Assembly (NCBI RefSeq): GCF_001565895.1
Contig: NZ_LSNE01000020.1
Coordinates: forward strand, 181,367 to 234,770
Direction of reading: 5' to 3'
Length of the DNA: 53,404 nucleotides
From: Paraglaciecola hydrolytica
GTDB taxonomy: Bacteria; Pseudomonadota; Gammaproteobacteria; Enterobacterales; Alteromonadaceae
The notes below the pieces were generated by a model that had not been told where the DNA came from, did no database searches, and worked only from the letters and a program-made list of their open reading frames with translations. Shown here one piece after another: positions 1-53,404 of the stretch (positions within the stretch are counted from its first letter, which is position 1; the number at the start of each line of letters is the position of its first letter). Both the position numbers and the translations under genes were made by a program.

Positions 1-110
1 GTTAATCCACCATAATCGATAAAAGTAAACAGTTCAATTTTCAAACAATAAAATATTTATCACTTTGTATTTGGATACGTAATGCTAACTTTGATAGATA
101 GTTTTTGCCT

Positions 111-2033
111 TTAATGACGTTGATACAAACTAATCAAACTATCTAACTTCTCCGCTAACTGATTCAAGCTATTCGTTTGATCTGCAATTTGTTGCACGTT
201 TTGTACATTTTGCTGTGCACTGTAACGAATATCCGCCATTTTTATATTTATGGATTCGATATTTTCCGATTGTTCGTTTGTGGCCACCGCCACTGTTTTA
301 TTCGTTTGTGAAATTTGGACAAAATGCTGCTGATTTTCCAACAATATTTTTTCTGCCTGACTAATTGATGTAGAGGTCGTTTGTGACTGCTGAATGATCT
401 GGGCGATTTCAGTGGTAGCAGAACCTGAAGTTCGCTTTAATTCTTCCATGATATCTTGGACTTCGTGAGTGGAATCAGCCGTTCTGCGAGCTAAATTACG
501 CACCTCTTCAGCTACTACGGCGAAACCGCGCCCCTGCTCGCCAGCCCGAGCTGCTTCTATCGCTGCATTTAACGCCAATAAGTTAGTTTGATCTGAAATG
601 GCCTGAATGGTTTCAAGCACTTTAGCGATTGTCTCCGTATTGTTCGTTAGAGAAGTTATAACTTTGGCTACGTCGTTAATCTTTTCAGCTAGCTGCTTTA
701 TGTCAATTTGGGTACTATGAATGACGTCGGTAATGACCTTGCCGTCGCCACTAATTTGATCCGCCACTTTAGCGGCATCAGTCGCATTACTCGCCGCCAT
801 CACCACGCTGGCACTGACTTTTTCTAAAGCATTAGATATTAGTTGAGTATTTTGAGCGCTGTCCTCTACACTCTTTTTTGTTTGATCAGCATCACGCTTG
901 AGCAAGGTTGCGACTCCCCTTAACTCCTCACCGCTGCGGGCAATTTGATTAAACAAGTCCTCTAGCTTCTGAATAAAGTTGTTGTAGCCAATAGCGACAA
1001 CCGCTATTTCTTTTTGACCATCTTGAGGTAAACGATAAGAAAGATCTGCATTGCCCTGCCCTAGTTGACTGAAAACTTCGGCAAGCTGGCTAATAGGACG
1101 GGTCACTGTTCCTGCAATAAACCAAGCCACTATAGAAGCCAGTAACGCAATGAATAAGGACCAAAGTAAAATTTGCCAAGTAGCACTTGTTAAACTACTG
1201 AACATCTCATCGTATGGTACTTCAGCTACAACAAACCAGCCCATACTTGGAATAAAACTAGAAGCAAGTAAAAAGCGCTGTCCGTTTTTGTCTATCACTG
1301 ACATGTTGAATTTTTGCTTATTTAATAATACCGCGCTGGTAGTAGCATCGAATAAAGTTGTTAAGCTGGCTTGCCCCACCACCGAACTGTCTTTGTGTAA
1401 CTGCACAGCACCGCTACCATCCACCAAATAAACAAAGCCACTTTGTTCCAATTGGAAGCTTGCCAGCATATCAACAACAGATTTGAAAGACTTAGCTGTA
1501 CCTGACAAACCTTGGCCATTGGGCTGTTGATAATTAACAAATAAATCAGTTTTACCTGTGTTTGGGTCACGATACACACTCACCATGTACTCTTTGCCAC
1601 TTGCCGTATAGTTGTAATACCAACCATCAGCATTATCTTGTTTTAAACGACGCAAGAAGCCATCTTGATTCCAATAATCAGCGGTATTTTTGTCTGCAAA
1701 AGATACCGCACTTAATTGGTTAGCCACAGCGACGGCTTTTAATTTTCTCACTAATAAAGCTTCACCTGCGTTATCTCGCACGCCATTTACCCACTGGTGA
1801 ATATGCTCATCAGTGGCGATTTGGCGAGCTATAACCTGCATTAATACGATATCGCTATCAATATTTTCAGCAATTTTTTCAACTGTAGTTGGCAACTCAG
1901 ATTTTAAGACTCGATTTTCAATACTGGATTTTGCCGTCAACATACTCACCGTACCGACCAGCATCGCAGTTAGCATTACAAAAAGAATTAGGGTTAAAAG
2001 AATTTTTTGTCTAATTGAAAAAGTATTTATCAT
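111..2033 (-). CDS. methyl-accepting chemotaxis protein with dCache sensor domain
   Basis: This is a membrane chemoreceptor that should sense a periplasmic ligand and signal to CheA/CheW. An N-terminal membrane segment (residues ~10-32) is followed by a periplasmic domain of ~250 residues with dCache-like blocks, including [15 protein letters not shown] and the FVYLVDGSG turn. A second membrane segment lies at ~288-310, then a HAMP region starting at [11 protein letters not shown]. The cytoplasmic signalling hairpin contains the conserved tip [20 protein letters not shown], which is diagnostic of MCPs. The 640-aa length is normal. No C-terminal NWETF-type CheR tether is visible. The ligand cannot be read from sequence, and the amino-acid-binding dCache motif is not obvious. 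A GGACC-AAAA-GGTCC palindrome lies ~190 bp upstream and resembles a motif upstream of rutA. No neighbouring che genes are present. Confidence 0.95.
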
Positions 2034-2217
2034 TATTTATGCCATCAAACAGTAAGTTGCGAATAAAAACGAAGAGCAAAGTCTAAGTTAAGCGCGTAAA
2101 TTACAACATCCTGTTGTTCATTATTGTCCCCTCAACTGCATAATGATAAATGCTACAGCAACTGTAAAGTCACCCTTGAGCATTATTAAGAATATTACCA
2201 TTTTTTTGCAATAATCC

Positions 2218-2231
2218 GGACCAAAAGGTCC
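2218..2231. promoter_or_regulatory. GGACC-AAAA-GGTCC inverted repeat upstream of the chemoreceptor
   Basis: This is a perfect 5-bp inverted repeat with a 4-bp spacer, 185-198 bp upstream of the chemoreceptor start. Its core GACCA-A-A-AGGTC resembles the RutR operator pattern GACCA-NN-TGGTC known from E. coli. A similar motif sits at almost the same distance upstream of rutA. Assignment as an operator is inference. The hairpin has no U-tract, so it is not an obvious terminator. Confidence 0.35.
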
Positions 2232-2325
2232 AATTTGTTACAATAATGTATATAAATCAACATTTTAGAAACAAAATAAATGTTCGCACTTTACTTGTTT
2301 GTAAACTTCACAGCTATTTATAGTG

Positions 2326-2408
2326 ATAAAAAAAGGCCACCGAAGTGACCTTTTTATAACGTTAATTAAATCAGCTATTAAACAATGATTTTAGCTACTA
2401 CAGCAGCA
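2326..2408 (-). pseudogene. duplicated tuf 3' end (last codons plus terminator)
   Basis: This segment closely matches 2611-2693, the end of the intact tuf gene and its terminator. Read on the minus strand it encodes VVAKIIV followed by a stop at 2378-2380, against VVAKIIA in the real gene. The same spacer and the same UUCG-capped terminator hairpin (2333-2352) follow. Upstream of these codons the similarity stops and a tandem-repeat tract begins. It is best explained as the remnant of a second or partially duplicated tuf copy. No start codon or larger reading frame remains. Confidence 0.75.
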
Positions 2409-2462
2409 TGGGATGCCCCGCATTGGATGCCCCGCATGGGATGCCCCACATGGGGTGCACCA
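2407..2462. repeat. four tandem copies of a 14-bp unit
   Basis: Four adjacent 14-bp units begin at 2407, 2421, 2435 and 2449 with consensus CATGGGATGCCCCG. The first three differ at one position each and the fourth is more diverged. They start exactly where the tuf-tail duplication ends. An inverted partial copy (GGGCATCC) lies near 2503-2510, and a CGCCCC-TTC-GGGGC stem follows at about 2516-2530. The rest of the 2034-2663 gene-free stretch shows no convincing reading frame. Confidence 0.8.
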
Positions 2463-2612
2463 CACTGAGTGCTCACGCCTACGGAACCACAAACTTACTC
2501 CGGGCATCCTAGCCTACGCCCCTTCGGGGCCGCGTTTCACACGTTCAACCTTCTCTCGAAACTTTTTCTCACGTAGGTATCCATTCGCCAGCGCGCAATA
2601 GTTGAAAGCCAT

Positions 2613-2640
2613 AAAAAAAGGCCACCGAAGTGACCTTTTT
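2613..2640 (-). terminator. rho-independent terminator of tuf
   Basis: On the minus strand an 8-bp stem AAGGTCAC/GTGGCCTT, with one G-U pair and a UUCG tetraloop, is followed by a run of U. It lies 24 bp after the tuf stop. An almost identical copy stands at 2326-2356 behind the duplicated tuf tail. Confidence 0.9.
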
Positions 2641-2663
2641 TAGAACGTGAGTTAAATCAGCTA

Positions 2664-3848
2664 TTAAGCAATGATTTTAGCTACTACGCCAGCACCTACT
2701 GTACGTCCACCTTCACGGATTGCGAAGCGTAAACCTTCGTCCATCGCGATTGGGTGAATCAACGTAACAACAAATTTAAGGTTGTCACCAGGCATTACCA
2801 TTTCTACGCCTTCTGGTAACTCAACAGCACCTGTTACGTCAGTTGTACGGAAGTAAAACTGTGGACGGTAACCTTTGAAGAATGGCGTATGACGGCCACC
2901 TTCGTCTTTAGACAAGACGTAAACTTCAGCTTCAAACGTGGTGTGTGGCTTGATTGAACCAGGCTTACACAATACTTGACCACGCTCTACGTCTTCACGC
3001 TTAGTACCACGTAGTAACACACCTACGTTTTCACCAGCACGACCTTCGTCAAGCAATTTACGGAACATTTCTACACCAGTACAGGTCGTTGTCGTTGTGG
3101 CTTTGATACCTACGATTTCTACTGGCTCACCTACTTTAACGATACCTTGCTCAACACGGCCTGTTACAACAGTACCACGACCTGAGATTGAGAATACGTC
3201 TTCGATAGGAAGGATGAACGGACGGTCAATCGCACGCTCTGGCTCTGGGATATAAGCATCTAGAGCTTCAGCCAATTCGATTACTTTTGCTTCCCATGCT
3301 GGGTCGCCTTCAAGAGCTTTAAGCGCTGAACCTTTGATTACTGGTAAATCGTCGCCAGGGAAGTCATATTCAGTTAATAACTCACGAACTTCCATTTCAA
3401 CTAATTCTAATAATTCTTCGTCGTCTACCATGTCACATTTGTTCATGAAAACGATCATATAAGGTACGCCAACCTGACGGCCTAACAAGATGTGCTCACG
3501 CGTTTGTGGCATAGGACCATCAGTTGCAGCAACAACCAAGATAGCGCCGTCCATTTGAGCAGCACCAGTGATCATGTTTTTAACATAATCGGCGTGTCCA
3601 GGACAGTCTACGTGGGCGTAGTGACGCTTAGGAGTATCGTATTCTACGTGTGAGGTATTGATAGTAATACCGCGCTCACGCTCTTCAGGAGCGTTGTCGA
3701 TGGCTGCGAAGTTTTTCGCAGTACCGCCGTAGGTTTTTGCCAATACAGTGGTGATCGCTGCAGTTAAGGTGGTTTTACCGTGGTCAACGTGGCCGATAGT
3801 ACCTACGTTTACGTGCGGTTTTGTACGTTCAAATTTTGACTTTGCCAT
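2664..3848 (-). CDS. tuf: translation elongation factor EF-Tu
   Basis: GTPase that delivers aminoacyl-tRNA to the ribosome. The 394-aa protein has the P-loop GHVDHGKT (residues 19-26), the effector loop [14 protein letters not shown] (~81-85) and NKCD (~136-139). Domains 2 and 3 are intact and it ends [10 protein letters not shown]. It is the last gene of a long co-oriented block, 67 bp after fusA, and has its own strong terminator. Only one complete tuf lies in this window. In E. coli a second copy precedes secE, but here that position is taken by tRNA-Trp and the rut operon. A short duplicate of the tuf 3' end lies immediately downstream. Confidence 0.99.
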
Positions 3849-3915
3849 TTTACCATTTTCCTAAGTTAAAAGTCCGGCCCCTATTAATATAGATAACCGG
3901 ACCAGACCTTCATTA

Positions 3916-6021
3916 TTAAGAGTGTCTAGCGTCAATAATAGCTTTAGCTACGTTATTGGGCGCTTCTGCGTAATTAAAAAATTCCATTGAGTATGACGCA
4001 CGGCCCTGAGTAGCAGAACGCAGTGCAGTAGCATAACCAAACATTTCCGACAATGGCACTTTAGCATGAATTATTTTTATTCCAGCTAAACCGTCATCCA
4101 TGCCTTCAATCATTCCGCGGCGGCGATTTAAATCACCCACCACATCACCCATCCAATCCTCTGGTGTGGTGACTTCAACTTTCATTGTTGGTTCAAGCAA
4201 TACCGGATTCGCTAACGCTGCACCATTCTTGAAACCCATTGAACCAGCGATTTTAAACGCCATTTCCGAAGAGTCAACATCATGATATGAGCCATCAAAC
4301 AAGGTTACTTTAACATCAAGCACCGGATAACCTGCTAACACACCATTTTGCAACTGTTCCTGAATACCTTTATCAACTGCGGGGATATATTCCTTAGGAA
4401 CCGTACCACCTACAACAGCGTTAATAAATTTGTATCCAGCACCTTCTTCTTGAGGTTCAATCGTTAACCAAACGTGACCATATTGGCCTTTACCACCCGA
4501 TTGACGGATAAATTTACCTTCCACATCCACCTTAGAGCGAATAGTTTCGCGATAGGCGACTTGTGGTTTACCTACATTACACTCTACATTGAATTCGCGT
4601 TTCATGCGATCAACGATGATATCGAGGTGTAATTCCCCCATACCTGAGATAATGATTTGGCCAGTCTCTTCATCTGTCTTGACCTTGAATGAGGGGTCTT
4701 CCGCCGTTAATTTACTTAAGGCAATGCCCATCTTTTCTTGATCAGCTTGCGAACGTGCTTCAACAGCAATAGAAATAACCGGTTCTGGAAATTCCATACG
4801 TTCAAGGGTGATTATGTGGTTTGGATCACATAAGGTATCGCCAGTGGTGACATCTTTTAAACCAATAGCTGCTGCGATATCTCCTGCTCGAACCTGTTTA
4901 AGTTCTTCACGGTCTTTCGCGTGCATTTGCACTATTCGTCCAAAACGTTCACGTTTGGCTTTAACTGGGTTATATACCGCGTCACCAGTGTTAACTACAC
5001 CAGAATAACAACGGAAAAAGGTCAAGGTACCGACAAAAGGATCTGAGGCAATTTTAAACGCTAATGCCGCAAAGGGGGCATCATCGTCTGCAGGCCTTTC
5101 ACCTTCCGTTTCGTCCTTATCATCGAGAATACCTTTAATAGCGGGTACATCTACCGGTGAGGGTAAATATTCGATAACAGAATCGAGTACGGCTTGAACA
5201 CCTTTATTTTTAAAGGCAGAACCACAGGTTGCCAATACAATTTCGTTGTTTAAAGTACGCTTACGCAAACCAAATTTGATTTCTTCTTCAGAAAGTTCTT
5301 CACCTTCCAAATACTTGTTCATCAATTCGTCGTTTGCTTCGGCGGCTGCCTCGACTAAGTCAATACGCATTGCTTTCGCTTGCTCAACTAACTCAGCTGG
5401 TACAGCTTCATAACTAAAGGTCATACCTTGATCGGCATCACTCCAGTTAATCGCTTTAAACTTGATTAGGTCGATGACACCTTTAAAGGTCTCTTCTGCA
5501 CCAATATTCAAATGAATAGGCACACAATTGGCACCTAAACGAGTACGAATCTGTTTGATAACACGTTTAAAGTCCGCTCCAGCTCTGTCCATCTTGTTAA
5601 CAAATACAATACGTGGAACGTGGTATTTATTAGCTTGACGCCACACTGTTTCTGACTGAGGTTCTACACCTGATGAGCCGCAAAAAACTACCACGGCACC
5701 ATCAAGCACACGCAAAGACCGCTCAACTTCAATAGTGAAGTCAACGTGTCCAGGCGTGTCTATGATATTTATACGATGTTGCTCGTATTGTTTATCCATG
5801 CCTGCCCAAAAGCAGGTAATCGCTGCCGACGTAATAGTAATGCCGCGTTCCTGTTCTTGTTCCATCCAATCCATGGTGGCAGCACCGTCATGTACTTCAC
5901 CTATTTTGTGAGATACACCGGTGTAGAACAGCACGCGCTCAGTTGTTGTGGTTTTACCCGCATCAACGTGAGCCACGATACCAATATTTCGATAACGACC
6001 AATGGGCGTAATACGAGCCAT
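3916..6021 (-). CDS. fusA: translation elongation factor EF-G
   Basis: Translocase GTPase of the ribosome. The 701-aa protein starts [20 protein letters not shown] with P-loop AHVDAGKT, effector region [19 protein letters not shown] and NKMD. Domain IV carries [15 protein letters not shown] and the GGKGQYGHV loop, and domain V ends near [10 protein letters not shown]. Length and motifs are those of a canonical EF-G rather than the EF-G2 paralogue. It lies 12 bp after rpsG and 67 bp before tuf in the usual str order (rpsL-rpsG-fusA-tuf), so co-transcription is likely. Confidence 0.99.
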
Positions 6022-6033
6022 AGCTTTCTCTTA

Positions 6034-6504
6034 TTACCAGCGGTAGTGAGCGAAGGCTTTGTTTGCTTCAGCCATACGGTGAACGTCTTCACGTTTCTTA
6101 ACCGCAGAGCCTTTGTTTTCAGCAGCGTCGAGCATTTCAGCTGCAAGGCGTTGAGCCATTGATTTTTCGCCACGCTTACGAGCAGCATCTACTAACCAAC
6201 GCATACCTAGCGCATTACGACGAACTGGACGAACTTCTACTGGTACTTGGTACGTAGAACCACCAACACGACGAGATTTAACCTCAACCGTAGGGCGGAT
6301 GTTGTCTAGTGCATCTTCAAATACGTCTAGCTGTGCTTTGCCAGCTTTTTGCGCAACAATTTCTAATGCGCCGTAAACGATTTTTTCAGCAGTCGATTTT
6401 TTGCCGTCTAACATCACGACATTCATAAATTTAGCTAGTAACTGTGATCCGAACTTAGGATCTGGTAGGATTTTTCGTTGACCTACAACTCTTCTTCTTG
6501 GCAT
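6034..6504 (-). CDS. rpsG: 30S ribosomal protein S7
   Basis: Primary 16S rRNA-binding protein of the small-subunit head. It is also the translational repressor of the str operon in E. coli. The 156-aa protein begins [20 protein letters not shown], as in the family. The ATG at 6504 is chosen over an in-frame TTG at 6510 because the GGAG Shine-Dalgarno lies 8 nt before the ATG and would crowd the TTG. The C-terminus ends AFAHYRW, so the E. coli K-type extension is absent. It follows rpsL by 78 bp and precedes fusA by 12 bp. Confidence 0.98.
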
Positions 6505-6582
6505 CTTCAACTCTCCGTAGAATTTTCAGGGATATCCCAAAACTCAATTAATACTTAGTTTGGCCTTACTAACGGAGAACCG

Positions 6583-6957
6583 TTAAGACTTCGGCCTTTT
6601 TGCGCCGTACTTAGAACGGGCTTGTCTACGTTTGGTCACGCCAGCGCAGTCTAATGTTCCGCGCACAGTGTGATAACGCACACCTGGTAAATCTTTAACA
6701 CGACCACCACGAATAAGAACAACACTGTGCTCTTGTAAGTTATGACCTTCACCGCCGATATAAGAAGAAACTTCAAAACCGTTGGTTAAACGAACACGGC
6801 ATACTTTACGTAATGCAGAGTTCGGCTTTTTTGGTGTGGTGGTATATACACGAGTACATACGCCACGACGTTGTGGACAAGCTTGCAAAGCTGCGACGTT
6901 GCTCTTCGTCACTGGTGCTTGGCGTGGCTTGCGCACTAACTGGTTAACTGTTGCCAT
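6583..6957 (-). CDS. rpsL: 30S ribosomal protein S12
   Basis: Decoding-centre protein. The 124-aa sequence starts [20 protein letters not shown] and carries [14 protein letters not shown] and [15 protein letters not shown]. The two lysines whose mutation gives streptomycin resistance (E. coli K43 and K88) are wild type. It is the first gene of the str cluster, directly downstream of rpoC in the same direction and separated by an rpoC terminator. A separate promoter in the 218-bp gap is therefore expected. Confidence 0.98.
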
Positions 6958-7100
6958 TAACTAGCTCCTGATTAAAATTACGACTGATTAACCCCTTGGG
7001 GTATAAAACGCGAAAAATCCGCTCCCATCATTGGATAACCATAGGGCTACCTAATTTTGGGTCGCGGAAGTCTAATGATCAATACCCTAGCTGTCAAGTA

Positions 7101-7145
7101 AGAAAGCCCTTAAACCGCATTTAATATGGGTTTAAGGGCTTCATT
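7101..7145 (-). terminator. terminator between rpoC and rpsL
   Basis: A 13-bp inverted repeat (7104-7116 with 7129-7141; stem AAGCCCTTAAACC) encloses a 12-nt loop and is followed on the minus strand by a T-rich tract. It ends the rplJL-rpoBC transcript about 35 bp after the rpoC stop. The remaining gap (6958-7100) should contain the rpsL promoter. A TTGATC / AAAAT pair near 7050-7080 is possible but weak. Confidence 0.85.
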
Positions 7146-7175
7146 TTACTTACAGATCAAATTTGATCTTATTTT

Positions 7176-10100
7176 TTATTCGTCAATTTCAGAGGATTCA
7201 TTAACCTCTGCATTTAACGCTTCACTCAAAGCTAACTCTGCATCAGAAGCTGAAACAGAAGGCTCTGGGTAACGTGCGGCCAATTTATTTGCTGCACGTT
7301 TTTGATGATACGCAAAACCAGTACCAGCTGGGATCAAGCGTCCAACGATAACGTTTTCTTTCAAGCCACGTAACTCATCTTCTTTACCTTGTACTGCTGC
7401 TTCAGTAAGAACACGGGTTGTTTCTTGGAAAGATGCCGCTGAAATAAAGGATTCAGTCGACAACGACGCTTTGGTGATACCCAATAATTGGGTTTCATAC
7501 TTGGCAGGGATTTTTCCTTGCTTTTCGATTTCACGGTTAGCGATTTTAACGTTAGAAACTTCTACTTGCTCACCTTCTAAGAAGTTTGTATCACCTGAAT
7601 AGGTAATCATACACTTACGCAACATTTGGCGGATGACCACTTCGATGTGCTTATCGTTAATTTTTACGCCTTGTAAGCGGTAAACTTCTTGTACTTCGTT
7701 AACAATGTAGTTAGACACCGCAGAGATGCCACGTAAACGTAGAATGTCATGGGGTGACTCTGGACCGTCAGCAATAACTTCACCTTTTTCAACGTTTTCA
7801 CCTTCGAATACGTTGAGGTTACGCCATTTAGGGATCATCTCTTCATAGGGCTCGCCCTCTTTAGGAGTTATCACTAAACGTTTTTTGCCCTTAGTCTCTT
7901 TACCAAAACCGATCATACCAGACACTTCCGCAAGGATAGCTGGTTCTTTCGGACGGCGAGCTTCGAACAAGTCGGCAACACGTGGTAAACCACCGGTAAT
8001 ATCGCGTGTTTTTGAGCTTTCTTGAGGAATACGCGCCAACACATCACCAGGTTTAGCCATCATGCCATCTGTGGCTTCAATGGTGGTAAAACTAGGCAGA
8101 CGGATTTCTTGTAAACCAAACTCGTCGCTTTCAAGAATAAGTTTAGGCTCTTTCGCATTAGCCTTAGACAAGTCGTTAACCACGATACGGGTCAAACCTG
8201 TCAACTCATCTTGTTGCATCTCAGTATTACTATCATCGATGTCAGCAAAAGAGATTTTTGCAGCACGTTCAGTAACGATTGGATGTGAATGCGGATCCCA
8301 GTTAGCGACGATCTCGCCAGCAGTGACTTTAGCACCATCATTAACAGTCAAGATGGCGCCGTAAGGTACTTTATAACGCTCTTTTTCACGACCTTGATCA
8401 TCAATAATGGTGATCTCAGTTGAACGCGATACGATAACCACTTTGTCATCAGTATTACGTACAAACTTAGCGTTATGTAACTTAAGAGTACCCGTCGTTT
8501 TAACTTGTACGCTGTTTTCAGCAGAGGCTCTCGATGCCGCACCACCAATGTGGAAGGTACGCATCGTTAACTGTGTACCTGGCTCACCGATTGATTGAGC
8601 TGCGATAACACCGACAGCTTCACCGAAGCCAACCATGTGTCCACGGGCCAAATCACGACCATAACACTTGGCACAAACACCAAAGTCATTTTCACAAGTG
8701 ATAACCGAGCGAACCATGATCATGTCAACCGAGTTGGCTTCTAACATGTCAACCAAAGCTTCATCTAACAATACGTTACGTTCAACAAGGATTTCATCAG
8801 AACCTGGTTTAACTACGTCTTCAGCAACTGTACGACCCAATACGCGTTCACGCAATGGTTCTACTACGTCACCACCTTCGATTAACGGAGTCATTTTGAC
8901 ACCTTCGAAAGTGCCACAGTCTAGGTTGTTAATAACCAAATCCTGCGCAACGTCTACTAGACGACGAGTCAAATAACCCGAGTTAGCTGTTTTAAGTGCA
9001 GTATCGGCCAAACCTTTACGTGCACCGTGAGTTGAGATGAAGTACTGAAGTACGTTCAAACCTTCACGGAAGTTTGCAGTAATTGGTGTTTCGATGATTG
9101 AACCATCAGGTTTAGCCATCAGACCACGCATACCAGCCAACTGACGTATCTGCGCGGCGCTACCACGAGCACCAGAGTCAGCCATCATAAACACAGAGTT
9201 GAAAGATGCTTGTTCTTCCATTACTCCATCACGGTTCATGACTTTTTCAGTTGATAGGTTTGTCATCATGGCTTTTGCTACACGTTCGTTAGCATTTGAC
9301 CAAATATCGATTACTTTGTTGTAACGCTCACCGGCTGTTACTAAACCTGATTGGAATTGCTCTTGGATTTCACGAACTTCAGCTTCTGCTTCTTCGATGA
9401 TATCTTTTTTGGCATCAGGAATAACCATGTCATCAATACCAACAGACGCACCTGCGATCATCGCGTAGTGGAAACCGGTATACATGATTTGGTCAGCAGT
9501 AATAACCGTATCTTTCAAACCTAGAGTACGATAACAAACGTTTAGTAAACGTGAGATCGCTTTTTTACCCATGGCTTGGTTGATGGTTTCAAAAGGTAAA
9601 CCTTTTGGTAGGATCAACGATAAGATTGCACGGCCAACTGTGGTATCCGTTAAGGTTACTTTTTCAGTTTTATTGCCATCAGCATCAACATCATATTCAG
9701 TAATACGTACTTTTACGCGAGCATGCAATTCAGCCGCTTCGGTACGATAAGCTTTTTCAGCTTCATGGGGACTGGTAAATACCATACCTTCACCACGACC
9801 ATTTACACGGTCACGAGTCATGTAGTACAGACCCATTACAACGTCCTGTGAAGGAACGATGATTGGCTCACCATTAGCTGGAGATAAGATGTTGTTGGTT
9901 GACATCATTAACGCACGAGCTTCTAACTGAGCTTCGATAGTTAATGGAATGTGTACCGCCATTTGGTCACCATCGAAGTCGGCGTTATAAGCCGCACACA
10001 CCAATGGATGCAATTGAATGGCTTTACCTTCAATTAAGGTAGGTTCAAACGCTTGAATACCTAATCTGTGAAGTGTTGGTGCACGGTTAAGTAATACCGG

Positions 10101-11357
10101 GTGTTCACGGATTACTTCATCTAATACATCCCATACTTCTGGATCTTCACGTTCAACTAACTTTTTAGCCGCTTTGATAGTAGTAGCTAAACCACGGCCT
10201 TCTAACTTTCCGTAGATAAACGGCTTGAATAATTCAAGTGCCATTTTCTTAGGTAAACCACATTGATGTAAACGTAGTGTAGGACCAACGGTAATAACCG
10301 AACGGCCTGAATAATCTACACGTTTACCCAATAAGTTTTGACGGAAACGACCTTGTTTACCTTTGATCATATCGGCCAAAGATTTAAGAGGACGTTTGTT
10401 AGAGCCAGTAATTGCACGACCACGACGGCCGTTATCTAACAAAGCATCTACCGCTTCTTGTAACATACGTTTTTCGTTACGAACGATGATATCTGGCGCA
10501 GCCAAATCCAAGAGACGTTTCAAACGGTTGTTACGGTTAATGACACGGCGATATAAATCGTTTAGATCTGAAGTAGCAAAACGACCACCATCAAGTGGTA
10601 CCAAAGGACGTAAATCCGGTGGTAATACTGGCAGTACTGTCATAATCATCCACTCTGGCTTGTTACCAGACTGTTGGAAAGACTCAAGCAGTTTAAGGCG
10701 TTTAGTGATCTTTTTACGCTTGGTTTCAGAATTAATACTTGGCAATTCTTCACGCATTGAGGCTACGTCGGCATCCACGTTTAAGGCTTTTAGCAATTCA
10801 TAAACTGCTTCGGCACCCATCTTCGCTTCAAACTCGTCACCGTGCTCTTCTAAGGCATCCAAATATTCTTCTTCGTTGAGAAGTTGGCTGCGCTCAAGCG
10901 TCGTCATACCTGGTTCTGATACCACGTATGATTCAAAATATAATACTCGCTCAATGTCACGTAAGGTCATGTCTAACATCAAACCGATACGAGACGGTAA
11001 TGATTTTAGGAACCAAATATGTGCGACTGGGCTGGCAAGTTCGATGTGACCCATACGCTCACGACGTACTTTGGTCAATGTCACTTCTACGCCACATTTT
11101 TCACAGATAACACCGCGATGTTTTAGGCGCTTATATTTACCACATAAACATTCATAATCTTTTACCGGCCCGAAAATACGCGCGCAGAATAAACCGTCAC
11201 GCTCAGGCTTAAAGGTACGATAGTTGATTGTTTCGGGCTTCTTAACTTCCCCAAAAGACCATGAACGTATCATATCAGGCGAGGCAAGGCCTATTTTGAT
11301 ATTGTCGAACTCTTCAGTCTTATTTTGTTGCTTAAGAAACTTTAATAAATCTTTCAC
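7176..11357 (-). CDS. rpoC: RNA polymerase subunit beta'
   Basis: Largest catalytic subunit of RNA polymerase. The 1393-aa protein has the N-terminal zinc site [20 protein letters not shown] (residues ~70-90) and the absolutely conserved catalytic loop [12 protein letters not shown] that chelates the active-site magnesium. The second zinc cluster [17 protein letters not shown], the trigger-loop region [10 protein letters not shown] and a C-terminal omega-contact region are also present. Length is close to E. coli (1407). It follows rpoB by 81 bp and ends at a strong terminator. Confidence 0.99.
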
Positions 11358-11438
11358 ATTTCTCTCCCAGCGGAGTCAGTTGCAAATGTCCAGCACAACG
11401 TGCTGGACTATCCTGTCTATCAGCTCAGTAAGAGCAGT

Positions 11439-14400
11439 TTATTGCTCTTCTAATTCGATGTTGATACCGAGTGAGCGGATTTCTTTCAACAATACGTTGA
11501 AGGATTCCGGCATACCTGGCTCCATACGATGATCGCCATCCACAATGTTTTTATACATTTTGGTACGGCCATTCACGTCATCGGATTTAACGGTTAACAT
11601 TTCTTGCAAGGTATAAGCGGCACCATAAGCTTCAAGTGCCCATACTTCCATCTCACCAAAACGTTGACCACCAAACTGTGCTTTACCACCTAACGGCTGT
11701 TGCGTTACCAAACTGTAAGAACCAGTAGAACGAGCATGCATTTTGTCGTCGACTAAGTGATTCAGTTTCAGCATGTACATGTAACCTACCGTTACAGGAC
11801 GCTCAAATGCGCGACCAGTACGACCGTCAAACAAGGTGATTTGGCCACTAGTGGGCAGATCAGCAAGGGTCAACATGTGTTTGATTTCAGCTTCAGTAGC
11901 ACCGTCAAATACTGGCGTCGCCATCGGTACACCTTTACGCAAGTTATTCGCTAAACGATTGATTTCGTCATCGCTGAAACTATCTAGGTCTACTTCTTGA
12001 TGTGACTTACCGGCACTGTAAACTTCTTTTAAGAAGCTACGTAGCTTACTCATTTGCTCGTGTTCTTTAAGCATACGGTCGATTTTGACACCGATTCCGT
12101 TTGCCGCCATACCAAGGTGAGTTTCCAATACCTGACCAATGTTCATACGCGAAGGTACGCCCAATGGGTTCAATACGATGTCTACCGGCGTACCGTTTTC
12201 ATCATATGGCATATCTTCAACTGGTTTAATGGTTGAAATAACACCTTTGTTTCCGTGACGACCGGCCATTTTATCACCAGGTTGGATATGACGTTTAACC
12301 GCCAGATATACTTTAACAATTTTAAGTACACCTGGAGCCAAGTCATCACCTTGGGTGATTTTACGACGTTTAGCTTCAAACTTAGTATCAAAGTCAGCTT
12401 TGATTTCAGAATGTTGTTCAGCAATCTGATCTAACTCAGTTTGCACATCATCATCTTTAAGGGTGATATCGAACCATTTTTCACGGGGTAGACCATCAAG
12501 TTTAGCTTGGTCAATACCGGCTCTGGTCAATACGTTTCTAGCACGTGAAAAAATACCATCGGCTAGAATATTGAATTCATCACCTAAGTCTTTTTTAACT
12601 TCACGTAATTGCATATCTTCAATTTCGCGAGCACGTTTGTCTTTTTCTACACCATCACGGGTGAATACTTGAACGTCGATAACGGTACCGTGCACACTGT
12701 TAGGTACACGTAATGAAGTATCTTTAACGTCAGAGGCTTTTTCACCGAAGATGGCTCGTAATAGTTTCTCTTCTGGCGTCAGTTGGGTTTCACCTTTAGG
12801 GGTTACTTTACCCACTAGGATGTCGCCACCTTTAACTTCAGCGCCAATATAGACAACACCTGATTCATCCAGTTTACCTAGTGCAGACTCACCAACATTG
12901 GGGATATCAGCAGAGATTTCTTCTGGCCCAAGCTTAGTATCACGAGCGATACAGCTTAGTTCTTGAATATGAATAGAGGTGAATCTGTCTTCCATCGCTA
13001 CACGCTCTGAAATCAAGATTGAGTCTTCGAAGTTATAACCATTCCAAGGCATGAATGCGATACGCATATTTTGCCCTAGTGCCAACTCGCCCATATCAGT
13101 AGATGGACCATCTGCTAATACGTCGCCGGCTACAACTGGCTCACCAACATTACAATTTGGACGTTGGTTGATACAGGTGTTCTGGTTAGAACGGGTATAT
13201 TTAGTTAAGTTGTAGATATCGATACCGGCTTCACCGGCTGTCATCTCTTCTTCATTAACCTTGATAACGATACGGCTTGCATCAACGTAGCTAACTGAAC
13301 CACCACGTTTAGCAACAACAGTTACACCTGAGTCAACAGCAACGGTTTTTTCCATACCAGTACCAACTAAAGGCTTATCAGCACGTAAAGTAGGTACAGC
13401 TTGGCGTTGCATGTTTGAACCCATCAATGCACGGTTTGCATCATCGTGTTCTAGGAACGGAATAATACTGGCAGCGATAGATACGATCTGCTGAGGTGAT
13501 ACATCCATATAGGTGATATCAGAGCTCTGCATTAATGTGGTTTCACCACGGAAACGACAAGGGATCAAATCTTCAGCTAATTTACCATTTTCATCTAACA
13601 CTACGTTAGCCTGAGCGATAGCAAACTGGCCTTCTTCAATGGCTGACAAATAATCGATTTCGTCAGTCACTACACCGTCAATAATTTTACGATAAGGCGT
13701 TTCTAAGAAACCAAAATCGTTAGTACGGGCGAAACTTGCCAAAGAGTTGATCAAACCGATGTTTGGACCTTCTGGCGTTTCGATAGGACATACACGACCA
13801 TAGTGAGTCGGATGTACGTCACGTACTTCAAAGCCTGCACGTTCACGAGTCAAACCGCCCGGTCCTAAAGCTGAAATACGACGTTTGTGCGTCACTTCAG
13901 ACAAGGGGTTGTTTTGATCCATAAACTGTGACAATTGGCTTGAGCCGAAGAACTCTTTAACCGCAGCAGAAATAGGCTTAGCATTGATCAAGTCTTGCGG
14001 CATAACCGCATCCAAGTCACCTAAACTTAAACGCTCTTTAACGGCACGTTCAACACGCACTAAACCAACACGGAATTGGTTTTCAGCCATCTCACCAACA
14101 GAACGAATACGACGGTTACCTAAATGGTCAATATCGTCAACTTCGTCTTTACCGTCACGAATAGTGATCAACTGTTTGATAACTGCAACGATATCCATTT
14201 TACTTAACGTGCCTTCACCAGTCAGTTCTTCACGTCCTAAACGACGGTTAAACTTCATGCGACCTACAGAAGATAAGTCATATCTATCTGAAGAGAAGAA
14301 CAAGTTATTGAATAAGGTTTCAGCAGCATCTTTAGTCGGTGGCTCACCAGGGCGCATCATACGATAGATTTCAACTAAGGCTTCTAGCTTGTTAGTTGAA

Positions 14401-15467
14401 CTATCGATTCTCAATGTGTCTGAGATGTAAGCACCGTGGTCCAGTTCGTTGATATAAAGCGTATCAAAACTGGTAAATCCGGCTTCTTTGATTTCTTCTA
14501 GATTTTCTAGGGTTAATTCATCGTTAGCAGTAACAATGATTTCACCTGTTTCTTTATTGACATAATCTTTTGCAAAAACACGACCCACTAAATAAGTTGC
14601 GGGTACTTCTAGCTCAGTAATACCGGCTTTTTCTAAAGCACGAGTATGACGGGCAGAAATACGACGGCCGGTTTCAACCAACACATTGCCTTTAGCATCA
14701 AGTATATCAAACTGAGCCGTTTCACCACGTAAGCGGTCTGGAACGATGTCAGATAAATATTTATCTTCGGTAATGCGAACTTGGTTTTTCTCGAAAAACA
14801 AATCAAGAACTTCTTCAGTTCCCATTTCCAATGCACGTAAAATAATAGTCGCTGGTAATTTACGACGACGATCGATACGTACAAAAAGGTTATCTTTAGG
14901 GTCAAATTCAAAGTCTAACCACGAACCACGGTATGGGATAACGCGAGCGTTATACAACACTTTACCTGATGAGTGAGTTTTGCCTTTGTCGTGATCGAAG
15001 AACACGCCTGGAGAACGGTGCAATTGCGACACAATAACGCGCTCAGTCCCGTTGATAACAAATGTACCGTTATCAGTCATAAGCGGAATTTCGCCCATGT
15101 AGACTTCTTGCTCTTTAATGTCTTTAACAGTGCCTGGTGCGGCTTCTCTGTCAAATAACACTAAACGTAACTTAACACGTAAAGGTGCAGAATAAGTAAC
15201 ACCACGAATTTGACATTCTTTAACGTCAAAAATGGGATCACCTAAACGGTAACTTACATATTGCAATTCAGCGTTACCAGAGTAACTTTTTATTGGGAAA
15301 ACTGATCGAAATGCTGCTTCCAGTCCATGTTGACCATCGGTATCGAGGTCTATAAATTTCTTAAAAGAATCTAATTGGATTGAAAGTAGATACGGTATTT
15401 CCAATACCTGTGGGCGTTTGCCAAAATCCTTACGGATACGTTTCTTTTCGCTATAAGAGTAAACCAT
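11439..15467 (-). CDS. rpoB: RNA polymerase subunit beta
   Basis: Catalytic core subunit. The 1342-aa length equals that of E. coli RpoB. The rifampicin pocket [33 protein letters not shown] is present with the sensitive-type residues at the common resistance positions (D516, H526 and S531, E. coli numbering). The C-terminal [19 protein letters not shown] and the [14 protein letters not shown] motif are intact. It is separated from rplL by 281 bp containing an attenuator hairpin, and is followed after 81 bp by rpoC. Confidence 0.99.
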
Positions 15468-15679
15468 GGGTTCCTCAGCCTGCCGATTTTTGACCCAACT
15501 TGCTTGATAGACTTATCTAACTAAGCAAACTTCCACCATCCTTAAAGCTTGTCATCAACGCATTGACCAAATTCATTAAGAGGCTTACTTAACTTATTGG
15601 TTTTATTAATGTTTGATAACAATTTGCACTTCAAAACTAGAACCGGTATCAAAGGATGAAAATACCAAATCCTACAGCG

Positions 15680-15712
15680 CAAAAAGGCTGGTGATTATAC
15701 AATCACCAGCCT
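15680..15712 (-). terminator. rplL-rpoB attenuator (partial terminator)
   Basis: A perfect 12-bp stem (15685-15696 with 15701-15712, stem AGGCTGGTGATT, 4-nt loop) is followed on the minus strand by five T. It stands ~37 bp after rplL and ~213 bp before rpoB. In E. coli an attenuator at this place sets the ratio of L7/L12 to RNA polymerase, and the position here implies the same use. The rest of the 15468-15748 gap shows no gene. Confidence 0.85.
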
Positions 15713-15748
15713 ACGCCATTTCAGGCTAATAATCTGTGTTTAGGCAGA

Positions 15749-16120
15749 TTATTTAAGCTCAACTGTAGCACCAGCTTCTTCAAGCTCTTTCTTAAGTGCT
15801 TCAGCGTCAGCTTTAGATACGCCTTCTTTGATCGCTTTAGGAGCAGCTTCAACTAAGTCTTTAGCTTCTTTCAAGCCAAGACCAGTTGCGCCACGTACGG
15901 CTTTGATAACAGCAACTTTGTTAGCGCCGAAAGCAGTCATAACTACGTCAAATTCAGTTTGTTCTGCAGCAGCTTCAGCAGCAGCTACAGGAGCAGCAGC
16001 AGCAACAGCGGCAGTCGCAGTTACACCGAATTTTTCTTCAGCGGCAGCGATTAATTCAACTAATTCCATTACTGGCATTTCAGCAATAGCGTTTAAGATA
16101 TCTTCTTTGGTTAGAGCCAT
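15749..16120 (-). CDS. rplL: 50S ribosomal protein L7/L12
   Basis: Stalk protein that recruits translation GTPases, present in several copies per ribosome. The 123-aa sequence has the N-terminal dimerisation helix ([20 protein letters not shown]), an Ala-rich hinge ([15 protein letters not shown]) and the C-terminal domain [20 protein letters not shown] with the [12 protein letters not shown] helix. It lies 52 bp after rplJ. A good Shine-Dalgarno (CCAGGAG) stands before the ATG. Confidence 0.99.
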
Positions 16121-16172
16121 TTCTCTAAACTCCTGGGGTTAATGTTAAAATTTAAAAATACAAAGAGCCAAA

Positions 16173-16691
16173 TTATTTGGTTTCTTTGATCGCCGCCAAT
16201 ACACGCGCAAACTTTGAAGGCACTTCGTTGATTGTTTGAACGAACTTGCCAACAGGCGCTTTGAAGGTAGCAAGTAATCTTGCCAACGCTTCGTCGCGGG
16301 TAGGTAGAGAAGCCACTGCGTCCAATTTCTCTGGACCCAATAAACCACTACCAATAGTCAATGCGGTAACTTTAAGTTTGTTGTTAGTTTTACTAAAGTC
16401 TTTAAAAAGACGTGCTGCACCACCAGGTGCATCCATAGAAAAACCATAAATCAACGGACCAACTAAGGCACTGTCGATATCAGCAAAATTACTGTCTGCT
16501 AAAGCGCGTTTTGCAAGAGTGTTACGAATTACACGTAAATACACACCTTGTTCGCGAGCTTTAATACGCAGAGCAGTCAGTTCCCCAACGCCCATTCCAC
16601 GGTATTCAGCAACGGCAACGGATAGAGCTTTAGACGCAACATCGTTTATCTCTGCTACGATCTCTTTCTTTGCTACTAAACCTAGTGCCAC
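16173..16691 (-). CDS. rplJ: 50S ribosomal protein L10
   Basis: Stalk base protein that carries L7/L12 dimers. In complex with them it represses its own mRNA. The start is set at the GTG at 16691 ([16 protein letters not shown]), which matches the family N-terminus and has AAGAGG 8 nt upstream. An in-frame GTG at 16700 would overlap that Shine-Dalgarno. The protein is 172 aa, with [14 protein letters not shown] and the C-terminal L12-binding helix ([20 protein letters not shown]). An L10 leader lies in the 360-bp gap upstream. Confidence 0.97.
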
Positions 16692-16845
16692 TGTGTTCAC
16701 CTCTTAAAGTCTGAAAAATCATTTCTTTCTAATTGAAATATCATTTTCAGGATTCACAGATAGATGACCTTACTTCAAAGCATTACACTTTTGATAATAT
16801 CACCGCTCTACGGTGTTCGTATCCCCAGAGAGTCTGAGTCGAAAT

Positions 16846-16966
16846 CACCGTCTGCGCAGGCTGTTATTTTAAGTTGATTGTTGCTGCGAAAGTTCTCTTA
16901 CCTCTTCCACCAATCTACGCCTGCGGTCTTGGACGGGAGTCTAAGTTTGCAAGCAAACCAGACTCC
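16846..16966 (-). ncRNA. L10 leader (autoregulatory mRNA structure)
   Basis: On the minus strand the leader contains GTCCAAGACCGCAGG (plus 16920-16934), pairing region CCTGCGCAGACGGTG (plus 16846-16860), and a long hairpin at 16936-16966 (GGAGTCT/AGACTCC enclosing GTTTGC/GCAAAC). The paired GACCGCAGG and CCTGCGNAGACGGTG blocks are the hallmark of the gammaproteobacterial L10 leader, to which L10-(L7/L12) binds to repress rplJL translation. It lies about 155-275 nt upstream of the rplJ start. Confidence 0.85.
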
Positions 16967-16989
16967 AACCCATAACCTTTACAGAGAAC

Positions 16990-17043
16990 AAATAAGTCGA
17001 TTTCAAACCCACTTATTTGCTATCCCGAACCACGTGGTTCGGG
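16990..17043 (-). promoter_or_regulatory. two hairpins directly after rplA
   Basis: A perfect 20-bp palindrome at 17024-17043 (half CCCGAACCAC) starts 9 nt after the rplA stop. It is followed by an 8-bp stem AAATAAGT/ACTTATTT (16990-16997 with 17011-17018). They separate rplKA from the L10 leader and may act as an mRNA processing site or a weak terminator. No clear U-tract follows. With the L10 leader they fill most of the 16692-17051 gap, in which no rplJ promoter is evident to me. Confidence 0.6.
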
Positions 17044-17051
17044 CAACCAGA

Positions 17052-17759
17052 TTAACCTTCTTGACTAGCTTGAAGGCTACCTTGGTCGATAGCAATACCT
17101 GCGCCCATAGTGGTGCTCAAGCTTACTTTCTTAATAAATACACCTTTAGCAGATGAAGGTTTAGCACGACGAAGTGCTTCCAACAACGCGTTAAGGTTTT
17201 CTTGGATCTGTTGTGGTCCAAAAGCGATTTTGCCAATGCTTGCATGGATAATACCGTTTTTGTCGTTACGATAACGAACCTGACCCGCTTTAGCATTTCT
17301 TACTGCTGTCGCAACGTCTGGCGTTACAGTGCCGGTTTTAGGGTTAGGCATTAAGCCACGAGGACCTAAAATCTGACCTAACATACCAACAACGCGCATT
17401 GCATCAGGAGATGCAACAACTACGTCAAAATTCATTTCGCCTTTCTTAACTAATTCAGCTAAGTCTTCCATACCAACGATGTCAGCACCAGCAGCTTTAG
17501 CTGCTTCAGCGTTTGCACCTTGTGTAAATACGGCAACACGAACATCTTTACCAGTACCGTTAGGCAGTACAGTTGCACCACGTACGTTTTGATCAGATTT
17601 ACGTGCATCGATACCCAAGTTAACAGATACGTCGATACTTTCAGGAAACTTAGATGTCGCTAATTCTTTCAACAAAGCAACTGCTTCATTGAAACCATAT
17701 TCTTTACGTGAATCAACTTTGCTGCGTGCTAAACGCACACGTTTTGATAATTTAGCCAT
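17052..17759 (-). CDS. rplA: 50S ribosomal protein L1
   Basis: 23S rRNA-binding protein of the L1 stalk. In E. coli it is the translational repressor of rplKA. The 235-aa sequence starts [21 protein letters not shown] and contains the signature block [16 protein letters not shown] plus [14 protein letters not shown]. It begins 4 bp after the rplK stop, indicating translational coupling. Confidence 0.98.
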
Positions 17760-17763
17760 TGTC

Positions 17764-18192
17764 TTATCCTTCTACTACCAGGCCCATGCTGCGTGCAGAG
17801 CCAGCGATGGTATTAACAGCTGCGTCTAAGCTAGCTGCTGTAAGATCTGCTTCTTTCGCTTTTGCAATATCTTCTAATTGCGCGCGAGTCACCTTGCCAA
17901 CTTTTTCAGTGTTAGGGCGACCAGAACCACTCTTAATGCCCGCAGCTTTTTTCAATAAATAAGAAGCTGGAGGAGTTTTAGTTTCAAAGGTAAACGAACG
18001 ATCTTCATAAACTGTAATAACAACAGGAACTGGAGAACCTTTTTCCATTTCTGCAGTTTTAGCATTAAATGCCTTACAGAATTCCATGATGTTAACACCT
18101 TTTTGACCCAATGCTGGACCAACTGGTGGACTTGGGTTAGCAGCGCCTGCTGCAACCTGTAGCTTAATTAAGCCAGTGACTTTCTTTGCCAT
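17764..18192 (-). CDS. rplK: 50S ribosomal protein L11
   Basis: Protein of the GTPase-associated centre, needed for RelA activation. The 142-aa sequence starts [30 protein letters not shown], with the proline-rich N-terminal domain and a C-terminal rRNA-binding domain ending GLVVEG. It is the first gene after a strong promoter at 18282-18310 and is coupled to rplA. Confidence 0.98.
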
Positions 18193-18281
18193 GATTCATA
18201 CTCTCAAATTTGGGTTAAACGCCTCGTAATCACTGAGGATGATTACTCAATCGGCTTCCCGTTCCATAAAAAGGGTCGCAA

Positions 18282-18310
18282 ATTATAGATGATGACATAG
18301 GGTAACACAA
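18282..18310 (-). promoter_or_regulatory. sigma-70 promoter of rplKA
   Basis: On the minus strand TTGTGT (18305-18310), a 17-bp spacer and a perfect TATAAT (18282-18287) are followed by a GC-rich discriminator (TTGCGACCC), typical of growth-rate and stringently controlled ribosomal promoters. Transcription would start about 85 bp before the rplK ATG. Confidence 0.85.
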
Positions 18311-18420
18311 GTCCTATTGTTGACTTTTTAGTCTTTTATGCTTGTTAATTAAGCGTGATGATAAATGTATGAAAATGCGAAAGATATTGCTTGTACGCCG
18401 AGAATAAGCTTCCCTCTAAA

Positions 18421-18450
18421 AACAACAAAAACGCCTATTTGACGTTTTTA
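18421..18450 (-). terminator. second terminator-like hairpin after nusG
   Basis: On the minus strand a 9-bp stem AAAAACGTC/GGCGTTTTT (one G-U, loop AAATA) is followed by a T-rich stretch. It backs up the terminator at 18531-18560 before the rplK promoter. The stem's own A and T runs mean it could work on either strand. Confidence 0.7.
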
Positions 18451-18465
18451 GTTTAATTTCTTCGA

Positions 18466-18695
18466 CGCCATCCGTGGCGCAGTGTCCAGCTTAATATCCA
18501 AGTAACAATAAAGGATTTTTAACTCTTTTAAACTAAAAGAGACCGCCTAACGCAGTCTCTTCGGGCACATCCTGTGGCAAAGTCCAGCCCGACATCTCGA
18601 TAACTGCTCCTGCGTTATTCTACCTTCCACCATCCATGGTGGTCGCATGTCGGTCGTTCAGCCGGTTGAAGCTTCGCTTCAAAAAGACTCCGGCT
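18466..18695 (-). repeat. array of GGA-loop hairpins downstream of nusG
   Basis: The 503-bp nusG-rplK gap has no gene but several compact stems. On the minus strand they are: CCACC-ATGGAT-GGTGG (18627-18642); CACA-GGA-TGTG (18567-18576); CGCCA-CGGA-TGGCG (18466-18479); and a nested stem AGCCGG...CCGGCT around TTGAAGC-GAA-GCTTCAA (18660-18695). The first three display GGA in the loop. Two units also share GCTGGAC near 18483-18489 and 18582-18588. They may be a dispersed intergenic repeat or protein-binding RNA hairpins. Confidence 0.6.
18531..18560 (-). terminator. terminator of tRNA-Trp-secE-nusG transcript
   Basis: On the minus strand a 9-bp stem AGAGACTGC/GCGGTCTCT (one G-U, 5-nt loop) is followed by TTTTAGTTT. 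It lies about 135 bp after nusG and separates it from the rplK promoter. Confidence 0.8.
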
Positions 18696-19232
18696 TCACC
18701 CCTTCTCCACTTGTCCGAATTCTAGTTCTACTGGTGTAGAGCGACCGAAGATAAGTACCGATACTTTTAGGCGGCTCTTTTCATAGTCAACTACTTCGAC
18801 TACACCATTGAAATCAGCGAATGGACCTTCAGTGACTCTAACCACTTCACCTGGTTCAAACATAGTTTTCGGTTTAGGTTTGTCATGTGACTCTTCCAAA
18901 CGATTCAAGATAGCATTAGCTTCTTTGGTAGTAATAGGAGCTGGACGGTCAGAAGTACCACCAATAAACCCTAATACTCGAGGAATACTTTTAACTAAAT
19001 GCCATGAATCTTCATTCATATCCATTTGCACCAATACATAACCAGGGAAGAATTTACGTTCGCTCTTACGCTGTTGGCCAGAACGCATCTCTACCACTTC
19101 TTCAGTAGGCACTAAGATGTCTCCGAAGTGCTCTTCCATCGCATTCATTTTGATGTGTTCAACTAAGGTTTTTTTAACACGACCTTCATAGCCAGAAAAT
19201 GCTTGAACTACATACCATTTTTTATCAGACAT
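18696..19232 (-). CDS. nusG: transcription termination/antitermination factor NusG
   Basis: Elongation factor that links RNA polymerase to Rho or to ribosomal S10. The 178-aa protein has the NGN domain ([40 protein letters not shown]) and a C-terminal KOW domain ([21 protein letters not shown]). Length and motifs match housekeeping NusG rather than the RfaH or LoaP paralogues. It starts 3 bp after the secE stop and is therefore coupled. Confidence 0.98.
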
Positions 19233-19235
19233 AGC

Positions 19236-19613
19236 TTAAATCCCTAAACCAGTAATAAACGATACCAACTCAACAATAATCCAATCAATAAAGTATATTA
19301 ATAGGGCAATAACTGCGGTGGCGATCAGCACAATAATTGTTGTCTGAGTACTTTCTTGACGTGTAGGCCACACGACTTTACGCACTTCGATGCGCGCGTC
19401 TTTAGCAAAATTAATAAAAGCGCTGCCTTTTTCTGTGGTTGAGGCAATAAAACCTGCTATACCAACAGCGACAACTGCGCCTAATGCACGAATTAATACC
19501 GACACATCATCATAAATATAATCGGCTGCCACTATGCCAACTAATAAAGCCAAGGTAACCACCCATTTTACTAAATCAAATGGACTGGAATTGTTTACTG
19601 TGTTTTCGCTCAT
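19236..19613 (-). CDS. secE: preprotein translocase subunit SecE
   Basis: Essential inner-membrane subunit of SecYEG. The 125-aa protein has three predicted membrane segments (about 14-32, 42-60 and 93-117), as in the three-helix E. coli type. It carries the conserved cytoplasmic amphipathic segment ARIEVRKVVWPTRQEST before the last helix. It is immediately followed by nusG, the near-universal arrangement. It is probably transcribed from the tRNA-Trp promoter upstream. Confidence 0.97.
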   Translation of the reverse strand: MSENTVNNSSPFDLVKWVVTLALLVGIVAADYIYDDVSVLIRALGAVVAVGIAGFIASTTEKGSAFINFAKDARIEVRKVVWPTRQESTQTTIIVLIATAVIALLIYFIDWIIVELVSFITGLGI

Positions 19614-19687
19614 GCTAGACCCTAATTTTCATGCTATATATTTGGACTTATAAGCCGCCAGAGGCAAGGCTTATCGCCATTACTTTT

Positions 19688-19813
19688 TAAATGGCAGGGG
19701 TGGAGGGATTAACTCAGTTGCGTCCATGCAACTGACCGCAAGCGGCGCTTCCGCGGTTCAAATCGTTCCAGACGATTTGTCAAACCTTTGGGGGTTCTCA
19801 CCCTCCACCTCTG
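19688..19813. repeat. cloverleaf-like inverted-repeat element derived partly from the tRNA-Trp 3' end
   Basis: Outer arms CAGGGGTGGAGGG (19695-19707) and CCCTCCACCTCTG (19801-19813) pair along 13 bp with one G-U on the plus strand. Inside are three consecutive hairpins: CAGTTGC/GCAACTG (19715-19734), ACCGC..AAGC/GCTT..GCGGT (19735-19757) and CAAATCGT/ACGATTTG (19759-19779). The left arm (19688-19710) is a 23-bp direct copy of the tRNA-Trp 3' end at 19863-19885. The right arm (about 19789-19813) is an inverted, diverged copy of the same T-arm/acceptor region. It fills the tRNA-Trp-secE gap. Confidence 0.75.
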
Positions 19814-19866
19814 TATACTATTTGTACCTTACAGGTAAAGTAAACTAAACCTGTATTTTAACTAAA

Positions 19867-19942
19867 TGGCAGGGGTGGAGGGATTCGAACCCCCAGCCAT
19901 CGGTTTTGGAGACCGCTGTTCTACCATTGGAACTACACCCCT
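19867..19942 (-). tRNA. tRNA-Trp (CCA)
   Basis: A 76-nt gene read on the minus strand, with 7-bp acceptor AGGGGTG/CACCCCT, D-arm with AATGGTAGA, anticodon loop CTCCAAA (anticodon CCA, Trp), T-arm GGGGGTTCGAATCCCTC and encoded 3' CCA. It lies upstream of secE and is probably co-transcribed with secE-nusG. Its 3' end recurs as partial direct and inverted copies in the following 180 bp. Confidence 0.97.
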
Positions 19943-20056
19943 AAAATCTTTTGCTATTTCGCACTTGGCGAAATGCTTAAATTCCAGTTACACCAGCCTT
20001 GGGAGATTTTAGATTTTTTTGGAAAAATTCTGAAACACTAACAAGGAGGGACGCGT

Positions 20057-20084
20057 ATTATACTGATTAAAAGCGCTTATACAA
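20057..20084 (-). promoter_or_regulatory. sigma-70 promoter of tRNA-Trp-secE-nusG
   Basis: On the minus strand TTGTAT (20079-20084), a 16-bp spacer and a perfect TATAAT (20057-20062) precede a GC-rich discriminator (ACGCGTCCC), typical of stable-RNA promoters. It is ~110 bp upstream of the mature tRNA. No other promoter of this quality lies closer. Confidence 0.85.
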
Positions 20085-20468
20085 GAATTGATCAAGGCAG
20101 GATTATTAAACAAGGCCTATTGACGAAAATGGGCGTAAATATTACGCATGTTAGTCTGGTTTAAGGGCCTAGCTAGCAAATTATTTGGGCATCATCGAAC
20201 TTATAGTTTTGGTAATGCGCTATTAATATCTGCGTTTAAATAGGCATATTTAGACTTCAAATTATGGAAGAAGCTACCGCTAAATGATTGTGCTAAAAAA
20301 TGCAATATACGCATTAACATACCAAAGTTCAGGTAAGTTTATAGTCCATCCACTAATCGATAAAAATTGGTGACAAGTAATTAACATAATCGGTAGAAAC
20401 GATAGTAAACAGTAATTGGACCAAAAGGTATTATAAGCTTATGGTCCATAATAATTTTTAACAACTAT
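20085..20468. other. gene-free stretch between the rut operon and the tRNA-Trp promoter
   Basis: I see no convincing reading frame or RNA gene here. Near the mmsA end, TGGACCA (20417-20423) and TGGTCCA (20442-20448) form an inverted repeat with an 18-nt loop. The second arm lies inside a 13-bp palindrome TTATGGTCCATAA (20439-20451). It could be a weak terminator of the rut operon (minus strand) or a regulator site. There is no clear U-tract. Confidence 0.5.
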
Positions 20469-21959
20469 TTAAGATGGAAAAGTAAAGCTAACTCCCTCAC
20501 GAATACCACTCGACGGCCAGCGCTGAGTTATGGTTTTGCGCTTAGTATAAAAACGCACACCATCCGGTCCGTAAGCATGTAAATCACCAAATAATGAACG
20601 TTTCCAGCCCCCGAAACTGTGATACGCCACCGGAACAGGTAAAGGCACATTAATACCCACCATGCCAACCTGAATGTGGTCAGAAAAATAACGGGCAGCC
20701 TCACCATCTCGAGTGAATATGCAGGTTCCATTGCCATATTCATGCTCATCAATGAGTTGCATCGCTTGTTCCATTGTATCAACCCGCATTACTTGCAGAA
20801 CAGGACCAAAGATTTCAGCTTGATAACTGTCCATGTCGGCAGTGACCCCATCTATCAGGGTAGCGCCCACAAAAAATCCATTTTCATGACCGCTAACGTT
20901 TAAATCACGGCCGTCAACTACAATTTTAGCGCCTTGCTCCTCAGCTCCAGTAATGTAAGCAATTACCTTGGCACGATGTTCGGCGGTAATTAAAGGCCCA
21001 AAATCATTGCTCGGCTTATCGTAGGGGCCAACGTTGAGATTGGTCATGGCCTTTTGCATTTTGGCGACCAAGTCGTCTGCGGCCTTTTGACCAACAGCCA
21101 CCACTACAGATAGCGCCATGCAGCGCTCGCCAGAAGAGCCAAAGGCAGCGCCTAATAGCTGATTAACCGCATTATCCATGTCGGCATCGGGCATGACAAT
21201 CGCGTGATTTTTAGCGCCACCAAGCGCTTGGCAACGCTTACCATTTGCACTCGCCGTTGAATAGACATACTCAGCAATAGGCGTTGATCCAACAAAACTC
21301 ACCGCTTTGACGCGAGAATCAGTCAACAATAAGTCAACGGCTTCTTTATCACCATTGACCACATTTAATACCCCTTTGGGTAACCCCGCTTCACTTAGTA
21401 ACTGAGCAATGTACAGTGCCGCGCTGGGATCCCGTTCAGAAGGTTTTAGTATGAAGGTATTACCACACACAATGGCCAGCGGAAACATCCACAGTGGTAC
21501 CATTGCAGGAAAATTGAAGGGTGTAACGCCGGTCACAACACCGAGTGGTTGAAACTCACTCCATGAATCAATATTAGGCCCCACATTTTTACTGTGTTCA
21601 CCTTTTAAAAATTGCGGCGCTCCGCAAGCAAATTCAACATTTTCAATGCCCCTTTGAATTTCACCTGCAGCATCATGACTAATCTTACCGTGCTCTTGAC
21701 CGATTAGTTGTGCAATTGTTTCGGCGTGTTCTTCTAAGAGTTGTTTAAACTTAAACATAATTCGCGCGCGTTTGATAACCGGCGTATTACGCCAAGCGGG
21801 AAAAGCGGCTTGTGCACTCGTAATAGCCTCGTCGAGCGTTTGTTTTGATGCCAGTAGCACACTGTTTGCTACTGCCCCCGTTGCAGGGTTATACACATTT
21901 TGCGTGCGTTCTTGGGGTGTAGTTAACTGACCATTTATAAAGTGACCGATGATAGCCAT
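20469..21959 (-). CDS. mmsA: CoA-acylating methylmalonate-semialdehyde dehydrogenase
   Basis: Oxidises methylmalonate semialdehyde, and also malonate semialdehyde, to propionyl- or acetyl-CoA with CO2 release, using NAD and CoA. The 496-aa protein has the ALDH glycine motif FVGSTPIAEYVY, QALGGAKNHAIVMPDAD and the catalytic cysteine in FGSSGERCMALS (~284). NVGPNIDSWSEFQPLGVV is the family signature. The start at 21959 (MAIIGHFINGQ) has AAGGAT upstream; an earlier in-frame start adds five unlikely residues. It is the last gene of the rut cluster, 123 bp after rutF, so it probably disposes of the malonate semialdehyde made by the Rut pathway. Confidence 0.93.
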   Translation of the reverse strand: MAIIGHFINGQLTTPQERTQNVYNPATGAVANSVLLASKQTLDEAITSAQAAFPAWRNTPVIKRARIMFKFKQLLEEHAETIAQLIGQEHGKISHDAAGEIQRGIENVEFACGAPQFLKGEHSKNVGPNIDSWSEFQPLGVVTGVTPFNFPAMVPLWMFPLAIVCGNTFILKPSERDPSAALYIAQLLSEAGLPKGVLNVVNGDKEAVDLLLTDSRVKAVSFVGSTPIAEYVYSTASANGKRCQALGGAKNHAIVMPDADMDNAVNQLLGAAFGSSGERCMALSVVVAVGQKAADDLVAKMQKAMTNLNVGPYDKPSNDFGPLITAEHRAKVIAYITGAEEQGAKIVVDGRDLNVSGHENGFFVGATLIDGVTADMDSYQAEIFGPVLQVMRVDTMEQAMQLIDEHEYGNGTCIFTRDGEAARYFSDHIQVGMVGINVPLPVPVAYHSFGGWKRSLFGDLHAYGPDGVRFYTKRKTITQRWPSSGIREGVSFTFPS

Positions 21960-22082
21960 TGAATATCCTTGCAATGTATGACTAAGAAAAAATTAAGATA
22001 GCCTTAACACAAACACAGCTGGGTGATTTGAATACAGCGAATGTTCGTGCGGCTCTGGGCGGATTAAAATAACCAGTGCAAG

Positions 22083-22604
22083 TTATTTTTCGAGATGATG
22101 ATAAGCACGTTGGAAGTACAAAAGTGCACCTGCCTCATCATTTTGTTTAATAGCAAGTACCTCGCAGAAAAACACATCATGGGTAGCAACACTCTGCCTT
22201 GCGGTTATTTTGCAGTCAAATGAGACTGCAGCGTTTGCTAAAATCGGGGCTCCCGTGACTAACGTATCCCACTGACCTTGAGCAAAACGCTCTTCCATGG
22301 GCGCTTTACCACCAAAGACATTAGACAAGGCATCTTGACCTGCACCTAAGGTATTAATCACTAGGTTTGTTGCTTGGCTAAAACGTTGATGAACTGAGGC
22401 ACCGCGGTTCAAACACACCAGCAACGTTGGGGGATTATCACTAACACTACAAACTGCCGTGGCAGTAAATCCCGCTTTTTCAGCACCTAAGTTCGTTGTT
22501 ACGATATTTACTGCGCCGGGCAAACACGCCATGCCATTACGAAATGCGTCAGCCGATATGCACTTGGCAGCATCGTCCATTTTTAGATTACTTAGTGCGC
22601 TCAT
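22083..22604 (-). CDS. rutF: FMN reductase of the pyrimidine pathway, RutF
   Basis: NADH:FMN oxidoreductase that supplies reduced flavin to the RutA monooxygenase. The 173-aa protein of the HpaC-like flavin-reductase fold starts its core with FRNGMACLPGAVNIVTTNLGAEKAGFTATAVCSVSDNPPTLLVCLN. It continues INTLGAGQDALSNVFGGKAPMEERFAQGQW, very like E. coli RutF. An AAGGAG Shine-Dalgarno lies 10 nt before the ATG. It follows rutE by 33 bp. Confidence 0.92.
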   Translation of the reverse strand: MSALSNLKMDDAAKCISADAFRNGMACLPGAVNIVTTNLGAEKAGFTATAVCSVSDNPPTLLVCLNRGASVHQRFSQATNLVINTLGAGQDALSNVFGGKAPMEERFAQGQWDTLVTGAPILANAAVSFDCKITARQSVATHDVFFCEVLAIKQNDEAGALLYFQRAYHHLEK

Positions 22605-22637
22605 GCAGACTGAACTCCTTATTTTATTGGGTTGTGT

Positions 22638-23228
22638 TTATAGAATCTGACAAGATTGTTCAAATTCAAGACGGGGTAAACGTTTGTGTACTTTCAGACC
22701 ATCGCCGTAGCCCAAGTTGATTAAAAAGTTTACTTTCCAAGTGCTATCAGCAAAAAAGAGTTCATTTAATCGTTTAGCATCAAAACCTGACATCGGCCCA
22801 GTATCTAAACCAAGCGCCCTAGCCGCGCTAATCAAATAGGCACCTTGCAAAGAACTATTGCGCATCGCGGTTTCATAAGCCGCTTCAGGGCTGGAAGTAA
22901 ACCAACTTTTAGCATCCGCATAAGGAAACAGCATGGGTAAGTGCTCGTAAAATGTTTCATCATAGGCCACGATCACGGTGCACGGCGCTGTCATAGTTTT
23001 TTCTAAGTTACCGCTCGACAATGCAGGCTTTAGCTTTTCTCTGCCTTCATCGGAGGTAATAAATACAAAACGAGCTGGACAACAATTTGCAGAGGTAGGC
23101 CCAAGCTTAACTAAATCGTAAAGCTGATGAATTAGCGATTCAGGAATAGCTTTGTCTTGCCAGCTTACGTGGGTATGGGCTTCACTAAAAAGCTGTTCAA
23201 GTGATGATGTATCTAATGGTGTTGTCAT
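22638..23228 (-). CDS. rutE: malonic semialdehyde reductase RutE
   Basis: Nitroreductase-family flavoprotein that in E. coli reduces malonic semialdehyde to 3-hydroxypropionate. The 196-aa sequence has the family blocks [47 protein letters not shown] and the C-terminal [17 protein letters not shown]. It sits between rutD and rutF in the usual order. With mmsA in the same operon, two enzymes could act on the same semialdehyde: reduction with export, or oxidation to acetyl-CoA. Confidence 0.93.
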
Positions 23229-23261
23229 AATGTTTATCTAATCAGGTGCAATAATCTGCGT

Positions 23262-24047
23262 TTACGCCACAGAAAATCGACCTAGTTGCTCCAATAATAA
23301 TGAATTAAAAGTTTCAGGGGTGGTAATGCTTGACGCATGACCACCGTAATCAAATAAGGTTAAGGTCGCCGCCGGTAGTTTGTTTGCCAACCACTGGGAG
23401 CGCTGCCAAGGCACTAACATGTCATCTTTGTTGGCAACAACCAATGTAGGAACGTGAAATTCACGTAGCTGTGCCTCATTATCAAACTGACTTAAAGCAC
23501 TGATCCGCGCTAACAAATTTGTTTTGTCAGGAAAGTGTCTCAAAGCAAGCTGTTCTTCCTTTTGCATTAAATCAATATTGTTTACGATCCAATCTGGCGG
23601 ATACAAAAGCAGGGCTTGGGTCTGCAGATAAATTTCTGCAGAACAACTCTCTAATATCGCCTTTCTTATATTGAAGCAACGTAAGGTATGCGGATTGGGG
23701 CTACTCCACGCATTTATCAGCACCAAAGATTGCAATAATGCTGGACGGTCTACGGCTAGCTGCATACCCACTAAACCACCTAGGGCATGTCCAACAAAAT
23801 GGCATAGGTTAATATCGAGTGAATCAAGTAATTCTGATAATTCATTACTCATATGCTGTATGGAATAATCTTTGGGCAAGGCTGCAGGACTGCGACCGGT
23901 GCCGAGCTGATCATAAACAATAACCTGATAATCAGTACTCAAGGCAGCGAGTTGTTTATGCCAAAAATGGGCGGAGCCGCCCAAACCAGAGCTTAAAACA
24001 ACCGTAGCCGCCTTAGTTTTTTTAGCAGGTAGCACTTCAAAATACAT
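23262..24047 (-). CDS. rutD: alpha/beta hydrolase RutD (aminoacrylate/carbamate step)
   Basis: Alpha/beta-hydrolase-fold protein of the Rut pathway, annotated in E. coli as aminoacrylate hydrolase. The 261-aa sequence has LSSGLGGSAHFWHKQL, YDQLGTGRSP and the elbow VGHALGGLVGMQLA. The usual nucleophile serine of GHSxG is alanine here, as I recall also for E. coli RutD, so classical serine catalysis is excluded. The C-terminal histidine region YGGHASSITTPETFNSLLL is conserved. It lies between rutC and rutE. Confidence 0.92.
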   Translation of the reverse strand: MYFEVLPAKKTKAATVVLSSGLGGSAHFWHKQLAALSTDYQVIVYDQLGTGRSPAALPKDYSIQHMSNELSELLDSLDINLCHFVGHALGGLVGMQLAVDRPALLQSLVLINAWSSPNPHTLRCFNIRKAILESCSAEIYLQTQALLLYPPDWIVNNIDLMQKEEQLALRHFPDKTNLLARISALSQFDNEAQLREFHVPTLVVANKDDMLVPWQRSQWLANKLPAATLTLFDYGGHASSITTPETFNSLLLEQLGRFSVA

Positions 24048-24138
24048 AAACTACCTCATAATGCATCAAGCCAGCACATGGCCTAATAAGCAAGGCACCC
24101 ACTAACTTGAAAATTAATTTCACACTTGTCACCTTGGG

Positions 24139-24522
24139 CTAAGCAATATGCGCAATGCTGGCAATTTCCACCAAGGCATCAGGTTTAACTAAACCACACT
24201 GAATGCAATACCGAGCAGGTTTTTCACCAGGAAAATACTCTGCATATACTTTATTCAAGGCTGGATAGTCGTCCCAGTTAGTCAGCATAATAGTGTTAAA
24301 CGTAACATCATCCATCGTGCCTCCAGCAGCTTCTACCACTCCTTTAATCGTCTCTAATACATGACGAGTTTGCGCTTCTGCATCGCCTACATGTACCACG
24401 TTATTGTCTTTATCAAAGGCCAAAGTACCTGAAACATACAGGATATTGTCAGCCATTGAGCCTGGGACATAGGGCGCTAAAGGCTTGCCTGTACCTGGGG
24501 GGATAATCGATTTTTTAGTCAT
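24139..24522 (-). CDS. rutC: RidA-family protein RutC (3-aminoacrylate deaminase)
   Basis: Small Rid/YjgF-family protein that deaminates or processes the aminoacrylate intermediate. The 127-aa sequence has [26 protein letters not shown] at the N-terminus and the C-terminal [23 protein letters not shown]. This includes the Rid-family arginine expected to hold the carboxylate (PARYC). It follows rutB by 42 bp. Confidence 0.93.
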
Positions 24523-24564
24523 GCTGTTTCCCTATTGTAAAAACGCAGTATTAATAAACTTCAG

Positions 24565-25302
24565 TTACGCTATTTTGCTATGAATTGTTTGGCTAAAGGC
24601 CTCTACCGTCGAGACCCAACCAAAAAACGTGGCTATGTTAAAGAGGGACGACTCTTGTATAGCACTTGAACCCGCTTGATGAGTTGCATCAGCCAGCACA
24701 ACCCCAAAGTATTCCAGAAAAAATCCGTCTCGTAAGGTGGACTCCACGCATACATTGGTGGCAATACCGGTAAACACTAAGTTACGTATTCCACGGCTGC
24801 GCAACATGCTGTCTAAGTTGGTATTGTAAAAGCCGCTATACCGAGTCTTAGGAATAACAATGTCACCTTCTTGCGGTTGCAACTCATCAACTAGCTGATA
24901 ATCCCATGTTCCTTTTGCCAACAAAGTGCCCATTAACTCTGGATTTTTACGCATGGTCTTTAAGGCGTTAGATTTATACCAATTAGGTGAACCAGGGCCC
25001 CCCGCTTCGCTATATTGTTGATCCCAGCCATTTTGAAAAAACACAATGTGCATGCCGGCTTTTCGAGCCATTTCTATTGCTTTAGCGGTTTGCTCAATCA
25101 CAGTTCCTGTGCTTGAAATATCAAATCCTGCTTTGTCTAAATAGCCATTTTTAGAGGCATAGGCGTTTTGCATATCGACGACGATTAAAGCGCTTTCGCT
25201 CAGTTTCAAGGCTAATGGCTCTGGCTGTGCGGGAAGGATAACCTCACCCACCTCAGTTCCTGAGCAGTAACCCGCAACGGTAAATTCAGTGACGGTCGGC
25301 AT
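24565..25302 (-). CDS. rutB: ureidoacrylate amidohydrolase RutB
   Basis: Isochorismatase-like cysteine hydrolase that splits (peroxy)ureidoacrylate to carbamate and aminoacrylate. The 245-aa protein has the catalytic triad pattern: Asp in [14 protein letters not shown], Lys in [14 protein letters not shown], and Cys in [18 protein letters not shown]. The N-terminal [15 protein letters not shown] is typical of RutB. Its ATG overlaps the rutA stop (TAATG), indicating translational coupling. Confidence 0.95.
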
Positions 25303-26396
25303 TAGGCTACCTGCTCACACTTAGACGCAATGATATGCTGACGAGACTTCATCAGCGGTTGAATTTTTTGACCGTAGTCATCCATACCCTGAATAAAATC
25401 ATCAAACGTCAGTAATACCCCTTCACAGCCTTCGACCGTATCGATTTCATCTAACATGGCCGCCACTGAGGCAAAGGATCCGACTAAGGTTCCCATATTT
25501 AAATTTACTGCTGAAGTAGGATCGGTCATGTCACGTACATTGGTGTCTTTACCGGATTTTTTATCTACTGCGCCTTGGGTTGTCATCCAATCAAGGGCAT
25601 CTTGATCTTTACCCGCTTTATAACGCTCCCATTTAGCCATCGCCAGCTCGTCAGTTTCATCTGCGATGACCATAATTAGGACAACTGAACCAACCTTGCG
25701 GCCAATATTATCAGCTACTTGTTTTAATCTTTGGGCGGTTGGTGCAAAAGCGGTTGGCGTGTTTAATCCTTTGCCAAAACAGAAGTTATAGTTGGCATGC
25801 TGAGCGGAAAATTCCATTCCTGCGGCACTTTGTCCGGCACAAATAATGGGAATGTCTGCTTGCGGTTTAGGTAGCATGTGGCAATCATCCATTTGGAAAT
25901 GCTCACCTTTAAAATCGCTACGCCCGGTAGACCAAAGCTCTTTACACACTTGAATATACTCGGCCAGATATTCGTAGCGATTAGAGAAAAACTCATCTCC
26001 AGGCCACATGCCCATTTGCGAATATTCAGGACGTTGCCAGCCGGTAATTAAGTTAACACCAAAACGACCATGGGAGATGGAGTCGATGGTTGTGGTCATT
26101 CTAGCCATAATCGCTGGAGGCATAACCAGCGTGGCAGCAGTCGCATATAGTTTTATTTTTTGCGTGACTGCCGCCAAACCAGCCATAAGGGTGAAAGACT
26201 CTAGGTTATAATCCCAAAACTCGGTTTTACCACCAAAGCCCCTCAATTTTATCATCGACAACGCGAAATCCAGTCCGTAGTGCTCGGCTTTTTGCACTAT
26301 CTCTTTGTTCAAATCAAAGCTTGGTTTGTATTGTGGTGACGTACTGGAAATTAACCAGCCGTTGTTGCCAATTGGAATAAATATACCCACGTCCAT
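25302..26396 (-). CDS. rutA: pyrimidine monooxygenase RutA
   Basis: FMN-dependent, luciferase-like monooxygenase that opens the uracil ring between N3 and C4. The start is placed at 26396 ([23 protein letters not shown]), which matches the family N-terminus and gives 364 aa. A longer in-frame reading upstream (to 26531) is Cys-rich and unlike the family. Conserved blocks include [45 protein letters not shown] and [11 protein letters not shown]. It is first in the operon, with a 410-bp upstream region carrying a sigma-54-like promoter and a RutR-like palindrome. Confidence 0.95.
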
Positions 26397-26569
26397 AATC
26401 GTCTCACTTTTGTTTTTGTTATCGGTTTTTACGCCACAACATGGCGCTCCGTTTGTTGATGCTGACACGCAAGCAGTCCTTCGCTCTTGGCAAATAGACA
26501 GCACAATCCAAGCCAAACATTTAAAAGCCATTAAAAACAGCAGGTTACATGATTAATACACATAAAGCA

Positions 26570-26582
26570 GACCAATTAGTCC
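26570..26582. promoter_or_regulatory. RutR-like palindrome upstream of rutA
   Basis: GACCA-AT-TAGTC is a near-perfect 12-bp inverted repeat that fits the E. coli RutR pattern GACCA-NN-TGGTC with one core mismatch. It is 174-186 bp before the rutA start and about 20-30 bp downstream of where the sigma-54-like element would start transcription, a repressor-like position. The regulator gene is not in this window. Confidence 0.45.
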
Positions 26583-26611
26583 AATTTGGAGCGTTAACCT
26601 TGTGCAGTTTG

Positions 26612-26627
26612 TGCAAAAATGATGCAA
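26612..26627 (-). promoter_or_regulatory. sigma-54-like promoter for rutA
   Basis: On the minus strand TTGCATCATTTTTGCA fits the -24/-12 consensus TGGCAYR-N4-TTGCW at 10 of 12 positions, with a perfect TTGCA at -12. The first G of the -24 GG is replaced by T, which weakens the call. E. coli rutA is transcribed from a nitrogen-regulated sigma-54 promoter, so the location makes sense. The remaining gene-free sequence (26628-26806) shows no clear NtrC site. Confidence 0.4.
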
Positions 26628-26806
26628 CCAGAATAGGAGGCTTATGAGCCAGCTGTTTAGCAAAGTCTCATGCTAAGAGAGGGAGGGGTGTTCGTTGGCA
26701 ATCATTAAGCCGAATTGAGCTTTACGAAAAAAAGAATGTCACTGTATGGAGGGACGAAATAGGGCTTACTTCGCCTCAAGGGCAAAGTAAGCTAAGAAGT
26801 ATACTT

Positions 26807-28648
26807 TTACTCTAAACCAATAAACCCGCCGGTTTGATGAGCCCATAACTTGGCGTAAATGCCGCCTTTTTGCAGCAATTCAGCATGGGTACCACTTTCG
26901 ACTATGCAACCTTGATCTAAAACCAATAACCTATCCATCTGCGCGATGGTTGATAAACGATGGGCAATGGCTAATACCGTTTTGTTGCGCATGATGGTAT
27001 TAAGACATTGCTGAATAGCGGCTTCCACTTCCGAATCTAGTGCTGATGTCGCTTCATCGAGGATTAAAATAGGCGCATCTTTGAGCATCACCCGAGCAAT
27101 CGCGATACGCTGTCTTTGTCCGCCTGAGAGCTTAACTCCACGCTCACCAACATGAGCGTCATAACCAATGCGGCCTTCTAAATCCGACAGCGTCTGGATA
27201 AACTCATGGGATTCAGCTTGTCTGGCTGCATGTAACATATCTTCTTCGGTGGCATCCAAGCGGCCATACAGTATGTTGTCACGCACCGAACGATGTAATA
27301 ACGAAGTATCTTGTGTCACCAAGCTGATATTGGCTCTAAGACTTTCCTGGCTGATTTGGCTGATATTTTGCCCATCGATCACAATCTCACCACTTTGAAT
27401 ATCATAAAAACGCAATAACAAATTCACTAATGTAGATTTACCCGCACCAGAACGCCCGACTAAACCGACTTTCTCACCCGGCTTAATTTTTATGTCTAAG
27501 TTTTTAAAAATGACACTGCTTGCCATATCTGGGCTGTCGTATGCAAAACACACCTGTTTAAACTCTATGGCACCACCACTAACCTCTAACTGCGGCGCAT
27601 CTGCTACATCTTTCACTGCCACTGGCACTGACAAGCTGTTAATACCATCCTGTACAGTACCAATGTTTTCAAACAGGCTTGATACTTCCCACATGATCCA
27701 TTGCGACATGTTGTTAAGGCGTAAACAAAGAGTTATGGCTATCGCGATATCACCTGGGGTAATCGCTTGCTGCAACCACAAATAAATCGATAAGCTGCCG
27801 ATGCCAAAAATTAAAAATGCGTTGTTAAACCATACACAGCCATTTAGCACCGTGACTAAACGCATTTGTGGATAAACACGTTGCAAAAATGCGTCCATAC
27901 CTTGTTTAGCGTAATCGGCTTCTCGGCTGGTATGAGCAAACAGTTTGACCGTGGTGATATTGGTGTAACTATCAACAATCCGCCCCGTCATTAAGGATCG
28001 CGCATCGGCTTGTTGTTGTGAAACTTTTTTCAGTTTTGGCACCAATAATTTGAGGATAAATATATAGATAATAAACCATACAAACAGCGGCGCACTGAGT
28101 CGCCAGTCGGCACTAATTACTAATACCATTATGCTGACAAAATACACACTCACATAGACAAAGATATCCAAAGTTTTCATCACCGTTTCACGCACGGCTA
28201 AAGACGTTTGCATCACCTTAGTCGCTACCCGTCCAGCAAATTCGTTTTGAAAAAAGCTCAGACTTTGGCCTATTACATAACGATGGGCTTGCCAGCGGAT
28301 CCGCATCGGGAAATTTCCCAATAAGGCCTGATGAGTTAACAGAGACTGGAAAATCACCAAACACGGCAATATGAGTAGGATCAAGGCTCCCATCCATAAC
28401 AAACTAGAAAGTTCCTGCTCAATAAAAGTCGTTCTGTCACGCTCTGCCAGCCAGTCAACTAACTGACCTAAGAAGCCAAAAATGGATACTTCAAGCATCG
28501 CGATAGTGCCCGCGAGTAGGGATACCGCAATGATGGCCGGCCACATTCCCTGCGAATAATATCGACAAAAAGCCAACAGAGTCGTGGGTGGTTGTTGAGG
28601 AGTGTAACTAGGAAAAGGGTTGGTAAGACGTTCGAAAAATGAAAACAT
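26807..28648 (-). CDS. ABC transporter, fused permease and ATPase (exporter type)
   Basis: Half-transporter that would dimerise in the inner membrane. The 613-aa protein has a type I exporter membrane domain (about residues 35-330, six segments). The nucleotide-binding domain carries Walker A GRSGAGKST, Q-loop SLVTQDTSLLHRSVRDNILYG, signature LSGGQRQRIAIARV, Walker B ILILDEATSALDSE and H-loop AIAHRLSTI. It resembles MsbA/multidrug-type exporters, but the substrate cannot be read. No partner half-transporter is adjacent, so it is probably a homodimer. Confidence 0.93.
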   Translation of the reverse strand: MFSFFERLTNPFPSYTPQQPPTTLLAFCRYYSQGMWPAIIAVSLLAGTIAMLEVSIFGFLGQLVDWLAERDRTTFIEQELSSLLWMGALILLILPCLVIFQSLLTHQALLGNFPMRIRWQAHRYVIGQSLSFFQNEFAGRVATKVMQTSLAVRETVMKTLDIFVYVSVYFVSIMVLVISADWRLSAPLFVWFIIYIFILKLLVPKLKKVSQQQADARSLMTGRIVDSYTNITTVKLFAHTSREADYAKQGMDAFLQRVYPQMRLVTVLNGCVWFNNAFLIFGIGSLSIYLWLQQAITPGDIAIAITLCLRLNNMSQWIMWEVSSLFENIGTVQDGINSLSVPVAVKDVADAPQLEVSGGAIEFKQVCFAYDSPDMASSVIFKNLDIKIKPGEKVGLVGRSGAGKSTLVNLLLRFYDIQSGEIVIDGQNISQISQESLRANISLVTQDTSLLHRSVRDNILYGRLDATEEDMLHAARQAESHEFIQTLSDLEGRIGYDAHVGERGVKLSGGQRQRIAIARVMLKDAPILILDEATSALDSEVEAAIQQCLNTIMRNKTVLAIAHRLSTIAQMDRLLVLDQGCIVESGTHAELLQKGGIYAKLWAHQTGGFIGLE

Positions 28649-28674
28649 GTAAGGGCAAAGGTACTCAATATAAT

Positions 28675-28806
28675 TTACTGCGTACCATACCCTAATTCTT
28701 GCATTTTTGAGTCAATTTTTTTCTGCTGTGACGTTTGCCATAACGTTAACATCATCGCAACATCAGTGTCCTTAAATGCTTTTGCTGCTTGCTTTACTGC
28801 ACGCAT
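28675..28806 (-). CDS. possible small protein, 43 aa
   Basis: This is an uninterrupted ATG-to-TAA frame of 43 codons on the minus strand, starting 6 bp after the MAPEG stop and ending 27 bp before the ABC transporter start. The predicted peptide begins MRAVKQAAKAFKDTDVAMML and ends MQELGYGTQ: soluble, amphipathic, rich in K, Q and A, with a plausible codon mix. There is no clear Shine-Dalgarno, so it would depend on coupling to the upstream gene. I recognise no family. It may be real, or a decayed remnant. Confidence 0.3.
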   Translation of the reverse strand: MRAVKQAAKAFKDTDVAMMLTLWQTSQQKKIDSKMQELGYGTQ

Positions 28807-28811
28807 TATTA

Positions 28812-29234
28812 CTATGCCATAAACTTAGTTGCTAAGCGCATAATCCAAAACAAACAAATGCCTACTTGTACTAAAAAGAAGGCAAAACGAATTTGTACAG
28901 CTAAATTAGATGTTGATATTAAATGGCTGAGCGACTGCCCCAAACGCGCTATCAATAAGACATACGCTAAACCATTGGTAATCACCGCAGAATCTGTAGC
29001 TAATGCCAAAAGCATCAAACCACCAATAAAGGCAAAACTTTCTACACAATTTGCTTGGGCCCGAGTCAATCGTTGACCAAAAGGAGGTGAATCCGAACCA
29101 TCGGCTTTAAAACCATTGGGGGCGCGTTTGCGCCTCATCACCAAGCTACTGCGATAAACCGCCAGTGCGACTAACAAGATAACCATCCAAGCAATATAAC
29201 CAAGTAGGGCAATAATCGTCTCGTTCATAGTCAA
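28812..29234 (-). CDS. MAPEG family membrane protein
   Basis: A 140-aa four-helix inner-membrane protein with the MAPEG pattern. It has an N-terminal helix (IIALLGYIAWMVILLVALAVYR), a loop ending RLTRAQANCVESFAFIGGLMLLAL with the conserved RA-x-x-N-x-x-E glutathione-binding motif, then two more helices. Bacterial MAPEG proteins may have glutathione-dependent transferase or peroxidase activity, but function here is not shown. It lies upstream of the ABC transporter on the same strand and diverges from the methyltransferase gene. Confidence 0.85.
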   Translation of the reverse strand: MTMNETIIALLGYIAWMVILLVALAVYRSSLVMRRKRAPNGFKADGSDSPPFGQRLTRAQANCVESFAFIGGLMLLALATDSAVITNGLAYVLLIARLGQSLSHLISTSNLAVQIRFAFFLVQVGICLFWIMRLATKFMA

Positions 29235-29454
29235 CTCTCTTTAAGGTTTGTTATTGTTATTTCATTGCCCAATAGTTTAGGCTGTAAACTACTAATACTG
29301 TGTGCAATGTATTGGAGTAACAAGACATAAGTTAGCAGTTTGTTAAATGAATGAACATGGCTTTTTTTATCATCCCGTGAAATTAAAATCCGGCAATATC
29401 AGTCTCTTAAACTACACTTTTGATTGTTTAAACCGCGAAGTAAAGGACCACATC

Positions 29455-30240
29455 ATGCAAAAAATACTACTGCTACCTTTGTTACTTTTTACAACTGTGT
29501 TGCATGCCGCTCATCACGGTAAGTTATCCAATCAAGAATTGTCTGCCCTGCTGAATGATTCAAACAGACCCATAGCCGATAAAACGAGAGACGAAACGCG
29601 TCAGCCAGTCAAGATCATGGCATTTACTGGTGTATCAAGTGGCAATCACGTGCTGGATCTGGCCGCTGGCGGTGGTTGGTATAGTGAACTGTTTTCACGA
29701 GCGGTCGGCCCACAAGGCAAAGTGTATGTGCAAAATGATGAAGTCATTTGGCGTTTTGCCGAAAAAGATATCACAGCACGCACCAAAGATAATAGATTAC
29801 CCAATGTTCAACGATTGGATAATGTGGCCATCGCCAATATGGCAGTACCTGCGGGTTCAATCGATATTGCCTTTACCGCACTGAATTACCATGACTTGTT
29901 TTTTACTGAAGTGCTGCAGGATGGCAAACTCGTTAAACTGCGCGACGAGGTGGTTGACTACCGCGTAGCCCTAGCTGCAATCAAAACCGCTTTAAAAGAT
30001 ACCGGCGTTTTAGTGATTGTAGATCACGTAGGCAAAACAGGGTCTGGCTACGAAGCCGCTAATACTCTGCATCGCATCGATCCCGATATTGTTAAATTTC
30101 AATTGAAAGATGCTGGCTTCAAATTGATAGAAGAAGCTTTTTATCTGCGCAACGAAAGTGACGATCACACTAAATTGGTGTTTGATCCAAGCATACGTGG
30201 CAAAACAGACAGGTTTATTTATAAGTTTGTGAAGCAGTAA
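29455..30240 (+). CDS. secreted class I SAM-dependent methyltransferase-like protein
   Basis: The start is placed at 29455 (MQKILLLPLLLFTTVLHAAHHG), which gives a clean signal peptide and has AAAGGA 8 nt upstream. An in-frame ATG at 29347 would add 36 residues and bury the signal. The 261-aa protein has the Rossmann motif I HVLDLAAGGGWYSELFSRAVG, acidic residue QNDE, and motifs IDIAFTALNYHDLFF and DTGVLVIVDHVGK. The periplasmic location is odd for a SAM-dependent enzyme because SAM is cytoplasmic. Such signal-bearing members are nonetheless a recurring family. Substrate unknown. Confidence 0.8.
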   Translation: MQKILLLPLLLFTTVLHAAHHGKLSNQELSALLNDSNRPIADKTRDETRQPVKIMAFTGVSSGNHVLDLAAGGGWYSELFSRAVGPQGKVYVQNDEVIWRFAEKDITARTKDNRLPNVQRLDNVAIANMAVPAGSIDIAFTALNYHDLFFTEVLQDGKLVKLRDEVVDYRVALAAIKTALKDTGVLVIVDHVGKTGSGYEAANTLHRIDPDIVKFQLKDAGFKLIEEAFYLRNESDDHTKLVFDPSIRGKTDRFIYKFVKQ

Positions 30241-30254
30241 ATACTCAAACAGTG

Positions 30255-30347
30255 GCTAGTAAATAGATACTAGCCGCTAGTTAAAAACAAAAAGATCGCT
30301 TTGGTAAAATTCCTTGCTTTGGCCTTTACTAGTGTCTATTTACTAGC
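30255..30347. repeat. CTAG-rich inverted repeat between convergent genes
   Basis: Arms at 30255-30273 and 30329-30347 match at 18 of 19 positions as inverted repeats around a 55-bp spacer. Each arm is itself a partial palindrome (CTAGTA...TACTAG). CTAG, usually rare in enterobacterial-type DNA, occurs at least six times within about 100 bp. It lies between the ends of two convergent genes and could act as a bidirectional terminator or be a miniature repeat element. Confidence 0.65.
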
Positions 30348-30362
30348 AACTAGTTGCTGCTT

Positions 30363-30743
30363 TTACAAAACACTTTTATGTGCCAATTTGTGAGCTCCCA
30401 CTTCCCAATTTTGGCCATCAAATTCAACGATCTTTACTGAGTTGGGCTTAGTATCTAGGCAATTAACATTGATATCGATACCGTCAGGATTGGAGCGCGG
30501 AGTATAAAAAGCTTTCATACCACAGGTTTGGCAAAAGGTATGTTTAGCCACGCCAGTGTTAAAAGTATAAGTGCTTAGATTTTCTGCTCCGCTGAGTAAA
30601 GTAAATTTACTCAGCGGTAAAATTAAATGCAAAAATCCCGACTTAGTACAAATTGAGCAGTTACAGTAATCCACATCAAGATCAGCCGGTGCCTCAATTT
30701 CAAAAGTCACGGCCTTACAATGACAACTACCCTGATAAATCAT
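30363..30743 (-). CDS. GFA/CENP-V domain zinc protein
   Basis: A 126-aa protein with the Mss4-like fold of the glutathione-dependent formaldehyde-activating (GFA) family. The zinc ligands are visible: GSCHCKAVTF near the N-terminus, YCNCSICTKSG, and FCQTCGMKAFYTPRSNPDG near residue 78. Members bind zinc and some bind glutathione, but most have no proven enzyme activity. It lies 28 bp downstream of dbpA on the same strand. Confidence 0.88.
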   Translation of the reverse strand: MIYQGSCHCKAVTFEIEAPADLDVDYCNCSICTKSGFLHLILPLSKFTLLSGAENLSTYTFNTGVAKHTFCQTCGMKAFYTPRSNPDGIDINVNCLDTKPNSVKIVEFDGQNWEVGAHKLAHKSVL

Positions 30744-30771
30744 TCAACTTCCTAGGTTTGAAACTGACGGA

Positions 30772-32151
30772 CTAACCCAGTTTACGGGCCTTAAATTTAC
30801 GGCCTTTTAGCTTGCCTTCGTTAAACTGTTTTAAGCTGCGTTTTACGCTACGGGTTTTAATCGCCACATAGGTATGGGTAGTGGTAACGTTAATTTTACC
30901 CACGTCGTCATTGGGTACTTCGGCATCTTTGGTTAAGGCACCTAAGATATCACCTGGGCGCAGTTTGTCTTTTTTACCACCATCAATACAAATAGTGACA
31001 AACTCAGGTTCAACCAAACGGTTTTGATGAAAACGAATAGACTGAATGCCCAACCATTTAACCTTAGATCCTTGGTAGTCTTCGATGGCATTGGCTCTGG
31101 CCATTTCTTTTGGAGAAACTAAGGTTAAAGCCAATCCTTTAGCATCTGCCCTACCCGTACGACCAATGCGGTGAATGTGTACTTCGGGATCAGGAGTGAT
31201 TTGATATGAAATTACTGCGTTGACTTCTTTCACATCCAGACCACGTGACGCCACATCAGTAGCAATTAAAACGGAAGCACTTTTGTTAGCAAAACGAGTA
31301 AGTACCTGAGTACGATCTTTTTGCTCTAGATCGCCGTGTAAGGCAAGAGCCGAGACGCCGAGACTAATCAACTCATCAGCCACCTCTTGGCAGGCAATTT
31401 TGGTATTACAAAAAATGATCGCCGATTCAGGTTGATAGTGACTCAACAATGCCGCTACCGCTTGTATACGGTGGGCTTCATCTACTTCAAAAAAGATCTG
31501 TTCAATACTGCTAGTATCATGGGCTGCATCCACGCTGACTTGTACCGGGTTAGTTTGCACCTGGGCGCTAATCTGCGCGATGGTATCCGGATAAGTAGCT
31601 GAAAATAATAAGGTTTGACGATTGGTGGGGATATGGCGAATGACTGAGGCCATTTCATCTTCAAAACCCATATCTAACATACGATCGGCTTCGTCTAGTA
31701 CTAGTGTATTAACTTCGCTTAAGTCCAGACGTTGACGCGACAAGTGATCGATAATCCGTCCTGGCGTACCCACAATAATATGCGCACCGTGTTCTAGTGA
31801 GCCAATTTGTGGACCCATGGGCACACCACCACACAAAGTAAGTACTTTGATGTTATGAATGCCCCGCGCCAAACGGCGAATTTCTTCGGCAACTTGCTCG
31901 GCCAATTCACGAGTGGGACACAAAACCAAAGACTGAATACGAAAGCGTTCAACCTGTAAATTTTGCAATAAACCCAAACCAAAGGCTGCGGTTTTACCAC
32001 TCCCCGTTTTAGCTTTGGCTACCACATCCTTGCCTTGCAATATGGCGGGTAAACTGCCCGCTTGAATGTCTGTCATTTGGGTAAAACCTAGCGTTTCTAG
32101 GTTATCAAGCAAGGCGGGCTTAAGGCCAAGTGAAGCAAATTCTTTATTCAC
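30772..32151 (-). CDS. dbpA: ATP-dependent RNA helicase DbpA
   Basis: DEAD-box helicase that acts late in 50S subunit assembly through 23S rRNA hairpin 92. The 459-aa protein has the Q motif GFTQMTDIQAGSLPAIL, Walker A KAKTGSGKTAAFGLGLL, DEAD in LVLDEADRMLDMGF, SAT in LLFSATYPD and HRIGRTGRADAKG. A C-terminal RNA-recognition domain (KDKLRPGDILGALTKDAEVP; TYVAIKTRSVKRSLKQFNEG) separates DbpA from other DEAD-box proteins. It precedes the GFA gene. Confidence 0.95.
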   Translation of the reverse strand: MNKEFASLGLKPALLDNLETLGFTQMTDIQAGSLPAILQGKDVVAKAKTGSGKTAAFGLGLLQNLQVERFRIQSLVLCPTRELAEQVAEEIRRLARGIHNIKVLTLCGGVPMGPQIGSLEHGAHIIVGTPGRIIDHLSRQRLDLSEVNTLVLDEADRMLDMGFEDEMASVIRHIPTNRQTLLFSATYPDTIAQISAQVQTNPVQVSVDAAHDTSSIEQIFFEVDEAHRIQAVAALLSHYQPESAIIFCNTKIACQEVADELISLGVSALALHGDLEQKDRTQVLTRFANKSASVLIATDVASRGLDVKEVNAVISYQITPDPEVHIHRIGRTGRADAKGLALTLVSPKEMARANAIEDYQGSKVKWLGIQSIRFHQNRLVEPEFVTICIDGGKKDKLRPGDILGALTKDAEVPNDDVGKINVTTTHTYVAIKTRSVKRSLKQFNEGKLKGRKFKARKLG

Positions 32152-32195
32152 AATAATCTCTTTAAAGGTTAACTAATTAATGATCGCGGCAAGGC

Positions 32196-32885
32196 TTAGA
32201 GCGAACTATCGCGATCTTTTAAAATTGATTGATCCAGCACAGTTAACAACTCTGCTCTGGCTTTTAATTTGGTCTGATAATGGGATTTCATATCCAATTT
32301 AGTCAGCATTTGAGCAATTGCCGCCGTGGTCGGAATAAAGGCATCTAGACTGACCACCTTATCTAAAAAGCCAGCTGTTACTGCATCAACGGGCGACATC
32401 ATTTCGGCTAATATAACGGTGCGATTAAAAAACACCGGAGCCAATCTGCCTCGCGCCAATTCCACCCCAGCATGATGCATGGTCATTCCGATAGCCACTT
32501 CATTGAGCCCAATTTTAAAAGGGCCTTCAACACCTATACGATAGTCCGCAGCCAATAACAAAAAGGCACCTTTGGCTACCGCATGACCACTACAAGCCAC
32601 CACCACCGGAAAAGGAAAAGACAATAAACGGCGTGCAAGTGTGGAGCCTTTTTCGACTAGCTGCATCGCTGCGGCCATGCTTTCACGCATTACATTTAAA
32701 TCATAACCAGCAGATAACATGCCGGGTTGCCCCGTAATAACAACAACTGCTTTGTTTTGTTCTGCCAAATCTAAGGCTTGATTGAATTCATCAATTACCT
32801 GATGAGATATGGCATTTACCTTACCATTGTTGAGTGTCAAGGTAGCGACATTGTCTGCTATATGCAGGGTAACTAGTGTAGTCAT
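32196..32885 (-). CDS. crotonase/enoyl-CoA hydratase family protein
   Basis: A 229-aa crotonase-fold protein. It has the N-terminal NVATLTLNNGKVNAIS, the oxyanion-hole segment MLSAGYDLNVM and the second hole SGHAVAKGAFLLLAADYRIG. It is shorter than typical EchA (~260 aa). The catalytic glutamate positions of enoyl-CoA hydratase are not clearly conserved (KIGLNEVAIGM), so the exact reaction is unknown. It lies 44 bp upstream of dbpA on the same strand. Confidence 0.85.
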   Translation of the reverse strand: MTTLVTLHIADNVATLTLNNGKVNAISHQVIDEFNQALDLAEQNKAVVVITGQPGMLSAGYDLNVMRESMAAAMQLVEKGSTLARRLLSFPFPVVVACSGHAVAKGAFLLLAADYRIGVEGPFKIGLNEVAIGMTMHHAGVELARGRLAPVFFNRTVILAEMMSPVDAVTAGFLDKVVSLDAFIPTTAAIAQMLTKLDMKSHYQTKLKARAELLTVLDQSILKDRDSSL

Positions 32886-32937
32886 CTTGTGTAATCCGCG
32901 ATTAATAGCTAAGTGCTAAATTATATGAAAAAAAATC

Positions 32938-33744
32938 TCAATCTTTGGCCCACAGATTAATAACACCTTTATCTAAGTGCATTTGTAGACCATTTTGTTG
33001 TTCGTATTGGCTAATCCATTTTTGCGTTGTTTGCTTAAACGCCTGACTGTTTTTGTAGCTTGCTGCCGCCTTAGTTAACCTTGCAATAGTGATGCTATCG
33101 GTTCCTTTTGACAATGCGACATAGGCTGTAATTTGTTCATAGGTCAATATTCGTTTTACATGGTGACAGTCTCGTTGCAATTTTTTACACATGAGCTGTA
33201 TACCAATAGTCGACAAAAACAGATTGGAAATTTTACCATCTAAAAGTTTTTCTGTGCCTTCAAGCCAACTATTAAGGATCACAATATTAGTGGCACCCGC
33301 TTGTTGTAAAAGCGTTAGACGATAATCACCATCAAGTACACCTATGGAGTCTGTCAAGTTAAGCTCACTCAGTTGACCTATTGGCTGTTTAGGAGCGTCT
33401 AAACTAAATACGCCTACGATGGCTGACGTCAGTGGTGTCAGCCAAATAAACTGATCTTCACGCTCGATAATCCGAGCAACCCCAACTGTCATTACGTTGG
33501 CTTTACTGGCCGCTTCTTTAAATACCCTTTCCCACGGAGCAGCCAATATTTGTTGGTCTATACCAGCTTCACCTAATATTCCATTGGTAATATCAACAAT
33601 AATCCCCTCAAACTGACCGCGTTCATTTTGTTGACTAAAAGGTGGTTCAAGATTGGTTAAAACCCACAATTTGGGCTGTTCAGCGTTAACCTGACCAACA
33701 CATAACAGCAGTAACATGACAAACGTTTTTATCATGTTTGCCAT
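32938..33744 (-). CDS. periplasmic amino-acid-type substrate-binding protein
   Basis: The start at 33744 (MANMIKTFVMLLLLCVGQVNA) gives a signal peptide with cleavage after VNA. Earlier in-frame codons overlap pyrC and are polar. The mature domain has the SBP_bac_3 pattern: LEPPFSQQNERGQFEGIIVDI, then AAPWERVFKEAASKANVMTVG, and a C-terminal helix LTKAAASYKNSQAFKQ. There is no ABC permease nearby. Such orphan PBPb proteins are common in Alteromonadales and their ligands are mostly unknown. It starts 23 bp after pyrC and may be co-transcribed. Confidence 0.8.
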   Translation of the reverse strand: MANMIKTFVMLLLLCVGQVNAEQPKLWVLTNLEPPFSQQNERGQFEGIIVDITNGILGEAGIDQQILAAPWERVFKEAASKANVMTVGVARIIEREDQFIWLTPLTSAIVGVFSLDAPKQPIGQLSELNLTDSIGVLDGDYRLTLLQQAGATNIVILNSWLEGTEKLLDGKISNLFLSTIGIQLMCKKLQRDCHHVKRILTYEQITAYVALSKGTDSITIARLTKAAASYKNSQAFKQTTQKWISQYEQQNGLQMHLDKGVINLWAKD

Positions 33745-33767
33745 TAGTCTGTTGGTTCTGGGCTTAA

Positions 33768-34799
33768 TTACTGCAACTGCCAATTGATGGTTTGCCCTGC
33801 AAAAAAGGGCACGATGGGATTACCATTTGGTAAGGTAATTGACTCAGGCACCTGCCACGCTTGTTTTACCAGAGTCACTTTCCCAGTATTACGTGGCAGG
33901 CCATAAAAATCGGCGCCATTAAAACTGGCAAAAGCTTCGAGTTTATCCAAGGCACCCAAGTCTTCAAATACTTGGGCGTAGAGCTCTAAAGCACTCCATG
34001 CACTATAACAACCCGCACAACCACAAGCTGACTCTTTGCGGTGTTTTTCATGGGGGGCAGAATCAGTACCTAAAAAGAACTTTGCGGAGCCACTAGCAAC
34101 GGCCGCACGTAAAGCGTGTTGGTGAGTACTGCGTTTTAGTACTGGCAAACAGTAATTATGAGGTCTGACACCACCCACCAGCATATCATTACGGTTTAAT
34201 AACAAGTGCTGAGGGGTAATTGTCGCGGCAACATTAGCCGAACTGGCATTAACAAAGTCCACGGCACCAGCGGTGGTGATGTGTTCAAACACTATTTTTA
34301 ACTGAGGGAAATCACTGACCAGTTTGTGCATATACAAATCAATAAAAGCTTGTTCGCGATCAAAGATATCCACATGGCTGTCAGTCACTTCACCATGGAT
34401 AAGTAACAACATGCCCTGCTCGGCCATTTCTGCAAATACCGGATACAACAACTCTATGCCTTTAACTGCGGCGTCAGAGTTGGTGGTGGCACCGGCGGGA
34501 TACATTTTAGCAGCCAGAATACCCGCTTGTTTGGCTTCTTGAATATCCTTAACCGAGGTTTGGTTCGTTAGATATAAAGTCATCAAGGGCTCAAAATTAA
34601 CGTAAGAACCACGGGCCTGCATAATACGACTTTTATACTCTAGGGCCATTTTTGCCGTGGTAATTGGCGGCACTAAATTGGGCATCACTATCGCACGAGC
34701 AAAACACCGTGCCGTAGCTGGAACCGTTTCTGCTAGTATGTCGCCATCTCTAAAATGTAAATGCCAATCGTCTGGCGTGGTAATTGTTATTGCTTGCAT
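33768..34799 (-). CDS. pyrC: dihydroorotase
   Basis: Third step of de novo pyrimidine synthesis (carbamoyl aspartate to dihydroorotate). The 343-aa class II enzyme has metal ligands in [11 protein letters not shown] (near residue 16), the carboxylated lysine in [14 protein letters not shown] (~100), histidines in LLIHGEVTD and [11 protein letters not shown], and Asp in FLGTDSAPH. The start at 34799 ([12 protein letters not shown]) is chosen over a TTG 15 bp upstream. It lies divergent from the OlsF-like gene. Together with rut it makes this window rich in pyrimidine genes, though not in one operon. Confidence 0.96.
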
Positions 34800-34939
34800 T
34801 GAGTAACCCGTCAACCTTCACACTATTACTAAACTAAGTTGGCTATTATGCCGCAAAACTCAACGCAAAATAACTGTTGTTTGTTTATTAGCTCCTATAC
34901 CTCGTACTAATTGACATTAATAAAATAGATTTGAAATTA

Positions 34940-36751
34940 ATGGCTGAAAATTCCGGTTTAATAACCCAATATATTCAAACAAAATTATTCGTTGTGATGG
35001 AAAGAAAAACCATGCCCCTAGCCATTAGCCTGCTCAATCTCATAGCGCAAAAACGACAAAATAGACGGACTAAAGTGGCTATCACAATTTTGGACAAAGT
35101 ATTAGGCATTCATCACTTAGACAAACTTTATCAAACCCATGAATTACATGGCTTAAACAAAACGCAATTTGCCAGTCGATTACTGCAAGGCATGAATATC
35201 CAAGTAAGTGGCGTCGATGAGTTATGTGGCAAAATTCCTCAACAAGGCCCTGTAGTCATTGCCAGTAATCATCCCTTTGGTGGCATAGAAGGCGTTATTT
35301 TAGCTTGGGCCATTGAGCAAGTAAGGCCAGATATAAAAGTACTGGCCAATAAAGGTTTGAAAATATTTCCAGAGCTTAGCGACTATTTTATTTTTACTAA
35401 TCCCTTGGTTGAAAACGATAAACAAAATGCGTCCTCTATTCGCTCTTGTCTTAAACACCTTAAAAATAATGGAGCCTTACTTATTTTCCCTGCCGGACGA
35501 GTCAGTTATTTTCACAAAGACAGTAAACGCATTGCCGATCATAAGTGGAATAGATTAGTGGCAAGCCTAACTAATCGTAGTGAGGCAAACTTTATGACGG
35601 TTTTTGTAAGTGGACAAAATAGCCGTTTATTTTACCTCTTAGGTCGACTCTATTACCGCCTTAGAATGCTTATGTTACCCAGAGAATTAAGCAACAAACG
35701 CGATGCACAAATTCAGCTATCAAGCAGCAACTCCGTTGCCAGTTCTGCGTACAAAAGTACTGACAACCTAGAAGTGCAAACTCAGCTAATGCGCGCGCAA
35801 AGTTATTTATTGGACCCCTTATGGCAAACACCATGGGCCCCCGATCCAGTCACACAATTAAAGCCACTACATCCGGCCATTGTGGGCAATATCATTTTGC
35901 AAGAAGTACACAACTTACCGACAGAACAACATTTACTGGCTCACAAAGATCTCGCGGTTTATTTTGGCTACAAACATCAAATGCCCAATACCCTGCTTGA
36001 AATCGCACGACTACGCGAATTAGTTTTTCGTCAACACAATGAAGGCAGCGGCGAGCCTGTCGATAGCGACAAATTTGATGACAGCTACACCCACCTTTTT
36101 GTATTAAAACCAGCAACGGGACAAATCATTGGCGCCTACCGCATGGGACAAACGGATCTTTTATTGGCTGAAGGCAAATTAGACGCGCTGTATTTACATC
36201 GCATGTTTGAATTTGGTCCTGAGTTTGTTAATCGTCAGCAAGCTTGTTTGGAAATGGGCCGCTCATTTTTAATTCCAGAATACCAACGTAGTTTTCAAGG
36301 TTTGTATTTATTGTGGCGTGGCATAGGTGCTTTTGTCTGTCAGTATCCCCAATATCGGGCCCTCTACGGCACAGTATCAATTAGCAAACTGTATGATCCC
36401 CGTAGTGTTGCCTTAATTGAAAAAGCCATGGTAACCCCAACCGACAGCGTTCAACCTAGGCTTGCTTTCGACTTTAAGCTGGCGCCCGAGGTGCAGGATT
36501 TTTGCGAGCAACATAGGCTGCGTCCTCACCTTAGTGCTTTATTAAAAGGCATTGAACCAGATGGTAAAGATGTCCCTATTTTGCTTAAACACTATGAAAA
36601 ACTCGGTGCTACTTTTCATTGTTTGGGTATAGATCAACACTTTAACGCTACGCCAGGTTTATTGCTCAGTGTTGATTTACCTTCTGCCCCAGAAAAACTG
36701 CTTAAGCTGTATTTGGCAGAAGGTTGGCAAAAATATCGTGAAAAACACTAA
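34940..36751 (+). CDS. bifunctional acyltransferase, OlsF-like (PlsC + GNAT-type)
   Basis: A ~603-aa fusion. The N-terminal half is a PlsC/LPLAT domain (SNHPFGGIEGVILAW with the catalytic His, and FPAGRVSYFHKD). The C-terminal half is an OlsB/hemolysin-like N-acyltransferase domain (LARLRELVFRQHNEGSGEPVD, YDDSY-like DKFDDSYTHLFVL, GAYRMGQTD, CLEMGRSFLIPEYQ). This order is that of OlsF, which makes amino-acid lipids by N-acylation and then O-acylation. The start is uncertain: ATG 34940 is used here, TTG 34931 is possible, and ATG 35012 has GGAAAG upstream. It ends 3 bp before a convergent gene. Confidence 0.82.
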   Translation: MAENSGLITQYIQTKLFVVMERKTMPLAISLLNLIAQKRQNRRTKVAITILDKVLGIHHLDKLYQTHELHGLNKTQFASRLLQGMNIQVSGVDELCGKIPQQGPVVIASNHPFGGIEGVILAWAIEQVRPDIKVLANKGLKIFPELSDYFIFTNPLVENDKQNASSIRSCLKHLKNNGALLIFPAGRVSYFHKDSKRIADHKWNRLVASLTNRSEANFMTVFVSGQNSRLFYLLGRLYYRLRMLMLPRELSNKRDAQIQLSSSNSVASSAYKSTDNLEVQTQLMRAQSYLLDPLWQTPWAPDPVTQLKPLHPAIVGNIILQEVHNLPTEQHLLAHKDLAVYFGYKHQMPNTLLEIARLRELVFRQHNEGSGEPVDSDKFDDSYTHLFVLKPATGQIIGAYRMGQTDLLLAEGKLDALYLHRMFEFGPEFVNRQQACLEMGRSFLIPEYQRSFQGLYLLWRGIGAFVCQYPQYRALYGTVSISKLYDPRSVALIEKAMVTPTDSVQPRLAFDFKLAPEVQDFCEQHRLRPHLSALLKGIEPDGKDVPILLKHYEKLGATFHCLGIDQHFNATPGLLLSVDLPSAPEKLLKLYLAEGWQKYREKH

Positions 36752-36754
36752 GCG

Positions 36755-37603
36755 CTAGGCACGATATACCTCAAAATTAATCTCAGACAATCGTGTGCCA
36801 CGCAGCAAACTACCCACACTGAAAGAAATTACCAATTGCCAATACAAACTATTGAAAATAATCTCAATGTGCTGCCAATTAAAGGCATCTACGCTCTTAT
36901 TAAATATAAAAAAAACACTGATCAAAATACTGGTATACACAAAAGAGTTGAGATTAGCGCGGATCACCTTAACTCTGTCACTGGCGCTTTGATGGGGGTC
37001 CATCTTTTTGCCATATAACAGATTAATCGTCACAAAAACAAAAAGGCCATTGCTCAATAACAGGGCCCCCAGCAAAATCATTAATTCATTGCTTAAGCTG
37101 AAGTTTTCAAAATACAGCAAACTAACAACGCAGGTGACAAACAATACTGCGGCGCTGAACACCTTGGTAGGCGAGATAAAACTAAATAAATTACGTGGCG
37201 CGAGCTCTGCTTGACGTTTGCTCTGGGTATTGAGTTCACGCATGACTTTGAGTTGTTTAAAATTGGACAACTCAAGTAATGCATAGGGGATGGCTTGGCC
37301 CAATCCTAAAAACAATGGAATAAATGCGAGTTGTCCGGCCGTTTTTGTTTCCTGCTCTATCATAAAAATGACCATGCCCAATACAAGTGTACCTACTATT
37401 AAAATTCCCCAATTAAGCCACTTAAATAGTTGCTGCCCAGCCAATAATTTAGCTTCAGATTGAGGGTATAACTTGGGATAAGCACTCGATGGATAATCTT
37501 GTAGCAATTGTTTAATACGACCCGCAATTTTTGTCGGGTAGTAATACGAAAGCAATATAAGTTGCGCTAAAAAAACCAAATAAGCGAGATAGTTAGTTTC
37601 CAT
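36755..37603 (-). CDS. multi-spanning membrane protein paired with GntR regulator
   Basis: A 282-aa protein with about six predicted membrane segments, starting METNYLAYLVFLAQLILLSYYY. A soluble, charged loop at about residues 24-60 carries PTKIAGRIKQLLQDYPSS. I recognise no family. It lies 21 bp downstream of the YtrA-type regulator with a good Shine-Dalgarno (AAAGGA), so the two form an operon and the regulator probably controls it. YtrA regulators usually govern ABC transporters or membrane stress proteins, but no ATPase is present here. Confidence 0.75.
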   Translation of the reverse strand: METNYLAYLVFLAQLILLSYYYPTKIAGRIKQLLQDYPSSAYPKLYPQSEAKLLAGQQLFKWLNWGILIVGTLVLGMVIFMIEQETKTAGQLAFIPLFLGLGQAIPYALLELSNFKQLKVMRELNTQSKRQAELAPRNLFSFISPTKVFSAAVLFVTCVVSLLYFENFSLSNELMILLGALLLSNGLFVFVTINLLYGKKMDPHQSASDRVKVIRANLNSFVYTSILISVFFIFNKSVDAFNWQHIEIIFNSLYWQLVISFSVGSLLRGTRLSEINFEVYRA

Positions 37604-37624
37604 GTTTTGTTCCTTTATGTGTTG

Positions 37625-38008
37625 CTAATAACGAATGGCTTGATTCATTGCCTGAGTAAAAGCAATGCGAATTTCAGAATCGGTTACCCCTGATTCACGT
37701 AATTTTGTAATGGTGTCGTTGAGCAATTCAGCCGTCCAAGCAGCATAATCGAGCGAACAATTAGCTTTAGCATCTGGGTGCACAAAAGTGCCTCGGTAAC
37801 CGCGCATTTGGATCACCGAATCACGTTCCAGTAGCTTGTAGGCTTTTGCCACCGTCTTGCTATTTAACTCCAAGTCACCCGCTAACTGTCTGATGGAAGG
37901 CAGAGGATCACCCGGTGCTAACTGCTCATCTGCAATCGCTCGTTTTACTTGCTCAATGAGCTGAGTAAACAAAGGGACGGGGTCATCAATATCAATTGTA
38001 ATTTGCAT
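37625..38008 (-). CDS. GntR family transcriptional regulator, YtrA subfamily
   Basis: A 127-aa protein from MQITIDIDDPVPLFTQL, which is the family start. An in-frame upstream extension is discarded. The winged helix shows QVKRAIADEQLAPGDPLPSIRQLAGDLELNSKTVAKAYKLLERDSVIQMRGYRGTFV, with only a short C-terminal dimerisation tail and no ligand domain, which defines the YtrA type. It precedes the membrane protein gene. An inverted repeat in its promoter region is a likely autoregulatory operator. Confidence 0.9.
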   Translation of the reverse strand: MQITIDIDDPVPLFTQLIEQVKRAIADEQLAPGDPLPSIRQLAGDLELNSKTVAKAYKLLERDSVIQMRGYRGTFVHPDAKANCSLDYAAWTAELLNDTITKLRESGVTDSEIRIAFTQAMNQAIRY

Positions 38009-38016
38009 CGTATTTA

Positions 38017-38053
38017 ATTGAACCAGTTGAACCATGTGACGTAATGGTACAAC
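38017..38053. promoter_or_regulatory. operator candidate of the YtrA-type regulator
   Basis: GTTGAACCAT (38026-38035) and ATGGTACAAC (38044-38053) are inverted repeats with one mismatch and an 8-bp spacer. A third half-site TTGAACCA stands directly adjacent at 38017-38024. The site starts about 10 bp upstream of the regulator start codon, a position where binding would block its own expression. Confidence 0.55.
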
Positions 38054-38243
38054 TAACTCAAAATTAGTCAAATATTAATCAATAAAAAATGTAGCGAAAG
38101 AAATGCAAAAACTAAATTCGACCCCAACAGCAGCTTTGGATTTCAAAATAAATCAATTTAATTCAATCAGTTAATGAAGATAAAAAAGGCGTAACGGGAC
38201 AATAAAAAAGAATTAACAAACACGGGGAGGAATTAAAGAATGA

Positions 38244-38271
38244 GCCAGTTTGTTTGGTTAAACAAACTGGC
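38244..38271. terminator. 12-bp hairpin downstream of yjdM
   Basis: GCCAGTTTGTTT (38244-38255) pairs perfectly with 38260-38271 around a 4-nt loop. It lies 12 bp after the yjdM stop and is probably its terminator. The following T-tract on the minus strand is weak (TCATTCTTTAATT). Confidence 0.65.
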
Positions 38272-38283
38272 ACTGGTACTGAC

Positions 38284-38616
38284 TTATACTTTTTTAACAA
38301 ACTCAGACTTGAGTTTCATGGCGCCAATGCCATCAATTTTACAATCGATATCGTGATCGCCATCCACCAAACGGATGTTTTTCACTTTGGTACCTACTTT
38401 AACTACCAGTGACGAGCCCTTGACCTTTAAGTCTTTGATCACTGTGACAGTGTCGCCGTCTTGTAAGGTATTGCCATTGGCATCTTTTATAATTTTTTCA
38501 TCTTCTGCAACCGCCTCTTTCGACCACTCATGAGCACATTCTGGGCAGACATAATTTAAGCCATCTTCATAAGTATATTCAGACTGACAGGCAGGACAAT
38601 TGGGTAAATCGCTCAT
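38284..38616 (-). CDS. yjdM: zinc-ribbon protein YjdM (PhnA)
   Basis: A 110-aa protein with an N-terminal zinc ribbon ([28 protein letters not shown]) and the C-terminal PhnA domain ([53 protein letters not shown]). Formerly called alkylphosphonate uptake protein PhnA, it is not required for that, and its role is unknown. It stands alone with its own hairpin terminator. Confidence 0.93.
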
Positions 38617-38705
38617 GGAGCATCCTTAACACGGGTTATTAGCTAATTTTTTGCTAATAACTAAATTTTTGGGAGCGGAATTATCCCTACTTTTTATAAG
38701 GATTA

Positions 38706-39227
38706 CTAGGCACTTTGACGCAAATGACTGGCCGTTGCCGGGGCTAGACCAAAATTGGGGGAGCAATGCTTACCTTGCAAGGAACTCATCACTAATAACA
38801 AGGAAAAATGATGGATGGCGTGGCTAGCTACAAACAACAGTTCTCGCCCTAAAGTGGAGGTAGTTTGACTGTTTTGACTTGTGGTTAGCGAAATTTCACA
38901 CACTATAGTTAAACTTAAATTTGTCTCTAAACGGCCAACATCAATTAACCACGTTTTGATTTGTAACCACGACTGCAAAGCACTTTTAGGGCAAAGCGCT
39001 ACATCGGAATCCCGATGACGGCGATTATAATCAACAATGTGTGAGCTCAAACCTTGTTGTAAAGCTATATAGTGATCAAGAATATGCCGCATGTGCGCGC
39101 CCATACTCCCAGTAAAATGGGGTTTAAGCACTTGCTGATAATGCTCAACAGATACCTTGCTTAAAAACTCAATAGCTTGCTCAACTATTTGTAACTGGCT
39201 TTCAAGCTCAATATTATTGTTAGCCAT
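38706..39227 (-). CDS. DinB-like four-helix protein
   Basis: A 173-aa protein with spaced histidines in a four-helix-bundle pattern: GSMGAHMRHILDHYIALQQGL, then FVASHAIHHFSLLLVM. These match the metal-binding histidine triad of the DinB/YfiT-like superfamily. These proteins often act as metal-dependent thiol S-transferases or hydrolases, but function here is unknown. It lies alone between yjdM and blc on the same strand. Confidence 0.75.
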   Translation of the reverse strand: MANNNIELESQLQIVEQAIEFLSKVSVEHYQQVLKPHFTGSMGAHMRHILDHYIALQQGLSSHIVDYNRRHRDSDVALCPKSALQSWLQIKTWLIDVGRLETNLSLTIVCEISLTTSQNSQTTSTLGRELLFVASHAIHHFSLLLVMSSLQGKHCSPNFGLAPATASHLRQSA

Positions 39228-39332
39228 GTATTTCCTATTTTATTCTGGTTTTGCGGTGTAAAGGCACATCTCCTATTGACCTAAGACAGCGATGTTTTAT
39301 TTCAAATTAACTAACAGTTTTAAAAACTAGAA

Positions 39333-39863
39333 CTAATGTTTGACCCAAATGAGTTTATCGGTCGCAAAACCAGCAATACGTGCTTGCTGCAAAATATGCT
39401 CCTGTACCTCTGGCGACAATTTTGGTGTACGCGCTAAAATCCACAGATAATCCCGATCAGGCCCCGTTATCACAGCGTAATTGTAATTTTCTTTATCTAA
39501 TAAAAAGATCACATAACTCGCATAAAAAGGCCCAAAAAACGACACTTTCAAATGACCAACATCACTGTTTTGTACAAAATACGCCTTGCCTTCGGCTTCA
39601 TCCCACTCTTGTGATTGGGCATTAAAACCACGATTAAGCACTTTAACGCCCCCATCGTCACGCAGAGAATAGTCTGCACTAACCTGCTCTAGACCACGTT
39701 CAAATGAATGATCAAAGCGCGCTATTTCATACCACTTGCCCAGATAACGAGGTAATTCAAATCCATCAACTGGCTCAATACCTTCGGGAATAGAGGTACA
39801 AGCACTCAGTAAAAAGATACTTAAAAAACAGCCTAGGGTTTTATAGAGTTCAGCTAATGTCAT
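39333..39863 (-). CDS. blc: outer-membrane lipocalin Blc
   Basis: A 176-aa lipoprotein. The start at 39863 (MTLAELYKTLGCFLSIFLLSACTS) is backed by GGAGG 9 nt upstream and places a lipobox LSAC at residues ~19-22. The lipocalin motif GKWYEIARFDHSFERGLEQVSADYS and the C-terminal RDYLWILARTPKLSPEV are those of bacterial lipocalin, which binds lysophospholipids. The 99 nt further upstream, open in frame, overlap the cupin gene and are not family-like. Confidence 0.92.
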   Translation of the reverse strand: MTLAELYKTLGCFLSIFLLSACTSIPEGIEPVDGFELPRYLGKWYEIARFDHSFERGLEQVSADYSLRDDGGVKVLNRGFNAQSQEWDEAEGKAYFVQNSDVGHLKVSFFGPFYASYVIFLLDKENYNYAVITGPDRDYLWILARTPKLSPEVQEHILQQARIAGFATDKLIWVKH

Positions 39864-39906
39864 TGAGTAAATCCTCCATAACGTTATTAAATCACCTGAG
39901 CACAGA

Positions 39907-40563
39907 TTAAATAGGTAAGTGCCCTGTCTTGACCAAAATGATGGTTTCTTGTTCCTCCACAAAAGGTTGATGCTGGCTAAGGTGGGGATTACGCAACCAA
40001 CTTAAGGCGGGATAACGTCCGTGCTCATCACAAAATTCACCTTGTAGAACCAGTATTTCTTCGCCGCCCATATGCTTATGGAGATTAAACCTTGTATGGC
40101 TAGACCATTTCACCAATGCAGTATTTTGGGTAGCAAAAGTGTGTAAAGGCATAACCTGTAAGCCATCTACCATACCTTGCAACCAAGCTTGCTGCACAGT
40201 ATTAATTATTACATGTGAATTGTCTTGGGGATCAAAATAACAAAGCTTTACAAACAGGGTACAACCTTGTTTTGAAAAAGGCGCATGGGAGCTGCCTGCA
40301 GGATTACGTAAATAAGTGCCTGCAGGATAATCGCCATTTTCATCAGAAAACACGCCTTCGAGTACAAAAATTTCTTCACCATAAGGGTGTTTATGAGTAG
40401 GGAACTCAGAGCCAGCGGCATAACGTACAATAGAGGTTGCCCTACCACGCTCAGCATCTTCTCGTTCTAACTTCTTACGTGTTACGCCCTTGGCAGGAGA
40501 ATCCTCCCAAGCTAATAAAGACGTTTCAATCACCACTCTTTGCTCATAGTCTTGATTTAACAT
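39907..40563 (-). CDS. bicupin protein (ChrR-like cupin pair)
   Basis: A 218-aa protein made of two similar cupin halves. Both have the metal-binding pattern: FPTHKHPYGEEIFVLEGVFSDENGDYPAGTYLRNP (about residues 53-87) and FNLHKHMGGEEILVLQGEFCDEHGRYPALSWLRNP (about 158-192). The repeat of HKH-x4-EE and the GDYPAGTYLRNP signature match the cupin of ChrR-type anti-sigma factors, but there is no N-terminal zinc anti-sigma domain and no sigma gene nearby. It lies 43 bp upstream of blc and is probably co-transcribed. Confidence 0.85.
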   Translation of the reverse strand: MLNQDYEQRVVIETSLLAWEDSPAKGVTRKKLEREDAERGRATSIVRYAAGSEFPTHKHPYGEEIFVLEGVFSDENGDYPAGTYLRNPAGSSHAPFSKQGCTLFVKLCYFDPQDNSHVIINTVQQAWLQGMVDGLQVMPLHTFATQNTALVKWSSHTRFNLHKHMGGEEILVLQGEFCDEHGRYPALSWLRNPHLSQHQPFVEEQETIILVKTGHLPI

Positions 40564-40639
40564 AGGTAGCCTTGATTCAGCATAAGATTTTATCGATGTT
40601 TAAAATAATAGTTAACCTTGGAGATGGGTTTGTCGAGCC

Positions 40640-40672
40640 ATAAAACAAGGGCGCCTCAGCGCCCTTGTTATT
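40640..40672 (-). terminator. terminator of the outer-membrane protein gene
   Basis: An 11-bp perfect stem AACAAGGGCGC (40644-40654 with 40659-40669) with a 4-nt loop is followed by TTTTA on the minus strand. It lies 25 bp after the 40697 stop. Confidence 0.9.
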
Positions 40673-40696
40673 GATTTCTACTTAAAGCCTTATACC

Positions 40697-41440
40697 CTAA
40701 AAGCGCATAGTGGCACCCAACATGTAACTGGTGTCAGAACCACTATCATAGTCGGCATAAGATACTTCAGCCGATACGGCAAACTGCTTATTCACAAACC
40801 ATTGGCTGCGCACGCTACTTATGCCGTCACTAAACTTGTCTGCCCACTCGTAACCAAACCCAACAGATAAAGCGCGGTTAAGATAAAAATCACTGGATAG
40901 TGCAAAACTATCATCACCTTCATCAGGATTATTATAAACACCTTGCAAACTGACGTAGCGTTCACTGCCAAGATCAAACAACTTTTTACTGCCTAAACTC
41001 ATGCCCAAATAATTTAAATCTTCATCAAATTCTGTATCAACATACACCGTCAAATCACGACTTAAATAATACCCACCACCAAAACCGTAGATATCTTCTG
41101 AATATCCGTTTAAATGGGCGACTGAAGCATTGAGATATAAACCAGAACCTTGCACTACATAAGTGCCAGCTAAGGCCCAAGCATTGAGATTGTTTCCATC
41201 ATAATCAAAGCGGGTAAACACTGCATCTACTGAGCTTTGTTTATCCAAAAAGGCCGCTTCAGCTAGCGGACCTTTGTTGGTATTTACACGATCAAAATAA
41301 TAACTGCCACCTAAGCCAAAAACTTTTAAGTCATCTGCTTTAACTACTGAAGCATTTAATTCAGTAGTAAAATCGGCATGTGCTACACCGCTGATTAAAC
41401 CGAAGGCGAAGAGTGAAGCTACATAAGTCATTTTTTTCAT
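40697..41440 (-). CDS. putative outer-membrane beta-barrel (porin-like) protein
   Basis: A 247-aa protein with a signal peptide (MKKMTYVASLFAFGLISGVAHA). It has alternating aromatic and polar beta-strand segments typical of small barrels (FGLGGSYYFDRV, YLNASVAHLNGY, YGFGGGYYLSRDLTVYVDTEF, SVGFGYEWADKF) and a C-terminal strand ending YMLGATMRF with terminal Phe, the BAM recognition signal. It resembles the putative-porin family of Alteromonadales. Function unknown. It has its own terminator. Confidence 0.82.
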   Translation of the reverse strand: MKKMTYVASLFAFGLISGVAHADFTTELNASVVKADDLKVFGLGGSYYFDRVNTNKGPLAEAAFLDKQSSVDAVFTRFDYDGNNLNAWALAGTYVVQGSGLYLNASVAHLNGYSEDIYGFGGGYYLSRDLTVYVDTEFDEDLNYLGMSLGSKKLFDLGSERYVSLQGVYNNPDEGDDSFALSSDFYLNRALSVGFGYEWADKFSDGISSVRSQWFVNKQFAVSAEVSYADYDSGSDTSYMLGATMRF

Positions 41441-41761
41441 TTGTTACTTTTCCTTAAATATAAAGTCGACAGACTTGAGATGAAAATCCGCAAAAACGTT
41501 TAACATTGAGTCCAATATGAATTTGGCTCACCCCGCTAAACTTGCGACATTTATACGTTTTTCAACTTAACCCCAACTGAATCGACTCTGAATTGGCTTG
41601 TGCCTACGATGACATTTATTTGTGGAAACGTTAAAGATAGAGGCAAGGTTATTTAACTGTTATTTCCGGAGTTTATCGGGATCAATTCATCAGTGTGTAC
41701 ATAAGAGCGAAAACAAACTGTTACACTGGCTGAACTTGATTATTTTTCATTACAGCGAGTT
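41441..41761. other. divergent promoter region, no gene seen
   Basis: This is a 321-bp gap between the outer-membrane protein (minus) and the MDR oxidoreductase (plus). AAGGAAA before the barrel gene is its Shine-Dalgarno. I found no convincing reading frame, RNA gene or long repeat. Confidence 0.6.
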
Positions 41762-42889
41762 ATGACTATGCAAACATCAAAACAACTTTTTACCTTAATC
41801 ACTTCAGGTGACCAATTAGAAATGTCACTGAAAGAAGTGAATGTGCCGACCCCAAAAGCTCATGAAGTAATAGTGCGTATCGAGGCTGCACCAATAAACC
41901 CATCGGATATGTGGCCAATGTTTGGGCCAGCCAATTTAGAAAAGGCGAGCTACGATAAAGATAAAAAACAACTTATCGCTCCCTTACACCCCGGCATGTT
42001 ATCGCGCGTGAAATCACGTATCGATCAAACCTTACCCATTGGTAATGAAGGCGCAGGAACTGTGGTAGCCGCGGGCGAACATCCCGCCGCACAAGCCATG
42101 TTAGGTAAAACAGTCGCGGTTTTATCTGGTGCCACTTATGCAGAATATTGTTGTGTGCCAATTCAATCCTGCATAGTGCATCATCAAGACACAACAGCAA
42201 AAGACGCCGCTTCCTCTTTTGTAAATCCCTTGACCGCACTTGGTATGGTTGAAACCATGCGCATGGAAGGTCATAGTGCTTTGGTGCATACCGCTGCAGC
42301 TTCTGCTCTTGGGCAAATGCTCAATAAAATATGTGTGGCACAAGGTGTTAACGTGGTCAACATTGTGCGTAATCAACAACAAGCCGATATTTTACAAAAG
42401 ATTGGCGCTAAATATATTTGTGATTCTTCAGCCCAAGACTTCAAGCAACAACTAGTACAAGCCATTGATGAAACTGGCGCAACTCTAGCCTTTGACGCCA
42501 TAGGTGGAGGTGAGCTGGTAAGTCAAATTTTAAGCGCCATGGAATACGTTGGCAGTAAAGATGCAACAGGCTTTAATACCTACGGTTCAGCCGCCAATAA
42601 ACAAGTTTACATCTATGGTGGTCTGGACTTTTCACCTACCATATTAAATCGCGCTTTTGGCATGACTTGGGGTATAGGCGGATGGTTGTTAATGCGCTTT
42701 TTGGGCAAACTCAAGCCTGAGCGTGTTGGAGAATTATACCAACAAGTTGCCGCTGAAATTACAACAACATTTGCGACTACTTTTAGCAACGAACTCAGTT
42801 TCGAACAAGCCATGACACCGGCCGTAATAGCGCAATACAATGCCAAAAAGACCGGCGAAAAGTATTATATCAACCCTAATAAAAGCTAA
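41762..42889 (+). CDS. MDR-superfamily NAD(P)-dependent alcohol dehydrogenase/quinone oxidoreductase
   Basis: A 375-aa medium-chain dehydrogenase/reductase. The N-terminal GroES-like part has APINPSDMWPMFGPANL and GNEGAGTVVAAGEHP. The Rossmann part has ALVHTAAASALGQMLNKICVAQGVNVVNIVR and TLAFDAIGGGEL. The structural and catalytic zinc cysteines of classical alcohol dehydrogenases are absent, which points to the zinc-independent quinone-oxidoreductase or enoyl-reductase branches. It is a single gene followed by a terminator, with no pathway neighbours. Confidence 0.88.
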   Translation: MTMQTSKQLFTLITSGDQLEMSLKEVNVPTPKAHEVIVRIEAAPINPSDMWPMFGPANLEKASYDKDKKQLIAPLHPGMLSRVKSRIDQTLPIGNEGAGTVVAAGEHPAAQAMLGKTVAVLSGATYAEYCCVPIQSCIVHHQDTTAKDAASSFVNPLTALGMVETMRMEGHSALVHTAAASALGQMLNKICVAQGVNVVNIVRNQQQADILQKIGAKYICDSSAQDFKQQLVQAIDETGATLAFDAIGGGELVSQILSAMEYVGSKDATGFNTYGSAANKQVYIYGGLDFSPTILNRAFGMTWGIGGWLLMRFLGKLKPERVGELYQQVAAEITTTFATTFSNELSFEQAMTPAVIAQYNAKKTGEKYYINPNKS

Positions 42890-42911
42890 GTTAAAAACTC
42901 ATTTTAAGTAG

Positions 42912-42938
42912 ACATGGTTCATATTTGGACCATGTTTT
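42912..42938 (+). terminator. terminator of the MDR oxidoreductase gene
   Basis: A 10-bp stem ACATGGTTCA/TTGGACCATGT type (one G-U) is followed by TTTTAC, 23 bp after the stop. The rest of 42940-43202 up to the M6 protease start shows no gene. An AGGGA Shine-Dalgarno at 43190-43194 ends it. Confidence 0.75.
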
Positions 42939-43202
42939 ACTCCTAAACTATTGGGTGTTTTACTAGAAGCTTAGTTATTCAACCACATTGCATACACACT
43001 TCGACCTTTTTATTCGGCCTACTGTTTGAGGTACTTTTATTCGCCACACTAATTACGATGGTAGGTAAAAAATTCTTCATATTAAGTGAGTGATAACCTA
43101 TCATCAAATTTCATCTTATTGCCGTAAGTTAATGGACTAAAGCAAGTAACTTAAAGTGATGAATCGTTACATACATCACAAATTTAATTAGGGAATATTC
43201 AA

Positions 43203-46200
43203 TTGCAAAAATCACTCTTACTTCTTGTTTTATTGTTTTTAAATTTTAGCGTTCAAGCAACACAGCCACCTACTGAAAAACAAATTGAGAAATACAAAAA
43301 AGACGGAACATTAAGACAAAAAGCCGAGAGAGCCAAAGCCTATGGCAATCTTAAAATTGCCCCTAATTTGCTTAACAATTTAAAGTACAGAGCCGAATTG
43401 AAGACATCTTCATCTACAACGTCATTCAATAAAAAAGCAGATCTCGTTCTAGGTAATTTTGCCAGTTTAGGCACACCAAAAATGTTAGTACTACTGGTTG
43501 AATTTCCTGAATATTTGCATAAAGCAACCAATAGCCGTGAACAGATCGCCAATAAAATATTTGGACAAGGTGATGCAGAATTATTTCCCTATGACAGCTT
43601 AACGGAATTTTATAAACGCTCTTCCTATAACAAAGTTGATATTCAAGGCAATGTTCTTGATTGGTATCAAGCCCCCCATCCTCGACCAGTAGATACTGGC
43701 GATAACGCATGGCAAGTTAAACAACAAATAGTAAAAGATGCGATCAACCATCATGAAGCACTAGGCCATGATTTTACTCAGTATGATAACGATGGTGACG
43801 GCGCAATAGATTACATTGCCGTTATTTGGACGGGTCCCCCGGGAGAATGGGCGTCCTTATGGTGGGGAACCTATTCTACCTATGGTGATGATTCATTTGT
43901 AGTAGATGGAAAAACCTTGAGGGGGATTTCGTGGCAGCAAGTATCTTATGATGTGGATGAAGGTCCTTTCACAGCGCAAACGCTCATTCATGAAACAGGC
44001 CATGCAATGGGACTTGCTGACTACTATGATTATGCTCCCGACATTGGCCCTAAAGGTGGTGTTGGTGGCCTAGACCAAATGGGAGGAAATTATGATCATA
44101 ATGCTTTTAGTAAATATCTATTAGGTTGGTTAACCCCTCAGTTTGTCGGCAGTGGTTCTGAAGCGATTAATTTGCTCTCATCAACATCCACTGCTGATGC
44201 CCTATTAATCATGCCCTCAGCAGATGAATCGACTATTTATGATGAATTTTTCATTGTTGAATCTAGAAAGCAAGAAGCTAACGACACTTACTTACCCAAT
44301 ACTGGAATATTAATTTGGCATGTTGACGCAACACTTAATGAATGGAGTTGGTTTAAAAACGATAATAGCTATTCTGATGATAAATTTTTGCGATTAGTAC
44401 AAGCTGACGGTTTAAATGAAATTGAAAACCTAGGCAGCGTGGCTAATGCTGAAGACTTTTATACCACAGGTGGAGAATTTTCTCCTGACACCATGCCACA
44501 AAGTCGAAATAATGCCCAACTACAAACCGGCGTCAAGATTGCTGATATGACAGTAGACGAAAACGTAGCTTTTATTGGTGAAATATTACCTAACGTACCT
44601 GATTTTAGTTTAATTAATTTAGACGAATATCAGGCCCTTAGAAACGGTGAAACATCATCCGTTGCGGCGTTAGCTGATACTGACATTGCTAATGTAGAAA
44701 TATATGTAGATAACACTCTGATAACCACTTTACATGATGCTCCGTTTAATATTGTTTGGACTGACGACAATATGACGTTGGGCTCACATAAAGTCGCCAT
44801 TAAAGTCAGCAATAGCGATGGAAACTCTAGTACTGCACATCGTGACGTCATGTATCTCAATAATGAAAAAAGCGCGTTAATTGTTTCATTAGGAAAACGT
44901 GACATTGATAACGATACTCAGCTCGAATCGATGTTATCTGAAGCAGGTATTAACATCGTAACGAGTACTTTTGTTTTCCCGCTTGATAATACTGATTTTA
45001 GTTTTGTGTTTGTGAATTATGGCTCGGCAAATGGACCATGGGTGTCAATAGAAGAAGGCTCTGATAGTAAAACAGCCTATGGCATTGCGCGAGCGGCATC
45101 CTCTAATGAAGTCGCTGCTTTTAGTCATTATATCAATCAGGGCGGGTCTATCATCATTCAAGGTGAAGGCGTTTTTAGTTATTCTGCGCAGGAATTTTCT
45201 GATCTATTTGGGGTTGACGTTGAAAAAGAAGGTTTAAATGTAACTAACGTTTTTGCTGACAACGTTTACCAACAAAGAGCTATCGATGTGTCACTTAGTG
45301 AAAGTGAAGACATCGTGCAAGTAGATCTATTTAAGGCTCAAGACTCGATTGAAAACAGTCATACTATTTTGACAGCGTCAGGTGATTATTATGATTGGGA
45401 TGCAGGTCAATGGCTTCAAACCCAAGGAACTTGTAGCTTAAACCAGCAAGTTTCAGGCGCTAAAGTTATTATTTCTAGCTGTTTAACACGCCGTTTAGAT
45501 AAATACTCGAAAGGTGTGCTGTTTAATAATTACTTAGCTTTTTTAGGCGTAAATGAACGTATTGCAATAAATCGCAAACCGGTAATATCTGCTGGTTCAG
45601 ATCAAACTATTGCAGAAGGAAGCTCAGTAACCTTAGCCGGGTCTGCTAAAGATGATGATGATGACAACCTCACAATTACCTGGAGTCAATCAAGTGGCCC
45701 TGCTGTGACGCTATCAAATATAAATTCATTAACGCCAACATTTACTGCACCTGAAGTATCAAGTAATCAAAACGTTGTATTTGAATTATCCGTTTCAGAT
45801 GGTATTGATACTGTGATTAACCAAATTGTAATAACAATTAAGAATGTTAATCGCAAACCTATAATTTCTGCAGGTTCAAATCAAACTATTACAGAAGGAA
45901 GTTCAGTAACTTTAGCTGGGTCTGCTAAAGATGATGATAATGACAACCTCACAATTACCTGGAGTCAATCAAGTGGCCCGGCTGTGACGCTATCAAGTAT
46001 AAATTCATTAACGCCAACTTTTCCTGCGCCTGAAGTTTCAACTAGTCAAACCGTTGTGTTTGAATTATCCGTTTCAGATGGCACTGAAATGGTAACTGAC
46101 ACCGTGTCTATTACCATAAGGGATAGTGCAGTAACGCCACCTAGCAGCGGCAATCCAAGTAGCTCGTCGGGAGGAGGCTCAACAACTTTTTACAATATAC

Positions 46201-46319
46201 TTATGTTACTTTTGCTGTTTTTTGTGCGACAAAACCAGGCGTGCAAAGTGCCGCTCTGCAAATGTACAGATGTAAAAAAACTCGGCGAAAAATTCTTACT
46301 TAATCCCCACAAAAAATAA
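43203..46319 (+). CDS. secreted M6-family metalloprotease with C-terminal Ig-like repeats
   Basis: A 1038-aa exported zinc protease. The TTG start has AGGGA 8 nt upstream and leads directly into a signal peptide (MQKSLLLLVLLFLNFSVQA); no ATG fits. The M6 (immune-inhibitor-A-like) domain covers residues ~80-470, with HETGHAMGLADYYD supplying the HExxHxxGxxD zinc motif. A Big-like domain follows (ADTDIANVEIYVDN). Two 93-residue near-identical beta-sandwich repeats begin RKPVISAGSDQTIAEGSS. The end is a Ser/Gly-rich linker, SSGGGS, and a hydrophobic helix resembling a GlyGly-CTERM sorting signal, with an unusual ~30-residue tail after it. Confidence 0.9.
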   Translation: MQKSLLLLVLLFLNFSVQATQPPTEKQIEKYKKDGTLRQKAERAKAYGNLKIAPNLLNNLKYRAELKTSSSTTSFNKKADLVLGNFASLGTPKMLVLLVEFPEYLHKATNSREQIANKIFGQGDAELFPYDSLTEFYKRSSYNKVDIQGNVLDWYQAPHPRPVDTGDNAWQVKQQIVKDAINHHEALGHDFTQYDNDGDGAIDYIAVIWTGPPGEWASLWWGTYSTYGDDSFVVDGKTLRGISWQQVSYDVDEGPFTAQTLIHETGHAMGLADYYDYAPDIGPKGGVGGLDQMGGNYDHNAFSKYLLGWLTPQFVGSGSEAINLLSSTSTADALLIMPSADESTIYDEFFIVESRKQEANDTYLPNTGILIWHVDATLNEWSWFKNDNSYSDDKFLRLVQADGLNEIENLGSVANAEDFYTTGGEFSPDTMPQSRNNAQLQTGVKIADMTVDENVAFIGEILPNVPDFSLINLDEYQALRNGETSSVAALADTDIANVEIYVDNTLITTLHDAPFNIVWTDDNMTLGSHKVAIKVSNSDGNSSTAHRDVMYLNNEKSALIVSLGKRDIDNDTQLESMLSEAGINIVTSTFVFPLDNTDFSFVFVNYGSANGPWVSIEEGSDSKTAYGIARAASSNEVAAFSHYINQGGSIIIQGEGVFSYSAQEFSDLFGVDVEKEGLNVTNVFADNVYQQRAIDVSLSESEDIVQVDLFKAQDSIENSHTILTASGDYYDWDAGQWLQTQGTCSLNQQVSGAKVIISSCLTRRLDKYSKGVLFNNYLAFLGVNERIAINRKPVISAGSDQTIAEGSSVTLAGSAKDDDDDNLTITWSQSSGPAVTLSNINSLTPTFTAPEVSSNQNVVFELSVSDGIDTVINQIVITIKNVNRKPIISAGSNQTITEGSSVTLAGSAKDDDNDNLTITWSQSSGPAVTLSSINSLTPTFPAPEVSTSQTVVFELSVSDGTEMVTDTVSITIRDSAVTPPSSGNPSSSSGGGSTTFYNILMLLLLFFVRQNQACKVPLCKCTDVKKLGEKFLLNPHKK
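45570..46127 (+). repeat. two 279-bp tandem repeats inside the M6 protease gene
   Basis: Units 45570-45848 and 45849-46127 each encode a 93-residue PKD/REJ-like domain with the same core (GSSVTLAGSAKDDD, NLTITWSQSSGPAVTL). DNA identity is very high over the first ~180 bp of each unit and falls off at the end. This suggests recent duplication or gene conversion. Confidence 0.85.
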
Positions 46320-46330
46320 GTAAAAATGTC

Positions 46331-46360
46331 AGAGAGTCACAAGCAGTGACTCTCTTGATT
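46331..46360 (+). terminator. terminator of the M6 protease gene
   Basis: A perfect 10-bp stem AGAGAGTCAC/GTGACTCTCT with a 5-nt loop (46331-46355) is followed by TTGATTTATT. It starts 11 bp after the stop codon. Confidence 0.8.
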
Positions 46361-46518
46361 TATTCCAGTCAAAACCTCTCAAAGCCTACCTATGCTCAGC
46401 TATTCACTAGTCTCGTTTTAAGATAGGCAGAAGTCAAAAATGGGATTATAGTATTTGCCGTAAAAAAAAGTTTTAGACACTAAAAACAATCACTATAGTC
46501 ACTTTTTGAGGAGCTACA

Positions 46519-46896
46519 ATGGACAGAAAATATGTAATGACAGCTTTGGGTTATGGCTTAGTTGGACTGCTAATGGGCATTTACATGGCCCACTCAAAAA
46601 ACCATGCTCAAGTGGTCACTCACGCCCACATCATGTTAGTGGGTTTAGTTGTATCCTTTATCTATGCTGTTTGTTATAAACTATGGCTAGCGGCTTCACC
46701 TTCAAAACTATCGACCATTCAGTTTTACACCCATCAAATAGGCACTTTTGTGATGCTTATTTCCTTGTTTTTGTTGTTTGGTGGCTTTGCCCCTGAAAGT
46801 CTACTGGGCCCTATACTGGGTATCTCAACCTTATCAGTTTTGATTAGCATGTTACTAATGAAAATCTTGTTTATTAAAAGTAAACCAAAGAATTAA
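46519..46896 (+). CDS. small four-helix membrane protein with HAH motif, oxidase-subunit-I-like
   Basis: A 125-aa protein with about four membrane segments (near 7-24, 36-57, 72-90 and 94-114). Conserved-looking histidines fall at 25, 29, 35 and 37 (HSKNHAQVVTHAHIMLVGL), and another follows in QFYTHQIGTFV. The H-x-H-x-x-x-x-G pattern at the start of a helix resembles heme-copper oxidase subunit I fragments. A GAGG Shine-Dalgarno precedes the ATG. It lies 260 bp before a regulator and bd-oxidase genes, so a respiratory role is plausible but not shown. Confidence 0.7.
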   Translation: MDRKYVMTALGYGLVGLLMGIYMAHSKNHAQVVTHAHIMLVGLVVSFIYAVCYKLWLAASPSKLSTIQFYTHQIGTFVMLISLFLLFGGFAPESLLGPILGISTLSVLISMLLMKILFIKSKPKN

Positions 46897-46904
46897 TACG
46901 CTGC

Positions 46905-46940
46905 TCACAGCCTGGTAGTTTATTGCCGGGCTGTGTTGTT
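46905..46940 (+). terminator. terminator after the small membrane protein
   Basis: A 10-bp stem CACAGCCTGG/CCGGGCTGTG (one G-U) with a 10-nt loop is followed by TTGTTCC. It separates the small membrane protein from the regulator-cydAB unit. Confidence 0.7.
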
Positions 46941-47092
46941 CCTCACTGCTTTATTTCCAATAAATTACTCTCGGTTTATCAGCTGTATTCTTTAATTTTT
47001 TAAAACACTGCGTACCAACCTTATCGCTATTAAACATAAAAGAGTTAGCGCAAACATTCTCCTTTTGTTTAAGTTTTCAAATAATATTTATA

Positions 47093-47137
47093 TTGACTTT
47101 ATTCTAGCAATATTTAAACTTTCAGAAATTACTGAAA
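47093..47137 (+). promoter_or_regulatory. promoter and overlapping operator of the GbsR-type regulator/cydAB
   Basis: TTGACT (47093-47098), a 16-bp spacer and TAAACT (47115-47120) form a fair sigma-70 promoter. An inverted repeat TTTCAG-N6-CTGAAA (47120-47137) starts at the -10 box, where the MarR/GbsR-type regulator encoded directly downstream could repress it. Confidence 0.55.
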
Positions 47138-47155
47138 CTTCAGAAGATTAATTAA

Positions 47156-47710
47156 ATGCAACTCACTCCTATGCTCGAATCTTTTATTATGCACTTTGGT
47201 GAAATGGGCAGTCGTTGGGGATTTAATCGTACCGTTGGGCAAATTGTGGCGTTACTTGTGATCAGTGAAGAGCCGATCACAGCTAATGACATTGCCGATG
47301 CGCTGCGTATATCTCGTGGCAATGTAAGTATGGGTTTAAAAGAGCTACAGGCTTGGCGTTTAGTGCAATTGCAACACAAACCGGGCGAGCGTAAAGAGTA
47401 TTTTCAAGCCTGTGGCAGTATTTGGGAAATGGCCAATCGGGTATTTGAAGAACGTCGCAAACGCGAAATGGACCCCACTTTGACTCTGCTACGCGACATA
47501 CTATTAGATAAACCTGCCAATGGAGCTGAGCAACACGCCCAAGTAAAACTACAAGAAATCCATGATTTACTTGAAGGGATCAGCAAGTGGTCGACTGAGT
47601 TACAACGTCTTGGCCCCGACAAACTCAGTACCTTAATGAAACTAGGCTCGGGGGTTGGCAAAGTGCTTGATTTGAAAGACAAACTACTCGCCAAACCATC
47701 TAACAGTTAA
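47156..47710 (+). CDS. GbsR/MarR-type transcriptional regulator
   Basis: A 184-aa winged-helix regulator of the GbsR family. It starts ESFIMHFGEMGSRWGFNRTVGQIVALLVISEEPITANDIADALRISRGNVSMGLKELQAWRLV, followed by the wing QHKPGERKEYFQA and a long C-terminal helical region. GbsR proteins of this type are commonly encoded next to the short-Q-loop bd oxidase genes. It lies 33 bp before cydA in the same direction, so it most likely regulates the oxidase and itself. Confidence 0.9.
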   Translation: MQLTPMLESFIMHFGEMGSRWGFNRTVGQIVALLVISEEPITANDIADALRISRGNVSMGLKELQAWRLVQLQHKPGERKEYFQACGSIWEMANRVFEERRKREMDPTLTLLRDILLDKPANGAEQHAQVKLQEIHDLLEGISKWSTELQRLGPDKLSTLMKLGSGVGKVLDLKDKLLAKPSNS

Positions 47711-47743
47711 CACTTAATTTTAACGATTTTTACTGAGGATATT

Positions 47744-49129
47744 ATGGAGGATGTACTGTTACTCTCCCGTTTACAGTTTGCTGCCAACATTAGTTTTCAC
47801 ATACTGTTTCCCAGCATCACTATTGCGTTGGGATGGTTTTTGTTCTACTTCAAACTGCGTTTTAACTTGTCAGGTCATCCAGTATGGATGCGAATCTATC
47901 GTTTTTGGGTCAAAATATTCGCGCTGACCTTTGCCCTTGGCGTGGTTACTGGCATTACCATGTCGTTTCAGTTTGGCACTAACTGGCCTGGTTTTATGGC
48001 CACAGTGGGCAATATTGCAGGGCCCTTATTAGGTTACGAAGTTCTCACCGCATTTTTCCTCGAAGCAACCTTTTTAGGCATTATGCTATTTGGCATCAAT
48101 CGAGTTCCCCCTTGGGTGCATACACTAGCAACCCTGATTGTGGCGATTGGGACTACCCTATCCGCATTTTGGATCATCGCTCTCAATTCGTGGATGCATA
48201 CACCTGCGGGTTTTGAAATGCGCGACGGTGTTGCTTATGCAGTAAATTGGTGGGCCATTGTTTTTAACCCGTCCATGCCCTATCGCCTCACCCACGTATT
48301 GTTGGCATCTGGGCTGACTGCGGCATTTTTGATTACGGGGATCTCGGCCTATCGCATCAAACGTGGTGACGATAAAAAAGCACCAAAACTAGCGTTAAAA
48401 TCAGCTGTTTTTGTCGCAGCTATCTTAATCCCTATTCAGATCCTAGTGGGCGACCAGCACGGTTTAAATACCTTAGAGCATCAACCACAAAAAGTAGCGG
48501 CCATGGAAGCCGCTTGGGAAACCAAACAAGGTTTACCCCTAGTCCTTTTTGCTGTGCCTGATGAAAAACAACGAACTAATCATCTCGAAATTGCTATCCC
48601 CAATGGTGCGAGTTTAATCTTGACTCATGAGTTACTGGGCGAGGTCAAAGGCCTCAATGAGTTTGAAGGCAAACATCCTCCCGTTGCTCCGGTGTTTTAT
48701 GCCTTTCGTATCATGTTAGTGACAGGGGTATTGATGCTGCTGATTTCTTGGCTAGTCAGTTTTAAACTGCTGCGCAATCAAAACCTACCGCCCTTATTGC
48801 TTAAAGCCTTGGTAATAATGACCTTTTCTGGCTGGCTAGCGACAATTGCGGGTTGGTATGTGACCGAAATTGGCCGCCAGCCTTATTTAGTGAGTGGCAT
48901 ACTAAAAACCGCTGATGCTGTCACCACTATTCCATCAGGCAACGTATTATTCAGTTTAATTGGTTATCTTTTAGTTTATGCCATCTTGCTCACAGCCTAT
49001 ATAAAAACCTTGTTCAGAATGGCGCGTAACTCGGTGTTGATTGAAGAAATAAAACTCGAAGAACGTGAAACTCAGAAAGATTTCAAACTTAACCGTGAAA
49101 CCCAAACTACAGAGCAGAAAAACTCATGA
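47744..49129 (+). CDS. cydA: cytochrome bd-type (CIO-like) ubiquinol oxidase subunit I
   Basis: Quinol-oxidising, heme-carrying subunit of a proton-motive but non-pumping terminal oxidase. The 461-aa protein starts LLSRLQFAANISFHILFPSITIALGW, with the heme b595-ligand His near residue 20. It also has FALGVVTGITMSFQFGTNWPGF, NSWMHTPAGFEM, DQHGLNTLEHQP and the signature WYVTEIGRQPYLVSG. The quinone loop after helix 6 is short compared with E. coli CydA (522 aa), marking the cyanide-insensitive (CioA) branch. A GAGGA Shine-Dalgarno is present and the stop overlaps cydB (ATGA). Confidence 0.94.
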   Translation: MEDVLLLSRLQFAANISFHILFPSITIALGWFLFYFKLRFNLSGHPVWMRIYRFWVKIFALTFALGVVTGITMSFQFGTNWPGFMATVGNIAGPLLGYEVLTAFFLEATFLGIMLFGINRVPPWVHTLATLIVAIGTTLSAFWIIALNSWMHTPAGFEMRDGVAYAVNWWAIVFNPSMPYRLTHVLLASGLTAAFLITGISAYRIKRGDDKKAPKLALKSAVFVAAILIPIQILVGDQHGLNTLEHQPQKVAAMEAAWETKQGLPLVLFAVPDEKQRTNHLEIAIPNGASLILTHELLGEVKGLNEFEGKHPPVAPVFYAFRIMLVTGVLMLLISWLVSFKLLRNQNLPPLLLKALVIMTFSGWLATIAGWYVTEIGRQPYLVSGILKTADAVTTIPSGNVLFSLIGYLLVYAILLTAYIKTLFRMARNSVLIEEIKLEERETQKDFKLNRETQTTEQKNS

Positions 49130-50124
49130 TAGCTGATCACAATTTACCCGTCATTTTTGCCGGTTTAATGGCTTTAGCCATCATAGTGTATGCCATTCTT
49201 GATGGTTACGATTTAGGCGTTGGTGTGTTACTACCACTTGATAATACTGAACATAGTGACCAAATGATTGCTTCGATTGGGCCCTTTTGGGATGCCAATG
49301 AAACCTGGTTGGTGCTGGCTGTCGGTTTGTTATTAATTGCCTTCCCAGAAGCTTACAATCTGGTCTTAAAAGAACTGTATCTACCCGCTTTTGTATTACT
49401 AATTGGTTTGATATTGCGGGGGGTAGCCTTTGACTTTCGCGCTAAAGTCCACCTTGATCACAAACGTACGTGGGACAAAGTATTTAAAGCCGGCTCAATT
49501 ATCTCATCAGCCGCACAGGGCTATATGTTGGGCATGTATGTGATGGGTTTTGAATCAACTATCAGTGCCCATGCTTTTGCCATTTTAAGCGCCTTTGGTG
49601 TGACCTGTGCCTACGCCTTAATTGGCAGTGCATGGTTAATCATGAAAACCGAGGGCGAATTACAGTTGAATGCCATTCGCTGGGCTAAGCTATTTGGCAA
49701 GATTGCTTGTGCAGGTATTATCGCAGTATGTGTGGTTAACCCCTTGATCAATCCCTTTGTTTTGGAACGCTGGACCACAGCACCCTACGCCTATTTTATG
49801 GCCATCATCCCCTTTATTAGTTTTGTACTGTTGTTTATCGGTAATGCCGTATTAAACCGCTTGCCCTTAAAAGATGATAGTGGCTGCTGGCTGCCATTTG
49901 TGATCACCTTGGTGTTGTTTATGTGCTGTTTTAGCGGCTTAGCTTTTAGCTTTTTCCCTTGGGTAGTGCCACAGCAACTTACCATTTGGCAAGCAGCCAG
50001 TGCAGCAGGTTCGTTGCGTTTTATTTTAATAGGCGCACTAATCGTAATTCCCTGTATCTTGGCTTATACCGCATTTTCGTATCGGGTATTTTGGGGCAAG
50101 GTCGAGCATTTACGCTACTACTAA
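49126..50124 (+). CDS. cydB: cytochrome bd-type (CIO-like) ubiquinol oxidase subunit II
   Basis: Partner subunit with about eight membrane helices. The 332-aa protein starts with the CydB signature VIFAGLMALAIIVYAILDGYDLGVGVLLP and GPFWDANETWLVLAVGLLLIAFP, then LKELYLPAFVLLIGLILRGVAFDFR. Its ATG overlaps the cydA stop by 4 bp. No CydX-type micro-protein follows, which fits the CIO subtype. A hairpin at 50157-50180 ends the operon. Confidence 0.94.
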   Translation: MIADHNLPVIFAGLMALAIIVYAILDGYDLGVGVLLPLDNTEHSDQMIASIGPFWDANETWLVLAVGLLLIAFPEAYNLVLKELYLPAFVLLIGLILRGVAFDFRAKVHLDHKRTWDKVFKAGSIISSAAQGYMLGMYVMGFESTISAHAFAILSAFGVTCAYALIGSAWLIMKTEGELQLNAIRWAKLFGKIACAGIIAVCVVNPLINPFVLERWTTAPYAYFMAIIPFISFVLLFIGNAVLNRLPLKDDSGCWLPFVITLVLFMCCFSGLAFSFFPWVVPQQLTIWQAASAAGSLRFILIGALIVIPCILAYTAFSYRVFWGKVEHLRYY

Positions 50125-50156
50125 ACACGCTTTCACTGAGCACCCCGCCCATTACT

Positions 50157-50180
50157 AGGACTTGTTACTGAGCAAGTCCT
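50157..50180 (+). terminator. hairpin after cydB
   Basis: AGGACTTG (50157-50164) pairs with CAAGTCCT (50173-50180) over 8 bp, 32 bp after the cydB stop. The U-tract is poor (GTTATG), so termination may be partial. Confidence 0.55.
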
Positions 50181-50245
50181 GTTATGCAGAACTAAAAATT
50201 GCATAATAATTAATCACTTGACCATTTACTGTCTTTTGTATCATT

Positions 50246-50360
50246 CTTAAGTAGTTGAACAACTATTAAGAAAACGTCCTAAACCATCCCTATAATAAAA
50301 CCATTTATTGCTGTTTTGCAGATGACATACTAGGCAAGAAGAGTATTAACTTAAGTTAAT
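50246..50360. promoter_or_regulatory. two palindromes upstream of the caspase-CHAT operon
   Basis: An inverted repeat at 50246-50270 (CTTAA-g-TAGTT ... AACTA-TTAAG) and a perfect 16-bp palindrome ATTAACTTAAGTTAAT at 50345-50360 lie 163-187 and 73-88 bp before the caspase start. Both contain CTTAA/TTAAG cores. They are good operator candidates. The regulator is unknown. No gene is seen in 50125-50432. Confidence 0.45.
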
Positions 50361-50432
50361 GCTAGTGCGTTAAATTCAGTTTTTAGAAGCTATTATGAAA
50401 CCATAGTGGCGATTATTTACCGGGATGTAAAA

Positions 50433-52502
50433 ATGCCTAAAAAATATGCATTGCTTATTGGTATTAACAAATACCTTTTCATGCCAGATAAGTATCAATT
50501 ACATGGATGTGTAAACGATGCCAAGCTCATCCAGAATATCCTCATCAATAAATTCAATTTTGCAGCACATAATATCATCAGTCTTTTTGATGAGGCAGCA
50601 ACACGAGATAACATCCTCGCTGAAATGGAAGGTCTAGCAAATATTATAGCGAAAGACGATATCTTGGTTTTTCATTACAGTGGACACGGGCATCAATGCA
50701 AAATTAAAACAGAGTTTACTGATGAAGGCAGTGGTAAAGATAACTGCATTTTGCCATGTGATGATGCAGAGCCCTCAGCAGAAGGCGATATTTGGCGGGA
50801 AATTCGAGACTATCAGATCAACGAATGGCTGCAGCGCATCGCGCAAAAAACGCCTTACTCCACTCTCATTTTTGACGCCTGTCATTCAGGCACCATGACA
50901 CGCAGTACAGACAAAGCAACAACCCGCAGTTTGCCAACTGAAGCGCGTCTTTTAGCAAAAAGTGCCCCCATAGCCAGAAGTACGCCAAGCTTGCGATCCA
51001 ATACCAACCTGAATACCAACGCAACTTTGTTACAAAAGCCAAGCGCAGGCGGCTGGTTAAACTTAAGTGATAACTATGTGGTGATGTCGGGTTGCAGAGA
51101 TACACAAAAATCCAAAGAAAAATACTTTAGCCAGGATGGGCAAAACACTAAACACGGGGTTTTAACATACTATCTCAGTCGTGCACTGCTGCGAGCCAAA
51201 CCAGGAACTACCTATCGCGATGTATTCGAATTGGCCTGTGCGAATGTGGTCGCGGATGTTTCTGAACAACATCCACAAATCGAAGGGGCACTTGATCGAG
51301 AACTTTTTGGCGTCAAAGACATCGAGCCCTTAGCATTTATTCCAATAACCAATATCGATGGTCAGCAAATTACTCTGGGCGGTGGAGCGGCCCATGGTTT
51401 GCGTAAAGGTTCAGTTTGGAATATTTATCCACCTGGCAGCAAACAGGCTAGCAGCAATCAAGCGTTAGGCTCACTTCAAGTCACTGCTGTGGGAGCATTA
51501 AGTTCAACAGCTTTGCTGCAAGAAAGTACTGCCCCATTGCTCATAGGCGCACGATGTGTCGAAGTGCAAGCAGCCTACGCCCCTGATTTATTGCAAATTG
51601 ATATTAGCCAACTGGCCGACACCTATAAGCAAAATATTACAAGGGGCATCAGTCAGTCAAAATTAATAGCTGTGGCTGCCACGCCCGATGACGCACACAT
51701 ACTTGCCTGCGTTATTACCAGTGGCACGGTATTACCGCCAACATTAAGCGCACAACTGCATCAACAACAGCCACTTATTAGCCAGGACACCTGGGCATTT
51801 TTTGAAGCCGATAACGTATTGGCCATGCCCTTGCATGCCGTGGCTGAGCCAGGTGTAGTCAGAGTGTTACTAGATAACCTCGAGAAAATTGCTAAGTTTC
51901 GAAATGTGCTACTGTTAGATAACCCCGCCACAACACTGAATGTTGAATTTAATTTGTTCAAACAAACTACCGACGGCAACCTGGTGTTGGCCAATGGCGG
52001 AAGTACTGAATTTTTGGAAAACCAAGCCATGGTGCTTGAACTTAAAAATAACGAGGCAGCTAAAACGGTATTTTTTAGTATTTTGTGGATCAGCGCTGAT
52101 CGAGAAATTAGTCATTTTTATCCCCATCGCAAAACAAGTGAAGAACTTAGCCCAGGCAAAACCATTCGGATTGGTTTGGGCAACAATAAGCTCACCGCCT
52201 CGCTGAGCAAAGATTATTATGGCGATATCGGCAGCGAGTCATGCAAAGTCATTTTCTCTAGCACTGAGACTGATTTTAGTTGGCTCAACCAACAGGGTTT
52301 ACGCTCCAGTAGCGGCTCACAATCCAACTTAAGTGCTTTTGACTCAGCCTTTCTTGGCAAGGACGCCGGTTTGCGCACTACCGATCAACTAAACCCAAAT
52401 AGCAGTGCAGAGTTAGCAGAGCGCAGTGCTGTTGACGTACACCACGACGATTGGGATGCCGTCACTCGGAGTTTTATCCTAAGAAGAACCAGTAACTCAT
52501 GA
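50433..52502 (+). CDS. caspase-family (C14) cysteine protease
   Basis: A 689-aa bacterial caspase homologue. The start at 50433 (MPKKYALLIGINKY) has GGGA 7 nt upstream; the longer in-frame form adds nine residues before the first beta strand. The p20-like domain (1 to ~290) has the dyad His85 in VFHYSGHGHQ and Cys150 in FDACHSGTM, plus the insert GKDNCILPCDD. The ~400-residue C-terminal part has two beta-rich regions. One resembles DUF4384-type sandwiches (NQAMVLELKNNEAAKTVFFSILWISADREISHFYPH). There is no signal peptide or membrane segment. It overlaps the downstream CHAT gene (ATGA). Confidence 0.9.
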   Translation: MPKKYALLIGINKYLFMPDKYQLHGCVNDAKLIQNILINKFNFAAHNIISLFDEAATRDNILAEMEGLANIIAKDDILVFHYSGHGHQCKIKTEFTDEGSGKDNCILPCDDAEPSAEGDIWREIRDYQINEWLQRIAQKTPYSTLIFDACHSGTMTRSTDKATTRSLPTEARLLAKSAPIARSTPSLRSNTNLNTNATLLQKPSAGGWLNLSDNYVVMSGCRDTQKSKEKYFSQDGQNTKHGVLTYYLSRALLRAKPGTTYRDVFELACANVVADVSEQHPQIEGALDRELFGVKDIEPLAFIPITNIDGQQITLGGGAAHGLRKGSVWNIYPPGSKQASSNQALGSLQVTAVGALSSTALLQESTAPLLIGARCVEVQAAYAPDLLQIDISQLADTYKQNITRGISQSKLIAVAATPDDAHILACVITSGTVLPPTLSAQLHQQQPLISQDTWAFFEADNVLAMPLHAVAEPGVVRVLLDNLEKIAKFRNVLLLDNPATTLNVEFNLFKQTTDGNLVLANGGSTEFLENQAMVLELKNNEAAKTVFFSILWISADREISHFYPHRKTSEELSPGKTIRIGLGNNKLTASLSKDYYGDIGSESCKVIFSSTETDFSWLNQQGLRSSSGSQSNLSAFDSAFLGKDAGLRTTDQLNPNSSAELAERSAVDVHHDDWDAVTRSFILRRTSNS

Positions 52503-53404
52503 AGACTGCCCCACTTCCCATTGTTTTTTTGGCTTTTGCCAACGACTTTGATAATCATCTGAATGCCTTAAAGGATGAAAGTCGAAATATATTCCGCAGT
52601 TTACAAGGACTCGAACAAGACCATGTCTTAGCTATTCACCGTGAGGAAAGCGCTCAGGTTGATGAACTCTACAACGACTTACTAGTTTACGATGGCCAGA
52701 TTGTGATTTTTCACTATGCAGGTCATGCCGATGGCTCTATGTTGCAATTGGAAGGTGCGGCTACAGGCGCAGACGGTTCAGCGGGCGCTGGGGGTATCGC
52801 AGGACTTTTAGGCCAACAACGCAGTTTGAAACTGGTTTTCCTTAACGGCTGTGCGACCAAAGATCAGGTGAAATTGCTGCATAAAGCTGGTGTGCCAGCG
52901 GTCATTGCCACTGCCGTTAAAATCAATGATAGCAAAGCCACCTGCTTATCTACGGCATTTTATGCAGCACTGGCCAGTGGGCAAAGTATCTATGAAGCCT
53001 TTGACTCTGCGCAAAATTATATTGAGGCCAAGTTTAGCACCTCTGGCGAGCACCCACTTAAAATAACCCGTCAGCCTAACTTTAGTTTTGCAGAAGAAGA
53101 AACAGAACCACAAAATTATGAGTTTGAGTGGACACTCTATACACGCCCTGATGCCGAAGCCGATCTCAAACAATGGCGTCTACCCCATGCGCGTGAAAGC
53201 TGGCAAACCCAGTTGGCAAATTCTCAGGGCAGTATAAAAAATCTTGATGGCGAAGCACTGCCTATTGATTATCGCTCACGCACACGAACAGTTCATGTAC
53301 TGGCTTGCACTCACTGCGGCATTCGCAGCTCACAAACACCACAAAATAGTGTTTACTGCCCTATATGCACAAATAAAAATACCGACGTTAGCAGCGCACA
53401 AACG
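52499..53404 (+). CDS. CHAT-domain protein with zinc ribbon (partial, runs off the window)
   Basis: An open frame of 302 codons with no stop before the edge. Its ATG overlaps the caspase stop. The N-terminal domain (1 to ~175) has the caspase-fold CHAT pattern: LPIVFLAFANDFDNHLNAL, VIFHYAGHADGSMLQLEG with candidate His76, and LVFLNGCATKDQVKLLHKAGVPAVIATA with candidate Cys118. A linker region follows. Cys270, 273, 287 and 290 (C-x2-C-x13-C-x2-C) form a zinc ribbon in TVHVLACTHCGIRSS...VYCPICTNK. What lies C-terminal, possibly an effector or NTPase module, is outside the window. Confidence 0.85.
   Translation, partial: MKTAPLPIVFLAFANDFDNHLNALKDESRNIFRSLQGLEQDHVLAIHREESAQVDELYNDLLVYDGQIVIFHYAGHADGSMLQLEGAATGADGSAGAGGIAGLLGQQRSLKLVFLNGCATKDQVKLLHKAGVPAVIATAVKINDSKATCLSTAFYAALASGQSIYEAFDSAQNYIEAKFSTSGEHPLKITRQPNFSFAEEETEPQNYEFEWTLYTRPDAEADLKQWRLPHARESWQTQLANSQGSIKNLDGEALPIDYRSRTRTVHVLACTHCGIRSSQTPQNSVYCPICTNKNTDVSSAQT

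Follow-up and report, generated by a model that had tools for sequence, protein, structure and literature searches.

In type III-B CRISPR, a SAVED-CHAT cascade reportedly acts on a caspase. This SAVED-CHAT/prokaryotic caspase cascade (Steens et al. 2024) is cited in PMC11229360, and CHAT is listed as a defence effector domain in PMC10907252. Predicted conflict systems typically contain caspase and trypsin parts (PMC7159879, PMC8195603); the vWA-MoxR, VMAP and NucA-trypsin systems use such peptidases as signalling or effector parts, are patchily distributed and are described as having either a trypsin or a caspase, never both, in the effector position. PMC7159879 also describes an EACC1-caspase system, with a predicted conflict role, and PMC12799240 describes the canu caspase-nuclease system, in which a caspase is partnered with further cassette proteins, including TPR parts in some loci.

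The window, a stretch of 53,404 nucleotides from Paraglaciecola hydrolytica, ends in a pair of genes that the sequence-only reading had picked out as a coupled caspase and CHAT protease. We find that the pair opens a cassette of about 9 kb that brings together proteases of three classes, all of them with conserved catalytic residues. No published cassette combining a caspase, a CHAT-zinc-ribbon protein and a trypsin was found in the open-licence literature. The features inside the window, all on the + strand, are as follows.

50433..52502, +: caspase-fold protease (Peptidase_C14), 689 aa, with a weak DUF4384-like C-terminal region (ORF, Pfam)
50685..50687, +: codon of catalytic His85 (numbered from the ATG); H in 120/120 listed relatives
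50880..50882, +: codon of catalytic Cys150 (same numbering); C in 120/120 listed relatives
50901..50948, +: p20-p10 linker segment with Arg157, Arg165 and Arg172, from conservation among relatives
52499..52502, +: ATGA stop/start overlap of the caspase and CHAT genes, read in the sequence
52499..53404, +: CHAT protease domain and zinc ribbon, first 302 codons of a gene that runs past the window end (ORF, Pfam)
52724..52726, +: codon of CHAT His76; H in 61/61 alignable relatives
52850..52852, +: codon of CHAT Cys118; C in 60/60 alignable relatives
53306..53368, +: four-Cys zinc ribbon (Cys270, 273, 287, 290); all four kept in 62/62 relatives

The first reading had begun the feature at 50246, which is intergenic sequence following cydB; the caspase gene itself begins 187 bases later. 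Its ORF, ending at 52502, could start at a GTG (50406) or at the ATG at 50433, and we prefer the latter because the N-termini of relatives point there. The protein is a Peptidase C14/orthocaspase by its fold and His-Cys dyad, with a strong Pfam match (Peptidase_C14, E 2.1e-28) and metacaspase chains among its sequence matches. The dyad lies intact where it had been placed, and Asp148, upstream of the catalytic Cys, is likewise invariant (120/120 listed relatives). Within the linker, Arg157 and Arg165 are each kept in 120/120 and Arg172 in 119/120 of these relatives, which makes them candidate activation cut sites; together with Asp148 they hint, only indirectly, at a possible preference for cutting after Arg/Lys. 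The DUF4384-like domains claimed earlier fare less well in the window protein, where the match (E 0.028) is under the curated Pfam cut-off, but DUF4384 is present in the precomputed annotation of many of the 120 listed relatives. Hydropathy analysis gave no hydrophobic segment in the caspase.

The ATGA overlap joining the two genes, the His76/Cys118 dyad and the four-Cys ribbon of the second protein were all found as first described. The CHAT match of the window part (Pfam, E 1.4e-9) and the His-Cys dyad, counted over 62 rows of which one was gapped at His and two at Cys, identify a CHAT protease. As had also been predicted, the gene continues beyond the window, whose end directly abuts a 133-base run of N (L002:4772-4904). 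The nearest solved structure is the SAVED-CHAT filament 8tl0, both by sequence (E 1.5e-6; profile 4.8e-10) and when the model of a relative was compared by fold (E 3.5e-8). However, the SAVED domain that is fused to CHAT in the type III-B cascade found no match in the window part, in the part after the N run or in the protein of locus L020. Here the CHAT domain is joined to a zinc ribbon and, presumably across the N run, to a beta domain and predicted membrane helices; in relatives these parts and a C-terminal domain form a single ORF of ∼820 aa. The present cassette further differs from that cascade by adding a trypsin-like protease, a small heptad-repeat protein and a TPR protein. Extended rightward, it runs on in this order, which is found in relatives too.

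L002:4905-6464, +: remainder of the CHAT protein, outside the window, after the N run
L002:6449-8353, +: trypsin-like protease of HtrA/DegS fold, predicted secreted, outside the window (Pfam, fold)
L002:8409-8813, -: heptad mini-protein of tandem P-D-x-R-x-G-x units, outside the window
L002:8869-10932, +: TPR protein, outside the window

The trypsin-like protein matches Trypsin_2 (Pfam, E 2.3e-6), and its His-Asp-Ser triad is complete in 42/42 relatives. Its model lies nearest to Deg/HtrA, DegS and Rv3671c among known folds (Foldseek; Deg/HtrA, E 3.1e-12), and it has a signal-like hydrophobic N-terminal helix and a near-invariant Cys. It thus has the chymotrypsin fold and triad and, like the periplasmic DegS/HtrA proteases, is predicted to be secreted. 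The PDZ domain of HtrA/Deg proper gave no Pfam match at E 0.1, and the protein also differs from DegS/HtrA in its C-terminal region and in being partnered with CHAT and a caspase. Membrane topologies are predicted for the CHAT and TPR proteins.

Compared with the other described systems, the cassette shares single elements and departs in others. As in the EACC1-caspase system, a caspase has a membrane partner, which here is CHAT and there (PMC7159879) is the single-helix EACC1; membership was rejected, the window caspase scoring 31.4 bits against the EACC1-associated caspase model NF047832 (cut-off 140). Unlike the vWA-MoxR, VMAP and NucA-trypsin systems as described in PMC7159879 and PMC8195603, it holds a trypsin-like protease and a caspase together, and the Pfam scan of cassette proteins gave no match to MoxR or vWA. 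The same scan gave no match to the MBL-type nuclease of canu (PMC12799240). No gasdermin was matched in the cassette proteins by Pfam or PADLOC, which sets the cassette apart from bacterial gasdermin systems with their pore protein; and TPR and CHAT are encoded by different genes, unlike the TPR-CHAT fusion of Craspase, which goes with a gRAMP effector. By eye, no Cas-like ORF was noticed in L002. A nucleotide-binding module, which the sequence-only reading had suggested looking for, had no Pfam match in the five cassette proteins scanned, but caspase-nSTAND1 proteins do occur in a sister layout (of two scanned, one also carries WD40).

The cassette is rare. The caspase was found in 5/395 sampled genomes of the family, and in a random sample across the class 5/369 genomes matched, with full-model coverage only in the source genome. 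Here 9,995 bases, which hold the cassette, separate cydB from a choice-of-anchor gene, vs 426-4,894 in eight relatives, which lack the cassette at the corresponding site. The caspase-CHAT order, mostly with the trypsin-like gene, is also found in Arenicella, in Aliiglaciecola, in Halieaceae (where the contig is cut) and in further gammaproteobacterial contigs. The longest contig was of exactly equal size for 13/120 caspase relatives and one of the 62 CHAT relatives (0 or 1 in 10 offset controls), and for 14/42 trypsin-like rows and the CHAT list. In 15 linked pairs, caspase and CHAT distances are correlated (Mantel r 0.71, reached in 0 of 5000 permutations), a figure that still includes shared host history. 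The proposed coupling of the two proteases stands in that homologous pairs recur with their dyads kept, and the related loci did not show a conserved metabolic neighbourhood, so that the refuting conditions set by the first reading all failed to appear; as a description it was too narrow, the pair being two of five or more parts, with no CHAT gene seen at 10/23 related caspase loci within the stretch examined. Partners of the cassette genes are swapped in modular fashion among related loci. Transport on mobile elements was dropped as support: the four CHAT records on plasmids and the single phage caspase record are partial matches, and of the 79 plasmid caspase records the ten listed have 23-29% identity, and in two of these the match spans 80% or more of the query.

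We give an even chance to the reading of the cassette as an accessory, probably horizontally acquired, envelope-spanning, Arg-directed protease cascade, which we read as resembling in its working the type III-B CRISPR cascade of CHAT and caspase, minus SAVED. On this view the HtrA-like protease, with a portion of the TPR protein, would lie on the periplasmic side and detect or pass on an invasion or damage to the envelope, and the CHAT protein would transmit this signal through the membrane. Mutual activation of CHAT and caspase may follow, by cuts after Arg residues of the linker between p20 and p10 of the caspase. The heptad protein, each of whose units carries an Arg, could bind several caspase molecules simultaneously as scaffold, decoy or substrate and so set the threshold, and the freed caspase would cleave cell proteins, arresting or killing the cell. 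If so, multi-step caspase signalling would have a bacterial parallel here, independent of CRISPR and gasdermin, and the cassette would offer a compact system of ∼9 kb for studying how bacterial caspases are restrained and switched on. Conflict with a phage or other invader is the most probable use of such a cascade, followed by a programme for envelope stress or cell death; the defence role proposed earlier is a possible one.

Strict anti-phage defence, by a CRISPR-free functional relative of the type III-B cascade in which infection triggers CHAT, CHAT cuts the caspase and the caspase brings about abortive infection, is another use of the same cascade, to which we give clearly less than an even chance. 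The closeness of CHAT to 8tl0 and the caspase-nSTAND1 proteins of the sister layout speak for it, as do PADLOC matches to a caspase model (E 2e-25), to RT-Protease_XI (E 1.3e-8 for the cassette; matched by 38/42 trypsin-like relatives) and, weakly, to SAVED_CHAT (E 0.0014, confined to positions 391-453 of the 498 in the profile). Against it stand the unmatched SAVED domain and the flanks of related loci, where PADLOC and Pfam revealed no clear defence island among 59 proteins from eight loci (L009-L013, L015, L017, L020; 28 of 87 listed proteins were excluded, including all from L019 and L028, and ORFs of <150 aa were dropped). PADLOC did match 20 models there, none of them in more than two proteins (best E 5.2e-13); they include a MotB/OmpA-like ZorB, RmrA, capH, HTH_VI, a 2OG CRISPR-associated model and LmuA (2.4e-6). 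Taken as a group, these matches were judged probably generic, and a defence island was dropped as support for the cassette.

DegS starts the sigma-E pathway, and by analogy the cascade could be used independently of phage: the HtrA/DegS-like protease would detect misfolded envelope proteins, CHAT would relay the signal inward and the caspase would remodel or kill the cell. We give this envelope-stress or death circuit a slightly lower chance than strict anti-phage defence. It draws on the nearest folds of the trypsin-like model, on the signal-like helix and near-invariant Cys of that protein, and on the ordinary chromosomal families that make up the first 25 of 75 Pfam families in the flanks. 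The sporadic presence of the caspase and the absence of the cassette at its site in eight relatives suit an accessory conflict module better, as does the association of caspase, trypsin and CHAT parts with conflict and defence in PMC7159879, PMC8195603 and PMC10907252. The same ordinary neighbours might suggest a housekeeping role or ordinary regulated proteolysis, unconnected with cell death or conflict, an improbable reading given the rare, patchy distribution and the modular swapping of partners.

The heptad mini-protein is the newest part of the cassette, and its ORF is of a kind readily overlooked as low-complexity sequence. The number of units varies, from 12 in the window genome down to a single one in a decayed copy. 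Over nine arrays, 52/64 variable sites are third codon positions, because of which we take the array to be selected as a protein. Strict arrays occur at 10/80 real loci vs none in 6.7 Mb of base-shuffled sequence, a control that preserves composition only. A mere minisatellite or untranslated DNA/RNA regulatory element is thus highly improbable and, with chance, was rejected on the third-position bias and the shuffled control: the leaders differ among loci, the unit number varies and the window genome has no evident strong ribosome-binding site by eye, but the identical peptide motif is encoded by differing DNA, and some arrays (L125/L126, L013/L015) have similar leaders.

What the protein would do for the three-protease cascade is a more speculative matter. 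We suggest, as a doubtful but specific possibility, that it is an encoded, tunable, multivalent caspase ligand, each P-D-x-R-x-G-x unit docking in, or being cut by, an Arg-specific caspase, and the number of units determining how many molecules of protease are brought together or kept inactive. Within the CHAT/trypsin layout the heptad protein would gate the envelope-spanning cascade, and the cut effector of the sister layout would be a small membrane protein; the tandem repeat would then serve as an apoptosome-like threshold device for a bacterial caspase. Arg-Pro bonds are poorly cleaved by trypsin-like and most caspase-fold enzymes. Since Pro follows Arg in 27/58 heptads of the nine arrays, all within L013, L018 and L028, the heptad protein may escape cleavage. 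Heptad-like motifs as cognate cut sites in the cassette proteins were rejected, a motif search having found none in the caspase, CHAT or trypsin-like proteins. The two loose matches that it gave lie in a small membrane protein in L018 and in the caspase-nSTAND1 protein in L022. In the sister-layout small membrane protein an Arg is kept within an otherwise variable N-terminal segment (8/8).

The sequence-only reading had described a caspase gene and a CHAT gene as a coupled pair and a candidate defence system, and its anatomical claims held: the caspase dyad (His85/Cys150) and the CHAT dyad (His76/Cys118) lie where it placed them, the zinc ribbon of the CHAT ORF comprises Cys270-273-287-290, and the CHAT start at 52499 precedes the caspase stop at 52502. 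Pfam matches were to Peptidase_C14 (E 2.1e-28) and CHAT (E 1.4e-9). The last base of the window is C20:234770, on a contig of 269,553 bases, and 133 bases of N come next. Rightward extension into L002, the stretch of the same genome spanning the window end, confirmed that the CHAT gene continues past the window, and brought in a trypsin-like gene, a tandem repeat and a TPR gene.

Genes of the cassette (window position = L002 position + 48633)
50433-52502, plus strand: caspase gene, ORF, alternative start GTG at 50406
from 52499, plus strand: CHAT gene, ATGA overlap with the caspase gene
L002:4905-6464: remainder of the CHAT-family protein, beyond the N run
L002:6449-8353: trypsin-like protease, 634 aa, 16-base overlap with the CHAT remainder
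L002:8409-8813, minus strand: heptad small ORF (PDxRxGx), beyond the window
L002:8869-10932: TPR protein, 687 aa

Since the 133 N may not equal the true length, the difference in frame between the two sides of the run in the window genome says nothing about the intactness of the CHAT gene. A search with a full-length relative (L020:12000-14462, 821 aa) matched 285 proteins; among the best 120, 62 proteins of 560-887 aa matched at E <= 2e-132, after which there was an abrupt fall to proteins covering about a quarter of the query, namely the CHAT part. Each of four parts (CHAT, ribbon-plus-beta, membrane, C-terminal) was made into a profile; all four match single ORFs in five loci of other genomes (L009-L012 and L020) and, in the window genome, the two halves flanking the N run. 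As judged from these profiles, the four parts are one protein rather than two. The membrane-part profile alone matches a separate 206-residue ORF (L031:16890-17507), about 5 kb from the Edaphobacter caspase gene.

Among the best 120 of 505 caspase relatives found, His85, Asp148 and Cys150 are each present in 120/120, as are Arg157 and Arg165 of the linker, with Arg172 in 119/120; two further linker positions checked were variable or mostly gaps. CHAT His76 is kept in 61/61 alignable rows (gap in one of 62), Cys118 in 60/60 (gaps in two of 62) and the four ribbon cysteines in 62/62 relatives. The trypsin-like triad (His78, Asp107, Ser200) is found in 42/42 rows, including P0241, which is 99% identical to the window genome's own protein, and Cys90, 120, 424, 432, 498 and 507 are near-invariant (38-41 of 41-42).

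How often the pair occurs together was assessed by a scan across 84,980 species genomes, for which the queries were a caspase alignment of 24 rows and two peptide patterns; it gave 426 relatives, the best 80 being retained as 79 loci. We tabulated 23 loci: the window genome's own copy and the first 22 of these (L009-L030), with 30-53% identity and a span of 613 residues or more. Some later loci, for example L034 and L040, in which the match also covers most of the query but at 24-31%, fall outside these counts. CHAT was found in 13 of the 23 stretches: the long CHAT-ribbon-membrane type directly 3' of the caspase in seven (own, L009, L010, L011, L012, L020 and L027, the last ending at a contig edge), another type adjoining it in four (L018, L019, L028, L029), and elsewhere within the stretch in two (L013, L015). 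Thus the proposed coupling stands in that the pair recurs and its dyads are kept, but CHAT is absent from the stretch in 10/23 (L014, L016, L017, L021-L026, L030), three of which (L016, L026, L030) have the caspase near a contig end. The trypsin-like gene lies 3' of CHAT in 5/6 long-type loci with an intact contig, and is missing in L010. Exact contig size is shared with one of the 62 CHAT rows by 13 of the 120 listed caspase rows, where offset controls (n=10) gave 0 or 1, and with the CHAT list by 14 of 42 trypsin rows, one contig being counted twice; these independent lists agree with the locus co-occurrence. Caspase and CHAT distances are correlated (r 0.71, 15 linked pairs), although common host descent could give the same.

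The cassette is sparsely distributed. CHAT was found in 1/118 relatives and the caspase in 3/118, one match being partial; the caspase was present in 5/395 sampled family genomes and in 5/369 sampled class genomes, with a full-model match only in the window genome. From cydB to the choice-of-anchor I gene there are 9,995 bases here (G000:C20:231488-241482), compared with 426-4,894 bases in eight relatives with both genes on one contig, most of which carry other ORFs in the gap (by eye), and gain or loss of the cassette as a block therefore fits. Over these nine genomes the gap is variable, at 0.4-10 kb with differing contents. Further upstream are a MarR-family regulator followed by the cytochrome bd oxidase genes cydA and cydB (window 47156-50124), and a large, apparently secreted protein that carries PKD/Ig domains and an HExxH motif (43203-46319), by eye an M6-type metalloprotease. 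The defence role had no support from the flanks of eight other loci, whose Pfam families, for the 25 of 75 listed, are ordinary chromosomal ones and which matched 20 PADLOC models, each with one or two of 59 proteins and judged generic; this makes a defence island around the related loci less likely.

The AlphaFold2 model of a CHAT relative, P0126 (mean pLDDT 82.7), has helices at 531-552, 562-581 and 587-612 of moderate confidence (blocks of 62-82), of which only the first two pass the hydropathy threshold. The third may nevertheless be a membrane helix, and together with it the C-terminal domain would be periplasmic. The modelled trypsin-like protein (mean pLDDT 82.8) has a hydrophobic N-terminus and matches in fold the protease domain of Deg/HtrA proteases, DegS and Rv3671c. 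By hydropathy, the TPR protein has three hydrophobic segments near its N-terminus and the caspase none.

Adjoining the TPR gene in the window genome is a 42-bp tandem array of 6.7 copies, coding on the minus strand for PDERVGM/PDERPGM in 12 full units and terminating in PDER-stop. Under a strict criterion of three or more P..R.G units in tandem, with a spacing of 6 or 7, 10/80 loci (own plus L009-L087) carry an array, all of them among the tabulated 23; base-shuffled sequence (6.7 Mb), a control that preserves composition only, gave none. By eye, looser forms were also accepted in three loci, L012 (PGTRPGR), L022 (14-mer) and L030 (12-mer), which brings the total to 13/23. From locus to locus the units differ in DNA and at a few residues, yet P-D-x-R-x-G is kept across nine arrays, with variable sites by codon position 1/2/3 of 7/5/52. 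The array ends exactly at Arg in six loci (own, L011, L012, L017, L019, L020) and in L010 a different tail likewise ends in Arg; no terminal Arg is present in L013, L015, L018, L022, L028 and L030. Arrays accompany 11/12 loci with a TPR match (E < 1e-20) vs 2/11 without, by-eye forms counted (Fisher p 6e-4, post hoc), with the caveats that the L018 and L030 stretches end nearby, that the L025 TPR protein is kinase-like at its start (by eye), and that in L028 some 7 kb separate the TPR gene from the array. The array and TPR genes are divergently oriented in the window genome, L010-L013, L015, L017, L020 and L022; the array gene is immediately 5' of the caspase in L018 and L028, and between the caspase and TPR genes in L019. 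In G020, a relative with no caspase match, the arrays beside two TPR genes have decayed, one to two units and the other to a single unit (by eye). Pro follows Arg in 27/58 heptads, which argues that the units may be bound rather than cut; with V and P alternating in the window genome's array, every second Arg site there would still be cuttable.

The anatomy of the cassette, with predicted-secreted, membrane and cytosolic proteases and an Arg repeat protein, suggests a proteolytic relay. Its outer member would be the predicted-secreted trypsin-like protease, its membrane member the CHAT protease and its inner member the cytosolic caspase with conserved linker arginines; the repeat protein would be the heptad protein, with one Arg per unit. 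We rate the chances as even that caspase and CHAT activate each other in such a cascade. An envelope-stress/death circuit and strict anti-phage defence, as rival readings, would be two uses of that same cascade. The target of the SAVED-CHAT of type III-B CRISPR is reportedly a caspase. The parts of the cassette are individually of known kinds. Open-licence papers searched for such a caspase, CHAT and trypsin cassette, including PMC7159879, PMC8195603, PMC10907252, PMC12799240, PMC11417357 and PMC11229360, gave no description of the gene set, the CHAT-ribbon-membrane protein or the heptad protein.

In a sister layout (L013-L016, L018, L019, L022-L024, L028) the partners of the caspase are drawn from three proteins: a CHAT protein of another kind, a small membrane protein, and a caspase-nSTAND1 protein, the last with WD40 matches in L013 and none in L023. 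The small membrane protein has Arg3 and one Arg in a variable N-terminal segment in 8/8, the latter a possible cut site. L126 (G016:C3:108000-126000; G016 taken as Paraglaciecola MB-3u-78) is a decaying locus of this layout, with a caspase-nSTAND1 fragment, a CHAT protein, a three-unit heptad array and a TPR gene into which another ORF, transposase-like by eye, is inserted; in this genome the genes for the caspase and the small membrane protein are on a different contig. In an Aliiglaciecola relative the caspase gene (L012:14-2014) is split by a stop, while the reading frames for the CHAT, trypsin-like and TPR proteins are open. The TPR protein adjoining the caspase at L019:7250-9505 has a start resembling a TIR domain (by eye).
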